Origin: Thermoanaerobacterium sp. RBIITD
Lineage (GTDB): Bacteria > Bacillota > Thermoanaerobacteria > Thermoanaerobacterales > Thermoanaerobacteraceae
Reading direction: 5' to 3'
Assembly (NCBI RefSeq): GCF_900205865.1
Contig: NZ_LT906662.1
Coordinates: forward strand, 124,001 to 188,000
Length of the DNA stretch: 64,000 bases
The translations under genes were made by a program, and so were the position numbers. Below are positions 1-64,000 of the stretch, one piece after another. Every line of letters begins with the position of its first letter. Positions within the stretch are counted from its first letter, which is position 1. The notes under the pieces are model-generated. The model had not been told where the DNA came from. It was given only the letters and a program-made list of their open reading frames with translations, and ran no database searches.

Positions 1-634
1 ATCCATGATTCCATACTCTAGCTATCTCTTTATAATCAAAATCAAATTGACTCTTTTCAAGAACTTCAAAACCTTCCCCTATCGCTTGTAGCATTCCGTA
101 TTCAATCCCATTATGAACCATTTTAACAAAATGTCCTGTACCATTTTTTCCAGTATGTAAATAACCATTTTTTATACTAATATCTTTTATAATCGGTTCT
201 ATATATTTGAATACTTCATCTTCTGCGCCGACCATAGTACATGCACCATGTCTTGCTCCTTCTATCCCACCGCTTGTTCCAACATCAACAAAATCTACTC
301 CTTTAGATTTAAGCATTTCATATCTTTTTAATGTATCTTTATAATATGAATTGCCACCATCAATTATAATATCATGTTCCTGTAAATGTGGTAAAATTTT
401 ATCAATCATTTCATCAACAGGACTGCCAGCTGGCACCATAAGCCATATAACTCTTCTTCTATCTAATTTATCTACTAATTCTTTTACACTATAAGCACCA
501 GTAATGCCCACTTTTTCTGCTTCTTTTACTCTTTCTAATGTCCTGTTGTATGCAACAACCTCATGTCCATGGTCTCTCATATTTAATGCAAGATTATACC
601 CCATTTTGCCAAGTCCAACAAGTCCTATTTTCAT
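1..634 (-). CDS. gnd: 6-phosphogluconate dehydrogenase, decarboxylating (N-terminal part)
   Basis: The frame runs off the left edge, so only about the first 211 residues are present. The enzyme oxidatively decarboxylates 6-phosphogluconate to ribulose 5-phosphate in the cytosolic pentose phosphate pathway. The start MKIGLVGLGKMGYNLALN carries the GxGxxG Rossmann motif. Further on come a TSGG segment (about residues 125-130) and GTGHFVKMVHNGIEYG, the conserved substrate and catalytic lysine region of 6PGDH. The spacing fits the shorter (about 300 aa) Gnd/YqeC type, not the 470-aa type, but the C-terminus is not visible. The ATG at 634 follows an AAGGAGTG ribosome site. Confidence 0.9.
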   Translation of the reverse strand, partial: MKIGLVGLGKMGYNLALNMRDHGHEVVAYNRTLERVKEAEKVGITGAYSVKELVDKLDRRRVIWLMVPAGSPVDEMIDKILPHLQEHDIIIDGGNSYYKDTLKRYEMLKSKGVDFVDVGTSGGIEGARHGACTMVGAEDEVFKYIEPIIKDISIKNGYLHTGKNGTGHFVKMVHNGIEYGMLQAIGEGFEVLEKSQFDFDYKEIARVWNHG

Positions 635-726
635 AAAATCACTCCTTAATAATAATTATTTTATGATATAATTTTTCTAAATAATATTATACTACTTTTT
701 CCTAATTAAATAAAATATTAAAAGAA

Positions 727-750
727 AAAGTAAGGTTTTAACCTCACTTT
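727..750 (-). terminator. Rho-independent terminator after the 761-1792 gene
   Basis: An 11-bp stem with one mismatch (727-737 with 740-750) lies just past the stop codon. On the minus strand it is followed by a T-rich run (TTTTTCTTTT). Confidence 0.7.
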
Positions 751-760
751 TAGTATTCTC

Positions 761-1792
761 TTAATATTTCTTTAATATAATATTATCTCCATTTCTATAT
801 TCAAAATAATTTTCGTTATAAGTAATAAATTCACCTGGTCCGTATATTTTTTTATTACTAAATAAATTTATTAAATCTCTTCCATTATCTATTTTATAAA
901 GATTATCATCCTTAGGGGCTAAGAATATCTCATCTGGTTTTATAGGATTATCAATGTCTATTGGATGCCAGTCCTTTAAAGGATCATCGGCCTTCCCATA
1001 ATAAATTTTTACTATCAAATTGTTTTTCAGTTTACCAACATATATATAATCACTGCTGTCGATACCAATTAAAGAATACTTTTCTTTGCTTAAATATATA
1101 TCATTTTTACCATTCTTTATAATATGCACAATATTATTGGATGATTCATATATAAGGTTGTCTGTTTTTTGTGTTTCATACATCTTTTCAATCTTACTTA
1201 CAGGTAACTTTATCTCTTTTACTTCTCCCATAATATTTATTTGAAATAGTTTATCATCTACGTTATTACCAGCTACATTAATATATATAATATTAGTTAA
1301 AGGAGAAACTGTCAAATCCGTTACATGGCTCTTATATGAATTATAAACAGTTTTATTTACACTATTGCTTTGGTCATTGTCAACATCATATGTTTCTATA
1401 TTTAAATTTTCTACCTTTTTAATTAATTCTTTATGCAAATATAATACCCTATTTCTATCGCTAAGCCATTTGTAATAATCGATATCATTACCATCTATAT
1501 ATATAGATTTGACTATTTTAGAAGTTTTTGTATCTAAAATTATAAGTTCATTATTTAGAATATACGACAAATATTTTCCATCATATGAAGGTTTTATATT
1601 AGTAGCATTAGAAGGAATATTTACCTTTATCTCGTTTATTTCATTGCTATTGCTCGTATTTGTTGTAACAATCTTTTTAGTCTTAACCATTGCAGAATCT
1701 GTTAAAAAATAATTATTAACATAGAATAAAACTACAAATTGTAGCACAAATGATATTACTATCCAAATAGCAATTTTTCTTAGTATTTTCAT
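761..1792 (-). CDS. Membrane-anchored exported protein, possibly propeller-like
   Basis: A protein of 343 aa with one N-terminal hydrophobic helix (about residues 8-29) and no signal-peptidase site, so it is probably anchored with the large domain outside. The rest is polar with short strand-like repeats (SYDGKYLSYILNNELIILD, then KWLSDRNRVLYL) like those of TolB/WD40-type beta-propeller lipoproteins, but I recognise no family with certainty. It follows the phosphodiester glycosidase gene by 12 bases on the same strand, so the two are probably one operon and may act together on the cell surface. The ATG at 1792 follows an AGGAGG ribosome site. Confidence 0.6.
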   Translation of the reverse strand: MKILRKIAIWIVISFVLQFVVLFYVNNYFLTDSAMVKTKKIVTTNTSNSNEINEIKVNIPSNATNIKPSYDGKYLSYILNNELIILDTKTSKIVKSIYIDGNDIDYYKWLSDRNRVLYLHKELIKKVENLNIETYDVDNDQSNSVNKTVYNSYKSHVTDLTVSPLTNIIYINVAGNNVDDKLFQINIMGEVKEIKLPVSKIEKMYETQKTDNLIYESSNNIVHIIKNGKNDIYLSKEKYSLIGIDSSDYIYVGKLKNNLIVKIYYGKADDPLKDWHPIDIDNPIKPDEIFLAPKDDNLYKIDNGRDLINLFSNKKIYGPGEFITYNENYFEYRNGDNIILKKY

Positions 1793-1804
1793 ATTATCCT
1801 CCTA

Positions 1805-2761
1805 TTACTTGACAATGAACGTTGTAGGAACAGACCTTTCACCAAGTGTATCTGACGGATTATTAATTACTTTACCATTATAATACATAGTTGTCGATGA
1901 ACCACCATCGAGATTTGCAGCGTTATATGCGTCGTAATTAAGCATTATCTCTTGTATGTCTTTCAATGTTGCTCCAATACTTTTTACTGTTCTTCCATCT
2001 ATAGTTAAAAATATTACTGTACCATCCTGTCTTTGACCTATCGCCGTTCTTGGGGCGATACCCCATCCACCATCACCTTTTACCATAGGTTCACCGTTTA
2101 TAATTAATGCAGGGCCAAAGCTTACAGCTTCTCTTATATTAAGATCTTTTATATCGCCATATTTATATTTTCCGACAAGCATTTTACCCGATGTCGTAAA
2201 TCCTATTAGGTCAACTTTATCATTTTCATTGGTTTTTTCTGAATATACTATCTTCCCATTATGAATAACGAATCCGAGCGGTGATCCACCAATTCCTTTC
2301 ATACCGCTATCACCAAATCCTCCTGCATTTATAGCAGCTATCGCTTTATTAGCCTTGGCTATTTGGCTTGTGGTCTCCCCTTGCTCTGGCATCTTGCTTG
2401 ATAATCCTACTTCTACTCTTAAGGGATCATGTATAAGCATTATCTTACCTTCAAAATGTTTACCGTAAACATTGTAAATTTCAATAGTATTATCGCGATT
2501 TTTTATATTAATTTTATTAGCATCACTATTCCCTGTTGAAATTTGCTTGTTATCATTCATTATTTTATCAGTTAGGCTTTTCGGCAAAAACATAGTTGCT
2601 ATGTATTGATGTTTTAAAGTAGTCATTGCTGTTGTGACAATAGTATTTCTCACGTTTGTAAACGGTCCGTAAAAAACTGTTAATGGCATAGTAATAGTAG
2701 TAAAAGTTAATTCAAATACAATAAATATTATTATCTCCTTAAATGAGATCCTCTTTAGCAT
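1805..2761 (-). CDS. Phosphodiester glycosidase (NAGPA-domain) family protein, membrane anchored
   Basis: About 318 aa with one N-terminal membrane segment (residues about 5-27) and an extracellular domain. The C-terminal half carries family hallmarks: AAINAGGFGD, SFGPALIINGE, GIAPRTAIGQ, VIFLTIDGR and a final AANLDGGSSTTMYYNG. These match the NAGPA (DUF2233) domain of the uncovering enzyme and of bacterial exopolysaccharide-linked proteins, thought to hydrolyse phosphodiester-linked sugars in the envelope. The frame is open 22 codons further upstream, but GAGGTG six bases before the ATG at 2761 fixes the start there. It probably heads an operon with the anchored protein downstream. The natural substrate cannot be read from sequence. 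Confidence 0.82.
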   Translation of the reverse strand: MLKRISFKEIIIFIVFELTFTTITMPLTVFYGPFTNVRNTIVTTAMTTLKHQYIATMFLPKSLTDKIMNDNKQISTGNSDANKINIKNRDNTIEIYNVYGKHFEGKIMLIHDPLRVEVGLSSKMPEQGETTSQIAKANKAIAAINAGGFGDSGMKGIGGSPLGFVIHNGKIVYSEKTNENDKVDLIGFTTSGKMLVGKYKYGDIKDLNIREAVSFGPALIINGEPMVKGDGGWGIAPRTAIGQRQDGTVIFLTIDGRTVKSIGATLKDIQEIMLNYDAYNAANLDGGSSTTMYYNGKVINNPSDTLGERSVPTTFIVK

Positions 2762-2944
2762 AATGCACCTCACAATAAAAAAGTTAATAAGTTGGATATG
2801 GTTTAAAGAAACTTTTTTGTTACGCATTTTATGGAAAGTAATAAATTATAGAATGCTTCTACTTTCCCTATGCAAAATATAAAATCCTCTTTATATATTA
2901 TACTTAAAAAACATTAAATTTCAAATAATATAAAACAAAAATGC

Positions 2945-2969
2945 AAAGGAGCTCCTTTAAAAGCTCCTT
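2945..2969 (-). terminator. Terminator of the 103-aa gene
   Basis: AAAGGAGCT pairs with AGCTCCTTT around an 8-base loop; on the minus strand it runs into GCATTTTTG. It sits against the stop codon of the gene at 2969-3280. Confidence 0.65.
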
Positions 2970-3280
2970 TATCTCACGTTTAAATACACTCTCAAATGAT
3001 TTTTTATATCTTGGGAAATATCATCATTAACATTTATATATATGCTATTACCATCTATTTTATACTCAAAATTTGAAAATCCATTGCTTTCTAAATAGGT
3101 CTTCACGGCATTAAGTCCATCATCGCCTTGCGTGACAAGTACCTTGTCACCGATAATGTCACCATTAACATAAACATTTAGAGCATCTTGAGGTACCTTC
3201 AATTTTGTATCTTCATTATTAGGTATCAATGCCGTGATAACACCTGGTGCAATTGAGTTTTGGCTATTTAAATTAATCAT
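2969..3280 (-). CDS. Hypothetical protein, 103 aa
   Basis: A small soluble acidic protein with no signal peptide or membrane segment. It begins MINLNSQNSIAPGVITALIP and has an asparagine- and aspartate-rich C-terminal half (VYVNGDIIGDKVLVTQGDD). I do not recognise the family. It stands alone, with a good ribosome site (GAGGTGATATT) before the ATG and a clear terminator after it, so it is likely real. A secondary structure of alternating strands and one helix is plausible, but no function can be assigned. Confidence 0.6.
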   Translation of the reverse strand: MINLNSQNSIAPGVITALIPNNEDTKLKVPQDALNVYVNGDIIGDKVLVTQGDDGLNAVKTYLESNGFSNFEYKIDGNSIYINVNDDISQDIKNHLRVYLNVR

Positions 3281-3428
3281 AATATCACCTCATAAGGTAT
3301 TTTATACACTTAAAAATAGTATATCCAAGTCAAAATTTTCATTTAAAACATTTTTACAATTTGCATAAAATCAAAATAAAGAATAAAAACGCTCAATATG
3401 CAAAATCTAAAATTAGCGAGGTGTTATT

Positions 3429-4781
3429 ATGGTAGTAATTACAGAAGCACATATAGTCTATTTAATAGCAATCATAGTAATTCTAGTTCTTATGCTTTTT
3501 AGAAAAGACGTTATTCTGCCTTGTATACTTGGTATTTTAGCCGTAGCAATATTTCAAACAAAAAACATTTTAAAGTCAATAGAAATTTTATATACTGCAA
3601 TATTCGTATCCGGAAGAGAACTATGGCAAGTTATACTTATAATATCCTTAATAATTGCCATGTCACGTGCCTTGGATGATATCGGTGCAGATATAATTTT
3701 GACAAAACCTTTTTTGCGCTATTTAAATACTCCAAACAAGTCTTTCTGGATACTTGGAATACTTATGATGCTTTTGTCTTTTTTCTTATGGCCATCACCT
3801 GCTGTAGGACTAATTGGCGCTGTATTAATCGCTCCCGTTTTAAAATCAGGTTTTGATGAATTAAGCTTTGCTTCACTTCTTACTATATTTGGTTTTGGTG
3901 CCGCTTTATCAGGTGATTTTTTTATTCAAGGTGTACCATCTGTAACAGCAAAAACATCAAGAGTCTCAACTTCAAAATTGATCATAAGCAGTCTCCCTAT
4001 TTGGGCAGTTACCTCGTTCGTAACAATTATTATTTTCTATTTTATTACAATGAAAAAACTGAAAAATAAAAATAACGATCAAAACAATAATAATAAAAAT
4101 AAAAATAAGAAAATTTTTAAAGAAAGTTATGTAATATCAATTATAAGTGTAGTATTTTTTATCGTGGATACTTTTCTAATGTATATTCTAAAAATCAGAG
4201 GAAATGCGGCAACTGCCCTTATCGGCGGTACAGCCGTTTTGATTCTTACGGCATCATCAATCGTACAAAAAGATTTCTTAAATAAAATAAGGGAATACTT
4301 AAAAAGCGGATTCTTATCAGGAATAAGAACTTTTGCTCCAATAATACTTGTTAGTGCTTTTTTCTTCCTTGGAGAATTGACAACAGCAAGACAAGTTATT
4401 GGGCCAAATGCAAAAGGATATTTGATGGACCTTGGATTATATCTTTCAAAACATATACCTTTAAATAAATATACGGTCGCCCTTATGCAGCTATTAGTTG
4501 GTGGTTTAACAGGATTATCTGGATCAGGTTTTTCAGGGCTTCCACTTGTTGGTGCATTAGCAAAGACCTTCTCGCAAACACTTAATCTAAATTCGGCAAT
4601 ACTTGCATCATTAGGCGAAATTGCATGTATATGGATAGGTGGTGGTACAATTATACCTTGGAGTGTCGTACCGGTCACAGCAATTATTAAAGTTGACCCA
4701 GACGACATCGTTAAAAGAAATTTGTTGCCAGTTATTATTGGTTTAATATGCGGTTATGTCGTTACAATTCTTTTATTATAA
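3429..4781 (+). CDS. Multi-spanning membrane transporter, unassigned substrate
   Basis: A protein of 450 aa with about 11-12 hydrophobic segments and a charged, asparagine/lysine-rich cytoplasmic loop near residues 209-230, dividing it into two halves as in secondary carriers. Glycine/serine-rich re-entrant-like stretches occur (FGFGAALSGDFFIQG, GGLTGLSGSGFSGLPLVGAL, ACIWIGGGTIIPWS), as in ion-transporter/GntP-like carboxylate or tripartite-type permeases. I do not recognise the exact family. The start ATG at 3429 follows GAGGTG. It is flanked by unrelated genes on the opposite strand and probably forms its own transcript, ending at the hairpin at 4803-4827. Confidence 0.7.
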   Translation: MVVITEAHIVYLIAIIVILVLMLFRKDVILPCILGILAVAIFQTKNILKSIEILYTAIFVSGRELWQVILIISLIIAMSRALDDIGADIILTKPFLRYLNTPNKSFWILGILMMLLSFFLWPSPAVGLIGAVLIAPVLKSGFDELSFASLLTIFGFGAALSGDFFIQGVPSVTAKTSRVSTSKLIISSLPIWAVTSFVTIIIFYFITMKKLKNKNNDQNNNNKNKNKKIFKESYVISIISVVFFIVDTFLMYILKIRGNAATALIGGTAVLILTASSIVQKDFLNKIREYLKSGFLSGIRTFAPIILVSAFFFLGELTTARQVIGPNAKGYLMDLGLYLSKHIPLNKYTVALMQLLVGGLTGLSGSGFSGLPLVGALAKTFSQTLNLNSAILASLGEIACIWIGGGTIIPWSVVPVTAIIKVDPDDIVKRNLLPVIIGLICGYVVTILLL

Positions 4782-4802
4782 TACTTTTGATTTTTGCACA
4801 TA

Positions 4803-4827
4803 CAAAGGATATCTTTTCGATACCCTT
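4803..4827 (+). terminator. Terminator hairpin between convergent genes
   Basis: AAAGGATATC and GATACCCTTT pair with one internal mismatch around TTTTC. It lies between the convergent transporter and sspI-like genes and may serve both. Confidence 0.5.
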
Positions 4828-5027
4828 TATGAAATGCCTCTCATAACATAGTCCATCATATTGTTCTTCTCTGTATCATTCATTTTTTCCCACGATGCCT
4901 CAAAAATTATTCCGAGTCCAGGTATCGCATTTTCTTCTTTTGAGTCAACTGCATCTTGAATAAAACCCTTTATTTCTTCTTTTGAACGGTTTTTTAAATT
5001 ATCAAGGATTATTCTTCGTATGTCCAA
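4827..5027 (-). CDS. sspI: Small acid-soluble spore protein, SspI family
   Basis: About 66 aa. The pattern [12 protein letters not shown], then [11 protein letters not shown], then [17 protein letters not shown], then [12 protein letters not shown] matches SspI-type minor SASPs of Bacillus (the PGLGvlFE core is diagnostic). These proteins are packed in the spore core. The start is most likely a TTG at 5027, because a perfect AGGAGGT lies six bases before it; an upstream in-frame ATG would add 16 unconserved residues and overlap the ribosome site. A sigma-G promoter would be expected but I cannot assign one. The neighbour bofA is also a sporulation gene. Confidence 0.85.
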
Positions 5028-5098
5028 ATTTATACCTCCTATCATATTGTACATATTATATATTTCCCATATCAAATAAGCTTTATTATGTTTAAAAA

Positions 5099-5118
5099 AT
5101 AAACCCTCTCGGGTTTAT
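5099..5118 (-). terminator. Terminator of bofA
   Basis: ATAAACCC-TCTC-GGGTTTAT is a perfect 8-bp hairpin followed on the minus strand by TTTTTTAAAC. It overlaps the last codons of bofA. Confidence 0.8.
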
Positions 5119-5408
5119 ATCAAAATGCCAAAAATATACTTCAATATTAATAAAACGAGTATTCCAGGTATACCAAATACCCCTGTTATAAATGCCGTTA
5201 AAATATTAATAGATAAATGCAATCCAACAATTGCACCAAAAAAATTGAATATTAAAAGAATCACGAAACCTATTATAGAGTTCAATATAAACTTGAATAA
5301 TATTTTAACTGATTTTCCAAAAAGCCATACTATTAATGCAAGGATTATTATGCCAATTGCAAATGGAATAAAACCCGATAAAAACACAAAACCACCCCAC
5401 ATTATCAT
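5115..5408 (-). CDS. bofA: Pro-sigma-K processing inhibitor BofA family protein
   Basis: A protein of 97 aa made almost wholly of three hydrophobic segments. The C-terminal part matches BofA: FKFILNSIIGFVILLIFN, then GLHLSINILTAFITGVFGIPG, ending in an LVLLILKYI helix. In Bacillus BofA sits in the outer forespore membrane and holds the SpoIVFB protease inactive until the sigma-G checkpoint is passed. The length fits the family (about 85-95 aa). The gene ends inside its own terminator. The adjacent sspI-like gene is read separately on the same strand. Confidence 0.82.
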   Translation of the reverse strand: MIMWGGFVFLSGFIPFAIGIIILALIVWLFGKSVKILFKFILNSIIGFVILLIFNFFGAIVGLHLSINILTAFITGVFGIPGILVLLILKYIFGILI

Positions 5409-5538
5409 TATACATTTATTATATCATATGAAAAATATTAAAAATAGATTAGAAGAATCAAAAAAAGTTGAATTAATATTGATATTAATATAAAATTAAA
5501 TAGTGTTCAACATTTTAAGATAAGGAGTCGAAAATTTT

Positions 5539-6345
5539 ATGGTACTTTTATTTAAAGCATTTATACTTGGTATAGTAGAAGGTCTAACGGAATTCTTACC
5601 TGTTTCATCGACTGGACATCTTATAATTGTAGGCGATTTTCTAAATTTTAGAGGTGCCTATGCAACTATGTTTGAAGTTGTCATTCAACTTGGTGCAATT
5701 CTTGCTATCATATATTACTACAGAGAAAAAATATGGAATTCACTAAAAAATCTTGCTCCAAATAAATGGGGATTTAAATTATGGTTTAAAATAGTAGTAG
5801 CTTTTATCCCTTCTGCAATTTTTGGAGTATTGTTAAATGATTATATTGATAAGCATCTTTTTTCATCATTTACTGTCTCAATAGCACTTGTTATAGGTGC
5901 AATAATGATGTTAATAGTTGAAAATGCTTTTAAAAATTATAAGATCAATGATATGGATAAAGTTGATACTAAAAGGTCTTTTTTGATCGGTGTTGCACAA
6001 TGTATGTCATTGTTTCCTGGCATGTCAAGATCAGCGTCAACAATTATGGGCGGGATGATGGCTGGTTTATCTGTCAAAGCTGCTGCTGAATTCTCATTTT
6101 TCTTAGCAATACCTACGATGTTTGGTGCAACAGTTGTTTCATTGCACAAAGGTATAGCTTCTATGAATCTAATAGAATGGGAAGCATTAGCAGTGGGCTT
6201 TATAATGTCGTTTATAGTAGCGTTAATAGTTGTTGAAAAATTTCTCACATATCTAAAAAATCATCCATTAAGACCATTTGCATATTATAGATTGATCGTT
6301 GGTATTATTATGATCGGACTTGTTTTAACTGGAATAGTAAAATAG
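5539..6345 (+). CDS. uppP: Undecaprenyl-diphosphatase UppP/BacA
   Basis: A polytopic membrane protein of 268 aa that dephosphorylates undecaprenyl diphosphate, recycling the lipid carrier for cell-wall synthesis and giving bacitracin tolerance. Two conserved catalytic blocks are present: EGLTEFLPVSSTGHLI near residue 15 and PGMSRSASTIMGG near residue 160, containing the essential glutamates, the serine and the arginine of the BacA family. Seven to eight membrane segments follow the usual order. The ATG at 5539 follows AAGGAG. It is monocistronic, ending at the bidirectional hairpin at 6359-6378. Confidence 0.93.
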   Translation: MVLLFKAFILGIVEGLTEFLPVSSTGHLIIVGDFLNFRGAYATMFEVVIQLGAILAIIYYYREKIWNSLKNLAPNKWGFKLWFKIVVAFIPSAIFGVLLNDYIDKHLFSSFTVSIALVIGAIMMLIVENAFKNYKINDMDKVDTKRSFLIGVAQCMSLFPGMSRSASTIMGGMMAGLSVKAAAEFSFFLAIPTMFGATVVSLHKGIASMNLIEWEALAVGFIMSFIVALIVVEKFLTYLKNHPLRPFAYYRLIVGIIMIGLVLTGIVK

Positions 6346-6358
6346 AATTTAGAGATAG

Positions 6359-6378
6359 GCAGGCCATATATGGTCTGC
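6359..6378 (+). terminator. Bidirectional terminator between uppP and the macrodomain gene
   Basis: GCAGGCCA-TATA-TGGTCTGC forms an 8-bp stem with one wobble and is followed by TTATTTTT on the plus strand, between two convergent genes. Confidence 0.8.
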
Positions 6379-6384
6379 TTATTT

Positions 6385-6906
6385 TTATAATTCATCATAT
6401 ACTTTGGAATATATATCATAATCATGATCAGTAAATAATACAAATCTTACTTCTCTTATTCCACTTTTATCAAGATAATCTGAAACGGCTCTTAAAGCAA
6501 TCTTAGCCGCTCTTTCAACAGGAAATCCATATGCTCCAGTACTTATCGAAGGAAATGCTATAGTTTTAATGTTATATCTATCAGCTATCTTTAAGCTTTC
6601 TATATATGCACTTGCAAGCAATTTATCCTCTTCATTATTGCCACCTTTCCAGATTGGACCAACAGCATGTATTACATAATTTGCTTTTAAATTTCCTCCG
6701 CATGTTATAACAGCTTTTCCAGTAGGGCAACCACCTTCTTTGTCTCTAATTGCCTTACATTCCTCATCAATAACATATCCACCAGCCCTATGTATAGCCC
6801 CATCTACACCACCACCGCCAACAAGTTCAGAATTTGCTGCATTTACTATTGCATCAACTTCTTGATCAGTAATGTCTCCTCTTAATAACTTGATATTATC
6901 TTTCAT
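6385..6906 (-). CDS. Macrodomain ADP-ribose-binding protein (O-acetyl-ADP-ribose deacetylase type)
   Basis: A single macrodomain of 173 aa. The N-terminal block DAIVNAANSELVGGGGVDG with AIHRAGG, and the later SISTGAYGFPVERAA, form the ADP-ribose-binding loops of the MacroD/YmdB class; the catalytic Asn and Asp of that class (NAAN...GVDGAIH) are present. Members remove acetyl or ADP-ribosyl groups from O-acetyl-ADP-ribose or modified proteins in the cytosol. The gene stands alone, with a GAGGTGATC ribosome site. A defence-related role is possible for macrodomains, but nothing nearby supports it. Confidence 0.88.
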   Translation of the reverse strand: MKDNIKLLRGDITDQEVDAIVNAANSELVGGGGVDGAIHRAGGYVIDEECKAIRDKEGGCPTGKAVITCGGNLKANYVIHAVGPIWKGGNNEEDKLLASAYIESLKIADRYNIKTIAFPSISTGAYGFPVERAAKIALRAVSDYLDKSGIREVRFVLFTDHDYDIYSKVYDEL

Positions 6907-6998
6907 TTGATCACCTCATAAATAATTGCCACATAATAGTTTTGATAAATGATACTTTAAGTATACATAAAAAAAGCATTTAAATCAATTATTGATTA

Positions 6999-7032
6999 AT
7001 TAAATAAACTCCATCGTAGGAGCTTATTTAAT
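6999..7032 (-). terminator. Terminator of the 216-aa membrane protein gene
   Basis: A 14-bp stem with one mismatch (6999-7012 with 7019-7032, loop ATCGTA) overlaps the stop codon region of the gene at 7024. Confidence 0.6.
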
Positions 7033-7674
7033 ATTCAGTAACCATTTCATAAACTTTATTGCTAAATCTTTATTTTTAGTGTTTGAAACAATCGCAATAA
7101 TTTTATCTTTATAATCATATCCTATTGCATCAAGATATTTATTGCTACTTCCAATGTCTATTCCATAAGTGCCTGCACTTATTTTATCAGTTGAGCCCAA
7201 CTTTTCAGTTTTTAAATTATTTAAGTTTAACTCTTTTACATTATCAAGATTTGTAAAAACACCTTGTTTTGCAAATATCTCAAAATAATCTCTGTCTAGA
7301 GCCATTACGCTAACTTCTCCAGCTGCTATTTTAACCATCAATTTTTGTGTTGATGGTGGATCAAGCTGTAGCTTACCATTATTACCTTTACTAAGCATAT
7401 AAAATTCTACTAGTGCTTGCTTTTTGCCAGGGTTCGTGCCCAATAATTCTTTTGTCACAATATATTCAAAACTCGACTGCTTATCAAGATTTATTGTAGT
7501 ACCTAACATAGAAAAATCAAATACATAATCTTTGCTATTTATCGCGGAATTTATAAAAGATATGACTAAAATTAATACTACAGTTCCAACTATCATATGT
7601 ATCTTATAATAATCCCAAATATAGTCTATCTTTTCTTTAAATGTCATATCTTTCATCCACTTATTCTGTTTCAA
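7024..7674 (-). CDS. Hypothetical membrane-anchored protein, 216 aa
   Basis: A short cytoplasmic N-terminus (MKQNKWMKDMTFKEKIDYIWDYYKIH, positions 1-26) precedes one membrane helix (about residues 28-48) and an extracellular domain of about 165 aa. The TFKEKIDYIWDYYK-type N-terminus followed by a single helix is a recurring pattern in Clostridia proteins of unknown function. The exported domain loosely resembles a solute-binding fold (KLMVKIAAGEVSVMALDRDYFE), but there is no lipobox and no transporter beside it. It lies 27 bases after the glycerophosphodiesterase gene and is probably cotranscribed with it. No function is assigned. Confidence 0.65.
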   Translation of the reverse strand: MKQNKWMKDMTFKEKIDYIWDYYKIHMIVGTVVLILVISFINSAINSKDYVFDFSMLGTTINLDKQSSFEYIVTKELLGTNPGKKQALVEFYMLSKGNNGKLQLDPPSTQKLMVKIAAGEVSVMALDRDYFEIFAKQGVFTNLDNVKELNLNNLKTEKLGSTDKISAGTYGIDIGSSNKYLDAIGYDYKDKIIAIVSNTKNKDLAIKFMKWLLNIK

Positions 7675-7701
7675 TTGGTAAATCCTCCTCTTATAATAAT
7701 A

Positions 7702-8439
7702 TCATTTTTCAAATTTCTTCTTTAAATCAATTAGTTGTTGAGGATCATTTGTAATAATTGCATCTATGCCCATTTTTAGCATTCTCTCCATATCAGCTGG
7801 GCTATCAACTGTCCATGGAAATAGTTTAACATTATTCTTTTTACAACCTTCTACAACTTCGGGTATAATGTTGAAATAAAAAGGATGTAATGAGTATGCA
7901 TGTATTCTATTTGCAATATGCCATGGTTCAACAAGGCCGCATTCATATAAAAGTCCTATTTTTAATTTCGGTTCAAGCTCCTTTACATCCCTTACACTAT
8001 AATGATTAAATGATGAAATAACTACTCTATCTTGAAAATTATAGTCTGATATGCTATTAACAAGTTTTTCCTCAATCCCTGGATATATTACAATTCCGTT
8101 TTTAATTTCAATGTTTAGAACCATCCTTTTATTACCCACAAGTTCAAAAACTTCCGGCAACGTCGGTATTCTTTCATTAGAAAATTTTTTATTAAATTTA
8201 ATTCCAGCGTTTAACCTTTTTAGCTCACTCAAGGTATAATCTTTAACATAGCCGATTCCATCCGTTGTCCTATCAACTCTTTCATCATGGATAACCACTA
8301 ATTGTCCGTCTTTGCTGAGCTGTACATCAAATTCAATACCATCTGCACCCATTTCAATAGCTCTTTTAAAGGATGCAATTGTATTTTCTGGGGCATTTTT
8401 TGAATCACCCCTATGTGCTATAACAAGCGTTTCTGACAT
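7702..8439 (-). CDS. Glycerophosphodiester phosphodiesterase
   Basis: About 245 aa, a cytosolic GDPD TIM barrel that hydrolyses glycerophosphodiesters to glycerol 3-phosphate and an alcohol. Family motifs are complete: VIAHRGDSKNAPENTIASF (HR and E/N of the active site), GIEFDVQLSKDGQLVVIHDE (metal-binding ExD and H), and WTVDSPADMERMLKMGIDAI near the C-terminus. There is no signal peptide. The frame is open three codons upstream from a TTG, but that codon abuts the GGGAG ribosome site, so the ATG at 8439, nine bases after it, is the likely start. Confidence 0.9.
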   Translation of the reverse strand: MSETLVIAHRGDSKNAPENTIASFKRAIEMGADGIEFDVQLSKDGQLVVIHDERVDRTTDGIGYVKDYTLSELKRLNAGIKFNKKFSNERIPTLPEVFELVGNKRMVLNIEIKNGIVIYPGIEEKLVNSISDYNFQDRVVISSFNHYSVRDVKELEPKLKIGLLYECGLVEPWHIANRIHAYSLHPFYFNIIPEVVEGCKKNNVKLFPWTVDSPADMERMLKMGIDAIITNDPQQLIDLKKKFEK

Positions 8440-8624
8440 ATTTAACAACTCCCTTAATTATAAATTTTAGCACAAATTGTACTATTTTCACTATGTAAAA
8501 ATATTATATATAAACATTTTTCTGAGCCGCCATCAATGATATCATGCTTAAAATACCCTATTGCAATCCTTTTTCCTCTTTCCATATTTGATAAATTTCT
8601 TGCTTCCGGCATATTGCTTTTTAG

Positions 8625-10129
8625 CTAATCAACATTGTGTATCAAGGATTTAATATCATCCGGGATCTTTAAACCATTACCCTTTAAACATACAGGATAT
8701 GCTCTATTATCTGTATTATACATATAATCAAACTTCAAGTAATCAATAAATAATTCTGAGTCAACTATTTTTTGAGATTTTGCACAGTTATTTAATATAT
8801 CATATAAATTATTTAGCGAATATCTTCTATAAAGAAGATTATTTTTATCCCAATAATCATAATAAGACTCATAAAAATCAAACGGCTCATTATATAAACT
8901 TAATAAGTACTTCAACGCTTTTTTAAATTTCCCGGAATTATAATATTTTTCAACCAAAAAGGCAATCCCCTTCAATTTTGCAAGTTCCTCATATGTAATG
9001 CTATTTGTTTGCAATACTTCATACGGAGCTTTACTTCTATATATTAATCCAAATTCTTCAGCATTATCCCTTAGCTTTGTACCCTTTAATAACTTTAAAA
9101 ATCCCAATTGAATCTCATCTGGATTTAATTCATATACATCATTAAATGATTCCCTTATTGATTTAAAATCGTCGCCAGGTAAGCCAGCAATTAAATCAAC
9201 ATGAACTTTTATACCACTACCTTTTATTAGTTTTATTCCATTTAGCGCTTTCTCTACATCTGTTGTTCTTAATATTTTCGTAAGTGTACTTTTATTTGTC
9301 GTTTGTATGCCACACTCAAATTGTATTCTTTTTTCAAGGCCTTTTAAATTACTTATAAAATCACTATTTACGAGTTCTGGATTTACTTCACAGTGAAAAA
9401 TCGTATCACCATTATATTTATTATTTCTTCTGCTCTTTTTAGATTGCTATTGAAGGATCTATCGATTAACTTTACAATCCTTGCCCTTTTATTCACAATA
9501 AGTTTCAGTTCTGTCTCTAATTTGTCAATATTAACATATCTCAGTTAATTATCAAGTGATGATAAGCAGTATGAACATTTAAAAGGACACCCTCTTGATG
9601 TCTCGTAGTATATAAGTTTATTAGTAAAATCTTCTCCATCATATGGAAACGGAATATCATCTAAGTTTACATAATCTTTTTCCGGTTTCATTATTATTCT
9701 TTCATCTTTTTCTCTATATGCAATACCATTTATACTATCTATGTTTTTATCCGTATTTAATTTCTCTAACAAGTCTTTAAAAGTTTTTTCACCTTCATTT
9801 AAAACAACATAATCTACATATTTATTCTTTAAAAGATTTACCGCATCATATGATGCTTCGGGCCCACCTAATAAAATTATAATCTTTTTGTTTATCTTTT
9901 TTATATATTCACAAAGATATAATACTTGTTCAATATTCCATATGTAGCACGAAAATTCTACTATATTTGGTTCTCGTTTTAGGATTTCTTTTAAGACGAA
10001 ATCCATATCATCATTTATCGTTGCTTCGAATAATTCTATATTAAATGATTCACAATATTTTTTAATGTTTCTTATTGCTAGATTCATATGATAAAATTTT
10101 GCATTAAGTCCGACTAATAATGCCTTCAT
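8625..10129 (-). pseudogene. B12-binding domain radical SAM protein (DUF4080 type), broken by a nonsense codon and a frameshift
   Basis: The first 194 codons encode a cobalamin-binding domain (residues about 1-130) and the start of a radical SAM domain ending in the cluster motif YYETSRGCPFKCSYCLSS. Then comes TAA (9545-9547). The same frame continues sensibly (LRYVNIDKLE, then IVKLIDRSFN) to about 9425, where a small indel shifts it; the other frame carries on with FHCEVNPELV, GIKVHVDLIAGLPGDD and the C-terminal domain to 8625. The intact protein would be near 500 aa. No neighbouring gene tells its substrate. Two independent lesions show a true pseudogene, not a sequencing slip. Confidence 0.88.
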
Positions 10130-10278
10130 TTTTACACCTCTTAATATATACTATAATAATTATAGCACAGGAAAATTCCAAATAAAGTACATTAATAATT
10201 TAAATTTTTTTAAAGCCTATAATATAATATATCCATGATGATTATTAAAGAAAGGACAGTGATTATATGCAATTTCTA

Positions 10279-10510
10279 AAGTTTAACAAATTATGGCTTT
10301 GATGCAAATCCAATTCAGAATTATATCTCACGACAAATGGAAAGACAGGCAGACTTATTATCTGTACAGTATTTACATGATAAAAACGTCGTTATAAAGC
10401 TTCAAATCGACCTTGCCAAAAGAAGTCTTTCAGACATTGATCCGCCAAAATTTATCGAATGGTTAACATATACACATCCCAGTACTATAGATAGAATTAG
10501 AACAGTATAA
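10279..10510 (+). pseudogene. C-terminal relic of an M48 (Ste24-like) metallopeptidase
   Basis: In one frame this stretch reads NYGFDANPIQNYISRQMERQ, then ADLLSVQYLHDK, and ends DPPKFIEWLTYTHPSTIDRI with a TAA at 10508-10510. SRxxExxAD is the distal zinc-ligand region, and the THPsTxxRI ending is typical, of CAAX-prenyl-protease-like M48 enzymes. The HEXXH half and all membrane segments are gone; the frame is closed by a TAA upstream (10276-10278). Only about 76 of an expected 400 codons remain. Confidence 0.75.
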
Positions 10511-10526
10511 AATTTTGATTTAAGAT

Positions 10527-10556
10527 AAAAAATAAGGATGGCTACACATCCTTATC
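10527..10556 (-). terminator. Terminator of the hom-metQ-amidohydrolase operon
   Basis: On the minus strand AAGGATG-TGTAG-CATCCTT is followed by ATTTTTTATC. The stop codon of the last gene lies in the loop. Confidence 0.85.
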
Positions 10557-11735
10557 CTTATTTTTATTATAAAATTCTTTCTTTATATCACCCAACAAAT
10601 TACCATCTGTTAAGACGTCTATCCCTGTTTGAGCTAATGCTTTAGCTGCCAATAAAGACATTTCTTTTGCATAATTTGAACCTGCAGCTTCACAAAACTT
10701 CTGTGTATGAAGGTCAATCTTTTCTTTTGCAATATTAATAAACGGATGTATAGACGGTATAATATAGCTAACACTGCCCATATCTGTCGAGCCAATAAAA
10801 CCTTGTTCATATGAAATCTCATTATACCCAAGTCCCTTTAAATTAATTGCAAATCTGTCAGCAAGAATTTTATTTGTAACCAAATCATCAAGTTTAATAG
10901 AACTTCTATATGATAATGTAGTTCCCGTTGCTATTTCAGCAGCTTTTCCGCAATTTATTACTTTCTCCACTACTTCATTTAGACAATTTTTGTTCAAAGC
11001 TCTTACAAAGAAATATGCCTTTGCACTATCGGGTATGATATTTGGAGCTTTTCCACCATCAGTTATAATTCCATGTATCCTAACATCAGACTTTAATTGC
11101 TGTCGTAATGCATTTATATTATTAAATAACAATATAAGTGCATCTAAGGCATTTACACCTAAATGAGGTGCAACAGCTGCATGGGACGGTTTTCCTTTAA
11201 AAGAAAATTCTATATCCTGTAATGCTAGTGATGATACATATGGCGTCGTAATGTCATATGGATGTATCATCATAGCAACATCTATATCATTAAAAACGCC
11301 TTTTTTAATCAGCAAAGTTTTATAACCTAAATTTTCTTCAGCCGGTGTTCCTATAAGCACTATATTGCCCTTTATTTGATCTGATAAAATGCTTAATGCT
11401 ATCCCAGCTCCAAAAGATGTAGATGCTATTATATTATGTCCACATGCATGACCCAATTCAGGAAGCGCATCATATTCGAGTATGTAAGCAATTGTCGGAC
11501 CATTTCTAAAACCTGATTTTTTTGCAACAAATGCAGTGGGTAAATCCTCAATATAATTTATTTCAAAGCCATATTTTTTAATTTTATCAGTTAACAAATT
11601 AACTGCATTAAACTCTTTTCCCCCAATTTCTGGATTCTCGTATATTCTATCTGCAACATCAAAAATATCACTTTTTATTTCATCAATTATTTCATCAATT
11701 TTATTTTTTAATGATTTTACTGCATTGCTATCCAC
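10542..11735 (-). CDS. M20 family amidohydrolase/aminoacylase
   Basis: A protein of 397 aa of the M20D group (AbgB/HipO/IAL-like). Metal-binding motifs are visible: EYDALPELGHACGHN, PAEENLGYK, a HP pair in MMIHPYD, and a dimerisation lid domain with GKPSHAAVAPHLGVNALDA. Such enzymes release amino acids from N-acyl or amide conjugates. It is the last gene of a SAM-riboswitch-controlled operon (hom, metQ, then this gene), which suggests a methionine-related N-acyl compound as substrate; that is an inference. The start is a GTG at 11735 after AAGGATGTG. A longer ORF in another frame inside it is only a shadow. Confidence 0.88.
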   Translation of the reverse strand: MDSNAVKSLKNKIDEIIDEIKSDIFDVADRIYENPEIGGKEFNAVNLLTDKIKKYGFEINYIEDLPTAFVAKKSGFRNGPTIAYILEYDALPELGHACGHNIIASTSFGAGIALSILSDQIKGNIVLIGTPAEENLGYKTLLIKKGVFNDIDVAMMIHPYDITTPYVSSLALQDIEFSFKGKPSHAAVAPHLGVNALDALILLFNNINALRQQLKSDVRIHGIITDGGKAPNIIPDSAKAYFFVRALNKNCLNEVVEKVINCGKAAEIATGTTLSYRSSIKLDDLVTNKILADRFAINLKGLGYNEISYEQGFIGSTDMGSVSYIIPSIHPFINIAKEKIDLHTQKFCEAAGSNYAKEMSLLAAKALAQTGIDVLTDGNLLGDIKKEFYNKNKDKDV

Positions 11736-11775
11736 GAAATGTCACATCCTTAATAAATTATTATATTAAAATATT

Positions 11776-12594
11776 TTAAAATGCTGGTATTACAGAACCT
11801 TTAAACTTCTCTTCGATAAACTTTTTTATCTCCGGTGATTGGTATGCTTTTAATAACTCATTAAGAACTGGTTTTCCTTTATCCTCTTCCCTTATTGCTA
11901 TAATATTAACATATTGAGAATCTGGTTTTTCCGCAAAAATAGCATCTTTTTGTGGATTTAATCCTAGTGGTAAAGCAAAATTCGAATTAACTGCAGCTGC
12001 ATCTACATCTTGTAATACTCTTGCAGTTTGTGCTGCTTCTATTTCAGAAATTTTTATATTCTTTTTATTTTCAATTATATCATTGACAGTTGCACCTACA
12101 TTTTCGCCATTTTTTAATTTAAAAAGGCCAGCCCTCGATAAAAGAATTAATGCTCTAGCGCCATTTGTAGGATCATTTGGTATTGCAATTTTAGCACCAT
12201 TAGGTAAATCATTTATAGATTTATACTTTTTTGAATATATTCCCATCGGTGCTATTATTGTTTTACCTAGAATTGCTAGTTTTAAATTGTGATCCTTTAT
12301 AAATTTATTAAAATATGGTATATGTTGAAATACATTTGCATCAATTTCTTTTTGTGCAAGAGCTAAATTAGGTTGCACATAGTCATTAAAGATGACAATT
12401 TGAAGATCTATGTTCTTTTTAGCTAATATAGGCTTTACTTGTTCCAAAATCTGTGCCATCGGTCCATCTGTTGCACCAACTTTTAATATTTGCTTCTTTC
12501 CGTTTATATTAGAATTACTTGTTTTTGAACCACAGCCTGATAAAATACTAGAAAAAATTAATATAACTAAAATGTACGTTAAAAATCTTTTCAC
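11776..12594 (-). CDS. metQ: Methionine-type ABC transporter substrate-binding lipoprotein (MetQ/NlpA)
   Basis: About 272 aa. The signal sequence ends in a lipobox SSILSGC (the cysteine lipidated), followed by the NlpA fold: VGATDGPMAQILEQVKP, NVFQHIPYFNKFIKDH, YSKKYKSINDLPNGAKIAIP, NDPTNGARAL and AAVNSNFALPLGLNP. MetQ proteins bind L- or D-methionine outside the membrane and deliver it to MetNI. No metN or metI gene lies here, so the permease must be elsewhere. The GTG at 12594 is preferred to an ATG nine bases upstream because that ATG touches the GGGAGG ribosome site. It lies between hom and the amidohydrolase in an S-box operon. Confidence 0.88.
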   Translation of the reverse strand: MKRFLTYILVILIFSSILSGCGSKTSNSNINGKKQILKVGATDGPMAQILEQVKPILAKKNIDLQIVIFNDYVQPNLALAQKEIDANVFQHIPYFNKFIKDHNLKLAILGKTIIAPMGIYSKKYKSINDLPNGAKIAIPNDPTNGARALILLSRAGLFKLKNGENVGATVNDIIENKKNIKISEIEAAQTARVLQDVDAAAVNSNFALPLGLNPQKDAIFAEKPDSQYVNIIAIREEDKGKPVLNELLKAYQSPEIKKFIEEKFKGSVIPAF

Positions 12595-12672
12595 ATTAGT
12601 CATCCTCCCAAATTTTCATAAAACATTAAATTATTTATATTTAAAATTATTAAATAACTTTAATTTAATCTC

Positions 12673-13962
12673 TTATACTACTATACTGCTTTCAACCTTC
12701 TCCAATTTACTGCCATCATTTTCATTCATTAAAACCTTGTAAAAACTTTCAATATTGATGAATTTACTGTTTTCAAGCACCTCCTTTAATGAATCTATAT
12801 CTGATTTATCAGCAATAAATATTGCAATAAATGTATTATTTTCATAAATTTGATTAATAAATGAAATCCCATTATCACTAAAAATCGTAAATAGATTTTT
12901 TAAGCTGAATTTACTTTTGATTTTTAACCTTATATAATAAGTATTTGTTAGATTATTATTATATACATATTTAGTTTCTTTAGTAATTTCTTCATTTATG
13001 TTAAACCCAAATAGGATATTAAGTAAATCACTTACGATTGCGTCACCTGTTGGCAATTGTCCCGCACCTTTACCTATAAAGATATATTCTCCAAAGTTAT
13101 CTCCGCGAACAATTACTGCATTTTTAACGTCATTTATATGTGACAGAACATTGTCATTATTAATTAGAACTGGTTCAACTCCTGCATAAATATTACCATT
13201 GACATTTTTGGCCCATGCAAGCAATTTTACAGTATAATTTAGCTTTTTAAAATACTCAATATCCTCTTCTTTTATTTCATCTATACCTCTTCTGTATATA
13301 GAATTTACTTTGATATTAGCTCCAAAAACTTTCCGTATTAATATTACAAGTTTATATAATGCATCATACCCCTTAATATCATTGTCGGGGTTGCTTTCTG
13401 CATATCCTAAAATTTGGGCCTGCTTCAAAGCTTCCAAAAAGCTGCATTGCTTATTTATCATCTGTGTTAAAATATAATTTGTTGTTCCATTTACAATGCC
13501 ACAAATATAATTTATATTATCTGTAACATTTAACTTTTCTATTTGATGGATAATTGGAATTGCACCTGCAACACTTGCCTCATACTTTAATTGGACTTTA
13601 AATTCTTTTGCAAGTGAATATAACTCAACTCCATGTTTTGCAATTAATTCTTTATTAGCTGTAATTACATGTTTTCCGGCATATAAAGCTTTCTTTATAT
13701 ATTCATAAGTTGGACTTGTTCCTCCAATAGCTTCAATTACAATTTTTATCTCTTTGTCATATATAATATCATCGATATTAACAGTAAGTATTCTTTCTAT
13801 GCCATTGATGCCTCTTTGTTTATTAAGATGTTTAACAAGTATCTTTTTTATATTAACTTCATATCCGGTTTTCTCTTTAATTAAATTTTTTCTTGAATTT
13901 ATTATCTTAAAAGCTCCACTGCCGACAGTACCAAGACCCAATAGCCCAATTTTAATTTCCAT
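12673..13962 (-). CDS. hom: Homoserine dehydrogenase
   Basis: A protein of 429 aa catalysing NAD(P)H-dependent reduction of aspartate semialdehyde to homoserine, the branch point to methionine and threonine. The N-terminus IGLLGLGTVGSGAFKII is the nucleotide-binding motif; then VITANKELIAKHG, GIVNGTTNYILTQM and ESNPDNDIKGYDALYKLVIL give the catalytic domain with the conserved lysine/aspartate region, and residues about 345-415 look like a C-terminal ACT domain for feedback control. The ATG at 13962 follows a G-rich site (GGGGGG). It heads the operon behind the SAM-I leader, so here it is tied to methionine supply. Confidence 0.93.
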   Translation of the reverse strand: MEIKIGLLGLGTVGSGAFKIINSRKNLIKEKTGYEVNIKKILVKHLNKQRGINGIERILTVNIDDIIYDKEIKIVIEAIGGTSPTYEYIKKALYAGKHVITANKELIAKHGVELYSLAKEFKVQLKYEASVAGAIPIIHQIEKLNVTDNINYICGIVNGTTNYILTQMINKQCSFLEALKQAQILGYAESNPDNDIKGYDALYKLVILIRKVFGANIKVNSIYRRGIDEIKEEDIEYFKKLNYTVKLLAWAKNVNGNIYAGVEPVLINNDNVLSHINDVKNAVIVRGDNFGEYIFIGKGAGQLPTGDAIVSDLLNILFGFNINEEITKETKYVYNNNLTNTYYIRLKIKSKFSLKNLFTIFSDNGISFINQIYENNTFIAIFIADKSDIDSLKEVLENSKFINIESFYKVLMNENDGSKLEKVESSIVV

Positions 13963-13984
13963 TGTTAAATACCCCCCAAAATTT

Positions 13985-14140
13985 AAAGCCCCCTTCGATG
14001 ATGAAGAGGGCTAAATGTCCGCCGCTCCTCTCATCTTTCAAGGTTTCCCTTGCAGGATTTGGCACCGGGCGCATCAGATGATTGATGCCGGTTGCCGGGT
14101 TTCATCGGGCCAGTCCCTCCACCACTCTTGATAAGAGGCT
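13985..14140 (-). promoter_or_regulatory. SAM-I (S-box) riboswitch before hom
   Basis: Read on the minus strand the leader has all S-box landmarks: CTTATCAAGAGTGGTGGAGG, GGCCCGATGAAACCCGGCAA, GGTGCCAAATCCTGCA and the closing GATGAGAGGAGCG. An intrinsic terminator (13985-14012; GCCCTCTTC against GAAGGGGGC, then TTTAAATTTT) follows. Binding of S-adenosylmethionine should favour the terminator and stop hom-metQ-amidohydrolase transcription. Confidence 0.97.
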
Positions 14141-14289
14141 TTATTAATATCTGATTTTCATTTAAATAAATATTATCATTTTATTTATATTATGTCAAGT
14201 TAATTCATTTAACGGCAGCCATGAGAAATAAGTTTTTTATGATAGACTTATATGCTAAAAATATATAACTATAATTTGTATATTTGATA

Positions 14290-14690
14290 AAGGCTTGTTC
14301 TGTTTAAGCTCAGAAGCTCCGCTTGCTTACTTATACTGAGTTTCTTATTACCCCTTTCTTTCATGTTTATGCGATCTTCACGGGATTTAGAGTCTTCCAG
14401 ATTTTTTAAGCCACGTAATTTCATACGATAGTTGTCCTATTTGTCTTAGCAATTCATACTTCTCTTTTTCATAAGACTCTTTTACTTTATCAATTTCATC
14501 TGTCCCTTTATCAAATGCTTTTGCCGCATTTGATAAAAATTCTGCTTTCCATCGGCTCAATTGATTTGAATGAATTTTATATTCTGCTGCAATTTCATTT
14601 AATGTTTTTCTTCACGCAGAACCTCAATTACTATTTTCATTTTTTCTTCCGGTGTAAATTTTCTCCTTTTATTCTTACTCTTATTCTAAC
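14290..14690 (-). pseudogene. Relic of an IS3-family insertion sequence (orfA and the start of orfB)
   Basis: The minus strand reads RRKFTPEEKMKIVIEVLREE, then after a one-base slip LNEIAAEYKIHSNQLSRWKA and a coiled coil (VKESYEKEKYELLRQIGQLS): the helix-turn-helix and leucine-zipper part of an IS3 OrfA. A short orfB start follows (LSISKQAELLSLNRT). The DDE domain is missing, so the copy is dead. Confidence 0.82.
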
Positions 14691-14855
14691 TTATTTTTAA
14701 CATTTTGTCTGTATTAATTTATGGTATCATTATAGTGATATATTCAAGTTAGATTGCAACTGTTAGTGATATAAAAATAGTTCTTGAAGATTGCTTAAAT
14801 GAAAGTATCTAAGATTTGTACAAGTTTAAAAACTTTAAAATGAGGAGGTACTTTA

Positions 14856-15480
14856 ATGGAGATACAGATAGGTATAAAAAAGCAATTTAGATATTTGGCT
14901 TTACCAATTATTTGGCACATTTTAGATTTATTTTTGGCTAGTAGTATTAGTAAGGTATATAGGATTTATCTTGAATTTGTGTTTTACACAGGGTTATCTT
15001 TGTATTTTATAGCAATTGGTTCCATCAGTTTCAAAAGTTTATTGGATGAGTAGAAAAGTGGAAAAACGTTCTGGAGACTTGTTTTATATACTATAATAGG
15101 AGAAATAATTGCCTTTGGAATTGGAATGACAATTTCAGTTATGTTGCCACATGTTGATGCTGGTATAAATGTTTATAAAATAACTGGATGGCCATCATTT
15201 ATAACTTTTATCATATCAACAATATTTCTCTTCCTTCAATAGCTGAAGAAGCCTTTTATAGAAAGGAATAATAAATTTTAATAATAAAATTTTACTTACT
15301 TTATCCTCCATTATCGGAATTATATTATATGCAAGTGGTCACTCACTAAAGCCTTTAGTACTATTAATTTCAGCTATCTGGGGTATCCCATTTACTATAT
15401 CATATGTTAAATGACTGCGCACTTTATATGCAATCTTTTGGCAAATGGTGCAACTGCCATCTTTATTGCAGCTAAAATGT
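14856..15480 (+). pseudogene. CPBP-family intramembrane protease, decayed
   Basis: It starts well (AGGAGG, ATG at 14856) and encodes two membrane segments before TAG at 15051-15053. The same frame goes on (TFWRLVLYTIIGEIIAFGIG and GWPSFITFIISTIFL); after an indel near 15238 another frame gives IAEEAFYRK, the EExxxR motif of CPBP (CAAX/Abi-type) proteases, then SSIIGIILYASGHSLKPLVL with the second histidine motif. At least two frameshifts and one nonsense codon are present. CPBP proteases often mature or give immunity to bacteriocins, but no such gene is beside it. Confidence 0.75.
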
Positions 15481-15559
15481 TAAAAACATAGAACAATATA
15501 ATAAAACAATCTGATAAAGTAAAATTTTTGTAAAGAAATGTTAGGTAATGTTGATACAT

Positions 15560-15880
15560 GGATGATTTTTTAGGAAGATTATTTCTCACAATTGGTATTC
15601 TATTACTTTTTTTACTATTAGAAATAATACTAAAATATTTTCCTCCTAAAATGATAAATAATTTTTATGGCTAGAGACGATTTTGGTAATGTGAACTATA
15701 CAGCATCTAAATTGGAATTTATATTTTTTGCTTCTATTATTACAGTTATTATGTTATATCGCAGTTAAATATTCGCAAACAAAAAGTAAAAAACAAATTT
15801 TTCATGGCGTCTATGATATTATGGGAGGAATTATTATATTACTCTTTGATATACCCGTTTCTACTGTTAATTAAATCAGG
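15560..15880 (+). other. Decayed membrane-protein-like coding sequence, unrecognised
   Basis: Short frames on the plus strand give hydrophobic peptides (FLGRLFLTIGILLLFLLLEI, later ILWEELLYYSLIYPFLLLI), interrupted by several stops. It may be a second dead small membrane protein gene following the CPBP relic. I recognise no family. Confidence 0.35.
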
Positions 15881-16010
15881 ATACTTCCACTGAAAGAAAA
15901 TTCTTTATCTCCTCTTTCATAAGAATTTCCATTTTTTAATAAATGCATTTAGTAAATTTTCTAATTGATTTCCAAAGTTATTTTACGCTATGCTATCCAT
16001 AGTAAGATAG

Positions 16011-16063
16011 AAAGGTAACCTCTTACTATTTCTTATTGACATTAATTGAGGCTACCTTATTTT
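16011..16063 (+). terminator. Possible terminator hairpin
   Basis: AAGGTAACCTC and GAGGCTACCTT pair with one mismatch across a 30-base loop and are followed by TATTTTTCTC on the plus strand. It lies between the decayed region and the convergent glycosidase gene. Confidence 0.45.
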
Positions 16064-16153
16064 TCTCTATTAGTCAAGTTATTTACACAAAATATTATAC
16101 ATCATCTCAGATACTTTTTAATTACAACTTATATTTTATTTTTAAATACATTT

Positions 16154-18394
16154 CTATAGAAATAAATATTCTACGTTTTTTAAATTCAATTCAATTTTTG
16201 ACTCATCAAAAACATATGGCGACTTTGCTTTTAAAGTTATTTTGCCAGTTTTTCTTTTAGATTTAACATAAACTGCTCCTCTTCCTGCTTCCAATGTTAA
16301 TGGGTTTTCACCAATAAGCTCACCATTCTCATTTATTTCAAATATTACTGGTATATTAGCATAGGGTAAAACAGAATCATTTCTATCAACAACAGCTACA
16401 GTTACTCTTGTGCAATCTCCGCCATCAGCATAAAGTTCAGTATCATCAGATTTTAAAATCAATTTATATGGTTTATCATATGGCCTTAATGTATGTTTTG
16501 CAACTTCAATCCCGTTTATAATTCCAATTGCCGAAATTTCAGCATTATTGACTCGCACATCCATATAGTCAATTCCGACTTCTTTTAATGAAACTTCAAA
16601 TGGAGGATGTGGCAAGCTAGGAAAGTCAACCCTGTTTGGAGACAACAACTTTAAAAATTTATTATTAATATATAAACTTACTGAATCACAGTTACTAAAT
16701 ATCAGTAATTTATCTCCATTTTCTTCTTCAAAAGACGGAATTAGGTAAGAAGCTATGAATACATACGCCCCATATAATTGTGGGTCTGCCTGACTTCTGT
16801 AAAAATGTGCTGCAAACTTTGGAAGCCTAAAAATATCAGACACGCCATGATAGCATATATTATCTCCAGAGCCAAATGCGCTTGTAGTGTTATAGTCAAA
16901 TGCACACCATCCTGATGCTCCTGCCATGTTTGGTATTCCATATTGTTTATCTTGAATAAGAGCATGTAATCTCGCATGGTTAATAAGCCTTTGTAAGTTA
17001 TCATATGATTTTGTTGGATACATATGACCAAGATATTCAGTTACTAAATATTTGCTGTGGTTAGGTAATTGTATTTTTCCCTCTAAATTGTAGATAAAGT
17101 CATTATATGTAAAAACGTCCTCGAGTTTTTCGCTGTCTCTCAAATACCTAACACCACCTGTTGGCCTGCTTCTATCCAAGGTATGTGCTATTTTATTTGT
17201 TTGTGTATAAAATTCATGGTCATCAAGGGATTCATTTATTCTTACACCCCACATAAATATGCATGGATGGTTTCTATCTCTTAATATCATCTCTTTAACA
17301 TTTTCTTTTGCTATATGTTTCCATTCATTGTCACCAATATGCTGCCATCCAGGAATTTCTTCAAAGACTAATAGCCCTATTTCATCACATCTTTCTAAAA
17401 ATGAAACAGCTTGCGGATAGTGTGATGTTCTAACATAATTAAGCCCTAATTCGTATTTTAATATATCAGCATCCTTTCTTTGAACTCTATCTGGCATCGC
17501 ACCTCCAACATATGGGAATGTTTGGTGTCTATTCAGCCCTCTCAATTTTAAAGGTTCACCATTGATATAAAACTTACCATCATCTCCAAAGTAAACAGTT
17601 CTTAAGCCTGTCTTAAATGTATAATCATCCAAAACTGTATTATTAACAATTAGTTTTACTACTACACTATAAAGATGTGGATGATCTGGATGCCATGTCA
17701 GTGGATTATCGATTTTGATTTTCTGAATAATTTCTTTTTCTATCTCCTCAACATCAATAATTGAAGATGAACACACCTCTCCATCTTTATTTATAATCTC
17801 TGTCAATATTTTAGAACCGTTTATCTTAGTTCCCTGTAATGTCGTTGAAATTAAAACCTCTGCAGAATATTTATCCAATTTATCAACAACAAAATATACA
17901 TCTTTTATATGAAATTCATTTACAATTTTAATAAAAACATTTCTATATATACCACCAAAAAGCATATAATCTACAATATATCCTTCAGGAGGTATCTCAG
18001 GATGTTTATTTGAGTCAACCTGAACTGCAATTAAGTTATCATTATCACCATATTTAATATAGTTGGTAATATCTAATTCAAAAGGTGTGTAACCGCCTTT
18101 ATGTTCACCAACATAATTACCATTCACATAAACTTTTGCAATCGTCATTACTCCTTCAAAATGAACATAAATCTTTTTTCCCTCATATTTCTTATCAATT
18201 CGAAAATGCTTTCTGTACCACGAAACAAATCTATAATCATCCTCGTTAAAATAATGATGTGGCAAAATTTTATTAGTATGTGGTAAGCTTATTTTTTCAA
18301 AACCACTTTCATCGCAATAAACCTTATCACCATCCGATGTGTTTTCTGGAATGTACAACCAGTCAATATTGAAATTCATTACCTTTCTTTCCAT
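16154..18394 (-). CDS. Glycoside hydrolase family 2 protein (beta-galactosidase/beta-glucuronidase-like)
   Basis: A protein of 746 aa without a signal peptide, so probably cytosolic. Domains in order: a GH2 sugar-binding jelly roll (about 1-165; HFEGVMTIAKVYVNGNYVGE, GGYTPFELDITNYI), an Ig-like domain (165-265), the TIM barrel (265-550; GLNRHQTFPYVGGAMP, HPCIFMWGVRINES with the acid/base Glu, LVTEYLGH with the probable nucleophile Glu) and C-terminal Ig-like domains ending near 740. It is the fourth gene after a sugar ABC importer and so probably cleaves the imported oligosaccharide. The exact linkage cannot be told. The start ATG lies after AAAGGAG. Confidence 0.9.
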   Translation of the reverse strand: MERKVMNFNIDWLYIPENTSDGDKVYCDESGFEKISLPHTNKILPHHYFNEDDYRFVSWYRKHFRIDKKYEGKKIYVHFEGVMTIAKVYVNGNYVGEHKGGYTPFELDITNYIKYGDNDNLIAVQVDSNKHPEIPPEGYIVDYMLFGGIYRNVFIKIVNEFHIKDVYFVVDKLDKYSAEVLISTTLQGTKINGSKILTEIINKDGEVCSSSIIDVEEIEKEIIQKIKIDNPLTWHPDHPHLYSVVVKLIVNNTVLDDYTFKTGLRTVYFGDDGKFYINGEPLKLRGLNRHQTFPYVGGAMPDRVQRKDADILKYELGLNYVRTSHYPQAVSFLERCDEIGLLVFEEIPGWQHIGDNEWKHIAKENVKEMILRDRNHPCIFMWGVRINESLDDHEFYTQTNKIAHTLDRSRPTGGVRYLRDSEKLEDVFTYNDFIYNLEGKIQLPNHSKYLVTEYLGHMYPTKSYDNLQRLINHARLHALIQDKQYGIPNMAGASGWCAFDYNTTSAFGSGDNICYHGVSDIFRLPKFAAHFYRSQADPQLYGAYVFIASYLIPSFEEENGDKLLIFSNCDSVSLYINNKFLKLLSPNRVDFPSLPHPPFEVSLKEVGIDYMDVRVNNAEISAIGIINGIEVAKHTLRPYDKPYKLILKSDDTELYADGGDCTRVTVAVVDRNDSVLPYANIPVIFEINENGELIGENPLTLEAGRGAVYVKSKRKTGKITLKAKSPYVFDESKIELNLKNVEYLFL

Positions 18395-18522
18395 CAGTTT
18401 TCATTCTCCTTTTTTAATTTTTCTTTTAATTTTTAAAATTGTAAATATTTTATTACTCTCAATACTCTTTCATCATTTGTAATCACAAATAAATTAAATC
18501 TTAATTATATAGAAAATTTAAC

Positions 18523-19365
18523 TTACTCTTTAACTGCACCACCCAAAATACCTGAAATAAATTGCCTTTGGAATATCAAAAACACAATAATAATCGGAAT
18601 TGCAGACGCTGATGCTCCAAACATTATCTCTCCATAGTCAATTCTTGAAAACCCATTTAATTGTGCTAATGCTACAGGAAATGTAAACATATCATTGCTT
18701 CTTAACGCTATTAATGGCCACATAAAGTTATTCCACTGGCTCATAAACATGTATATAGCTAGAGCACCTAATGATGGCTTCATATTAGGTAATACCACTT
18801 TAAAAAATATCCCAAATTCCCCAAGCCCATCAATTCTTGCTGCATCTATTAGTGCATTAGGAAAAGAAATCATGTTCTGTCTCATTAAAAATATTCCAAA
18901 AACATTAGCAAGTGTTGGTAATATTATTGCCTGATAGGTATCTATCCAACCTAATTTTGACATCATATTAAATAAAGGTATTAATAATGCTTGATTTGGT
19001 ATCATCATAGTAGCCAATAAAATTGAAAAAAATATATTTTTCCCCTTAAAATCGTATTTAGCAAATGCAAAACCAGTAATAGAACATAGAAACACTGTTA
19101 ATATTGTATATAATGTTGAAATTAATAATGAATTCATTAGCACTCTCCAAAAATTAATATCTGATTGAATAGTAAGGTAATTCTTTATCAATTTTTTTCC
19201 AATATTTAATTGTGGTGGAAACTTTAATATTTCTCCAGAAGAATGAGTAGCTGATACAAACATCATGTAAAACGGAAAAATAGAAATTACTACACCTACA
19301 ATTAAAACTAAATATATCAATATTTTACTATATATTTTAGCTTCATTTGGTTTACTTCTTAACAT
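18523..19365 (-). CDS. Sugar ABC transporter permease, MalG type
   Basis: About 280 aa with six membrane helices. The EAA loop DAARIDGLGEFGIFFKVVLP near residue 190 contacts the ATPase, and the ending GILGGAVKE is typical of CUT1 MalG-like permeases. It pairs with the MalF-like permease just upstream on the transcript, with the reading frames almost touching (ATG at 19365, the previous stop ending at 19367). A GTG three codons earlier is also in frame, but GGGAG favours the ATG. The ATPase is not encoded here; CUT1 systems in Firmicutes commonly share one MsmX-like ATPase. Confidence 0.93.
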   Translation of the reverse strand: MLRSKPNEAKIYSKILIYLVLIVGVVISIFPFYMMFVSATHSSGEILKFPPQLNIGKKLIKNYLTIQSDINFWRVLMNSLLISTLYTILTVFLCSITGFAFAKYDFKGKNIFFSILLATMMIPNQALLIPLFNMMSKLGWIDTYQAIILPTLANVFGIFLMRQNMISFPNALIDAARIDGLGEFGIFFKVVLPNMKPSLGALAIYMFMSQWNNFMWPLIALRSNDMFTFPVALAQLNGFSRIDYGEIMFGASASAIPIIIVFLIFQRQFISGILGGAVKE

Positions 19366-19366
19366 T

Positions 19367-20266
19367 TTAATCACTCCCTATAACCTTATATTGTATAAAT
19401 GAAAACACAGCAATAATTATAACAAGAATATAACTTATTGCAGCAGCATAACCAAAATTAAAAAACTTAAATCCAGTATTATACAAATAATGTGCAACAG
19501 TTATTGTCGCATTATTAGGTCCACCTTGAGTTAAAACGTATGATTCATCGAATAATTGTAGTGTACCTATTGTTGACGTTATTGTACAAAATATTATAAC
19601 GGGCTTAAGAAGAGGAACTGTTATAAATGTAAATTTTTGAATTCCATTAGCACCATCTATATCGCAAGCTTCATAAATTTCTTCTGAAATACCTTGAAGA
19701 CCCGCTAATAATATGACCATATTGTATCCTGTCCATCTCCATGTAAGGGCTAAAATTATAGAAATTTTGGATGAAAACTCTCCATTTAACCAGTCAACAA
19801 TTGGCAAATGGAATAATCTCAATATATAATTAATAAAACCATAATCTGTATTTAGTAATAATTTAAAAACAATTGAATATGCTACAAGCCCGGTAACTGT
19901 AGGAAGAAAAAACGACATCCTGAAGAAGTGTTTGTATTTTATAAATTTGCTATTTACTAACGTAGCAAAAATCAATGCTAATAATATCATAATAGGTACT
20001 TGAATTATTAAATAAATAAAATTATTTTCCAATGCTTTTATAAAAGTAGGATCTTTAAAAAGCATTTCATAATTTTTTATTCCTACAAAAGTATATTTAC
20101 CATATTCAAATTTTTGGAAGCTAAGAATCAATGAATCTATTATTGGATAAACCATAAAAATTATAAATAAAATCATCACAGGTAATATGAAATAGTATGG
20201 CGCATTAGAAGGATTAACTTTTAATTTTTCCCATAAACTCTTTTTTTTATTTGAATAAGTAACCAT
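19367..20266 (-). CDS. Sugar ABC transporter permease, MalF type
   Basis: A protein of 299 aa with six membrane helices and the motif EACDIDGANGIQKFTFITVP (EAA loop, about residue 215), characteristic of CUT1 inner-membrane subunits. It forms the channel with the MalG-like partner. The start ATG at 20266 follows GGGGGT. A strong hairpin (20292-20321) separates it from the binding-protein gene, which would allow the binding protein to be made in excess. Confidence 0.93.
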   Translation of the reverse strand: MVTYSNKKKSLWEKLKVNPSNAPYYFILPVMILFIIFMVYPIIDSLILSFQKFEYGKYTFVGIKNYEMLFKDPTFIKALENNFIYLIIQVPIMILLALIFATLVNSKFIKYKHFFRMSFFLPTVTGLVAYSIVFKLLLNTDYGFINYILRLFHLPIVDWLNGEFSSKISIILALTWRWTGYNMVILLAGLQGISEEIYEACDIDGANGIQKFTFITVPLLKPVIIFCTITSTIGTLQLFDESYVLTQGGPNNATITVAHYLYNTGFKFFNFGYAAAISYILVIIIAVFSFIQYKVIGSD

Positions 20267-20291
20267 TTTATACCCCCATTTCGTAAATATA

Positions 20292-20321
20292 TTTAGTACA
20301 GCCGCTAAAATGCGGCTGTAC
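20292..20321 (-). terminator. Hairpin between the binding-protein and permease genes
   Basis: AGTACAGCCGC and GCGGCTGTACT form a perfect 11-bp stem around a short loop; on the minus strand an AAATATATTT stretch follows rather than a clean T run. It probably works as a partial terminator or mRNA-stabilising element after the binding-protein gene. Confidence 0.7.
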
Positions 20322-20341
20322 TAAATAATTATTTATTTAAA

Positions 20342-21661
20342 TTATTTACCAATTCTAGATAATGTATTTTTTTGTAAATCATCTAGAGTTTTACTTACAT
20401 CCTGGTGCATTAGTAAAATTGCCGCTTGTGCATCATAAACATGTGTCTGTGTTTCTGCAAAATTTTCTGTAAAATATGTGCTACCTGGAATCCTTTTGGC
20501 AATATCCGCAAAAATCGGCCATATTTTTTGACCACCGCAATATTCAACACCTTCACTAAATACAGGATCATTATATAATTCAACAAGTGATGGGAATAAA
20601 CCATATTTTGTAAAACCAATTTTTACGGATTCCTTATCAGTCATTGCAAATTTGGCAAAAGCAACAGCTAATTCTTTGTTCTTAGTTGAACTAGGTACCA
20701 TTAATGTTGAACCACCAAGTGCCGCAGCATTATTATCTCCTTCTTTAAATGCAGGCAAAGGAAATACTCCCCATTTTCCACTTTGATCCTTGCATTGGTC
20801 CTGAAGAGTTCCTAACCACCATACACCACTAACACTTGTTGCAACTAATCCATTCTTTGTAGCTGTTACTCCACCATCCCAGCCGTTTACATTATCTACT
20901 ATTCCTGCATCAACCATTTCCTTTATTTTGCTCATAGCATTAATTGACTCTTTTGAATTTAAGATTGGTTTTCCATTCTTATCAAAATACCAAGAATTTT
21001 GTTCGTTTAACATTACTCTATAAAGACCATCGTCAGCTTTTTCATCAATGCCTAACATTTTTACTTTCCCATTAGTCTTTTCTACAATTTTCTTACCGGC
21101 AGCTATATAATCATCCCATGTCTTAATATCATCTGGATTAATTCCTGCATCTTTAAAAATATCTGTTCGATAGAAAATTGCAGCCGGAGCAGCATCCCAA
21201 GGAATAGCCATGAACTTGCCATCTACAGTTGCATTTGCTACTTTTGAAGATATAAATTTGTCCTTAATAGGTGTAATTTCATTGGTCAGATCAAGAAAGC
21301 CATTAGGGAATTTTTTAACAAAACCAGAAACATGATCATCTTCTATAGAAACAACATCTGGTAATCCAGAACCTGCCGCTAACCCTACAGTTAATTTATC
21401 ATAAACATCTTGTCTTCCAATATCTTTCACATCAATTTTAACATTTGGGTTTGCTTTTACAAAATTATCTGCTGCTTCTTGAAGAGTTTTTGCCGCAACA
21501 TTCCAGCTCCATACTGTTATTGAACCACTTAAGTTGCTCTTTTCATTGGAATTACTTGTTGAAGAATTACTAGTTGATGATTTCCCTGAATTTCCACAAC
21601 CTGTTAAAACTAGTGAGAATATAAGAACTATTGAAATAACAATCATCATAAATTTTTTCAT
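20342..21661 (-). CDS. Sugar ABC transporter substrate-binding lipoprotein
   Basis: About 439 aa. A signal peptide ends in the lipobox SLVLTGC, followed by a serine/asparagine-rich linker (SSTSNSSTSNSNEKSN) that tethers the domain to the membrane. The mature protein is a family 1 solute-binding protein: SITVWSWNVAAKTLQEAADN, FVKANPNVKIDVKDIG, YDKLTVGLAAGSGLPDVV, FMAIPWDAAPAAIFYRTDIF and GGSTLMVPSSTKNKELAVAF. It captures an oligosaccharide for the two permeases downstream; the nearby GH2 enzyme suggests a beta-galactoside or related sugar. The ATG at 21661 is six bases after AGAGGTG. Confidence 0.93.
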   Translation of the reverse strand: MKKFMMIVISIVLIFSLVLTGCGNSGKSSTSNSSTSNSNEKSNLSGSITVWSWNVAAKTLQEAADNFVKANPNVKIDVKDIGRQDVYDKLTVGLAAGSGLPDVVSIEDDHVSGFVKKFPNGFLDLTNEITPIKDKFISSKVANATVDGKFMAIPWDAAPAAIFYRTDIFKDAGINPDDIKTWDDYIAAGKKIVEKTNGKVKMLGIDEKADDGLYRVMLNEQNSWYFDKNGKPILNSKESINAMSKIKEMVDAGIVDNVNGWDGGVTATKNGLVATSVSGVWWLGTLQDQCKDQSGKWGVFPLPAFKEGDNNAAALGGSTLMVPSSTKNKELAVAFAKFAMTDKESVKIGFTKYGLFPSLVELYNDPVFSEGVEYCGGQKIWPIFADIAKRIPGSTYFTENFAETQTHVYDAQAAILLMHQDVSKTLDDLQKNTLSRIGK

Positions 21662-21931
21662 TGCTTTCACCTCTTATTATTTTTTATTTTCACTTATACC
21701 ACTTGCAAATCAAACTTTTTTAGAAAAAGCATTTTCCCAGCTCTCTTAATTACAACAAGTCTTCGAAATTGTTTAACTATAGTCACATCAAAGTTGCTTT
21801 ACCATATTAAATAATTATATTAAATTTACCCCCTCTCTAATAGTTTTATTTAAACTTGTGCATATTTTAAGAGCTTTTATTTAAGCCATTTTCAATATAT
21901 GCTTTTTCCCTATTACCCTAAAATTTTTTAT

Positions 21932-22019
21932 CTGATATGTAGGATTTTCTACTTTTTTTCGAATTATAATATTTGCTAAAATTCAATAAACATTAAAGAG
22001 GAAAACCTACATGTATCAG
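21932..22019. repeat. Imperfect inverted repeat
   Basis: CTGATATGTAGGATTTTC (21932-21949) is matched on the other strand by GAAAACCTACATGTATCAG (22001-22019) with small gaps, enclosing 51 AT-rich bases. It may be the ends of a tiny decayed element or a large hairpin upstream of the sugar operon. Confidence 0.45.
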
Positions 22020-22290
22020 CTATAATAAGTTTTAAACATAATTTAGCTTTTTAAAGAAACCTTTACTTGAACTTTATTTTAAGTCCTCTTTCTAAATACT
22101 TAAATCTCAACCTTCTTTCATATAAGATTATTGTTTAGTATAAAACAAAAGATATAAAACTTTTACATATTCTATAATATATCTTACAACAAATATTTAT
22201 TAAATGTTTTAATTAAAATATTCTACCTTTATCCTTAAAATCATTCTTATTTTTGTAGAGTTTATCAAAACATTTTTCTAACTTATGCTT

Positions 22291-22690
22291 TTTAATCTAA
22301 AAATATACCATAATAAATATTTTTAATATATATTCTCAGTACTATTTTAGTTTTAGTTTTTTATTTTAATTAACTTATATATTATATATTCGACATAAAC
22401 TTATAAATTCCTTCTTGAAATCATAATTAATTAATTATTTTTATAAACTTTTTTTATTCACATGCTTTTTTTGTACTATATAATATTTTTTTAATCTAAA
22501 AATATGGCATTATAAACATTTAATATATATTCTCAATACTATATTTTTAGATCTTATTTTTTTATTTTAATTAACTTATATATTATATATTCGACATAAA
22601 TTTATAAATTCCTTCTTGAAATCATAATTAATTAATTATTTTTATAAACTTTTTTATTCACATGTTTTCTTTATACTATGCAATATTTTT
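22291..22690. repeat. Tandem duplication of about 200 bp
   Basis: Two head-to-tail copies (about 22291-22489 and 22490-22690). Shared blocks include TTTAATCTAAAAATAT, AACTTATATATTATATATTC, AAATTCCTTCTTGAAATCAT and TATTCACATG, in the same order and spacing with roughly 90% identity by eye. No coding frame runs through them. Confidence 0.85.
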
Positions 22691-22988
22691 CTACAATTTC
22701 ATCAAATACACATTCATCTATTATCCCATTTACATCATCATAAAGCACCTATTCTTCAACGTATTCTAAAGTATCTACAGATTTGTTAATTGGCTTAGTG
22801 TCTCTATTTCAAACATTCAATTACTTGTATATGTTTCAAAAGAGACTACGAAATCTGGATATTTAACACCGGGTTTATGTATATATAATAGTTATAGAAA
22901 TTTAGACAACGAAAATCGATTTTCTCAGTGATTTAAGTTAATAATAAGTGCTATAATTATGACGAAATATTAGAAAAGTTATCCATAG

Positions 22989-23165
22989 GTGAAAAGAAGA
23001 AATCATCAAGCAGAATTAAAATCAAAAATCGTTGTTGAAGTTTTGCGTGAGGAAATGTCTTTAAATGAAATAACTACCAAATATGAACTTAGCCCTAATT
23101 TGTTCAGGAGGTAGAAAACAGAAGCAATAAAAAATATGGCAGCTATGAGAAGTAAAAATTTTCGA
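22989..23165 (+). pseudogene. Relic of an IS3-family orfA
   Basis: The frame reads KRRNHQAELKSKIVVEVLRE, then EMSLNEITTKYELSPNLFRR, a stop (TAG) where a conserved tryptophan (TGG) is expected, then KTEAIKNMAAM. This is the helix-turn-helix part of an IS3 OrfA; the rest of the element is gone. It differs from the copy at 14290-14690. Confidence 0.75.
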
Positions 23166-23233
23166 GCATAAAGCCCCATATATGCAATAGTAGTATATAC
23201 TAAAATTATTTTATCGTTTAGAGGCTATTAATA

Positions 23234-23502
23234 ATGACGAGAAAAGAAAGACGGGAATTAACAAAAGAAAGTAAGGCTTTTAGAAAATTACTAAAAGTGA
23301 TGAAACATTTTTTAAGGATTTCATTGAAAAACAGGGCATATTAAACTCTAACATAAAAAAAACAGTCCATGCGTCTTTAGAAAGCTTTCGACATTATGCA
23401 CTAACATAGCAGGACCTTTTAGACTGTTAAACAGCAAGATATCACATCCTGAAAAATTGAGATTAATTAAGTTGACTTATCCTAAAAAGTATAAAGATTA
23501 AA
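23234..23502 (+). other. Decayed coding sequence, unrecognised
   Basis: It begins MTRKERRELTKESKAFRKLL, shifts frame (SDETFFKDFIEKQGILNSNI) and ends in a third segment, GPFRLLNSKISHPEKLRLIK, closed by TAA at about 23502. The basic, helical composition and its place among IS relics suggest a small transposase-associated gene, but I do not recognise it. Confidence 0.35.
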
Positions 23503-23624
23503 CAATCACTAAACATTGTTTTTACTCAAAAATTCACATTATACAATCTATAAGATCATATTATTCTAAAATCATATACATATAGCTTTAAGTATATCCA
23601 TCTTTAGGTTTTACGCTTTTTGGG

Positions 23625-23758
23625 TAAATGCCATCTTGAATGTACCTTCTCCCCCGGATTGAACCGGGAGAAAGTTGTTTTATGGCACCAACCCTCTCCG
23701 AAGTGCTCAGGTTGCACCCCTGCATTTCCCTATCCCCTTCGGAGAAGAAGATACACTC
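23625..23758 (-). ncRNA. Orphan TnpB-type guide-RNA-like element (IS605-family right-end relic)
   Basis: Read on the minus strand this 130-base GC-richer block folds into CTCCGAAG ... CTTCGGAG enclosing GGGGTGCAACCTGAG, then a GGTTGG linker, then a terminal hairpin TTCTCCCGG-TTCAAT-CCGGGGGAGAA. The GGGTGCAACCTGAG core and final hairpin resemble the right ends of IS200/IS605 elements, which encode the omega RNA used by TnpB. No tnpB gene is attached. The call rests on remembered motifs and not on an alignment. Confidence 0.45.
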
Positions 23759-24490
23759 ATATATCCAATTATTCTGTAATATTTATATCACTTTGAGCTC
23801 TAAATACTAGCTCACCATTTATAGTTTTTTGACTTTCTTTAGCTCCTAATATCATTGACATTTCTGCAAGTAAATTAATTTTTCTTAAATATCCATTTGT
23901 GCTTGAATATATTAATTCAATTGCGTCATCAGTAAATATTGTTTCATTTGCATCCTGCACATTTTAATCTGGATGTTATATATTCTTTTGTTTCTTCTTT
24001 GTTTAAACCCTTTAAATGAATAATTTAAAACTATTCGCTGTCTTAATGCTTCATGTGCTTGTCTATTCAACTGTATAATTAATTGTGTTTGTCCAGACAA
24101 TATAAGTAATGCATAATTTTTTGTGTCCATGTCAAAATTAAATATAATACGTAAATCATCAAGGATTGAGTTGCTTATGAACTGGGCCTCATCAACGATG
24201 ATAACGGGAGTTATGTTCTTTGAATGATAACTTAATATTACATCCTGTATCTGGCGAAACATATCACATTTTCTATGCTTCGGTATTAATCCGAGACCGT
24301 CAGATAAATACCTGTAAAAATCCATAACGGTAAGTGTTGATATTGGTATGTATACAACCTTGTACATATTAGGATTTAAAGAATTTACAAAGCATTTTAG
24401 TGTATATGACTTACCAGATCCAGGTGCATTTGTCAAGTGAAAGATGCGCCAAATTTCAATCGAATTTTCCTCCACTTAGTGTATAAAAAA

Positions 24491-25261
24491 TTAAGCAATA
24501 TTCTGACTCTTTATCCATTCCTCCGTTTCTTTAAGTCTATATGAATTTCCATTCATATTTACTAAATAGGCTTTATGTGTTAGTCTATCTACCATCGCTG
24601 CTGTCATCACTGGATCTTGAAATATTTCAGCCCACCTTTCAAATGATAAGTTTGTTGTTATTATCGTTGATTTTCTTCCTGCTCTTAATGATAAGTTTGT
24701 AAATAAAAGCTCAGATCCCTCTTTGTCAAAAGAGATATAGCCAAGTTCGTCTGCTATTACTAGATCGTATTTCGCAAATTTGTTTTCAAAAGTGTGTAAT
24801 GTTCTTTCTGATCTACTTTCTTTTAATTGATTTATTAAAGTTGGAATTGTTGTGAATAGTACTCTATATCCTGCCAAACAAGCTTTTATGCCTAGTCCTA
24901 TTGCTATATGTGTTTTGCCTGTACCTGGATTTCCTGCAAGTATTACATTTTGTCCATTCTTAATAAATTCAAGTGAACTTAATATCTTTAATTTTCTATT
25001 CGCATCATCTGGTAGATACTCTACTTTTAGGTCTTCTAGATATTTTTTGTATGGAAAATTAGCTAGTCTTATACGATTTTCTTTCGCATGTTCCTGTCTT
25101 AGATCATATTCTTTCTGGAGCAATCCGTATAAGTATTCTTCATAGCTTATATCTCTTGCTGCAGCATCTTTTGTATCTTCTCTAAAATATTTCTTTATCC
25201 CTGGTAGTTTTAAGCTTGTTGCAAATTGTTCTATTTCTTTTGATATTTCTTTTTTATTCAT
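24491..25261 (-). CDS. istB: IS21 helper ATPase IstB
   Basis: A DnaC-like AAA ATPase of 256 aa. Walker A (VILAGNPGTGKTHIAIGLG, about residue 105), Walker B (YDLVIADELGYI) and a sensor segment (STIITTNLSFERWAEIF) are all present. IstB assembles on target DNA and stimulates the transposase IstA. It starts one base after the istA stop, so the two are translationally coupled. The frame is intact and full length. Confidence 0.95.
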   Translation of the reverse strand: MNKKEISKEIEQFATSLKLPGIKKYFREDTKDAAARDISYEEYLYGLLQKEYDLRQEHAKENRIRLANFPYKKYLEDLKVEYLPDDANRKLKILSSLEFIKNGQNVILAGNPGTGKTHIAIGLGIKACLAGYRVLFTTIPTLINQLKESRSERTLHTFENKFAKYDLVIADELGYISFDKEGSELLFTNLSLRAGRKSTIITTNLSFERWAEIFQDPVMTAAMVDRLTHKAYLVNMNGNSYRLKETEEWIKSQNIA

Positions 25262-25262
25262 T

Positions 25263-26864
25263 TTAAATGACGGCCTCCTCTTTGAAATTTTCGGCCTCTT
25301 TAGGTATTAAATTGCCGAATTCTTTCAGCATTTCTTTTGATTTATCTTCTATTTCATTATTTGTTTTTGTCTTTTCTATATATTCATCAACCTTTCTTTC
25401 GCATATTATTTTTATTTTATCTGTTGTAATATCAATTGGATCTATTTTTCTCAATTTCTCAATAGCATCAAGTATTTTTTGCATACCTACTATACCTACA
25501 TATTGCAAGAGATCTATGAATTCTTTCTCCCTGGTGGTATAATAGGTATGGTAGATATTTTGCAACCTTGGGTCTGCCTGTTTAAGCGCTGTGCTTGAAG
25601 GCAGGGCCCCAGGTTTTTTCTTTAGTGTATTCAAGTAGTGCTCTATTTTTATTGACCATTCGTTAAATCCGTATATTCGCTCATGTTCGGCAATTTTTAC
25701 ATTGTCATAATAGCAAAGTATTTTATGCGAATATATTTTTGTAAATATGATTTTACCGACATAAGCATCCGGTACAGAATAATGACATGAGTCTATAACT
25801 ATTGTTGAATATTTATCTGCCCGCAAGTCTTCACATCTTGCTGCATCAAATGGTGGTAATTGCGGCAGCAAATACGGTCTCTCTTCTTCAAGTATCTCTG
25901 CAGGTGACTTGTTGTCTTTTAAATGATTTTTTGTATTATTCAGCTTTTTACATACTTCATAAAGATAGTTATTAGCTTCTTCCAATGAGTCAAAGTAGTC
26001 TTTATTAGAAAATGCCTTTCTTCTTATAAATTCTACGCTTCTTTCAACGTGTCCTTTTTCATTGCCTCGATATGTATTGCAAAATCTAAATTTAAAGCAG
26101 TAATATATTGATAGTTTTAAAAGTCCTTTTGTTGGTTCTTTTTCACTCCTTCCTACAAATTTTTTAACCATAACTTTTGCATTGTCATATACTACAGTAT
26201 GATAAACGCCTTTTATATCTTCAAAGAATGATACATGTGCTTCTTGAAAGCATGAAGTATCTTGTTTTGGAAAAAGTTTTGCAAATCTGTAATTGCCTTT
26301 GGCACTTGTAAATACCGCCATCTGAAATGTTTTTAACTCGCTTTTTATAAATAATTTGACTTCGCCCCAGTCGAATTCACACACATCTCCAAGTTGATAT
26401 TCCGCCTTTATATATGCTTCTTTTTGCTCATTTAATATCTTATTTATTGCTTGGCAAACGGATGTATAACCTATGTCATAGCCTTCTTCTCTTAAGGCAT
26501 TATATATATCAATTTTCTTTTTTTGTTGTTTGGACTGTCCTAAATACCTTTTTTGCTCATTTTCTCTAAGATAAAATTTTATGCGATTTATCACTTCCTC
26601 AGTTAACTTTATCTTATGCCTGTTTTCGATATTGTACTTAGGTTTCTCAATTATGTCATCAATAATCTCTTGAATATCTGTATTTCCATCTATTTTCCAT
26701 TCATTTATCAAGTCCCTTCTCTTTTCTTCATATTTTTTAATATATTTTCTAATAACTTTTCTATCAATACCAGTTTCTCTAGATATCTGTCTTTGAGATT
26801 TACCATCTCTTATATATGATAATATTATTTCCTGTTTGTCTTTCAAAGAAATCAACTCCATCAC
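25263..26864 (-). CDS. istA: IS21 transposase IstA
   Basis: A protein of 533 aa. An N-terminal helix-turn-helix (GKSQRQISRETGIDRKVIRK) is followed by a DDE integrase core: CEFDWGEVKLFI (first Asp), HTVVYDNAKVMVKKFVG (second Asp) and GNEKGHVERSVEFIRRKAF (Glu), then a C-terminal beta domain (SCHYSVPDAYVGK). It is intact. The start is uncertain: a GTG/ATG pair at 26864-26859 lies very close to GGGAG, and a TTG three codons further has better spacing. Confidence 0.95.
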   Translation of the reverse strand: MMELISLKDKQEIILSYIRDGKSQRQISRETGIDRKVIRKYIKKYEEKRRDLINEWKIDGNTDIQEIIDDIIEKPKYNIENRHKIKLTEEVINRIKFYLRENEQKRYLGQSKQQKKKIDIYNALREEGYDIGYTSVCQAINKILNEQKEAYIKAEYQLGDVCEFDWGEVKLFIKSELKTFQMAVFTSAKGNYRFAKLFPKQDTSCFQEAHVSFFEDIKGVYHTVVYDNAKVMVKKFVGRSEKEPTKGLLKLSIYYCFKFRFCNTYRGNEKGHVERSVEFIRRKAFSNKDYFDSLEEANNYLYEVCKKLNNTKNHLKDNKSPAEILEEERPYLLPQLPPFDAARCEDLRADKYSTIVIDSCHYSVPDAYVGKIIFTKIYSHKILCYYDNVKIAEHERIYGFNEWSIKIEHYLNTLKKKPGALPSSTALKQADPRLQNIYHTYYTTREKEFIDLLQYVGIVGMQKILDAIEKLRKIDPIDITTDKIKIICERKVDEYIEKTKTNNEIEDKSKEMLKEFGNLIPKEAENFKEEAVI

Positions 26865-27134
26865 TCCCTCATGTATTTTATTACATGAGAGAAATTTTAT
26901 CTTAAAGTGGGGGATTTTTCAACTGAAATACTGGGGTACTTTTAGTGTAACATAGACACCAGGATCTCCTGTTATTAACCCAAATCCTTTTTTATCTTTT
27001 AAAAATTCTAATCTGCTCATTGCTTGTATATAATCCTGTGATTTGTAGTGATATTTCACATCACAGTCTTTAGAAAATGGATTAAATGTTAATCCATAAT
27101 ATACATTGAACATTGTTTTTCCTTCTTTCTTCAT

Positions 27135-27606
27135 TTACAAAGAAAAGTCTATTTCTTTTCTTTTTATCTTAGAATTATCAATTTTGTTTACTGGATGTAT
27201 TGTTTGTAAGAGCTTACCGTCTTCGCTAAAAATATATGCTTTATCAAGTGATTTTGGGTAATATCGTATATTTACATAATCACCGATATATTGCATTGGT
27301 ACTTCAAATTTAACTTTTTCTATTGATACTGTCGCATCTTTAATTACACGCCTTTTAACTCTATAGAGAAATATGTTATCAAGTTCTTCCTTAGAATTTA
27401 TGAATTTCATCGTGTCTGTATATTTAATGAATTTCTCTATGGGCTTCATATTTATTGATGAATGTACTGTTTGATGATATATTCCTTCGATATATTTATT
27501 CAAGTTCTCATTCAATTCGTCTATGGAAGATATTTTCTGCCAATCAAATCCATACATCCATTGGTCTTTTAATGTCCTGAAAAACCTTTCAATTTTTCCT
27601 TTTTTA
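27135..27606 (-). pseudogene. C-terminal part of a DDE transposase (TniA/Mu-like)
   Basis: Codons from about 27606 read KKGKIERFFRTLKDQWMYGF, continue with YHQTVHSSINMKPIEKFIKY and end in a Mu-type C-terminal beta domain (KVKFEVPMQYIGDYVNIRY). The catalytic core upstream is missing, cut off at an inverted repeat next to the tyrosine recombinase module. It is followed directly by its helper ATPase gene, so the two are the remains of one DDE-transposase/ATPase element. Confidence 0.8.
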
Positions 27607-27711
27607 TGTTAAGATTAACATAAAAAAGGTTATGTTAAGAATTCCGTTATGTAAAGAAGTGATTGTAACCTTCAATACATAACGGAATTTTAGATTTTAT
27701 TTCTTTACATA
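27599..27711. repeat. Cluster of three nested inverted repeats
   Basis: First, a 13-bp inverted pair around GA (TTTTTTATGTTAA, TTAACATAAAAAA; about 27599-27627). Second, AATTCCGTTATGTA (27640-27653) against TACATAACGGAATT (27676-27689), perfect, with a 22-base loop. Third, TTATGTAAAGAA (27648-27659) against TTCTTTACATAA (27701-27712), perfect. They lie exactly between the truncated transposase and the recombinase gene and are good candidates for recombinase binding or a terminator. Confidence 0.75.
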
Positions 27712-27712
27712 A

Positions 27713-28732
27713 TCATCTGCGATTAAAATTTTTAAGCCAATCTTTCAATCTTGTATTGTTATCCCATTCTGCATCTTCCTTTGGAACTATTTCCTTGCTT
27801 GCTGCTTCGATAGCTTCTCTTTTTTTTGTTGCGTCGGCTCTGGCATATACTTCAGTGGTCTTGACACTTACATGTCCGAGAAGATCCCTGATATATATCA
27901 AATCAACTCCGGAATCTACAAGACCCATTGCTGTTGTGTGCCTCATTTTATGTGGACTGAAATCTTCAGGAATCAAATCTGGTTTTTTAATTCTGGCCAA
28001 ATCAGCATATTTTTTGATAATATAATTTATACCTTGACGTTTAAATTGTTCTTTCATGTGGTTTTTAAAAAGCCAGTCATTTAGACGATATTCTTTATCA
28101 AGACCATATCTTACAATATAATCTTCAAGTATCTTTACTGTATTGCTTACCAGTGGTACATATCTACTTTTTTGGCCTTTTCCATGAACTAAAAGCGTTG
28201 CTGGGTAATGTAGTGATATATCTTTAACTTTGATATTGATCAATTCACTTACCCGGATACCTGTCGTATATAACAATGTCAGCATTGTATAATTACGAAA
28301 ACCACTTCTGGTATTGATATTTATTTGTTCAAACAGTAGTTTAACACCTTCCGTTTTAAGATATGAAATCTCTTTCTGTGGGGCTTTTTTTATCGGTATG
28401 CCTAAAATAAGTTGAAACTCAACTAAATAATCCGGAAACTCATACATCAAATAACTGATAAAACTGTTCAATGCGGTCTGTCGTTGATTTCGTGTTGCGA
28501 CTGAGTTTTTTCGTTTTGCCTGTAACCATTCAAGGAATTCCAGTACTGTATGGTAAGTCAAGTCAGATATTTCTATCGAATCGGCCGGAGTGCCTTTCTC
28601 CTCCATGAAAGTAAGAAATAGTATAAAAGCGTATCGATATGAATCAATTGTCATTGGTGTACTACCGTTGGTATTAGGAAGATATACGGTAAAAAACTTA
28701 TTAAGATAATAGGCAAATTTAGCTGTTTTCAT
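27713..28732 (-). CDS. Tyrosine site-specific recombinase (integrase)
   Basis: About 339 aa. An N-terminal SAM-like core-binding domain (residues about 5-110) is followed by the catalytic domain (about 145-320) with all active residues: Arg in LLYTTGIRVSELINI, Lys in VHGKGQKSRYVPL, HxxR in FSPHKMRHTTAMGL, His in IRDLLGHVSVKTTEVY and the Tyr in VYARADATKK. The ATG at 28732 follows GGGGAGG. It lies 95 bases after a DUF6431 gene on the same strand, a pair seen repeatedly in Clostridia. It looks functional. Confidence 0.93.
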   Translation of the reverse strand: MKTAKFAYYLNKFFTVYLPNTNGSTPMTIDSYRYAFILFLTFMEEKGTPADSIEISDLTYHTVLEFLEWLQAKRKNSVATRNQRQTALNSFISYLMYEFPDYLVEFQLILGIPIKKAPQKEISYLKTEGVKLLFEQININTRSGFRNYTMLTLLYTTGIRVSELINIKVKDISLHYPATLLVHGKGQKSRYVPLVSNTVKILEDYIVRYGLDKEYRLNDWLFKNHMKEQFKRQGINYIIKKYADLARIKKPDLIPEDFSPHKMRHTTAMGLVDSGVDLIYIRDLLGHVSVKTTEVYARADATKKREAIEAASKEIVPKEDAEWDNNTRLKDWLKNFNRR

Positions 28733-28827
28733 GATTTGCCTCCCCAAATACTGTCAAAAATAGCGGTAAATTACATAAAAAACAAGGCTTTTGCAAATAA
28801 GCAAAAAAATTTAACCAAGAATTAAGT

Positions 28828-29400
28828 TTAAACTTTTTTGAGAAAATGTACTTTCATTAAATCAAAATAGTGTAAATTAAACTTTAGTTTTTCTTTTGTA
28901 TATTTACAAATATTGCTTATCAAAGTTCTAGGTGATAAATTGTTCATTGTTTCAATATATCCTTGAAAGTTAGCAAAAAAGCTGTGAACATAATTCATAA
29001 TCGAGAGAAATCTCATTTTGAAATAACTGATATTTTGCTCTTTTACAAAAGACAAATTAAAGTCGTCAATAATTTCATCAGCAACATATGTAGTGCCATG
29101 TCCATCGATAAATAGCTTTTTTAAAGAAGTTAGAATAACGGATAAAGGATAGATAAAATATGGCACAAGAAAATCCGGTATTAAAGCATGTGTTTTATGA
29201 CATACAGGACAAATAACTCTTGCTATGGTAATATCTACGCAATTATTATCGATAAAGACACCCCTGCAGTAATAACCATGCCTGTGCAATTTACCGTTGT
29301 AAGTGCAATTAGGACATCCAGATGGTGTATCTATGTACAAATATGATTCATTTTCGATATATTCATGTATATTTTTAACTGGAAAGGCTATAATTATCAT
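28828..29400 (-). CDS. DUF6431-type zinc-finger protein linked to the recombinase
   Basis: A protein of 190 aa. The N-terminal third holds two CxxC knuckles (SGCPNCTYNGKLHRHGYYCR and ARVICPVCHKTHALIP), like the zinc ribbon at the start of many transposases and of DUF6431 proteins. The remainder is helical and basic (KEKLKFNLHYFDLMKVHFLK) and could bind DNA. It precedes the tyrosine recombinase in the same direction and probably acts with it. A GC-rich hairpin (29415-29441) sits just before its ribosome site. The biochemical role is unknown. Confidence 0.75.
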   Translation of the reverse strand: MIIIAFPVKNIHEYIENESYLYIDTPSGCPNCTYNGKLHRHGYYCRGVFIDNNCVDITIARVICPVCHKTHALIPDFLVPYFIYPLSVILTSLKKLFIDGHGTTYVADEIIDDFNLSFVKEQNISYFKMRFLSIMNYVHSFFANFQGYIETMNNLSPRTLISNICKYTKEKLKFNLHYFDLMKVHFLKKV

Positions 29401-29414
29401 TATGATACCTTTCT

Positions 29415-29441
29415 TGGGGTGGTAATTAATTTTACCGCCCC
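29415..29441 (-). promoter_or_regulatory. Leader hairpin before the DUF6431 gene
   Basis: GGGGTGGTAA and TTACCGCCCC pair with one mismatch around a TTAATT loop, ending about 14 bases before the AGAAAGG ribosome site. It could control translation of the recombinase operon. Confidence 0.5.
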
Positions 29442-29689
29442 ATTATTTTTTTCTATAATTGTAGGCAAGATTAACCAATCTTATACATGTATATGAAAAT
29501 TAATTAGCTTTACATAATGGATAAGGTCAAATTATTTTGCTTTTTATGGTGCTTTTTATATTGAAATAATTTGCTGTATAACATTAGACATAAATCGAAA
29601 AATTCAAATTCCATTTACATAATTAATGATACATGAAAGGAATGTGATTTGCAATACTTTTTACAATTTCAAAAAATAACATTAAGAAA

Positions 29690-30320
29690 TTTAGTATACT
29701 CTTGCTAACAAAAAGTAGAAAAAATAAATTGCAATAAAGCGGTAGCTCTTTGTAGTTTTTAAATCTTTCTAATTTTGCCTTTTTCTTTTCATCATCTTTT
29801 TGCTTTATAATTAGCTTTGCTATGTATCCTAAGCTTTCTTCATCTCTTCCTTCATTTAGCATTTTTATTAATTCATGTGCTTCTTTTTTATTTTCTACAT
29901 TTTTGATGACTGCTTGGCTTTTATGAAATAGGTCTAATTGGTAATATACTCCTTCTTCGCAAATGCATTGTTTTATCCAGCTTACACCATCTCCATTTAT
30001 TATCTAGGTTTCTATTTCATCTATTGTTATATTCTCTCACTACTAAAGCAGCTACTAGATCTTTAAATTCTTTACTGCTCCCAAATCCAGCACATGCTAT
30101 TTTATTATGTGTTATGTATTCATTACTGCTAGGCGTTTTTTTGTTTTATCCGTCATATATTATTGCTAATTTTATTTCTTTTTTCCCTCTGCTTTTTTTT
30201 GTTTTTTAGCCTGTCTTTGCCCTGCATTGAAATCCAAGTTTCATTGCAAACAAATTTATAAATTTTTGTCTCTAAACTCTTGAAATTTATTTCATTTTCA
30301 TTTAAACTTAATTCGAACAT
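29690..30320 (-). pseudogene. ISLre2-family (UPF0236) transposase relic
   Basis: From the ATG at 30320 the minus strand reads MFELSLNENEINFKSLETKI, jumps by a deletion to WISMQGKDRLKNKKKQ, and then in several frames gives CAGFGSSKEFKDLVAAL, INGDGVSWIKQCICEEGVYY, LDLFHKSQAVIKNVENKKEA and IAKLIIKQKDDEKKKAKLER. These are ISLre2 landmarks. The C-terminal third is lost and an unrelated tail runs to 29623. Confidence 0.85.
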
Positions 30321-30528
30321 GTAATCACCCTTTTTTGTTTTGTTTTCTTAAATAAACATTATAACGGATGATTCATGTTTTAGAAAGGTATTTTTGGGCA
30401 ACTTCCTATTTCCTTTTTTTACCGCCTACAAAAATTATACAGTAAGATAAACTCTTTGAATTTTTGGCCAATAAATGATATTTCAGTAATGTAATAATCT
30501 ACATGATAACTTTTTTGAGGTGAATGAA

Positions 30529-31332
30529 ATGAAATATAAAATGGTAGTAGTTGACGTAGACGGAACCTTATTAAATAATAATAGAGAGATAACTACTATT
30601 ACAAGAGATAGTGTAAAAAAATTTCGTAATATGGGAGGGATTTTTACATTAGCTACTGGACGTGGAATAAAGTCTGCATCGCCTTACATTGAAGCTTTAA
30701 ATTTAGACGTACCTGTTATTTTGTTTAATGGGTGTATAATATACCATCCTTTTGAAAAGAAGATATTATATAAAAGATTTCTTCCTGACACTTTATATAA
30801 ACTAATCGCCGAATTATGGCAAACAGGCAGATATAATGTTAATATGCTTGTATTCAGCCTTGATGGCATTTTTGTAAAGGAAATTACTGATATAATTAGA
30901 TTATATATGGCTATAGACCATGTACAGTGTGACGTTGTTGAAGATATGACTTGTCTTAATAGCATAATAAAAGTAATGCTCATAGGTAATACCAAAGTAT
31001 CTATGCAATTGGTACATGATTTAAAGAACATGTCTAAAGAACCATTTACATATGTACAATCAGATGAATTCTTTATAGAAATTTTACCATTTAGTGTTAC
31101 AAAGGGCACTACATTGAAAAAGCTTTGTGAACTAATAAATATAAACATAAATAATGTTGTAGCAATTGGTGACCAAGATAATGATAAGGAAATGATTTGC
31201 ACAGCAGGATACGGAATAGCCATGGGAAATGCGGATGAAAAATTGAAAAAATGTGCTAAATACATAGCTAAAACTAATATTCAAAACGGAGTAAGCGATG
31301 TACTTGAAAAAATCATGAAAGACATAATATAA
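30529..31332 (+). CDS. HAD-superfamily Cof-type phosphatase
   Basis: About 267 aa. Motif I VVDVDGTLLNNNREIT carries the nucleophile Asp, motif II is FTLATGRG, and motifs III/IV are KGTTLKKL and AIGDQDNDKEMI. The inserted cap domain (about residues 85-195) is of the C2B type found in YidA/Cof proteins that remove phosphate from sugar phosphates or flavin nucleotides. The in-frame GTG at 30520 is part of the GAGGTG ribosome site, so the ATG at 30529 is the start. The specific substrate cannot be told from sequence. Confidence 0.9.
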   Translation: MKYKMVVVDVDGTLLNNNREITTITRDSVKKFRNMGGIFTLATGRGIKSASPYIEALNLDVPVILFNGCIIYHPFEKKILYKRFLPDTLYKLIAELWQTGRYNVNMLVFSLDGIFVKEITDIIRLYMAIDHVQCDVVEDMTCLNSIIKVMLIGNTKVSMQLVHDLKNMSKEPFTYVQSDEFFIEILPFSVTKGTTLKKLCELINININNVVAIGDQDNDKEMICTAGYGIAMGNADEKLKKCAKYIAKTNIQNGVSDVLEKIMKDII

Positions 31333-31398
31333 AAGTAGGAAATTTCTAACACTTTGTTAAAAAAATGTTTGTGGGCATATTAAATATGAGATGATTTT

Positions 31399-32064
31399 AT
31401 GCGCTCAATGTGGAAAGGTGCAATAAATTTTGGACTTGTAAGTAACCCGATAAAACTTTATACCACAACAGAAGACCATACAATACATTTTAGACAGCTT
31501 CATAGAGACTGTAAGTCACCAATAAAATACGAAAAATATGTCCTAGATCCTATATATTATGATAAAACATATTTTATAGCGCCAGAAGACATTGGTACTA
31601 AGCCATGTATTCTTTTAAGAGATTCAATGAAAACAAAAAACCGTGTTGCGATAGCAAAGGTTGCAATAAGGTCAAAGCAATACCTTGCATGTATTAGAGT
31701 ATATAATGAAAAATATATAGTTATGGAAACAATGCACTTTCCTGATGAAATAAAAAGTAAAAAGCAGTTTCCTCCTTTAAGAGAAGTCAACATATACGAG
31801 AATAAAATAAAAATGTCAAAACAACTGATTGATACACTTACATCTGAATTTAAACCTGAAAAGTATGATGATAATTATAGAAAATCACTTATTAAAATTA
31901 TTAAGTCCATAAATTGTTACTTTTTTAGATATAGTTATATTTATTTCCCCTTTTATTTGTACAACAAAAAAACAAAAATTCCTGCAAAAATTTTTATATC
32001 TAATTTCAATACCAAAAAACCCCTAACTTCATTATTAGAAGTTAGGGGTAGTTCAATTTTATAA
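31399..32064 (+). pseudogene. ku: Ku DNA-end-binding protein, internally deleted and C-terminally truncated
   Basis: The N-terminus MRSMWKGAINFGLVSNPIKL with HFRQLHRDCKSPIKYEK is classic bacterial Ku (non-homologous end joining). The text then jumps to LDPIYYDKTYFIAPEDIGTK: about 45-55 residues of the normal central beta barrel are missing without a frame break. VAIAKVAIRSKQYLACIRVY and LIDTLTSEFKPEKYDDNYRK follow. After about residue 172 the tail is unrelated and runs into a terminator. Ku forms a ring from this barrel, so the product is unlikely to work. No ligD gene is present here. Confidence 0.8.
32020..32048 (-). terminator. Terminator between the Ku and integrase relics
   Basis: CCCCTAACTTC and GAAGTTAGGGG form a perfect 11-bp stem with a 7-base loop; on the minus strand TTTTTTGG follows. 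It serves the integrase relic and lies inside the false tail of the Ku frame. Confidence 0.88.
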
Positions 32065-32605
32065 TTGTACAGTTGAATACAATTCGTCTTTTTGGTCTTG
32101 ATTTATGCCAATATAGCGAAGCGTTATGCTTTGGGAACTATGGTTAAAAGTATCCATTATTAAACCAATATTGTATTTTGACATTTTATATGTCCAGTAT
32201 CCCCAGGTTTTTCTCAAGCTATGTGTACCGAAATTTTCTATGCCAATGATATTTGCTGCTTCTTTTAAAACACGATACACCTGGACACGGCTAAGATGCC
32301 CACCTTTCTGGCTAAAGAAAAGATAGCTGTCATCTGAAAGATTGTGGCTGTTAACATATGAAATAATAGCTTTACGCAATGTCGCATTTAATTTAATCTT
32401 TTTTTCCTTACTTGTTTTCTTTTCTTTTAAAACAAGATATTCACGAAATTGTCCATTACTATTAAAAATATCTTTCGCTCTTAAAGAGATAATATCGCTA
32501 ATTTATGCCAAATTTAAAAAGTAATGCATACTTAGGGTTATATCCATTAAGAAACTGGTACATTTGTTTAATTTTACTTTTGTCTCTAATAGGTTCAACT
32601 GTCAT
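32059..32605 (-). pseudogene. Small tyrosine recombinase, frameshifted (copy 1)
   Basis: From the ATG at 32605 (after AAGGAG) it reads MTVEPIRDKSKIKQMYQFLN and YNPKYALLFKFGIN, hits a stop near 32500 through a small deletion, and continues in the next frame with ISLRAKDIFNSNGQFREYLV, SYLFFSQKGGHLSRVQVYRV, GTHSLRKTWGYWTYK (HxxR box) and a final TLRYIGINQDQ with the tyrosine. The intact protein would be about 185 aa, a catalytic-domain-only integrase. A second, more damaged copy lies at 35850-36160. Confidence 0.85.
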
Positions 32606-33258
32606 TATAGCACTCCTTTATGTAGCATTTTCATTAATATTTTAAAAAATGATACATAGAAATTCAAGTGTATTTTTATCCATTGAAGTATATTTTTATC
32701 TTTGAATGCCAGTAATTAAACGTCTATAGAAGTTACAATTTATGTGTATTGTTACTTTATTCAGCTATGCCAGGTACTGATATGGTGAATCAGCACTGTA
32801 CATTATTATAATAATACGATAATTAATATAAATGATAACCTAAAAAAGTCGAGCCTGATTTTCCATCATAAGATTACATGGAAAACAAAATATAAGGTAA
32901 TTAAATTTATGAAAAACACAGACATAAAAAAGCAAAAGTTTTCACTCTAAATACAAAATATTTCTACTTAATTCAAAATCAAATATTTGTGTTACAGAAA
33001 AATATAAGCCAGAATAAATCCGGCCTATTTTGTCCAAATCTTATTTATCTGCTTTGGAAATTATAAATGTGGGGCTCAAATCATCACCATAAAACAACAG
33101 TTCTTCACTATTTTCCCTTATTAAATGCCTATTTTGGTAAAAAATCAAAGTCATAGATCAGGGAAAAAGAAATAGATTAAACTATTATTTTTAAGTTTTG
33201 CTCTTATACCTTATTATACCTTAATTGTTCTTTTACCACTTCCCCTTAAACTTCTTTC
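32606..33258. other. Intergenic region
   Basis: No coding frame is seen. A short hairpin on the minus strand (near 33007-33024, GCCGGA/TCTGGC, then TTATATTTTT) may end a transcript. Elsewhere I see only AT-rich sequence. Confidence 0.5.
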
Positions 33259-35541
33259 TTATTGACTTCTCTGAACAGTTCGAATAACCTCGTCTGGAGG
33301 CAAAGGTTTGCTGAAATAATAACCTTGAACTTCGTCACACCCACACTCTACAAGACAATCAAGTTGTTCTTTTGTTTCCACACCTTCAGCAGTAACGCGG
33401 AGTTTCATCCTATGTCCCAATAAAATAATCGCATCAACAATAGCCTTATTTACATCTACTTTTATTTCGCTCACAAACGACCTGTCTATTTTTAAACCAT
33501 CAACTGCAAATTTTTGCATATATCTGAAAGAACTGTTTTCCGTCCCGAAATCATCTATTATTATTTTAACCCCCGCTTCCTTCAAATTATAAAGATTTTC
33601 AACTACCGTATCCACTGCTTCTATAAGGACAGTTTCAGTTATCTCCAGTTCCAGATATCTCGATTCAATCTCAATTTCGTTCAGTATACCACAAACAACC
33701 TTTGCAAAATCAGGCTGCTGCAGCTGATGCACCGAAACATTCACCGAAACACTGAAACCAGAATACCCCATATTAAGCCACTCTTTTATCTGGTTGCAAG
33801 CTGTCTTTAACGCCCACTCACCTATAGATATTATCTGTCGTGTCTCTTCTGCAATGGGAATAAAATGAATGGGACTAATCATTCCTTTTTTAGGATGCTG
33901 CCACCTTAATAGTGCCTCCATACTAACTACTTTACCAGTCCTTGCATCAACAATAGGCTGATAGTACAAAAGGAACTGATCTTTTTCCAAAGCCACCCTC
34001 AAATCCTTTTTTATTGCGTTAACAAATTCTACCTCACTTCTCATAACCATGTCAAAATATTGGAAACTATCTTTTCCATTTCTTTTAGCCCTGTACATGG
34101 CTATATCCGCATTTTCAAGTATAGCCCTTTCACTTTTTCCATGGTCAGGATATATGGCAATACCCATGCTAATAGTGACATACAGTTCATGATTATTTAG
34201 CTTTATTGGCAGGTTAAATAGTTCCAATATTCTATTTGCAACCTTGTTCGTATCGTCAATACTACTTATGTCAGTAAGTAAAATGACAAACTCATCACCG
34301 CCCACTCTGGATACCATATCTGTTTCACGCAGGCACGCTTTTAGTTTCTTTGCAACTTTCTTCAATAGCTTGTCACCTATATGGTGTCCCAAAGAGTCAT
34401 TGATAGATTTAAAATTATCAAGGTCAATAAAAAGTACCGCAAATTTCTTTCCATTACTTCTTGCATCTGCCATAGCATCTTTGAGTTTGTCCATAAAAAC
34501 ATCACGACGTGGCAGGTTGGTTAAAGTGTCATAAAATGCCATGTATTCTAACTTGCTCTCCATTTGCTTACGTTCAGTAATATCCGTATGCGACCCTGCC
34601 ATTCTTATTGCTCTACCGTCTTCATCCCATAATGCCTTTCCTCTACTTAAAATCCATATATACTTACCGTCTTTTGTTTTTACCCTATATTCGCATGAAT
34701 AAAATGGTGACTTTTTCTCGAGATGCCTATTCAGACTATTGATAACTGTTTTAACATCTCTTGGATGAATAAATTTAGCCCATGTTTTACAGTAGTTATT
34801 CACTACTTCCGTATCAAAACCAATGATATCCTTCCATCTTTCAGATATGTATACCGTATCTGTTATCATATCCCAATCCCATAGTCCATCACCTGCTCCT
34901 TCAACTACCAGTTTGTAGCGTTCCCCACTTCTTTTCAATTCATCCTGCTGCCTTTGTATTTCAATTAAGTTCTGTCTCAACTCTTCTTCTTTGGCCAGAA
35001 GTTCTTCATTCATTGCAGATAGTTCTTCCTGTTGTGAAATCAATTCCTCATTTAAAGCAAGAAGGTTGCTATTTGCTTCTTCAAGTTTCATTTCTGCATT
35101 CTTTAAGTCTGTAATGTCTATGCCAGTGGAAACTATATACTTGTTCCCTTCATCATCACAAATAATACTATTATGCCACATAATATAAACTTCTCTGCCA
35201 TTCTTCATAATCATTGGTTTTTCACCTTTGTAACGAATACTTCTATCTTCAGTATCGTCAAAATGTTCTTTTATGCGGATTATCATATCCTTGGGAATTA
35301 TTGAACTTACATCTATACTCTCTGTTTGTTCCTCGACTACTATATCAATTACAGCTTTGGTATATCTGTTGAACCAAATAACTTTACCATCCAATGTCCA
35401 GACTACTATAAGCATATGCTCGTTTTCAAAAATTCTACTCAAGAATTCTTCTTTCTTCTTAAGATAAGCAATTGATTTCTTGGATTTTTCGATAAAACTT
35501 TTACTATTTTCAATACGCAACTTCTTACTATTGTTTGCCAT
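33259..35541 (-). CDS. PAS-PAS-GGDEF-EAL cyclic-di-GMP signalling protein
   Basis: A cytosolic protein of 760 aa. An N-terminal PAS (about 35-145), a long coiled coil (150-205, ISQQEELSAMNEELLAKEEE), a second PAS/PAC (205-325), a GGDEF domain (335-495) and an EAL domain (505-755). The diguanylate cyclase site RVGGDEFVILL is intact, with an RxxD inhibitory site (RETD) five residues before it. The phosphodiesterase signature SMEALLRWQHP is intact, with downstream EITETVLIEA and IDDFGTENSSFRYM, where the second metal loop is slightly altered. Both activities are possible. Start ATG after AAGGAGAAATTT. Confidence 0.93.
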   Translation of the reverse strand: MANNSKKLRIENSKSFIEKSKKSIAYLKKKEEFLSRIFENEHMLIVVWTLDGKVIWFNRYTKAVIDIVVEEQTESIDVSSIIPKDMIIRIKEHFDDTEDRSIRYKGEKPMIMKNGREVYIMWHNSIICDDEGNKYIVSTGIDITDLKNAEMKLEEANSNLLALNEELISQQEELSAMNEELLAKEEELRQNLIEIQRQQDELKRSGERYKLVVEGAGDGLWDWDMITDTVYISERWKDIIGFDTEVVNNYCKTWAKFIHPRDVKTVINSLNRHLEKKSPFYSCEYRVKTKDGKYIWILSRGKALWDEDGRAIRMAGSHTDITERKQMESKLEYMAFYDTLTNLPRRDVFMDKLKDAMADARSNGKKFAVLFIDLDNFKSINDSLGHHIGDKLLKKVAKKLKACLRETDMVSRVGGDEFVILLTDISSIDDTNKVANRILELFNLPIKLNNHELYVTISMGIAIYPDHGKSERAILENADIAMYRAKRNGKDSFQYFDMVMRSEVEFVNAIKKDLRVALEKDQFLLYYQPIVDARTGKVVSMEALLRWQHPKKGMISPIHFIPIAEETRQIISIGEWALKTACNQIKEWLNMGYSGFSVSVNVSVHQLQQPDFAKVVCGILNEIEIESRYLELEITETVLIEAVDTVVENLYNLKEAGVKIIIDDFGTENSSFRYMQKFAVDGLKIDRSFVSEIKVDVNKAIVDAIILLGHRMKLRVTAEGVETKEQLDCLVECGCDEVQGYYFSKPLPPDEVIRTVQRSQ

Positions 35542-35719
35542 AAATTTCTCCTTCTCTGATTTTCGAATAAAAACTCAAACATTTTTGACGCTGCTTTAAT
35601 TCAAAGCTTTTACTGTCTTTCAGTTTACCAACCGCTGCCTGATGGCTGGTTTTCAAATTTAGATTCCTTACTGCTTTTATTTGTATTCTATGAGAGCCCT
35701 CCTGCTAAATAAAATAATA

Positions 35720-35757
35720 AAGTAACAAAATATGAATTTTGTTACTTAAATTCATAT
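35720..35757. promoter_or_regulatory. Two overlapping, mutually exclusive hairpins upstream of the GGDEF-EAL gene
   Basis: AAGTAACAAAAT (35720-35731) pairs perfectly with ATTTTGTTACTT (35736-35747). ATATGAATTT (35730-35739) pairs perfectly with AAATTCATAT (35748-35757). Only one can form at a time, as in attenuators, about 180 bases before the start codon. Confidence 0.6.
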
Positions 35758-35849
35758 TATATGGTAAAAAGGTTTATCTCCCTCAAAAAAATTTTTTATA
35801 CTTTTCAATTACCTAAACATTTATTATCAGGAAATCTTTTTATAGAACT

Positions 35850-36160
35850 AGACAATTGAATACAACTTATCTTTTTGGTTCTGACTTGCCCCTATATAGT
35901 GGGGGGCGATATGCTATAAACTGTGATTGAAAGTATCCATTATGAACCCGATATTGTATTTGAAGGTTTTATATGTCCAGTATTTCCAGGTTTTCGTAGG
36001 CTGTATGTGCTAAAATTCTCAATACCTCAGGATATCTATGATTCTTAAACCAGCATTAAGACCGAGCTTGAGCAATAAGCCATATTTCAGGTCTTTCCCA
36101 TTTAAGAACTTGTGCATTTGTTTAATTTTTTTTGTTCGTTATTGGCTCTACTGTCATGTA
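35850..36160 (-). pseudogene. Small tyrosine recombinase relic (copy 2)
   Basis: Its sequence parallels the copy at 32059-32605: the same start signal context (GACAGTAGAGCCAATAACGA), QMHKFLNGKDLKYGLLLKLG, then an internal deletion, the TWKYWTYKTFKYNIGFIMDT region and the end AATTGTCTAG. Stops and a roughly 200-base deletion make it dead. It lies on the far side of the GGDEF-EAL gene. Confidence 0.75.
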
Positions 36161-36344
36161 ATTATTCTCCCTTCATGGTGTGTAGTATCATTAAATATTA
36201 TATAATTAATACATTATAAATACAAGCTTTAATAAAATATCTTTAAAGATAAAATTATATAATAGCTTAAAATATGGCAATGCCTATTCCTAAATATTTT
36301 GTCACTTTACTTTAGTTTTTCAATTTATACTGCAGGAGAAGAAA

Positions 36345-37092
36345 ATGCTTACATATTTTGAAAATATCAAAGGAACGCTGGATTTGACAGGAAGACTTTC
36401 AAATTTTAAAACAGAATTTGATATAAATTGTTTAAGTATTTTCCTCGTTGATCAAAACAAAATATACTGTATCGAAAAAATTGATGTTGTTAATGATACC
36501 TCTTGTTGTTATCCTTTACCTGTTTCACATGATAATAATATTATTTATTTTGCATGCAACAGCTCAAAGCTCCTTTACCATCTTACTAAAGACGACGATA
36601 CCATAGTTTCAATGGAAAAAGATATCGTCGAGGAAATATGCATCCCTGTGAAAATATAAAAACACAAAGATATCACTGTTTGTATATATTTTAGATTCAA
36701 TCATAAAGCTAAAGACATCACAGAATTATTATCTTCATTTTTTAATAAGTTCGATCTCTTTGATATATACTATTATGCATTGGTAAAATATGACCAGTTA
36801 GCCGATACCGAAAAAATTTTAATATTCCTTATGGTATTTGAAGATAATATAAAATCAAACCAGTCGTCTACGAAGATGCATACTGTCAATATAGCATTTT
36901 GGTCTATTGAAATAGCTAAAAAGTTGATTTTTACCGAAAATGACCTTGAAAAACTCTATTATGCAGCTTTATATCTCGATATTGGTAAAATAAAGGTAAA
37001 AAAACAGTATAATTAACAAAGAAGGTCCTTTAACAGAAGAAGAATATGAAGAGGTTAAGCACCATGCAGAGTATGTTTACATAAAATCGCTT
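36345..37092 (+). pseudogene. HD-GYP-domain cyclic-di-GMP phosphodiesterase-like gene, inactivated
   Basis: The first 104 codons (MLTYFENIKGTLDLTGRL, an unrecognised sensor-like part) end at an in-frame TAA (36657-36659). The same frame continues (VCIYFRFNHKAKDITELL) into an HD-GYP-like domain: MHTVNIAFWSIEIAKKLIFT and LYYAALYLDIGKIKV, where the HD metal pair has become LD. A frameshift near 37010 then leads to NKEGPLTEEEYEEVKHHAEY, the usual text after DIGKI. Nonsense, frameshift and a lost metal ligand all mark it as dead. It neighbours the GGDEF-EAL gene. Confidence 0.78.
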
Positions 37093-37104
37093 AGTACTTT
37101 TCAT

Positions 37105-37219
37105 TAGTTCTCTTAATATTAAAACTTTCCATTTGTTTTAGAGTATAAATCATTCCACGTTCATATTGCTTAAGGTGTTTAAAACTTCTCTTTTTTGTGT
37201 TATCATTATTAATAGCCAT
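37105..37219 (-). pseudogene. N-terminal relic of an IS30-family transposase
   Basis: The ATG at 37219 begins MAINNDNTKKRSFKHLKQYE, then RGMIYTLKQM; the KHLxxYERGxI pattern is the first helix-turn-helix of IS30 transposases. Only about 38 codons remain and no inverted repeats are seen. Confidence 0.6.
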
Positions 37220-37386
37220 AGCTTCAATTTTTTCTTAAATGTTATTTACTTGTTACATTTAATTATACAACTAACCTTTAAAAGAAAAAGTGTTTAAAAA
37301 ACAATAAAAATGATATACTTAAAACAAATGATAGAGAATTTAATTATAAATTATAATAACAAGTATCAGTTTATCTCTAATTAAAA

Positions 37387-37417
37387 GGCCAGACACATTT
37401 TATTAAATATGTCTAGC
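37387..37417 (-). terminator. Terminator of metY
   Basis: GGCCAGACACATTT pairs with AAATATGTCTAGCC (one G-T wobble and one mismatch) around TATT. On the minus strand TTTTAATTAGAG follows. It lies 48 bases past the metY stop. Confidence 0.7.
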
Positions 37418-37464
37418 CTCCAGTTTTCTAGTCAGCCCTCACTATACCTTTAAATGCATATGAT

Positions 37465-38757
<1,293 letters not shown>

Positions 38758-38852
38758 CTAAATCTCTCCTCTTCATAATTTTAGTTTTAGACAAATTTGA
38801 ATGTTATTCTTTAATTTAATGCACCTCTTTTCGATTTTTTATAGAATATCAA

Positions 38853-39003
38853 AAGCCCTCTTCGATGATGAAGAGGGCTAAATTTACGCCGCTCCTCTCA
38901 TCTTTCAGGTTTCCCTGCAGGATTTGGCACCAGACGCATCAAATGATTGATGTCGGTTGCCGGGTTTCATCGGGCCAGTCCCTCCACCGCTCTTGATAAG
39001 AGG
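38853..39003 (-). promoter_or_regulatory. SAM-I (S-box) riboswitch before metY
   Basis: The minus strand has CTTATCAAGAGCGGTGGAGG, GGCCCGATGAAACCCGGCAA, GGTGCCAAATCCTGCA and GATGAGAGGAGCG, followed by a strong terminator (38853-38879; AGCCCTCTTC with GAAGAGGGCT, then TTTGATATTCT). It is nearly identical to the leader of hom at 13985-14140. SAM binding should terminate metY transcription. Confidence 0.97.
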
Positions 39004-39167
39004 TTTTAATATTCTTTTTTAAATTTATTGATATAAATATTATCACTTTAAATTAATAATGTCAATAGGTATTCTTGGTTTTTTTTACCTCATGATTATT
39101 CTTTAAAATATATACTGCTTCTAAAGGAACCACATCTATTTTACAATCTTTTAATGCTTTCTTCTAC

Positions 39168-40088
39168 TTAAAATCTATATAAATTTTCACTAAAATACCT
39201 ATCAGATCTATCAGGAAATACTACAACTATATTTTTTGATTCTTTTTGCTTATTTGCCTGTTTTATAGCCGCAGCAAAAGCAGCACCTGATGATGATCCA
39301 ATAAATAAGCCTTCTTTTCTTGCAAGTTCGTTTACGTAATAAAAGGCTTCATCATCAGTTACCTTTTCAACATCATCTATTAAGCTTACATCCATAGTAT
39401 CAGGTATAAAGTCATTACCTATGCCCTCTATTTTATAGCATTTTACTATATCTCCACCACCGATTATTGAACCAATAGGATCAGCAAGCACACCTTTTAT
39501 TTTAGGATTCTTCTCTTTTAAATATTTAACTACACCTGTGAACGTTCCACCAGTACCTGCTCCAGCAATAAGTATATCTACATTTCCATCCAAAGCATCA
39601 TATATCTCTGGTCCTGTTGTTTCATAATGAGCCCTTACATTTGACATATTTTTAAACTGGTTTGGTATAAATGAGTCTTTAATTTCCTTCGCTAATTCAT
39701 ATGCTTTATCCATCGCTCCTTTCATTCCAAGCTCTTTAGGCGTATTAACTATTTCAGCACCTAAAGCTTTCATTAGTATCTGTTTTTCTACTGAAAATTT
39801 AGTTGGTACTACAAATATGACTTTATAACCTTTATTCAATAATGCAAGTGCAAGACCAATGCCTGTATTCCCAGCAGTAGGTTCGATTATCGTTGAACCT
39901 TTTTTTATTAATCCCTTATCTTCAGCATCTTTTATCATATAATAGCATGTTCTATCTTTTACAGAGCCACCAGGGTTCATATTTTCAAGTTTAGCAAAGA
40001 TGTTTACATATGAAGGTATATCAAAATGAGTTATTTTTAGAAGTGGTGTATTGCCAATTAAATCACTGATTTCCTCTGCATATTCCAT
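39168..40088 (-). CDS. mccA: Cystathionine beta-synthase/cysteine synthase family protein (MccA-like)
   Basis: A fold-type II PLP enzyme of 306 aa. Motifs: LIGNTPLLKI, LENMNPGGSVKDRTCYYMI with the PLP lysine, EPTAGNTGIGLALAL, GAGTGGTFTGVVKYLKEKNP and LFIGSSSGAAFAA. It could be a plain cysteine synthase, but its place directly after a cystathionine lyase gene and a YrrT-like methyltransferase gene mirrors the Bacillus yrrT-mtnN-mccA-mccB operon, where MccA joins homocysteine and O-acetylserine to cystathionine. The stop of mccB and the ATG are 4 bases apart. Confidence 0.88.
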   Translation of the reverse strand: MEYAEEISDLIGNTPLLKITHFDIPSYVNIFAKLENMNPGGSVKDRTCYYMIKDAEDKGLIKKGSTIIEPTAGNTGIGLALALLNKGYKVIFVVPTKFSVEKQILMKALGAEIVNTPKELGMKGAMDKAYELAKEIKDSFIPNQFKNMSNVRAHYETTGPEIYDALDGNVDILIAGAGTGGTFTGVVKYLKEKNPKIKGVLADPIGSIIGGGDIVKCYKIEGIGNDFIPDTMDVSLIDDVEKVTDDEAFYYVNELARKEGLFIGSSSGAAFAAAIKQANKQKESKNIVVVFPDRSDRYFSENLYRF

Positions 40089-40092
40089 AGTT

Positions 40093-41229
40093 TCAACCCC
40101 TTATCGCATTTTTTAAATCATCAATTAAATCCAGATAATTCTCAAGTCCAACTGATAGTCTTACTAGCTTATCGGTTATGCCGAGTTTCAATCTTTCTTC
40201 CTCTGGTATAGACACATGTGTCATTTTTACTGGATATGAAATTAAGCTTTCGTATCCACCAAGACTTTCAGCAAGTGTAATTAGTCTTACATTATTTAAT
40301 AATTTTAATGCCGTATCTTTATCTTTTAACTCAAATGAAATCATGCCTCCAAAGCCGTCCATCTGCTCTTTTGCAATATCATATCCTGGATGTGTAGGTA
40401 AACCTGGATAATAAACTTTTTCTACCTCTGGCTGTTTCAAAAGCCAATTTGTGATTTCTTTCGCATTTTGCTCATGTCTTTCCATTCTGACACTAAGAGT
40501 TTTTATTCCCCTAATCACAAGATAAGAATCCTGCGGTCCTAAAATACCACCAATTGCATTTTGCAGAAAATGAATTTTATGAGCTAATTCTTCACTATTA
40601 ACAACAACAAGGCCTGCCACAACATCGCTATGGCCCCCAAGGTATTTTGTTGCACTATGAACAACTATGTCTGCACCTAATTCAATAGGTCTTTGGAAAT
40701 ATGGCATCATAAAAGTATTATCAACTATCGAAAGTATGCTATATTCTTTAGCTATTCTTGAAATTTCTCTGATATTTGTAATTGTCATAAGAGGATTTGT
40801 AGGTGTTTCATAAAATATTGCCTTTGTATTTTTTGTTATGTTTTTTATAACATTTTCTTTCGAGGATGTGTCAATAAATTTTGACACTATACCGAGTCTT
40901 TTAAATACTTTATCAAGTACCCTGAATGTTCCTCCATAAACATTATTTGAAACTATTACCTCGTCACCAGCATTAAAAAGCATCAAAACTGTTGATATTG
41001 CTGCCATGCCAGATGCAAAGGCAAAACCACCCTTTCCACCCTCTAGATCATTTATCAGCTTTTCTAATGATTCTCGTGTTGGATTACCTGTTCTTGAATA
41101 CTCATAACCTCTATCTTTTCCTACAGCATCCTGTTTAAATGTCGATGTTTGGTATATAGGCGTTGATACTGCACCTGTTCTTTCATCACCAAATATACCT
41201 CCATGAATTAATATTGTCTCTTTCCTCAT
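40093..41229 (-). CDS. mccB: Cystathionine gamma-lyase/homocysteine gamma-lyase (MccB-like)
   Basis: A PLP enzyme of 378 aa of the Cys/Met metabolism family. TILIHGGIFGDERTGAVSTP, YEYSRTGNPTRESLEKLIND, VVHSATKYLGGHSDVVAGLV (PLP lysine) and SLGGYESLISYPVKMTH are all typical of the gamma/beta-lyase group. In the reverse transsulfuration route it splits cystathionine to cysteine. It lies between the methyltransferase and mccA genes on one transcript. A beta-lyase activity (MetC) cannot be excluded by sequence alone. Confidence 0.88.
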   Translation of the reverse strand: MRKETILIHGGIFGDERTGAVSTPIYQTSTFKQDAVGKDRGYEYSRTGNPTRESLEKLINDLEGGKGGFAFASGMAAISTVLMLFNAGDEVIVSNNVYGGTFRVLDKVFKRLGIVSKFIDTSSKENVIKNITKNTKAIFYETPTNPLMTITNIREISRIAKEYSILSIVDNTFMMPYFQRPIELGADIVVHSATKYLGGHSDVVAGLVVVNSEELAHKIHFLQNAIGGILGPQDSYLVIRGIKTLSVRMERHEQNAKEITNWLLKQPEVEKVYYPGLPTHPGYDIAKEQMDGFGGMISFELKDKDTALKLLNNVRLITLAESLGGYESLISYPVKMTHVSIPEEERLKLGITDKLVRLSVGLENYLDLIDDLKNAIRG

Positions 41230-41241
41230 CCTAAATCCTCC

Positions 41242-41877
41242 TTATTTTTTCGTTCCTTTTGCTATAAATATTCCTGTTTTTGCTGTCTCTCCTTTAGAAG
41301 ACTTTGCAGTTGCATAAAGGTCTGTTTCTTTTACAAGTATTTCTTTAAAGTTACTACGAATGAGCCATTTTTCTATATCTCCTAAATTAAATCCAAGCCA
41401 CCTGTCATACATTTCAAATCTTGCCCATTCGTTATTGTGCTTCATTACATCAGTTATTACTAAGCTGCCACCATATTTTAAAATCCTGTGAATTTCCATA
41501 ATTCCTTTAAATGGATTTTCCACATGATGTAAAGCCATATTTGTAAATACAATATCAATAGAGTCATCAATAATGGGTATTTCTTCCATACTTCCCTTTA
41601 AAAAAATCATGTTATTAATACCAAGTTTATCAGCTGTTTGTTTTGCACATTTAAGCATTTGCTCTGAAACATCTATACCAATAACCGTTCTTGCATATTT
41701 TGATAGTTCTAAGGCCATAAAGCCGGACCCTGTACCGATATCAGCGACAGTAAAATCATTCTTTCTTTTTAACTTTGATAGCTCAATTGCAATGTTGCGA
41801 ATATCATCGTCAAAGTATTTTTTTCTTATATCATCCCATTCTTTAGCTATACTGTTAAAATAATTAATAGAATCCAT
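41242..41877 (-). CDS. yrrT: Class I SAM-dependent methyltransferase (YrrT-like)
   Basis: About 211 aa. It begins MDSINYFNSIAKEWDDIRKK and has the SAM-binding motif I VADIGTGSGFMALELSKYA, motif II VIGIDVSEQMLKCAK and motif IV VFTNMALHHVENPFKGIMEI. The frame is open for 51 codons upstream, but AAGGAGG eight bases before the ATG at 41877 fixes the start. As first gene of the mcc operon it matches YrrT, thought to turn SAM into S-adenosylhomocysteine on the way to homocysteine. The nucleosidase gene (mtnN) usually next to it is absent. Confidence 0.82.
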   Translation of the reverse strand: MDSINYFNSIAKEWDDIRKKYFDDDIRNIAIELSKLKRKNDFTVADIGTGSGFMALELSKYARTVIGIDVSEQMLKCAKQTADKLGINNMIFLKGSMEEIPIIDDSIDIVFTNMALHHVENPFKGIMEIHRILKYGGSLVITDVMKHNNEWARFEMYDRWLGFNLGDIEKWLIRSNFKEILVKETDLYATAKSSKGETAKTGIFIAKGTKK

Positions 41878-42018
41878 AAAAATGTCCTCCTTAATTACAA
41901 GTAAATTGATTGGATTACTTGGTTTTAATATTAAAATAACACTATGATTTAAAATTGTCAATAGAAATTTCAAATTAGTTTTTGATTTATAGATATAGCA
42001 AAAATTTAATCGAAGGCA

Positions 42019-42047
42019 CTGTACAAACATAAAAATTATGCTATAAT
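42019..42047 (+). promoter_or_regulatory. Probable promoter of the thiamine operon
   Basis: A perfect TATAAT (42042-42047) lies about 24 bases before the TPP aptamer, with CTGTACA some 16-17 bases upstream as a weak -35 box. Confidence 0.6.
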
Positions 42048-42067
42048 ATTTTTATAATTTAATAACT

Positions 42068-42207
42068 TGTCTGGGGAGCTGGGGGAATTAGCCCGGCTGA
42101 GAGTTAGCAGCGAATCTCTGCTATGACCCATAACCTGATCTGGATAATGCCGGCGGAGGGAGTACAATGTAAATTAAGTGCGCTAATCCAGTGCACTTTT
42201 TTATTTT
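42068..42207 (+). promoter_or_regulatory. TPP riboswitch (THI element) with terminator
   Basis: The aptamer shows GGGGAGCTGGGG, GGCTGAGAG, ACCCATAACCTGATCTGGAT and AATGCCGGCGGAGGGA, all THI-box hallmarks. An intrinsic terminator follows (42176-42205; AAGTGC and GCACTT, then TTTTATTTT). Thiamine diphosphate should switch off thiD-cytX-thiM-thiE. Confidence 0.97.
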
Positions 42208-42240
42208 GCTTAGCCGGCAAAATTAAAGGAGGAATTCATT

Positions 42241-43050
42241 ATGAAAAAGGTACTTACTATTGCAGGCTCTGACAGCATAGGTGGTGCAGGAATAGAAGCA
42301 GATTTAAAGACGTTTTGCGCCCTTGGCGTATACGGTATGTGCGTCATTACGGCAGTGACAGCGCAGAATACTGTTGGAGTTTTTGATGTGAGGGAGATGG
42401 ATGCTGATATCATCAAAAAGCAGATAGACTGTGTCTTTGATGACACAGAGGTGGATGCCGTAAAGATCGGTATGGTGTCAAGTGAAGAGATTATTGATGC
42501 TATTGCGTCATCTCTCAGCAAGTGGAATCCTAAGAATGTTGTATTAGACCCTGTCATGATATCGAAAAGCGGATATTACCTTCTGAAAAAAGATGCCATA
42601 GACGCTTTAAAGACAAAGCTTTTGCCTATGGCAGACATAATAACGCCAAATATACCAGAAGCATGTGAACTCACCGGAATGAATATTGAGGGAATTGAAG
42701 ACATGAAGGAGGCTGCAAAGAAAATCATCGACATGGGTGTAAAAGCTGTCGTCGTAAAAGGCGGTCATTCCGTAGAAAATGCTACTGATGTATTTTACGA
42801 TGGAAATGAATTTTTAAGTTTGCCACAGGAGAGGATCGATACTAAAAATACACATGGGACAGGATGTACGTATTCTTCTGCTATTGCTTCATACCTTGGT
42901 AGAGGATTAAGCTTGAAAGATGCAATAATAAACGCTAAAAGTTATATAACGGAAGCTATAAAAAATTCTTTAGAGATAGGTAAAGGAGTAGGACCTGTAG
43001 GACATTTAGTAGATCTTTACAGGAAAGCAGGCATAGACTATGAATATTAA
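42241..43050 (+). CDS. thiD: Hydroxymethylpyrimidine/phosphomethylpyrimidine kinase
   Basis: A ribokinase-fold enzyme of 269 aa that phosphorylates HMP to HMP-P and HMP-PP. AGSDSIGGAGIEADLKTF, GVYGMCVITAVTAQNT, DPVMISKSGYYLL and TKNTHGTGCTYSSAIASYLG (anion hole and catalytic Asp region) are standard ThiD motifs. The last three codons overlap the start of cytX, and it follows AAAGGAGG. Base composition is a little richer in GC than in the flanking genes. It is the first gene of a thiamine salvage operon. Confidence 0.96.
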   Translation: MKKVLTIAGSDSIGGAGIEADLKTFCALGVYGMCVITAVTAQNTVGVFDVREMDADIIKKQIDCVFDDTEVDAVKIGMVSSEEIIDAIASSLSKWNPKNVVLDPVMISKSGYYLLKKDAIDALKTKLLPMADIITPNIPEACELTGMNIEGIEDMKEAAKKIIDMGVKAVVVKGGHSVENATDVFYDGNEFLSLPQERIDTKNTHGTGCTYSSAIASYLGRGLSLKDAIINAKSYITEAIKNSLEIGKGVGPVGHLVDLYRKAGIDYEY

Positions 43051-44221
43051 AAACTCGACGTTATTTTTGATATGGGCAGGTGCGGCTATATCGATTGCAG
43101 AAGTTTTCACTGGTTCTTATTTCGCACCATTAGGCTTAACTAAAGGGATTTTAAGCATCTTATTAGGTCACATAATCGGTACACTGTTTTTTGCGCTTGG
43201 AGGACTTATGTCTTATAAGGTTAAAGAGCCTGCAATAGAATCCACGAAAGGCGTTTTAGGCGACAGAGGCATGATCTTTATAGGATTTTTAAATGTGCTT
43301 CAATTGATTGGCTGGACGGCTGTTATGATAATACAATCTGCAAAAGCCTTCAATGGTGCTATTGGCATGTCTACTTCTTTAGGGATTTTTATAGTAGGTG
43401 TATCTGTTTTATTGTGGACCTTATTCTTTGACAATGAAGCTTACTGGATAAACAATATTGCTGTTGTACTTCTGTTTATCCTGACTATTTTTGTAGTTGC
43501 ATTTTTAAAAGGTGGGAAAATAGCGTCAGTAACGGGAGACATGAGCTTCAGCGGTGCTGTAGAGCTTGCTGTTGCTATGCCTATATCATGGCTTCCATTG
43601 GTTGGAGATTACACAATGAACAGTAAAGATGGAAAGTCCAGCTTTATTTATACATTTGCAGGATATTTCATAGCAAGCTGCTTTATGTATTTTATAGGAC
43701 TTTATGTGGCTTTGAAAACAGGTGGAAAGGATATAATTTCATATTTTGCATCAATAAAAACAGGGGTTGTGCCGCTTCTCATAATACTCCTATCTACGGT
43801 TACTACGACTTTTATGGATGTTTATTCTGCTGCTGTTTCGACGATTTCCATTGTCAAAGCACGATTAAAAAGAAAAAATCTTCTTGTGGTATATTCGATA
43901 GTAGGTTTGATTGCAGCGTACTTATTTCCAATGGACAATTACCAGAATTTTTTGTACGCCATAGGAAGCGTATTTATCCCGGCATATACGGTGGTATTTG
44001 AAGATTACTTCTTGATGAAAAGTAAAAGCGATAAACTTCTTAATGTACCTGCAGCTATTTCATTTATCGTTGGAGCTTTAACGTATAATTACCTTACATA
44101 TTTCGGCGGATATCTTTCAAAGTGGTTTATTACGCCAACGATAGGTACGATTATTTTGACTGCGATAATATATCCAGTAATTAAATCTTTAAATAAGAGA
44201 GAGGAGAAGATTTATGATTGA
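43040..44221 (+). CDS. cytX: Putative hydroxymethylpyrimidine transporter CytX
   Basis: A protein of 393 aa with about twelve membrane segments, of the nucleobase:cation symporter-1 family. LIWAGAAISIAEVFTGSYFA at the N-terminus, SWLPLVGDYTMNSKDG in the middle (the conserved NCS1 loop) and a GSVFIPAYTVVFEDYF segment later fit CytX. CytX genes sit almost only in TPP-riboswitch operons and are believed to import the pyrimidine moiety. It overlaps thiD and thiM at both ends, consistent with translational coupling. Confidence 0.92.
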   Translation: MNIKNSTLFLIWAGAAISIAEVFTGSYFAPLGLTKGILSILLGHIIGTLFFALGGLMSYKVKEPAIESTKGVLGDRGMIFIGFLNVLQLIGWTAVMIIQSAKAFNGAIGMSTSLGIFIVGVSVLLWTLFFDNEAYWINNIAVVLLFILTIFVVAFLKGGKIASVTGDMSFSGAVELAVAMPISWLPLVGDYTMNSKDGKSSFIYTFAGYFIASCFMYFIGLYVALKTGGKDIISYFASIKTGVVPLLIILLSTVTTTFMDVYSAAVSTISIVKARLKRKNLLVVYSIVGLIAAYLFPMDNYQNFLYAIGSVFIPAYTVVFEDYFLMKSKSDKLLNVPAAISFIVGALTYNYLTYFGGYLSKWFITPTIGTIILTAIIYPVIKSLNKREEKIYD

Positions 44222-45014
44222 AGAAGCAATAAAGGTTTTAGAAAGATTAAAGAAAGAAGTGCCGCTTGTCCACGCTATAACAAACTACGTTGTCATAAAT
44301 GACAATGCCAATGCACTACTTAGTGTCGGGGCATCTCCTGCGATGGTGATGTCACCAGATGAAGCGTATGATTTTACAGCCATTTCAAATGCTTTGTATG
44401 TAAATATAGGCACTATAAATAATGAGACTAAAGAGACAATAATCAATTCTGTAATATCAGCAAAAGACCACAAAAAACCAGTCGTCCTAGATCCTGTAGG
44501 CTGTGCTGCCATAAAAAGCAGAGTTGACTTTGTAAATATGCTTTTGAAAATAGGAGAAATAAGCATTATAAAGGGAAACGGCGGAGAAATAAAGGCTCTA
44601 TCAGGTGAAAGTGCAAATGTGAAAGGTGTAGACTCCCTTGATGACAGCGGAAATGTTGACTCTTGTGTAAAACTTGCAAAGTTAACAAATACGGTTGTTG
44701 TATCGACAGGAAAAGAAGATTATATAAGCGATGGCAGGAGAGTGGTAAAAGTAAATAACGGTACCAACTTATTTACAAAAATAACAGGTGCAGGGTGTAC
44801 GTTAGGTGCAATAATGGCGGCTACATCAGCTTGCAGCGATGACAAAGTGATATCGTCATTGGCAGCTCTTCTTGTTATGAATATATCTGGTGAGTTGGCT
44901 GAGAAAGAGTGCAATACTCCCGGATCATTCAGGACAAAATTTATAGATTATCTATACATTCTAGACTCTGACATGATAAGAAAGTACGCTGATATTGAAG
45001 TATTGGAGGCGTAA
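44214..45014 (+). CDS. thiM: Hydroxyethylthiazole kinase
   Basis: A protein of 266 aa that phosphorylates 4-methyl-5-(2-hydroxyethyl)thiazole for thiamine salvage. VPLVHAITNYVVINDNANAL is the ThiM signature; ASPAMVMSPDEA, VVLDPVGCAA and TKITGAGCTLGAIMAA (catalytic Asp replaced by the family's GAGC anion hole) follow. It overlaps cytX by eight bases and ends two bases before thiE. Confidence 0.96.
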   Translation: MIEEAIKVLERLKKEVPLVHAITNYVVINDNANALLSVGASPAMVMSPDEAYDFTAISNALYVNIGTINNETKETIINSVISAKDHKKPVVLDPVGCAAIKSRVDFVNMLLKIGEISIIKGNGGEIKALSGESANVKGVDSLDDSGNVDSCVKLAKLTNTVVVSTGKEDYISDGRRVVKVNNGTNLFTKITGAGCTLGAIMAATSACSDDKVISSLAALLVMNISGELAEKECNTPGSFRTKFIDYLYILDSDMIRKYADIEVLEA

Positions 45015-45016
45015 AC

Positions 45017-45646
45017 ATGAAAGATTTTGATGTATCTCTTTATTTGGTTACTGACAGAAAGCTTTTGAAGGCTGGTATAGATTTTTACGATGCTGTAGAA
45101 GAGGCACTAAAAAACGGCGTTACTATGCTGCAGCTTAGGGAAAAGGATATTTCATCGAAGGAATTTTATGAGATTGCTGTAAGATTAAAAGATATTGCAG
45201 CAAAATACAGCATTCCTTTTATAATAAATGACAGGATTGATATAGCACTGTCTGTTGATGCAGACGGAGTTCATTTAGGTCAAGAAGATCTGCCATGCAG
45301 CATTGCAAGAAAGATCATGGGAGATGATAAGATAATCGGCATATCTGCTGGATGCGTAGATGAGGCGGTAAAAGCTGAAAAAGACGGTGCTGATTACATA
45401 GGAGCAGGTGCAGTATTCTATACAGGCACAAAGAAAGACATAGGTGAAGCAATAGGGCTTTTGAATTTAAAAAAAATAAAAGAGGCAGTAAATATACCTG
45501 TTGTTGCTATTGGAGGCATAAAATACAGCAATGCACCAGATGTAATGAGGACAGGCGTTGATGGAATATCAGTTGTATCAGAGATAATGGCATCAGACGA
45601 TATAGGTTTTGCCACAAGGCGTTTAAAAGATGCTATATCAAAGTAG
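45017..45646 (+). CDS. thiE: Thiamine-phosphate synthase
   Basis: A TIM barrel of 209 aa joining HMP-PP and thiazole phosphate to thiamine phosphate. MLQLREKDISSKEFYEIAVR, FIINDRIDIALSVDADGVHL, GQEDLPCSIARKIMG, YIGAGAVFYTGTKKD and PVVAIGGIKYSN give every active-site block (diphosphate binding and Mg ligands). It ends the operon; a terminator follows at once. No thiC, thiG or thiS is present, so the operon serves salvage. Confidence 0.96.
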   Translation: MKDFDVSLYLVTDRKLLKAGIDFYDAVEEALKNGVTMLQLREKDISSKEFYEIAVRLKDIAAKYSIPFIINDRIDIALSVDADGVHLGQEDLPCSIARKIMGDDKIIGISAGCVDEAVKAEKDGADYIGAGAVFYTGTKKDIGEAIGLLNLKKIKEAVNIPVVAIGGIKYSNAPDVMRTGVDGISVVSEIMASDDIGFATRRLKDAISK

Positions 45647-45651
45647 GTACG

Positions 45652-45686
45652 AAAAGCACATTCTTTTAGATAGGATGTGCTTTTTT
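45652..45686 (+). terminator. Terminator of the thiamine operon
   Basis: AAAAGCACAT (45652-45661) pairs perfectly with ATGTGCTTTT (45675-45684), running into TTTTTTG. Confidence 0.92.
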
Positions 45687-45751
45687 GTATATACTATTTG
45701 AAATGCGCTAAGAATAAAAATAAACAAATTACTTTAAAAAGGAGTACGAAA

Positions 45752-46774
45752 ATGTTTATTCCTAGGCGTATTATTTTTGAAAAGAATGCTATAGACTATG
45801 AAATAGGACACAATATATACAATTTTTTTAAAGACAAAAAAGAAGTTGAGATTATAGAAATGAAAGGAAATAGGATAAAAGGACATATACCAGGAGACAA
45901 TTTGCGAGATTATTATAAAGAAGGGAAAAATACTTTGGTTGTGGGCATAAAGAAAAAACTGGATTTTCAATCGTGTAAGCCATCAGCTAATTATCAGCTA
46001 CCTTTGCTGTCGGGTTGTGTAGGTCAATGTCAGTATTGTTATCTTAATACAAATTTAAGTGAGAGGCCATACATAAAGGTTAATGTAAACATAGATGACA
46101 TATTTATGTGGGCTAACGACTATATTGAAGCAAGGAAACCTGAAAAGACAATTTTTGAAGGTTCGGCAACATCAGATCCCGTGCCAGTAGAACCATATAC
46201 AAACATTCTAAAATCTGCGATAGAATTTTTCGGCAAAAGCCAAAATGGAAGATTTAGATTTGTCACGAAGTTTACAGATATAGAAACACTGCTTAATATT
46301 GAGCATAATGGACATACAGAAGTGAGATTTAGCTTAAATGCAGAGAAAGTGATAAACGAGTATGAAAAAAGGACTCCATCATTGGATAAAAGATTGGAAG
46401 CCAGCATAAAAATTATTGAATCAGGCTATCCTATGGGTTTTTTAATAGCACCTGTTTTTTTATACGATAATTGGCAAAAAGATTATAAAGAACTATTATT
46501 TAAAATAAAGGAAAGTATACCTGAAAAAACTGCATATCCAATAACATTTGAAATTATCTCGCACAGATACACAGCAAAAGCCAAAAGTGCCATATCAGAG
46601 ATTTTTCCTGAAAATACGCTGCCTATGAATGATGAAGAAAGGGTTTGTAAATTCGGCCAATTTGGCTACAAAAAATTTATGTACAAAAATGATGAGATAA
46701 ATAAAATGAAAGAGTTTTTTACAAAGGAAATAGAGTCAATATTCGCTGACAATGTCATTAAATATATAATATGA
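45752..46774 (+). CDS. splB: Spore photoproduct lyase
   Basis: A radical SAM enzyme of 340 aa that repairs the UV lesion 5-thyminyl-5,6-dihydrothymine in germinating spores. MFIPRRIIFEKNAIDYE opens it; the cluster motif is GCVGQCQYCYLNTNL (CxxxCxxC), then FEGSATSDPVPVEPYT, RFVTKFTDIETLL and VRFSLNAEKVINEYEKRTPS. A cysteine near the end (DEERVCKFGQFGYKKF) matches the hydrogen-donor cysteine. The frame is open to 45677, but AAGGAG before the ATG at 45752 fixes the start. Usually expressed in the forespore. Confidence 0.95.
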   Translation: MFIPRRIIFEKNAIDYEIGHNIYNFFKDKKEVEIIEMKGNRIKGHIPGDNLRDYYKEGKNTLVVGIKKKLDFQSCKPSANYQLPLLSGCVGQCQYCYLNTNLSERPYIKVNVNIDDIFMWANDYIEARKPEKTIFEGSATSDPVPVEPYTNILKSAIEFFGKSQNGRFRFVTKFTDIETLLNIEHNGHTEVRFSLNAEKVINEYEKRTPSLDKRLEASIKIIESGYPMGFLIAPVFLYDNWQKDYKELLFKIKESIPEKTAYPITFEIISHRYTAKAKSAISEIFPENTLPMNDEERVCKFGQFGYKKFMYKNDEINKMKEFFTKEIESIFADNVIKYII

Positions 46775-46807
46775 GTCTAAATATCAAATAAGTTTATAGT
46801 GGATTTT

Positions 46808-46850
46808 AAAAGGCTTCTACACGAAAAAGATTTTTAGTGTAGAAGCCTTT
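46808..46850. terminator. Terminator of splB
   Basis: AAAGGCTTCTACAC and GTGTAGAAGCCTTT form a perfect 14-bp stem with a 14-base loop; it could also act on the opposite strand. Confidence 0.8.
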
Positions 46851-46906
46851 ACTGCCTAAATGGCATAGTCAACCTACATGATTTAGCAGGTGGGGGTTGA
46901 ATTTTT
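46851..46906. other. Small structured intergenic element
   Basis: It contains TGCCTAAATGGCA (a short hairpin), a CTAAAT/ATTTAG pair, and TCAACC ... GGTTGA closing over the middle, ending in a TTTTTTT run. Several alternative pairings are possible, and it abuts the stop of the FTR1 gene. Confidence 0.4.
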
Positions 46907-47725
46907 TTAATTATTGACTTCAATGTCTTTTGCTGTTGAGACAAAAAATAATTTTCCTATACCGACAATATAAACAATATATGATATTACTTCCAATAAT
47001 GATGGGTTTCCATTATAGCCGAACATAGCTTTTAAAAAGCTTCCAAATGTTCCTTTTTCATTGATAATTCCGTTAATATCATATAAATGCTCTATAATTA
47101 CCGGTAAAATATGTGCTTCCTGTAATTCATGAATGCTCTGCGCAAGTAACCCTGCAGATATGAATATCAACAGTCCTCCTGTAATCTTAAAGAACTTTTT
47201 AAGATCTAATTTAATGGATGTCTTAAAAATGAAATAAGCTAATATAACTGCAACCATAAGGCCTAAAGTTGCGCCGACAAACGATACTATAGCACTGCTT
47301 TGTGTCAGGCTTGCTTGCAAAAATAAAACAATCTCTACTCCTTCCCTGAACACAGAAATAAACGAAATAACGATAATACCCCATGAACTGTTGTTTTCGA
47401 TGACCATGTCAATTTCTCTTGCTAAATTTCCTTTCAAGTCTTTACTTTGTTTTTGCATCCATAAAATCATTGAAGTAATTAATACTACAGCCAGTAGCAT
47501 GACAATTCCTTCAAAAAGCTGTTCTGCCATGCCCTCAAATTCGACTGAAAAAATTTTAAATATGTATGCCAAAAGAATGCTTAATAAAAAAGCATATCCT
47601 ACTCCATAATATACGTTCTTTTTTAAAGAGTTCTGCCCAATTTTAGACAGATATCCAAGTATAATACCTAAAATCAATGCTGCTTCTATACCTTCCCGTA
47701 AAGTTATTAAGAAACTACCTACCAT
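46907..47725 (-). CDS. FTR1-family iron permease
   Basis: A protein of 272 aa with seven membrane segments. Both REGxE iron-binding motifs are present: LREGIEAALILGIILG at the N-terminus and FREGVEIVLFLQASL near residue 130. FTR1/EfeU permeases import ferric or ferrous iron. The usual EfeO/EfeB partners are not adjacent. The ATG at 47725 follows AAGGAGG. A later copy of hydrophobic repeats (HELQEAHILPVIIEHLYDI) also fits the bacterial subfamily. Confidence 0.9.
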   Translation of the reverse strand: MVGSFLITLREGIEAALILGIILGYLSKIGQNSLKKNVYYGVGYAFLLSILLAYIFKIFSVEFEGMAEQLFEGIVMLLAVVLITSMILWMQKQSKDLKGNLAREIDMVIENNSSWGIIVISFISVFREGVEIVLFLQASLTQSSAIVSFVGATLGLMVAVILAYFIFKTSIKLDLKKFFKITGGLLIFISAGLLAQSIHELQEAHILPVIIEHLYDINGIINEKGTFGSFLKAMFGYNGNPSLLEVISYIVYIVGIGKLFFVSTAKDIEVNN

Positions 47726-47994
47726 ATAATATAAATCCTCCTTTATTATTGATTTTGATTTTCATTATCATTTATATTATAAATTATCAACTATCACTTG
47801 TCAATAAATGGACAAAAATACCAGATATTTCGCAACTATTGCTATCAAAGGAGACTCAACAATATGGTACAAATGGAATCTTTTATAAATCAAACTACAT
47901 AAAAATGTCGCCAACCATAATCAAATGATTGACGCCATTAAGAACTTTTTACTGTCTACTTGATAGGAAGTACATTAAGAAGCCGGGATATTTT
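47726..47994. other. Intergenic region
   Basis: It holds the FTR1 promoter region. A short plus-strand frame (DKNTRYFATIAIKGDSTIW, near 47811) shows no family I know. Confidence 0.4.
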
Positions 47995-48777
47995 TTAAAA
48001 TCTGTCAACATCTTTTTTTATCATAAACCTGCAAAGGTAGATTATGATAAAAGAGCACATGACCATTATGACAGAAAGGCTTAAAGCGTAATTTAAGTCA
48101 CTTTGCATTGCAGTGTATATGGCTAGCGGCATTGTTCTCGTTTTTCCCTCTAGATTACCGGCAAAGATTATAGTTGCTCCGAATTCGCCAATAGCTCTTG
48201 CCCATGTGCTTATAAGTCCAGTTATGAGAAATCTCTTTGTTATCGGTATGTATATGGCTGTCATCAGTTTAAAATCGTTGACACCGATTAATTATGATTC
48301 TTCCCATATTGTTCTATCGACAGACATAAATGAAGAATAAGCTACTTTGATGTAGTATGTGGATGATATGAAAATCTGCGCTAATATTACGGCTATCACT
48401 GTAAATGATATTTGTATGCCTATTGAACTCAAAAATTTTCCTATGATGCCTTCTCTACCAAATGCCATCAAAAGGGCAATTCCTGCAACTGCAGGTGGTA
48501 AAACTGCAGGTATGTCAACAAGGTATTCGGCAAATGTAGATATCTTTCCTTTTTTAAATGCAATATAGTATGCAAGAGGTGTTCCAAATAAAAATGTGAT
48601 GACGACAGTTACACTGGATGATATGATACTAAGGAGTAGTGCATTGATTGCAGGACTAGATGTGATTTCAGCTACCATTATATTTAAAGGAGTTTTAATT
48701 ATTAGCGAAATAAAAGGTATTAATAAGAAAAAAATTAAAATTGATATAGGCAAATAAATATACGCCATTTGAAACAC
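47995..48777 (-). pseudogene. modB: Molybdate ABC transporter permease ModB with one in-frame stop
   Basis: The whole protein is readable in one frame: N-terminal 161 codons (TSSPAINALLLSIISSSVTV, GTPLAYYIAFKKG, IPAVLPPAVAGIALLMAFG) then TAA at 48292-48294, then LIGVNDFKLMTAIYIPITKR and WARAIGEFGATIIFAGNLEG. The EAA loop is cut exactly at ...RTIWEES-stop-LIGVNDFKL, where a residue such as Ala-Arg is expected. No indel is present. It lies 11 bases after modA on the same strand, and modC is missing. One mutation has probably disabled molybdate uptake, unless it is suppressed or a sequencing error. Confidence 0.88.
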
Positions 48778-48788
48778 CTCTTTAATAA

Positions 48789-49577
48789 TTATTCTTTCAT
48801 TATAAATCCATAATCCTTTAATATCTTTTTACCATCTCCATTTAATAAAAAATCAAGAAATTTCGAAGATAAAGTCTTGTATTTAGTATTTTTAACGATA
48901 GCAGCAGGATATGTTGCAATGACATTGTATTTATCAGGTATGTTAATAACTTTTATTTTTTCAGAAAATGGCTTTGCATCAGTTACATAAACAATGCCAG
49001 CGTCTGCTTCACCCATTGCAACCTTTTGTGCAACATCTGTAACAGTTACTTCTTTTGTGACGACATTATTAAGTGTTGCTTCCTTGAACCCTTTATAGTC
49101 AGCATCGATTTTTGACAGCATATCAAGTGCATATTTACCGGCAGGGACAGATTCATCTGCAAGAGCTAATTTCACTCCGGAGTTTTTTATATCCATAAAG
49201 CTATTTATACTGCTATCTTTATATGCGATTACAATAAGCTTGTTATATAATAATGTTTTAGGTGCCTCAACAAGATTTTCGCTGTAAAGTGGTGTCATGT
49301 TTCTTTCATCAGCAGAAATAAATATGTCAGCGTATGCTCCTTGTTCTATTTGCGTCCTCAATGTCTGGCTTCCAGCAGAATTTAAGATTATTTTTACACC
49401 TGGATTTAATTTTTCAAACTGCTTGACAACTGTATCCATAGAATCTTTTAAGCTTGCAGCAACAAAAACTGTCAAGGATTTATTGCTGCTTTCAATGGCA
49501 TTTATATCGCATCCTGTTACCATTAAAATGATTAAAAAGATAGATAATATTAGCAAAATAATTTTTTGGTCTTTCAT
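48789..49577 (-). CDS. modA: Molybdate ABC transporter substrate-binding protein
   Basis: A lipoprotein of 262 aa. The signal peptide ends in the lipobox ILMVTGC; the mature part reads TVFVAASLKDSMDTVVKQFE, NSAGSQTLRTQIEQGAYADI, FISADERNMTPLYSENL, KLALADESVPAGKYALDML and MGEADAGIVYVTDA, the classic ModA fold with the serine and tyrosine-type ligands for molybdate or tungstate. It precedes the broken modB on the same transcript. An ATG at 49577 follows a weak site (GGTGGTG). Confidence 0.92.
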   Translation of the reverse strand: MKDQKIILLILSIFLIILMVTGCDINAIESSNKSLTVFVAASLKDSMDTVVKQFEKLNPGVKIILNSAGSQTLRTQIEQGAYADIFISADERNMTPLYSENLVEAPKTLLYNKLIVIAYKDSSINSFMDIKNSGVKLALADESVPAGKYALDMLSKIDADYKGFKEATLNNVVTKEVTVTDVAQKVAMGEADAGIVYVTDAKPFSEKIKVINIPDKYNVIATYPAAIVKNTKYKTLSSKFLDFLLNGDGKKILKDYGFIMKE

Positions 49578-49579
49578 TG

Positions 49580-49663
49580 TTAATCACCACCAACGGAATT
49601 TATCAAATAATCTTTAAGCACATCTTCTATAAAGCCGGGGTTTACGTATGCTTTGATTTTCAT
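49580..49663 (-). CDS. Possible 27-codon ORF overlapping the nifB relic stop
   Basis: ATG (49663) overlaps the TGA of the nifB frame as ATGA, and the frame reads MKIKAYVNPGFIEDVLKDYL before TAA. The overlap suggests former translational coupling in a nif/mod operon. It may be a real small protein or the cut start of a lost gene; no family is recognised. Confidence 0.3.
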   Translation of the reverse strand: MKIKAYVNPGFIEDVLKDYLINSVGGD

Positions 49664-50242
49664 ATGTCATCACCTAAAAGTCCTGCCGCATCAGCTCTGC
49701 ACTGTCTGCAGTGGTACATCTGGCTTATAATTTTTGAATTTTGAAGCCTCACTTTTTTCAAGTTCATTGCACTTGGGAGCTTTTAAATGTGAAAATTCAG
49801 CTTGTGGAATAAGCGGCATTATGTTCATGATTGGCAACACCAAGTTTCTTTATTTTTTTGCTATATCATCTATGTGCTTATCGTTTATGCCAGGTATCAA
49901 GACAGTATTGACCTTCACAAGTAAGCCGTTGTCACAAGCAGCTTCTATGCCTTCTAGCTGTTTTTCTATAAGCAATTTTGCTGCATCTATTCCTCTGTAC
50001 GTATTATCTTTATAAATTGCATAATCGTATATTTCTTTACCTATGTTAGGATCTATAGCATTTATTGTCACTGTGATTGTACTTACACCGCAGTTTATTA
50101 GAAGAGGTAGCTTATCGCTTAAAAGCAGTCCATTTGTGCTTAAGCATTTGATCATATCTTTAAATTCTAAGGAAATCAATTTAAAAGTTAAAAATGTCTC
50201 ATCGTTGTAAAGTGGATCATTGAGCCCAATGCCTTAAAAAAA
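49660..50242 (-). pseudogene. nifB: NifB (nitrogenase cofactor radical SAM) C-terminal relic
   Basis: From the IS edge the frame reads GIGLNDPLYNDETFLTFKLI, SLEFKDMIKCLSTNGLLLSD, AIYKDNTYRGIDAAKLLIEK, QLEGIEAACDNGLLVKVNTV and LIPGINDKHIDDIAKK, all NifB text. After 49850 at least three indels break it (NIMPLIPQAEFSHLKAP, then CRQCRADAAGLLGDDI-stop at 49660). The N-terminal third with the CxxxCxxC cluster is lost at the IS1182 copy. It is the only nitrogenase-related gene in view. Confidence 0.88.
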
Positions 50243-51610
50243 GGGGCTGTTGCAAAACTACTTTAAAGTAGTTTGCAATACCCCATTTTAATGTAAAAAG
50301 GCTGTATAAAAATGAAAAAACAATCATGAAAATATATGTAATTCATCTGATTTTCTATGATTGTTGAGTTTTAGGCGCACTTAAATAAGCCTTGGGCTTT
50401 CTGTAATTTTTTTCTTCAAATCTCAGGCTATTTTTATTCCATGAAGGTGCTTTTCACATCTCTCATTCTGTATTTTTGCATGCAGTTTGTTTACATCGTA
50501 GGAAAAACATAACAGCATAAACTCCGTTTTTACACTGTTTTTCCCACGTGTTAAAAATCTATTAAATTGGTAATCATTTTTTAGAACTCCAAAAGCACCT
50601 TCTACCTGTATTGAACGATTAACTCTCAGGAGAATTCCCTCCTCAGATGTGATATTCTCATAAGATATTTGTCGCTTCTCTACAAATGTTTTTGATACAT
50701 GCATCTTTCGGTTGCCTCGTGCTTTTGTACATTTTGATTTATATGGACAATTGTTGCAGTCTTCACATTCGTATACAGTAATTTCTGAACGGTAACCACT
50801 TGCTGAAGTCCTATAGATGATTCCTATTGGTCAAATTCTATCTGCTCTTCTTCTTTTTTCTTTTTAAGATAGTCAATTATCTTTTTTATGTCATCCAATA
50901 AAGTTTCTTTAGTAACAGTAAAATTAGTCATATACGTAAGATTAATTGATTCTATGCAAGATTGTATTTTTGTAAACATCTTTGCCTGATTTTTATTAAT
51001 AGCCTTTTTCCATACAAATGTATAGCGGTTAGCATTGGCTTCAATCTTTGTACCGTCTACAAAGAGATGCTCAAACTTTACTTCACCTATTTCATGGAGA
51101 TGCTGTACCAACTGATAAAACAAATCTTCCATCGCATCGGCGAGATATTCCTTGCGGAATCTGGCAATAGTAGAGTGGTCAGGTGCTTTGCTTCCTTCAA
51201 GCAACCACATAAAATTAATATCCCTTTTGCATGCACTTTCTATCTTTCTGCTGGAATAAATATTATTCATGTAAGCATAAGTTAATACCTTAAACAGGAT
51301 TTTTGGCTCTACTGCAGGTTTTCTTCCAGTGAAAGAATATGCCTTGTACAACTTTTCGTAATTCAATCCCTCCAATATTTGGCTAAGCAGGCGAACCGAA
51401 TCATCCTCTGGTATTAACATTTCACAATTTAATGGAAGAACTAATTGATAACATCCATTAAATTGTGTATAATTCTTATTGTATAATTTACTTTTTTGCA
51501 TAACTTAATTATACAGTAATTGCAGGTTCTTTGGAACCTGCAATTACTTTTTTGCGTATAAAAAGAGACTGATGCACTATGACCTATTCAGTCAGTTGTG
51601 CAACAGCCCC
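50243..51610 (-). mobile_element. IS1182-family insertion sequence, internally deleted
   Basis: Terminal inverted repeats GGGGCTGTTGCAAAACT (50243 on) and its partner AGTTGTGCAACAGCCCC (ending 51610) are plain; flanking A5 and T5 extend the symmetry. At about 1.37 kb it is shorter than full elements of the family (about 1.7-1.9 kb). It separates the nifB relic from the sensor kinase gene, ending only four bases from the kinase stop codon. Confidence 0.88.
50423..51501 (-). pseudogene. IS1182-family transposase, deleted and frameshifted
   Basis: N-terminal 225 codons (QLVLPLNCEMLIPEDDSVRL, YNNIYSSRKIESACKRDINF-like region, KAPDHSTIARFRKEYL, FVDGTKIEANANRYTFVWKK) end at a TAG. The next frame picks up IIYRTSASGYRSEITVYECE, CNNCPYKSKC and then the C-terminal DDE part from 50704 (VNRSIQVEGAFGVLKNDYQF with the catalytic Glu region). 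The middle of the catalytic domain is missing, so the protein cannot work by itself. Confidence 0.88.
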
Positions 51611-51614
51611 TTTT

Positions 51615-53288
51615 TCACGAATTTTGAGGCAATACCATTCTAAAAGTACTGCCGCTATTTATTGTGCTCACAACTTCAATTTTCCCACCGTGCTTTTCTA
51701 TAATCTCTTTTACAATCGTCAAGCCAAGTCCATTTCCACCTATAGATAAAGCATTTTTTGCTCTGTAAAATCTATCAAATATATGGCATATTTCATTTTC
51801 CGGAATTCCTATACCATGGTCTTTAATCTCAATTACAATATCTTGGTTGCAATTTTTGTATAATAATACATCTATTTGTTGATGCGGTTTTGAATATTTA
51901 ATTGCATTATCAAGAATATTAATTATTGCCTGAGAAACCTTATCTTCATCTACAATCACGTTTATCCCATTTTGAACTTTTATCTTTATTGATATATCAA
52001 ATTTTGAAGCTTTTAGATTTATGTTTTCGCATATCTTTAATAACATATGGCTTAAATTCACAGTTTTCTTTTGAAGTTTCAATTCATATGATTGAAGCCT
52101 TGATAATTCAAGGATTTCTAAAACAAGCTTTTTTAATTTATTTGCTTCACTTTCAAGATAATTTAAAACATTCTGATCATATTTTTTACCATCTTTTAAT
52201 ATCTGTATAAAACCTATAATAGTAGTTATAGGTGTTTTTAATTCGTGAGAAATATTTGAAACAAATTTCTTTTGTTTTTCTATTAATTCCTTATCTAAAG
52301 TTACATCTTTTATAACAATTATACAATATCCATCACACAAAAAACTTTCAATATTTAATATTTTACCATTTACTTGTAATTCTTCGATAATTCTTTTATC
52401 TTTATATGTCTTATCTACAATATCAAAAATATAATTTTGAATATTTTCTCCAATTAATTCATCTACTTTTTGATTTTTGAATACAATACTATCCCTCTTC
52501 TCGTTGAAAGCAATAACACCCTCACTAAGTCCAGATAAAACACTATTTAGTTTATTTTTTTCAATAGCTATATCTCTAATTTGTTTTGATATTATTTCCG
52601 CCATTTGATTAAATGTCCTCGTAAGATTTCCAATTTCATCTTTTGTTATAATCGGTATTATTTCGAAATTTCCATCCGAAAAATTTTTTGCTGCATTGTC
52701 AAGTCGTTTTATAGGTTTTGTTATAATACGTGAAATATAAAAACTAACTAAAAAAATAATTATAACAGATACCAATCCAAATACTTCAAAAATCATTTTA
52801 ATGAAATTTATATTCATTAATTCATTTTTAAGTGGATATATATACTCAACTGCTCCAATAATTTCATTCCCAAATTTTATTGGTAACGCTAAATATAATA
52901 CATTTCTATCGACTTTATATACTTTACTTCCATTTAAAGCATTTTCAACAACTACATCTATCTTATTATTTTTACTTCTGTTATTTAGATTGTCGAGATC
53001 ATTTTCTAAATGGCTAATTAAAGTTTTATTGTCATATAGCTTTACAAAAATATTATTTCCACTTAAATTCAAAGCAATGTTATCAGCATATTCCCTAAGC
53101 AATATTTCAGGATCAGTTATATTATCTTCTGCCAGGTATATTTCTCTATTTAAACTATCAATTAGATTATTAACTGTATTTTTAACAATGTAATTAGTTA
53201 TTATGTTAAACATAAAATAACCTATTAATATGATTGTAACAGTAAATGCACTTATATAACATATTAATATTTTTGTCCTAATTTTCAT
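51615..53288 (-). CDS. Sensor histidine kinase (PhoR/WalK type)
   Basis: A membrane protein of 557 aa: first helix (8-28), an extracellular sensor domain (about 30-160), second helix (165-188), HAMP (190-242), a PAS-like domain (245-335), the HisKA box FVSNISHELKTPITTIIGFI with His348, and an HATPase domain with IDHGIGIP-type box (EIKDHGIGIPENEICHIFD) and GGNGLGLTIVKEI. It is the last gene of a four-gene operon whose first gene is its response regulator. The C-terminus is intact although an IS1182 copy lies four bases beyond the stop. Confidence 0.93.
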   Translation of the reverse strand: MKIRTKILICYISAFTVTIILIGYFMFNIITNYIVKNTVNNLIDSLNREIYLAEDNITDPEILLREYADNIALNLSGNNIFVKLYDNKTLISHLENDLDNLNNRSKNNKIDVVVENALNGSKVYKVDRNVLYLALPIKFGNEIIGAVEYIYPLKNELMNINFIKMIFEVFGLVSVIIIFLVSFYISRIITKPIKRLDNAAKNFSDGNFEIIPIITKDEIGNLTRTFNQMAEIISKQIRDIAIEKNKLNSVLSGLSEGVIAFNEKRDSIVFKNQKVDELIGENIQNYIFDIVDKTYKDKRIIEELQVNGKILNIESFLCDGYCIIVIKDVTLDKELIEKQKKFVSNISHELKTPITTIIGFIQILKDGKKYDQNVLNYLESEANKLKKLVLEILELSRLQSYELKLQKKTVNLSHMLLKICENINLKASKFDISIKIKVQNGINVIVDEDKVSQAIINILDNAIKYSKPHQQIDVLLYKNCNQDIVIEIKDHGIGIPENEICHIFDRFYRAKNALSIGGNGLGLTIVKEIIEKHGGKIEVVSTINSGSTFRMVLPQNS

Positions 53289-53298
53289 TATTTATCAC

Positions 53299-53790
53299 CT
53301 ATGGTCCCGTTCCAATTGATGCAATTTTCCATCCACCATCTTCAAACTTTAATGTGATAAATAATATCCTTTCTCCAGAAATTGCTACGGATTTTAAATC
53401 TTCAGGCACATTTTCATATTGAAGATCGATTTTTACTTTGTATTCTTGCGTTCCTTTTTCTTGAGGCATATCTTTTAAAAACTCTATTTCTTTTATATCT
53501 GCACTTTTTATATACTTTGTATCATCTTTTACATTTTGTTCTTTCAATAAATTTCTCATCTGTTCTGTATACAAATTTACATATTCATTAGGCTTCTTTT
53601 CTACAACAAGTTTATAAAATTCATAAATGACTTTAGTTGCATTTTCGTCTTCAACCGTCATATTTATAGAAGCATCTTTATCTGTTTTAATTTGCTTGAT
53701 ATTTCCATTATCTATTTTGTTACATGCAGTTAAAACAATTATACATATAAAACAAATAAATAGAATTGATAATAGTTTTATAGGTTTCAC
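53299..53790 (-). CDS. Lipoprotein of unknown function
   Basis: A protein of 163 aa with a signal peptide ending in a lipobox IIVLTAC. The mature part (MTVEDENATKVIYEFYKLVV, YVNLYTEQMRNLLKEQN and a final FEDGGWKIASIGTGP) resembles NTF2-like or DUF4829-type lipoproteins of Firmicutes: a helix-rich start with a strand ending DGGWKI. It lies between the amidase and the kinase genes (11 bases before the kinase), so it may sense or modulate the same envelope signal. No function is known. Confidence 0.7.
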   Translation of the reverse strand: MKPIKLLSILFICFICIIVLTACNKIDNGNIKQIKTDKDASINMTVEDENATKVIYEFYKLVVEKKPNEYVNLYTEQMRNLLKEQNVKDDTKYIKSADIKEIEFLKDMPQEKGTQEYKVKIDLQYENVPEDLKSVAISGERILFITLKFEDGGWKIASIGTGP

Positions 53791-53817
53791 ATCAACACCC
53801 CAATCAAATTAATTTTT

Positions 53818-53866
53818 AATATAGACGAGATTTATATTAATATTAACATTAAATCTCGTCTATATT
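53818..53866. repeat. Perfect 17-bp hairpin between the amidase and lipoprotein genes
   Basis: AATATAGACGAGATTTA (53818-53834) and TAAATCTCGTCTATATT (53850-53866) are exact complements around a 15-base loop. There is no clear T run on either strand, so it may be an mRNA processing or stabilising element inside the operon. Confidence 0.8.
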
Positions 53867-53899
53867 CCAACTCTAATAAATTTAAGTTTAATTACTTTA

Positions 53900-55045
53900 T
53901 CATTGATTTTGCGGAACTGTTACAGATGCATTGACTCCAACTAACCAAAAAGTAGTATTAGATGAATACAAGCTCCAAGGATAATGCCATCTATTACTTG
54001 TATGAGCATCAACTAATGGATTTCCTGCAGAATCAAAGCCAACAACGATAGCCACATGATCTTTTGTAGTTCCAGATGTAGACCATCTATAAAACACTAA
54101 GTCTCCAACTTTCATTTGTTTAGCATAACTACTCAAATAAGAAGTAGATGTACTATATGCTCTTAGCCATCCTCTATTATTAACAATATAATTATATAAT
54201 GAATTTGCATTTATCCAAGCTAATGAGTATGGATACCATGTCCCATCTGTTGGAAGATTTCCAGCACTACTATCCCCCATACATTGTGAAACGAAATTAG
54301 CACAATCATTATTAGTATAATAATTATAATTAGGATTGTGTATTGTACCTCTGCTACCACTATTATCTGTCCATTTATCTGCATATGCTGCAGCTGCAGC
54401 TGTCTGGTAATATACTGTTTTATAGCTGTCTGGTATTATAGAATTTTGATTCATTAAAGCATTACTGTCAGTATTATTATCATTATTATCTATATTATAA
54501 TCAAATACTTTCATATTTACGTGGTCTTCAGATAAATCTGGTCTTAGTGAATCGTAAAAATTGTCCTTTATAATTTTATATATACCATTTTTATTTTCTA
54601 AAACTAAATCATGTGCCTCACTAAATTTGAAAGTATTAGGTATTCCAGCGCCTTTTCCACTTAAATATTCATATGTAACAGTAGTTATTGTATATAAATT
54701 AGCAAATATCTTTCCATTATCATACTTCATATTGCCAATATTTATATTAACTGAAATATTTGTAAACTTAACATTATTATTTTTAGCCCATTCTGCATAT
54801 ATACTGTGCCGACTAGCTATATAATTTGCAAGATTAGAATTCGAATCAGCAAAGAAGTCATACATTTTCTTCTGAGTTGCCTCATCTACAAGAGAATTGT
54901 TTAAAGCATTTACGTATTCCTTAATCTGAGTATTTGCGTTAAGAATATAATTTGCACTAGTTAAATTGCTAGCCCTTGCTGATGATGTCATTAACAAAAA
55001 ATTGAATATAATCAGCATGGTAACAAACAAAGATGTCTTCCTCAT
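53900..55045 (-). CDS. Secreted amidase-domain protein (Amidase_6 type)
   Basis: A protein of 381 aa with a signal peptide cleaved near SSARAS. The N-terminal half (about 30-200) is a helical/NTF2-like domain; the C-terminal half has the NlpC/P60-like Amidase_6 fold: NNDCANFVSQCMGDSSAGNL (catalytic Cys), VGDLVFYRWSTSGTTKDHVA (His) and VDAHTSNRWHYPWSLYS. Such enzymes cut peptide or cell-wall amides outside the cell. It is second in the operon after the response regulator. The ATG at 55045 follows GGAGGTG. Confidence 0.88.
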   Translation of the reverse strand: MRKTSLFVTMLIIFNFLLMTSSARASNLTSANYILNANTQIKEYVNALNNSLVDEATQKKMYDFFADSNSNLANYIASRHSIYAEWAKNNNVKFTNISVNINIGNMKYDNGKIFANLYTITTVTYEYLSGKGAGIPNTFKFSEAHDLVLENKNGIYKIIKDNFYDSLRPDLSEDHVNMKVFDYNIDNNDNNTDSNALMNQNSIIPDSYKTVYYQTAAAAAYADKWTDNSGSRGTIHNPNYNYYTNNDCANFVSQCMGDSSAGNLPTDGTWYPYSLAWINANSLYNYIVNNRGWLRAYSTSTSYLSSYAKQMKVGDLVFYRWSTSGTTKDHVAIVVGFDSAGNPLVDAHTSNRWHYPWSLYSSNTTFWLVGVNASVTVPQNQ

Positions 55046-55171
55046 ACTAACACCTCCATATATTTTTTAATATATATTTTATATACTACATTATAAAAGC
55101 CAATTATTTCATTTTTGTAACATTCCGATTTCAATCTTGCTACAGTTTTATAAATTTTTTTGAATTTGTTT

Positions 55172-55852
55172 TTATTCTATAGCAAATTTATACCCAAAGC
55201 CAAAAACAGTTTGAATATATGTTGGTCTTTGTGTATCATCCTCAATCTTTTTTCTTAGTCTTAATATGTGTATATCAACAGTTCTGGTATCGCCATAATA
55301 GTCATATCCCCATACTTTATCAAGAAGCTCATCTCTTGTTAAAACACTTCCCTTTGCTTCTATCAACACTTTCAGGAGGTCAAATTCTTTTGGTGTAAGA
55401 TTTACAATTTTCCCTTTCTTTTTCACAATTTTCTGATCAAAATTGACCGTTAATTCTCCAAAAGAATAAATATTTTTATTTACCTTTACTTCTTCCATTC
55501 TTCTCAACAAAGCTTTTACTCTAGCAATAAGCTCACGAGTATCAAATGGTTTTGTTATATAATCATCCGCACCAAATTCCAAACCAAGTACTTTATCAAT
55601 AATGTCGTTTTTGGCTGTAAGCATTATTATAGGAATTTTATACATAGGGGAAATTTTTTTTAAAATATCGAATCCGCTTTCATCAGGCAACATGACATCT
55701 AATATTATTAAATCTGGTATCTGATTTTTTAATACTTCAATGACCTCTTTTCCATTTTCTACACATATTACTTCATATTTTTCTTTTTCTAAAAGTATTT
55801 TAAGCATATTTAATATAGATTTTTCATCATCACAAACCAAAATTTTAGCCAT
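55172..55852 (-). CDS. OmpR/PhoB-family response regulator
   Basis: A protein of 226 aa. The receiver domain has ILVCDDEKSILN (acidic pair), the phosphoacceptor Asp in PDLIILDVMLPDESG, a Thr in PIIMLTAKND and a Lys in DYITKPFDTREL. The winged-helix domain reads LTPKEFDLLKVLIEAKGSVL and GDTRTVDIHILRLRKKIE, typical of PhoP/WalR. Its cognate kinase is three genes downstream in the same operon. It probably controls the amidases here. Confidence 0.95.
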   Translation of the reverse strand: MAKILVCDDEKSILNMLKILLEKEKYEVICVENGKEVIEVLKNQIPDLIILDVMLPDESGFDILKKISPMYKIPIIMLTAKNDIIDKVLGLEFGADDYITKPFDTRELIARVKALLRRMEEVKVNKNIYSFGELTVNFDQKIVKKKGKIVNLTPKEFDLLKVLIEAKGSVLTRDELLDKVWGYDYYGDTRTVDIHILRLRKKIEDDTQRPTYIQTVFGFGYKFAIE

Positions 55853-55936
55853 ATAACCACTCCAATTTTCTGCGTATAAGCTTTTACAATAAATTAAATT
55901 TATTTTTAGACGTGTCTACCTTTACAGCTTATGTGT

Positions 55937-55981
55937 TATAATATAATTAAGAATAACAATCGAACTGCAAAAGTACGATTG
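55937..55981 (+). promoter_or_regulatory. Candidate antisense-RNA promoter and hairpin at the end of the holin-like gene
   Basis: A perfect TATAAT (55937-55942) on the plus strand points into the 3' end of the small membrane-peptide gene; the next bases hold CAATCG and CGATTG hairpin arms (55957-55962, 55976-55981). The layout matches convergent type I toxin-antitoxin loci. No good -35 box is seen. Confidence 0.4.
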
Positions 55982-56147
55982 CCACAGAGGGGTTTTGGTC
56001 AAGCAGGTGACTATTTTTTCTATTTTTGCTATACCTTGTCATGTTAACAACTAAGAAGATTAGTGATATGATAAACATACCGAAAGCTATCATAATCTGG
56101 ATTGTTTGATATGTACCTATATCACACCACATCCTTTCTTTAGACAT
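55947..56147 (-). CDS. Small hydrophobic peptide, holin-like toxin type
   Basis: Up to 66 aa with one strong membrane helix: GTYQTIQIMIAFGMFIISLI then FLVVNMTRYSKNRK. The TYxxIxxMIAFxxFIISLI pattern is that of the short putative holin-like toxins (TxpA/BsrG-type peptides) of Firmicutes, normally about 30-45 aa; the tail after KNRKN may simply be read-through. The start is uncertain: an AAAGGATGTG ribosome-like site lies inside the frame, so the true start may be later than 56147. A plus-strand -10 box and hairpin overlap its end, as expected for an antisense antitoxin RNA. Confidence 0.5.
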   Translation of the reverse strand: MSKERMWCDIGTYQTIQIMIAFGMFIISLIFLVVNMTRYSKNRKNSHLLDQNPSVAIVLLQFDCYS

Positions 56148-56522
56148 AAGAAGGCGGCAACCACATCCTGTTTCTGATTACCTTATGTATTATTATACCA
56201 CTTAAGCCAATTGTAAGCATACTATTTTTATATAAATCCCCTTTTCCGTAACATAAGTAATAAAATATTTTCTCTTTAAAGATTGGCTTGAAATGTATAT
56301 CCTGCCCTCTATAAGAATAATCTGAAAAAAACAAATCACAGTATGCACTCAGGTGGTGATGTATTATGTAAATTTTTAAAACTTATTTTTCTATCATATC
56401 ATGTATTTTTGACTCTCCAATTATACAATTATATATAATTCAAGAATAATAATTGCATAGTATTATTTATTTTATTAAGACATATTATTTATTATGAATG
56501 TTTAGACAGGGAGGGATATTTA
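56148..56522. other. Divergent intergenic region
   Basis: It separates the holin-like gene from the second amidase gene. I see AT-rich sequence that should hold the promoter of the amidase gene (an AGGGAGGGATATTTA site precedes it), but no other feature. A 64-codon minus-strand frame here is unconvincing. Confidence 0.4.
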
Positions 56523-57620
56523 TTGCCACTAAACAAATATTACAAGATAGCAATTCCCTTGCTAATATTAGTATTAATAAGCATTTGGGGAATATTATTT
56601 TTCAATAAAACATTATCTACAGTAGCAGATAACAAAGAGGAAATAAAGCCTTTTTTAGATGCGTTTTTTGAATCCCGCGGCAATGTACTTCTAAGTGGAA
56701 ACATTAAAGATATAGAGAAATACTACGATACAGCAAATACATATGGAAAATGGGCATTAGAACATGAGATGAGGCGAATTAATTATGTAAAAGGTTGGTC
56801 AGAAAAAAGAAATCTAAAATTCACTGAAGCTCAATCAATATACAGAATTAAAAGCATAAAAGTAGGTGAACAATCTATATGGCTGTATTTGGTGGAAACG
56901 ATGAAAATGGGATATGAATATAATGTAAAGCCTAGCATAATTAACTACATGGGACTAGGTATCCGCCATTCAATACAACTGGTAAAAATTGATGGCAAAT
57001 GGGTCATTCGCCGCGATTGGTATTACGATCCTCTAGATGAATATTCCGCATTCATAGATATCAGCCCAGCCGACGGTATCGCCCCGGAGATATCGCCTGC
57101 AAATTCAACTCCGGCAGGTGAAAGCCAAAATAAGAAAAAAGGAAATTACGATCGCGAAGGTGCTGTAAGATACGCTGATACATATGCCGGTGCTGCTTGG
57201 GGCAGCGGAAACAATTATGAATACAATAAAAAGTACAGAGATTACAATGGTGTCGGCGGTGACTGCACAAATTTTGCTTCACAAGTGCTGCATGAGGGCG
57301 GCGGACTTAAAATGGATTACGTGTGGAATTTCAACGGTCGTGATTCAAGCACAGCATGGGCACAAGCTCCCGCATTATTCAACTATCTTATATACAATGG
57401 GAAAGGAAGGCTTATTGCACAAGGCACATACACTAATATGGTAAAGCCATCTGATACACATCCAGCCGGTGCAATACGAGAACTGCAAAAAGGCGATCTC
57501 ATCTGCTATGAGGAAAAAGGAGAAATTGTGCATTTTGGAGTCGTAACATGCTTTGATTCTTATGGAATTCCTGTTGTAAACACACACCCTAGTTTTGCAG
57601 CAAATTTTTATGTAACGTAA
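56523..57620 (+). CDS. Second amidase-domain protein, membrane anchored, possibly C-terminally shortened
   Basis: A protein of 365 aa with an N-terminal anchor helix (about 8-28), a helical/NTF2-like domain (40-190; FLDAFFESRGNVLLSGNIKD, KIDGKWVIRRDWYYDP) and an Amidase_6 domain (205-360; GVGGDCTNFASQVLHEGGGL with the Cys, KGDLICYEEKGEIVHFGVVT with the His). The protein ends VVNTHPSFAANFYVT, whereas such domains usually go on for about 30 residues (as in the gene at 53900-55045). The tail may have been lost before the nearby IS1634 arrived. It starts with TTG at 56523 after GGGAGGG. Confidence 0.82.
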   Translation: MPLNKYYKIAIPLLILVLISIWGILFFNKTLSTVADNKEEIKPFLDAFFESRGNVLLSGNIKDIEKYYDTANTYGKWALEHEMRRINYVKGWSEKRNLKFTEAQSIYRIKSIKVGEQSIWLYLVETMKMGYEYNVKPSIINYMGLGIRHSIQLVKIDGKWVIRRDWYYDPLDEYSAFIDISPADGIAPEISPANSTPAGESQNKKKGNYDREGAVRYADTYAGAAWGSGNNYEYNKKYRDYNGVGGDCTNFASQVLHEGGGLKMDYVWNFNGRDSSTAWAQAPALFNYLIYNGKGRLIAQGTYTNMVKPSDTHPAGAIRELQKGDLICYEEKGEIVHFGVVTCFDSYGIPVVNTHPSFAANFYVT

Positions 57621-57654
57621 CCCGAAACCATTAATTTTACTGATGATTTCGGGT
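57620..57654 (+). terminator. Possible terminator of the second amidase gene
   Basis: ACCCGAAA and TTTCGGGT are exact complements 19 bases apart. Only AAATTTATTTT follows, so termination may be weak. Confidence 0.5.
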
Positions 57655-57685
57655 AAATTTATTTTAAAATTTTGTCATATTTTGG

Positions 57686-57714
57686 TTGCGGATTATTATG
57701 GATTATGGTATAAT
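57686..57714 (+). promoter_or_regulatory. Promoter of the IS1634 transposase gene
   Basis: TTGCGG (57686-57691), a spacer of 17 bases and a perfect TATAAT (57709-57714), 35 bases before the start codon. The -35 box lies within the terminal repeat. Confidence 0.8.
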
Positions 57715-57748
57715 ATAGTCATATTGAATTTTATTGGGGGAGTTTAAG

Positions 57749-59461
57749 GTGTATTTAAAGAAAAGTAAGCATAGTTCTGGAAGAATTTATCTTTCTATTG
57801 CAGATGGTTATCGTGATAAAGAAAGAGGACATACTAGGACCGTTACAATTAAATCTCTTGGATATCTTGATGAACTTCAAAAACAATACGATGACCCCAT
57901 TGCATTTTTTGAACAGCAGGTTAAAGAATTGAACAAACAAAAGGCTATGAAAAAGGCTCCAATTACGCTTAGTTTTTTCCCAGATGAAAAACTTTTAGCT
58001 AATACGGATAACCGTAAAAACTTTGGCTATGCTGCTTTTAGTAAAGTTTATCATGAGATTGAAATAGATAAATTTTTAAGAAACAGACAACGTCACTCAA
58101 AAGAAGAATTTGATGCTAATGCCATTATGAAGCTTCTGGTATTCTCACGCTTGCTTTATCCTGCTTCAAAGAAAAAGACTTATGAAAATAAAGATATATT
58201 CTTTGAGAAATTTGATTTTTCTTTGGATGATGTTTATAGATGTCTTACTTTTTTCAACAAGCATAGTGATGCTTTACAACTTTGGATTCATGAGCGCGTT
58301 AAGTCCCTGTATGACCGTAATACAGATTTGGTTTACTATGATGTTACTAACTATTATTTTGAAATTGATGAGCAGGATGAATTGCGTAAAAAAGGAGTTT
58401 CTAAAGAACACAGACCGGATCCGATTGTGCAGATGGGATTATTTATGGATACCAATGGCATCCCCATTACATATAAACTTTTTCCAGGGAATGCTCCAGA
58501 CAAAACTACACTTATGCCTATGCTAAGAAGGATACAACATGATTATTCTTTGGGAAGAATTATTGTTGTTGCTGATAAAGGTATTATTACTGGTGATAAT
58601 ATCTGGTATACTTTATCTACTGGTAATGGATATGTATTCAGCTACTCTGTTCGCTGTGCAGATAAGGAATTTAAAAAATATGTTCTTGATGAAAATGGAT
58701 ATACTTACAAAGGAAACAACTTCAAAATAAAATCCAGACTTTATCCAAGAGAAATATTAGTAACTACCACTAAAGGGAGAAAGATGAAAAAGATAGTTGA
58801 TGAGAAGCAGGTTGTTTTCTATAGTGAAGAATATGCTTTAAAGGCAAAATATGAGAGAGCTTCTGCAATAGAAAAAGCTAAAGATTTGATTAAAAATCCG
58901 GCAAAATACAATAAATCAACATCTTATGGTGCTGCTAAATATGTAAAAAATCTTATTTTTGATGAGGAAACTGGTGAAATATTGGAAAGTGCTCGTCAGC
59001 ATCTAGCATTTGATGAGGAAAAACTAAAAGAAGAAGAGAAGTTTGATGGATATTATGCAATAGTTACCAGTGAATACAAGGAATCTGATGATAAAGTTAT
59101 TGAAATGTATCGTGGTTTATGGAAAATAGAAGAAGCTTTCAAAGTAACTAAAAGCGATATTGAAAGCAGGCCGGTGTATTTATCGTTGAAGGAGCATATT
59201 GACGCTCATTTTCTGATATGCTTTATAGCACTTGTAATCGTAAGAATACTTGAATACAGGCTGAAGGGCAAATATTCCGCTTCAGCTATACTTGAAAGTC
59301 TAGCTAAAGCATCCTGCAGTTACATTCAGGAGAACTATTATCTTTTTGATTTTAATAATGATGTTCTCGAAGATATAGGTAAAGAACTAGATATTGATTT
59401 TGGGCGGAAATATATGCGCTTAGGAGAAATTAAAAAAATTTTAGGGGAAGTAAAAAAATGA
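57749..59461 (+). CDS. IS1634-family transposase
   Basis: A protein of about 570 aa with an intact frame. The N-terminus YLKKSKHSSGRIYLSIADGY and an IS4-type DDE core are present: DLVYYDVTNYYFEIDE (first Asp), RIIVVADKGIITGDNIWYTL (second Asp) and the Y(2)R-x3-W-K-x-E box IEMYRGLWKIEEAFKVTKSD (Glu). A C-terminal domain follows the end of the catalytic fold (HIDAHFLICFIALVIVRILE). The start is best at GTG 57749, six bases after GGGGGAG; a TTG at 57734 overlaps that site. Likely the most recently active element here. Confidence 0.92.
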   Translation: MYLKKSKHSSGRIYLSIADGYRDKERGHTRTVTIKSLGYLDELQKQYDDPIAFFEQQVKELNKQKAMKKAPITLSFFPDEKLLANTDNRKNFGYAAFSKVYHEIEIDKFLRNRQRHSKEEFDANAIMKLLVFSRLLYPASKKKTYENKDIFFEKFDFSLDDVYRCLTFFNKHSDALQLWIHERVKSLYDRNTDLVYYDVTNYYFEIDEQDELRKKGVSKEHRPDPIVQMGLFMDTNGIPITYKLFPGNAPDKTTLMPMLRRIQHDYSLGRIIVVADKGIITGDNIWYTLSTGNGYVFSYSVRCADKEFKKYVLDENGYTYKGNNFKIKSRLYPREILVTTTKGRKMKKIVDEKQVVFYSEEYALKAKYERASAIEKAKDLIKNPAKYNKSTSYGAAKYVKNLIFDEETGEILESARQHLAFDEEKLKEEEKFDGYYAIVTSEYKESDDKVIEMYRGLWKIEEAFKVTKSDIESRPVYLSLKEHIDAHFLICFIALVIVRILEYRLKGKYSASAILESLAKASCSYIQENYYLFDFNNDVLEDIGKELDIDFGRKYMRLGEIKKILGEVKK

Positions 59462-59496
59462 CATTTTCCGCTACAACTTATTGACAAAAACAAAAA

Positions 59497-59536
59497 GCCC
59501 AGAAGCCTTTATTTTAAAGGACTTATGGGCATTTTT
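59497..59536 (+). terminator. Terminator downstream of IS1634
   Basis: GCCC-AGAAG-CCTTT and AAAGG-ACTTAT-GGGC form a long hairpin with an internal loop, then ATTTTTTATC. It probably belonged to the gene interrupted or displaced by the element. Confidence 0.65.
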
Positions 59537-59780
59537 TATCCTTTTTTACTGCAAAAGTCAGGTTATTTTACGATAAATAACTTAAATTTTCAACAAAGTA
59601 TTATTCTATATCATTTTACATCTTACATCATAACTTTTTAAAAAAATTAATTTAACACACATAAGACAAAATACGTACATGAGGAAATTGCACAATTAAA
59701 CTTTAATTTTTGAAGCTAAAAAAGGCAATAGCAAAGCTAAGCATATCAATGCCTGTGGATAACTTATGAACTTTGAAAAT

Positions 59781-60011
59781 TTAATAAGCTACCTTTGGTA
59801 ATGATACATTAACATTAACGGCAATAGTACCTGCAACAAGTGTAATACAATTTAATAAAGCAAAGGTTTTAGCTTTCTTAATACCTGCTGAGCGCAGATT
59901 GTCAGTATTTAGACAGTCTTTTAACCGGCTGTTACATTTTGCTAGCATAACTTGTGAAAAAGCACAACGTAGAAAGCAGCTATACATAATTATTTGATAA
60001 TTATTTGCCAC
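59781..60011 (-). pseudogene. C-terminal relic of a DDE (IS5/IS1182-like) transposase
   Basis: The last 55 codons read LAKCNSRLKDCLNTDNLRSA, GIKKAKTFALLNCITLVAGT and IAVNVNVSLPKVAY, the conserved tail of IS4/IS5-type transposases (RFxxRLK-EcLNxxNLR, then LLNCI-LLAG). The catalytic parts are gone and the first 20 codons are unrelated. Confidence 0.6.
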
Positions 60012-60052
60012 TACGTATCTGGCATTAATTCAGCAAGTTATGTTACCAATAA

Positions 60053-60484
60053 TTAGGGATTGGTAGATTTGGCATTATGCTTTTCTATCGAAAAACTACC
60101 CCGATGCCCTTCTGCAATTACAGTTGCCCTTACAGTACCAGTTGCGGTAACACTATATGAAGACGTTTGTATATTTTCTTTGTGAAAATACGTTGTTCCA
60201 TCTGCACCTTTTATTAGCAAACTGATATTTCCTGCATCAGTTTTAACATTTATATCTAAGTAGCATTCCTCATCTCCTAAGTGCAAAATTTTGCTTAGAT
60301 TTCCAGTGAGCATATAGTAGTGGGCACCCCAGTTGCTTTCACCCTTGTTCTCAAAAAAGAGAACTTTCACATATGAACCAAATGAAGCAAGTCCGGTAAA
60401 TTGCATAATCGCCGCAAGAGCAATAACAGCAACTAATGTAATAATAAGCTTTTTGCCATTAAATGATTTATTTTTGTTTTGCAT
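60053..60484 (-). CDS. Membrane-anchored hypothetical protein in the PadR cassette
   Basis: About 143 aa with one N-terminal helix (about 12-30) and an extracellular domain (CYLDINVKTDAGNISLLIKG, then GTVRATVIAEGHRGSFSIEK) that looks like a small beta sandwich. The frame is open three codons further, but GGGAG eight bases before the ATG at 60484 marks the start. It directly follows the DUF2812 gene in the same operon; base composition here (near 40% GC) is higher than average for the window, suggesting recent acquisition. No family is known. Confidence 0.7.
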   Translation of the reverse strand: MQNKNKSFNGKKLIITLVAVIALAAIMQFTGLASFGSYVKVLFFENKGESNWGAHYYMLTGNLSKILHLGDEECYLDINVKTDAGNISLLIKGADGTTYFHKENIQTSSYSVTATGTVRATVIAEGHRGSFSIEKHNAKSTNP

Positions 60485-60486
60485 AG

Positions 60487-61074
60487 TCACCACTCCCTTA
60501 TCTTAGCATTGTGTCTGATTTTAATAATTTCAGATTGATACGCGGTGATTGGAATAAGGACGAGCAACCCGCCAATGCCCCAAACGATGGAACGTTGCAC
60601 ACAACCCAAAATTACAAACAATAAAAGAAACCAAAGCCAAGCGTTTCTCAAAGATTTGCAGTATTTCAACTTATCCTCATAGGAAGTATGCAATTCAAAT
60701 TCCCTACCATCGTTTTTTTTCTCAACAATAAGCAATTCACGGTCAAACGTTGTTGAATTTGTTGCTATGCGCCCACCTTTTTCAGCCCATGGGCGATAAC
60801 GTAATTTCCCAATTGAATAATTCAAATTGATGTTTTTGAAAAACACTTTATAACCCAAATCCTCTAAGAAATTGCAATAATCTGTTACGTCCTCTTTTGA
60901 TTTATGACCTATGAACTCAATCCGATATTCAAATTGTCCCGGCGCGCATTCTTCGAATTCATAAAGTAGTTTACCAGTGCGGACTAAGCGATAACCTTTT
61001 TTCGCCATTTTGTTCAGCCAATTTTCCTGCGCTGATAATAAACCATCATAAAAGCGATAATACTTTTTACTCAT
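60487..61074 (-). CDS. DUF2812 domain-containing membrane protein
   Basis: A protein of 195 aa. The N-terminal soluble part (KYYRFYDGLLSAQENWLNKM, AKKGYRLVRTGKLLYEFEEC, YRIEFIGHKSKEDVTDYCNF) is the DUF2812 domain; two membrane helices follow (about 145-180; AWLWFLLLFVILGCVQ, IVWGIGGLLVLIPITAY). DUF2812 proteins are commonly encoded right after a PadR regulator in Firmicutes, as here (six bases from the padR stop), and may take part in sensing envelope or antibiotic stress. The molecular function is unknown. Confidence 0.85.
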   Translation of the reverse strand: MSKKYYRFYDGLLSAQENWLNKMAKKGYRLVRTGKLLYEFEECAPGQFEYRIEFIGHKSKEDVTDYCNFLEDLGYKVFFKNINLNYSIGKLRYRPWAEKGGRIATNSTTFDRELLIVEKKNDGREFELHTSYEDKLKYCKSLRNAWLWFLLLFVILGCVQRSIVWGIGGLLVLIPITAYQSEIIKIRHNAKIREW

Positions 61075-61079
61075 AAAGT

Positions 61080-61397
61080 TTACCCCCCAATGATTTCAGT
61101 TGCGACCTGAATAAGTTCTTGCAGTCTTACCAGTTCTTTCTCTGCAATTTCCTTGCCTGCTTTTGTGATGAAATACTCTTTCTTTCTTCCCTCATTATCC
61201 CCGTGAAAAGCAATCCATCCCTTTTTTTGCAAAGCATTCAATGCTCCATAGAGTGTTCCTGCTCCTAAAGAAAGCCGTCCTGCTGTTTTTTCTTCAATAA
61301 ACTGCATAATAGCATATCCATGCCTTGGTGTATACAGGGAAAGCAAAATGTAAAAAGTCACTTCTGTTAGCGCACCGCCTTTCACGTTATCTCTCAA
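61080..61397 (-). CDS. PadR-family transcriptional regulator
   Basis: A winged-helix regulator of 105 aa (short PadR-s2 type). ALTEVTFYILLSLYTPRHGY, AIMQFIEEKTAGRLSLGAGT, LYGALNALQKKGWIAFHGDN and REYF-type wing (GRKKEYFITKAGKEIAEKEL) are characteristic. It heads a three-gene operon with the DUF2812 protein and the anchored protein, and most likely represses its own promoter; a perfect 23-bp tandem repeat overlaps the promoter region just upstream. Confidence 0.93.
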   Translation of the reverse strand: MRDNVKGGALTEVTFYILLSLYTPRHGYAIMQFIEEKTAGRLSLGAGTLYGALNALQKKGWIAFHGDNEGRKKEYFITKAGKEIAEKELVRLQELIQVATEIIGG

Positions 61398-61429
61398 TCT
61401 TACACCTCCAAGTTAGTTCGCTTACTATA

Positions 61430-61475
61430 ATTATTATATCAGTAACCGTAATATTATTATATCAGTAACCGTAAT
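61430..61475 (-). promoter_or_regulatory. Tandem 23-bp direct repeat, likely operator/promoter of the padR operon
   Basis: Two exact, adjacent 23-bp copies (61430-61452, 61453-61475). On the minus strand each contains ATTACGGTTACTG and a TATAAT -10 sequence, so the promoter itself is duplicated. GGTTACTGATAT is a plausible half site for PadR. They end about 32 bases before the padR start. Confidence 0.75.
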
Positions 61476-61490
61476 AAAATTCAATAGCTT

Positions 61491-61617
61491 TTAACGATAT
61501 TTTAAAATTGCAATATGGAACCACCGTTCCTGCACTTCATCCCTTATCCGGGTAAACTCCCGGTACGTATTTTCACGTTCGGCGGTAAGCTCGGAACGAT
61601 GGGCCTCGTTATCATTG
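61491..61617 (-). pseudogene. GC-rich C-terminal gene relic, unrecognised
   Basis: The minus strand reads DNEAHRSELTAERENTYREF, then TRIRDEVQERWFHIAILKYR, and stops (TAA, 61491-61493). It is about 50% GC, in contrast to its surroundings, and charged, helical text like this occurs at the ends of proteins from integrated elements. I cannot name the family. Confidence 0.45.
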
Positions 61618-61666
61618 CTATATTTTTATTATATTTTAAGCAGATTCTGATGTTAATAATTTTTTT

Positions 61667-61824
61667 GGTTAATTGAAAAAGTAATTTCCACCCCCTATCC
61701 CATTGAACAGTAGAAATTAATCTTACAAATAAAACTTAAATGATTTTTATCTCAAACTTTTATCTGAATATCTATTCCTGTTGAAGTTAATCCTGCAAAG
61801 TGGAAGTTACCTTTTCATTTGACC
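61667..61824. mobile_element. MITE-like 158-bp element
   Basis: GGTTAATTGAAAAAGTAATT (61667 on) continues to TTCCAC, and its partner on the other strand reads GGTCAAATGAAAAGGTAACT continuing to TTCCAC (ending 61824). About 21 of 26 bases match. The repeats also share an inner AAATTAAT / AAGTTAAT block. There is no coding frame. It resembles the ends of an IS21-type element whose genes were lost. Confidence 0.6.
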
Positions 61825-61877
61825 TTAATAATTTTTTATTCGAATTTGTCAACCAATTTAGTTCTATTTTAAATCAT

Positions 61878-62585
61878 GATCACCCGTATAACGGGTGGTT
61901 GCTCTGAGGCTATAAGCCTCTGATACTGGCCAGCGTCTAAAGGCGCTGGCTTTTACTTTGTTCAAGCCACTATGCATTTGTCACTTTTGCTCGCCCCTAA
62001 AGGGCCAAACGTACTACGGGCTACCCCTTAAAGGGGTTCTCATATTCTTTTACACTCAATTTGTCCAACATGATATCTTGCTTTTCTTGCTCTTGGATGT
62101 ATTTTTTTATCGTTGCCTCATTAAGTCCTACAGTGCTTACATAATATCCTTCCGCCCAAAAATGCCTATTCCCAAATTTATACTTTAAATTTGCATGTCT
62201 GCCAAATATCATCAATGCACTTTTCCCTTTTAAGTATTCCATAAAACTAGACACACTAATTTTTGATGGTATTCTTACCAGCATGTGTACATGATCCGGC
62301 ATTAGATGTCTTTCTATAATTTCCACTCATTTATATTGACATAGTTCTTTTAATATATCCCTAATACTTTCTTTGTATTGATTATATATTATTTTTCGTC
62401 TATACTAAAAGTGAACACAATGTGGTACTTGCACATCTAATTTGTGCGTACCATTTCATCTCATTTATTAGCCATTAAATCACCTTTCCTTTTGTTATAT
62501 AGTAGCTTGAACAACTCTATTATGAAGGAAAGGTGATTTTTTGTATAACTTCTGTCTCGCACCCACATAGCGGGTGGTTTTTGTT
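61878..62585 (-). mobile_element. IS200/IS605-family element (single tnpA)
   Basis: Strong hairpins sit at both ends: CACCCGTATAACGGGTG, GAGGCTATAAGCCTC and CCAGCG-TCTAAAGG-CGCTGG at the 3' side (61880-61950), and CACCCACATAGCGGGTG at the 5' side (about 62564-62580). This is the usual layout for Y1 transposase recognition. The edges are approximate. Confidence 0.75.
62021..62475 (-). pseudogene. tnpA: IS200-type Y1 (HUH) transposase TnpA, N-terminally broken
   Basis: The C-terminal 100 codons are intact: HLMPDHVHMLVRIPSKISVS with the HUH motif and GYYVSTVGLNEATIKKYIQE with the catalytic tyrosine. The N-terminal part from the ATG at 62475 is damaged: MANK is followed by a TGA, then KLDVQVPHCVHF-TAG-YRRK and YNQYKESIRDILKELCQY with another slip near 62335. 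An intact copy would be about 150 aa. The element is probably dead unless helped in trans. Confidence 0.85.
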
Positions 62586-62628
62586 TCAATCGCTATGCGA
62601 ACTCAACAGGCTAAAGCCCATAATTAAA

Positions 62629-62660
62629 AGCTGGTAAGGTAATATCCTACCTTACCAGCT
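62629..62660 (-). terminator. Terminator of the SAM hydroxide adenosyltransferase operon
   Basis: AGCTGGTAAGGTA (62629-62641) pairs perfectly with TACCTTACCAGCT (62648-62660); on the minus strand TTTTAATTAT follows. It lies 92 bases beyond the stop. Confidence 0.75.
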
Positions 62661-62751
62661 AATGCCCTTGCGGTTACACACTGTTTACTTTATTGTACAA
62701 TAATACTACCATTAGGTCAATAACTTAATTTTTCTATAAACTATTGTTTTT

Positions 62752-63594
62752 TTAAACAGACTTTATAAATTTAACAGTCCAATGTAATCCAAATCCTATA
62801 TTATAAGCTTTGGCAAAATTGCCTTGATTTATAGCAATCGCCATCCTTAACAAAGAATTTACATATATAATTTGTTCACTTATATAAACGTCCATGAAAG
62901 ATTTCCCAAAAGGGATCCTGTTATTATAAACAATTGTTGAACCATTTTTTATTATTACTTCAACTCTTTCACCATATTTAAATCCTAATGATAAAAATTC
63001 ATCTTTAGTTATATTAGTCCAAACATTTCCAAATCGGACATCTAATATATCTATATTACCTTTTATACTATTTTGAGTTTTAACTGTTTCTCTTGTTTCT
63101 AATTCAACTATACTTTCTAAAGGTACTTCTGGACCAACATCAATAAAATCTATCTGCCCCGAAGCCAATTTTGCACCTATATATGCATATATATCTCTTC
63201 CATGAAAGGTATGCGATTCTTCAGAATTAGGACGTCTATAAATGCTAATATCTATTTCCCTTACCTTTGTAATACCCGCAAACTTTTTTAAATGTGTTAG
63301 AGTCCCATTATCTGGAGTAACAATATAGTGTCCATCTTTAGTAAAAGCAACAATAGACTTCCTCGATGTCCCAACCCCTGGATCAACTATCGAAACAAAA
63401 ACTGTTCCTTCAGGCCAAAATGGAACTGTTTGAAATAATCTATATGAAGCTTCCCATATATTATATGGTGTTATATCATGAGTAATATGAGATATTTTAA
63501 GGTCTTTATGAACACCTAATGCTACTCCTAACATTGCAGCAACAGCACCATCAGCCATACCAAAATCACTTTGAAAAACTAAGAGCTTGTACAT
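62752..63594 (-). CDS. SAM hydroxide adenosyltransferase (DUF62/SAM hydrolase) family protein
   Basis: A protein of 280 aa of the fluorinase/duf62 superfamily, which splits S-adenosylmethionine with water or hydroxide to adenosine and methionine. VFQSDFGMADGAVAAMLGVA, HDITPYNIWEASYRLFQTVP, VSIVDPGVGTSRKSIVAF and HTFHGRDIYAYIGAKLASG (the Asp/Arg/His triad of the DUF62 class, not the fluorinase loop) identify it. It follows an ECF transporter T gene on the same strand, a pairing seen in other Firmicutes. It begins with an ATG after GGGGTGG. Confidence 0.9.
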   Translation of the reverse strand: MYKLLVFQSDFGMADGAVAAMLGVALGVHKDLKISHITHDITPYNIWEASYRLFQTVPFWPEGTVFVSIVDPGVGTSRKSIVAFTKDGHYIVTPDNGTLTHLKKFAGITKVREIDISIYRRPNSEESHTFHGRDIYAYIGAKLASGQIDFIDVGPEVPLESIVELETRETVKTQNSIKGNIDILDVRFGNVWTNITKDEFLSLGFKYGERVEVIIKNGSTIVYNNRIPFGKSFMDVYISEQIIYVNSLLRMAIAINQGNFAKAYNIGFGLHWTVKFIKSV

Positions 63595-63627
63595 TACTAT
63601 TTACCACCCCTAAAATAAAAAGTATTC

Positions 63628-64000
63628 TTAAATAAAAGGATTATAAAATCTACTATGATTTACAAATATAGAAATTAAAACTGCAATAACAAAAATAAGA
63701 AGTGAAACAAATATAGCAAAATAATCATCTATCCCCATTTTTTTCGTTGTATACCAAATACGAGTTTTATATTTACCAAAACCCCTTAAGTCCATTGCAT
63801 TGCTTATATGTTCTATCCTATCTAATGTTGAAAAAATTAAAGGAATTATAATAAATAACGCATTTTTAAATCGATCCTTAAATTTAGCTTTATAAGATAG
63901 GTCTATACCTCTTGCTTGTTGAGCTAAACTAATATCCATGTAGTCCCTCTGGACATCAGGAAAATATCTTAATGTAAGTGCTACTGCAAAAGATAATTTA
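63628..64000 (-). CDS. Energy-coupling factor transporter T component EcfT (partial)
   Basis: The frame enters from the right edge; about 124 C-terminal residues are visible. FAVALTLRYFPDVQRDYMDI and SLAQQARGIDLSYKAKFKDR are the coupling-helix region, RIEHISNAMDLRGFGKYKTR contains the A-R-G motif that contacts the EcfA ATPases, and a final helix pair ends near IFVNHSRFYNPFI. The T subunit links ATPases with a vitamin-binding S subunit. The neighbouring SAM-cleaving enzyme suggests that the S subunit may take up a methionine-, SAM- or adenosine-related compound, but this is an inference. Confidence 0.88.
   Translation of the reverse strand, partial: KLSFAVALTLRYFPDVQRDYMDISLAQQARGIDLSYKAKFKDRFKNALFIIIPLIFSTLDRIEHISNAMDLRGFGKYKTRIWYTTKKMGIDDYFAIFVSLLIFVIAVLISIFVNHSRFYNPFI

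Follow-up and report, generated by a model that had tools for sequence, protein, structure and literature searches.

In the 64,000-nucleotide stretch of the Thermoanaerobacterium sp. RBIITD genome analysed here (hereafter the window), a padR-like repressor gene with a TTG start codon is located on the minus strand at 61080–61397. Its 105-aa product matches the PadR family model PF03551 at 53.3 bits, above the curated cut-off of 27. Directly downstream, on the same strand, lies a gene for a 195-aa DUF2812 protein (60487–61074; PF11193, 95.7 bits, cut-off 27.8), which assigns the locus to the padR–DUF2812 operon type, and the block is completed by a third minus-strand gene encoding a 146-aa protein (60053–60493) with no Pfam family at cut-off. 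Of 82 homologous loci, 80 have a DUF2812 relative on the downstream side of padR and 42 have one of the 146-aa protein there; some loci end soon after padR. A plasmid search with the PadR protein returned 111 records, three at 60–80% identity and 108 below, and an Rfam search of the window identified three riboswitches, all away from the padR promoter.

The padR–DUF2812–146-aa block, together with about 260 bp upstream (60053–61665), is found in another gene neighbourhood in G001, a further genome of the genus (locus L123). Because that neighbourhood differs from the one in the window, the block appears to have relocated as a whole; in G001, the genes on its upstream side look like a pair that we take to be of the AmmeMemoRadiSam type. 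Upstream of the promoter, the conserved stretch 61490–61640 can be read in one frame as a protein fragment (AERENTYREFTRIRDEVQERWF), the G001 version of which is interrupted by an internal stop, and the stretch looks like a gene remnant. A 575-aa ORF with a DDE transposase domain (57734–59461) adjoins the padR block, and an IS200-type Y1 transposase ORF at 62021–62326, which covers only positions 41–121 of the 121-position profile, is probably shortened at its start.

Upstream of padR, at a distance of 32 bp from its TTG start, the 23-bp unit ATTACGGTTACTGATATAATAAT is present in two identical, directly abutting copies, a proximal one at 61430–61452 and a distal one at 61453–61475 (minus strand, window coordinates). 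Two exact adjacent copies had been reported at these positions in the preliminary description, and TRF confirmed them with 2.0 copies, a 100% match and a score of 94, the top of the 72 rows obtained for the window. With up to three mismatches allowed, the 23-mer occurs at these two sites only, both in the window (mean of 0.00 in 100 shuffles) and in the 3,402,993-base genome, and this genome-wide uniqueness rules out a dispersed repeat. Exact tandem duplications with a period of 12–300 number two in the window, the other having period 12 at 11675, and across 30 dinucleotide shuffles of the window, examined for periods of 10–60, exact tandem periods reached at most 12.

The distal copy is composed of a sequence arm, L1 (61475–61463), followed by an extended -10 element, and the proximal copy of the equivalent arm L2 (61452–61440) followed by its own extended -10, the consensus TGATATAAT (minus strand) being present in both. 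The distal -10, TATAAT at 61456–61461 with TG at the extended position, is located 17 bp from a -35-like hexamer, TTGAAT, which lies outside the repeat at 61479–61484 on the same strand. The promoter scan scored this combination (TTGAAT-17-TATAAT plus TG) at 10/12; it has the form of an extended -10 promoter of the sigma-A type, with a -35-like hexamer at 16–18 bp, and its 17-bp pairing is identical to that of single-copy relatives. The proximal -10 (TATAAT, 61433–61438, minus strand) also carries the TG, but what precedes it at a distance of 17 bp is the other TATAAT rather than a -35 match, and the element is absent from the promoter-scan list. The two boxes are thus both consensus extended -10 elements but unequal, a -35-like hexamer at 17 bp being available to the distal one only. 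Consensus promoter calls are weak evidence, as the scan returned 16 sites where shuffled sequence gave 12.9 (sd 3.5). Upstream of the padR promoter, the minus strand carries another promoter-like site with a better score (TTAACA-17-TATAAT, 61656–61628, 11/12); G001 has a gap where the -10 part of this site would be, and a similar stretch is present in L013, a locus of the related genome G007.

The usual distance from a -10 element to the transcription start is 6–8 nt, and starts are accordingly expected at about 61449, within arm L2, for the distal box and at about 61426 for the proximal one. Further downstream on the minus strand lie a decayed opposite arm, R (TAGTAAGCGAACT, 61415–61427), 25 bp start-to-start from L2, and a ribosome binding site, GGAGG (61405–61409), 7 nt before the TTG start codon. 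The resulting order is -35, arm L1, -10, arm L2, -10 and decayed arm R. The counterpart of arm R reads CAGTAACCGTAAT or CAGTAAACGTAAT in many relatives. The L2/R pair reads TACT-N14-AGTA, and the consensus operator ATGT-N8-ACAT does not occur, with 0 ATGT and 0 ACAT in 61398–61490.

A related-locus search was performed, of which the best 80 of 142 loci were retained, and 83 padR promoters were compared, comprising 82 relatives and the window. Left out of the 82 relatives were L005 (same contig as L013), L001–L003 (the window itself) and L007–L012 (more distant). A left arm close to ATTACGGTTASTG was found in 77 of the 83 promoters, the six loci without it under the filter being L028, L034, L040, L055, L064 and L082. 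The TG of the extended -10 follows the left arm in 73 of these 77 promoters, a -35 with five or six of six matches is situated 16–18 bp upstream in 71, and the -35/-10 spacer is 17 in 67. When the best -35-like hexamer at 16–18 bp was considered, 59, 12 and 6 promoters showed six, five and four of six matches, respectively; with four, the -35 of the window belongs to the lowest class of the 77. The opposite arm is inverted: left and opposed arms both scored above the filter in 71 of the 83 promoters, with a start-to-start distance of 25 bp in 43 of these 71 loci. Read against this comparison, the 23-bp unit combines the extended -10 with the left arm of a conserved inverted-repeat element, an arm that lies between the -35 and -10 of a sigma-A-type promoter.

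The earlier view of the repeat as a duplicated promoter segment upstream of padR is borne out by the PF03551 assignment of the downstream gene, the promoter scan and the promoter comparison. The further proposal of a -10 box and a possible operator in each copy stands in part: each copy does carry a -10 and operator-like sequence, but a full operator per copy is rejected, as the comparison of padR promoters gives one arm per copy. Nor does this promoter contain two intact opposed arms, the left arm being doubled and well conserved and the right arm lying below the filter. Arm R scores -5.9 by the arm matrix in all three sequences of the genus and is assigned solely from its position, with higher scores (-3.1) for other words on the minus strand; the matrix was learned from the same promoters, and its scores are descriptive rather than an independent test. 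L015, the next relative in the tree, retains the right arm.

An arm search of the whole genome with up to two mismatches yielded 15 matches against 35 for a reversed control, and a wider PadR regulon was rejected on these counts. Exact arm matches in the genome are confined to the two repeat copies, and the absence of further standout arms is consistent with a dedicated autoregulator. One further match with the exact arm core, L097, showed no opposed arm adjoining it when the DNA was read by eye. In the literature searched, we found no description of an operator for padR–DUF2812 operons and no co-mention of PadR and DUF2812; the present comparison proposes a conserved operator for this operon type.

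Copy number was assessed in relatives. Three of the nine genomes of the genus have a padR match at E 1e-10, namely the genome of the window, G001 and G007 (Thermoanaerobacterium butyriciformans). The same padR operon carries one copy of the unit in G001 (L004) and in G007 (L013), and from the unit to the start codon the window shows 0 differences in 56 aligned bases to either of them. L015 also has one copy. Since G001, L013 and L015 are all single-copy, the second copy appears to have been gained in one step in the lineage of the window, and the duplication is probably derived and lineage-specific. The tree rests on 108 columns and leaves many forks open, whereas the sets holding the window are well supported (three-row set 100/93, four-row set 95/90). 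When 398 genomes of this phylum were searched for the doubled-arm pattern, which requires each arm to be followed by GATA and overlooks other forms, this genome was the single match; G001 lies outside that sample. The exact doubled core gave 0 matches in viral contigs.

The perfect identity of the copies had been taken as a sign of very recent duplication, a claim that finds no support here, as identity over 23 bases neither shows nor excludes a recent origin. For a duplication dating back to the split from G001, the nearest species sampled, the probability that 23 bases would still be identical is about 0.25 by the upstream flank (10/173) and 0.52 by padR (9/318); for the split from L013, which is more distant, the corresponding values are 0.02 (26/175) and 0.26 (18/318). 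Selection could also keep the copies alike, because the unit is unchanged among the window, G001 and L013.

Arm doubling was also observed at other padR loci. A second left arm is located 17 bp after the first in 10 loci, all from Lachnospiraceae; the 17-bp copies are partly diverged, with 12 to 16 of 17 positions identical, and four of the ten loci pass an 85% tandem test. These loci belong to one 14-row tree group (94/89, not starred), which also holds L070 and L073, read as eroded forms of the 17-bp doubling, and L049 and L063, which have one left arm. The doubling label changes at least twice within this group (a single change in 2% of bootstrap trees), so that, had the 17-bp form arisen only once, it would later have had to be lost or eroded. 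In L034, from a metagenomic genome, it is the opposite arm that is doubled: an exact tandem repeat of 15 bp lies upstream of padR (655–684 of that locus), and no left arm was found. L017 and L052, flagged as direct doublings with spacing 22 and 21, were dropped from the doubled loci because the match there was read as a right arm picked up in reverse orientation.

Tandem units of 14–40 bp with at least 85% identity are present in 6 of 83 promoters versus 11 of 2551 control windows, and exact ones in 2 of 83 versus 3 of 2551; the controls, taken from the same loci away from padR, are probably mostly coding and an imperfect yardstick. With such controls, and with maybe only three events when counted by lineage, the tandem excess rests on few cases. 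A general scheme can be drawn from them, in which the padR–DUF2812 operator evolves by repeated single-arm tandem doubling and the doubled form is a distinct three-arm autoregulatory switch, the new arm replacing the decayed one. We consider this scheme improbable; if true, arm doubling would have arisen at least three times, as the 23-bp form here, the 17-bp form in Lachnospiraceae and the 15-bp form of the opposite arm in L034.

Taken together, our preferred reading, to which we assign a probability of roughly 0.6, is that the unit forms the core of the promoter of an autorepressed padR–DUF2812 operon and was tandem-duplicated in this lineage, with autorepression persisting. Binding of PadR to its own promoter is inferred from the inverted repeat that lies over the promoter core in 71 of the 83 loci. 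RNA polymerase would mainly use the distal -10 together with TTGAAT, starting within L2 and producing a leader about 23 nt longer, while weak initiation might occur at the proximal -10, acting as an extended -10 promoter. PadR bound to L1 and to L2/R could block both promoters, and a repressor on L2/R would be expected to cover the distal start as well as the proximal promoter core. Because arm R is decayed in all three genus sequences, L2 may also serve the distal promoter as a second good arm, possibly strengthening repression; however, it is direct rather than inverted relative to L1, an orientation that may be unsuitable for the protein. An effect of the duplication on either repression or promoter strength, as originally suggested, is plausible, and overall it would probably alter the basal level or the depth of repression only modestly. 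The natural pair of one-copy and two-copy forms on an otherwise identical promoter stretch offers a model for what a doubled half-operator plus -10 does in a self-repressing switch.

Several explanations for the presence of the second copy can be weighed against one another. It may have been retained because it makes up for the decay of the opposite arm in the genus by providing a second good one, which is possible, though doubtful. The -5.9 score of that arm in the three genus sequences, set against opposed arms in 71 of 83 promoters, argues for this explanation, as do the doublings at period 17 and in L034; when arms are treated as parts of 17-bp sites, seven loci have sites 23 bp apart (arm spacing 27). 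Against it, the single-copy relatives manage with the arm in its decayed state, the new arm is in direct instead of inverted orientation, a shift of 23 bp does not correspond to an integral number of helical turns, and the period-17 copies are diverged, only four of the ten loci passing the 85% tandem test. Alternatively, the copy could be a chance slippage duplication, still unremoved and without effect on expression or repression, which we regard as somewhat unlikely. Such neutrality agrees with the occurrence of the doubling in one genome only, with the otherwise unchanged promoter of both single-copy relatives, and with the intact distal -35/-10 pairing and whole L2/R stretch. The duplication nevertheless parted the ancestral -35 from the proximal -10 and added a second consensus extended -10, and some change in transcription starts is therefore expected.

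The two -10 boxes, each in the consensus form, might raise basal expression of the operon, but the proximal one has no -35 match, both adjoin operator arms, and autorepression would buffer any rise; we consider such a promoter-up effect unlikely. Perfect tandem units can slip, and a repeat that expands and contracts could in principle tune expression between cells. There are only two copies here, however, and none of the genomes compared (one per species) has three, which makes a copy-number switch of this kind highly improbable.

The preferred reading, an autorepressed promoter whose core was duplicated, can be compared with characterized PadR systems. In Clostridioides difficile, the small regulator cdPadR1 (CDR20291_0991) is described as recognizing, within its own promoter, inverted repeats of the form TACT(N11-12)AGTA whose core is AT-rich; one of two such sites there lies over the predicted -35/-10, and the motif has 200 matches in the C. 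difficile genome (PMC5050560). The present locus resembles it in combining a small PadR regulator with a TACT/AGTA inverted repeat in its own promoter, although binding here is predicted. It differs in the spacer (14 versus 11–12), in the absence of any further exact arm in the genome, and in that the two cdPadR1 sites are separate inverted repeats and not a tandem copy. The cdPadR1 structure 5DYM is not among the 25 solved sequences matching this PadR at E 0.001, and by sequence cdPadR1 is therefore not a close relative.

In gene order, the locus is similar to the lltR (lmo0599)–lmo0600–lmo0601 operon of Listeria monocytogenes, the mRNAs of which are reported to be about 151-, 118- and 107-fold up in an lltR mutant (PMC6624303). 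In each, a PadR repressor comes first, then a membrane DUF protein, then a small third gene, but the partners of lltR are DUF1700 and DUF4097 proteins, whereas here they are DUF2812 and a 146-aa protein without a Pfam family. A related pairing is that of the HAAS-PadR dyads, proposed signalling pairs of PadR and a membrane-associated domain; the HAAS superfamily unites DUF1700, DUF1129 and DUF1048, and DUF2812 is not named in the part of that source available to us (PMC11237479). LmrR of Lactococcus lactis is a PadR-type dimer that represses its own gene, with more than one dimer fitting on one promoter, but its ATGT-N8/10-ACAT sites are absent here, and it regulates a multidrug transporter (PMC4534193, PMC5428041). 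Judged by these likenesses in sequence and arrangement, the locus probably functions in the manner of an autorepressed PadR promoter, with an operator of a different sequence type.
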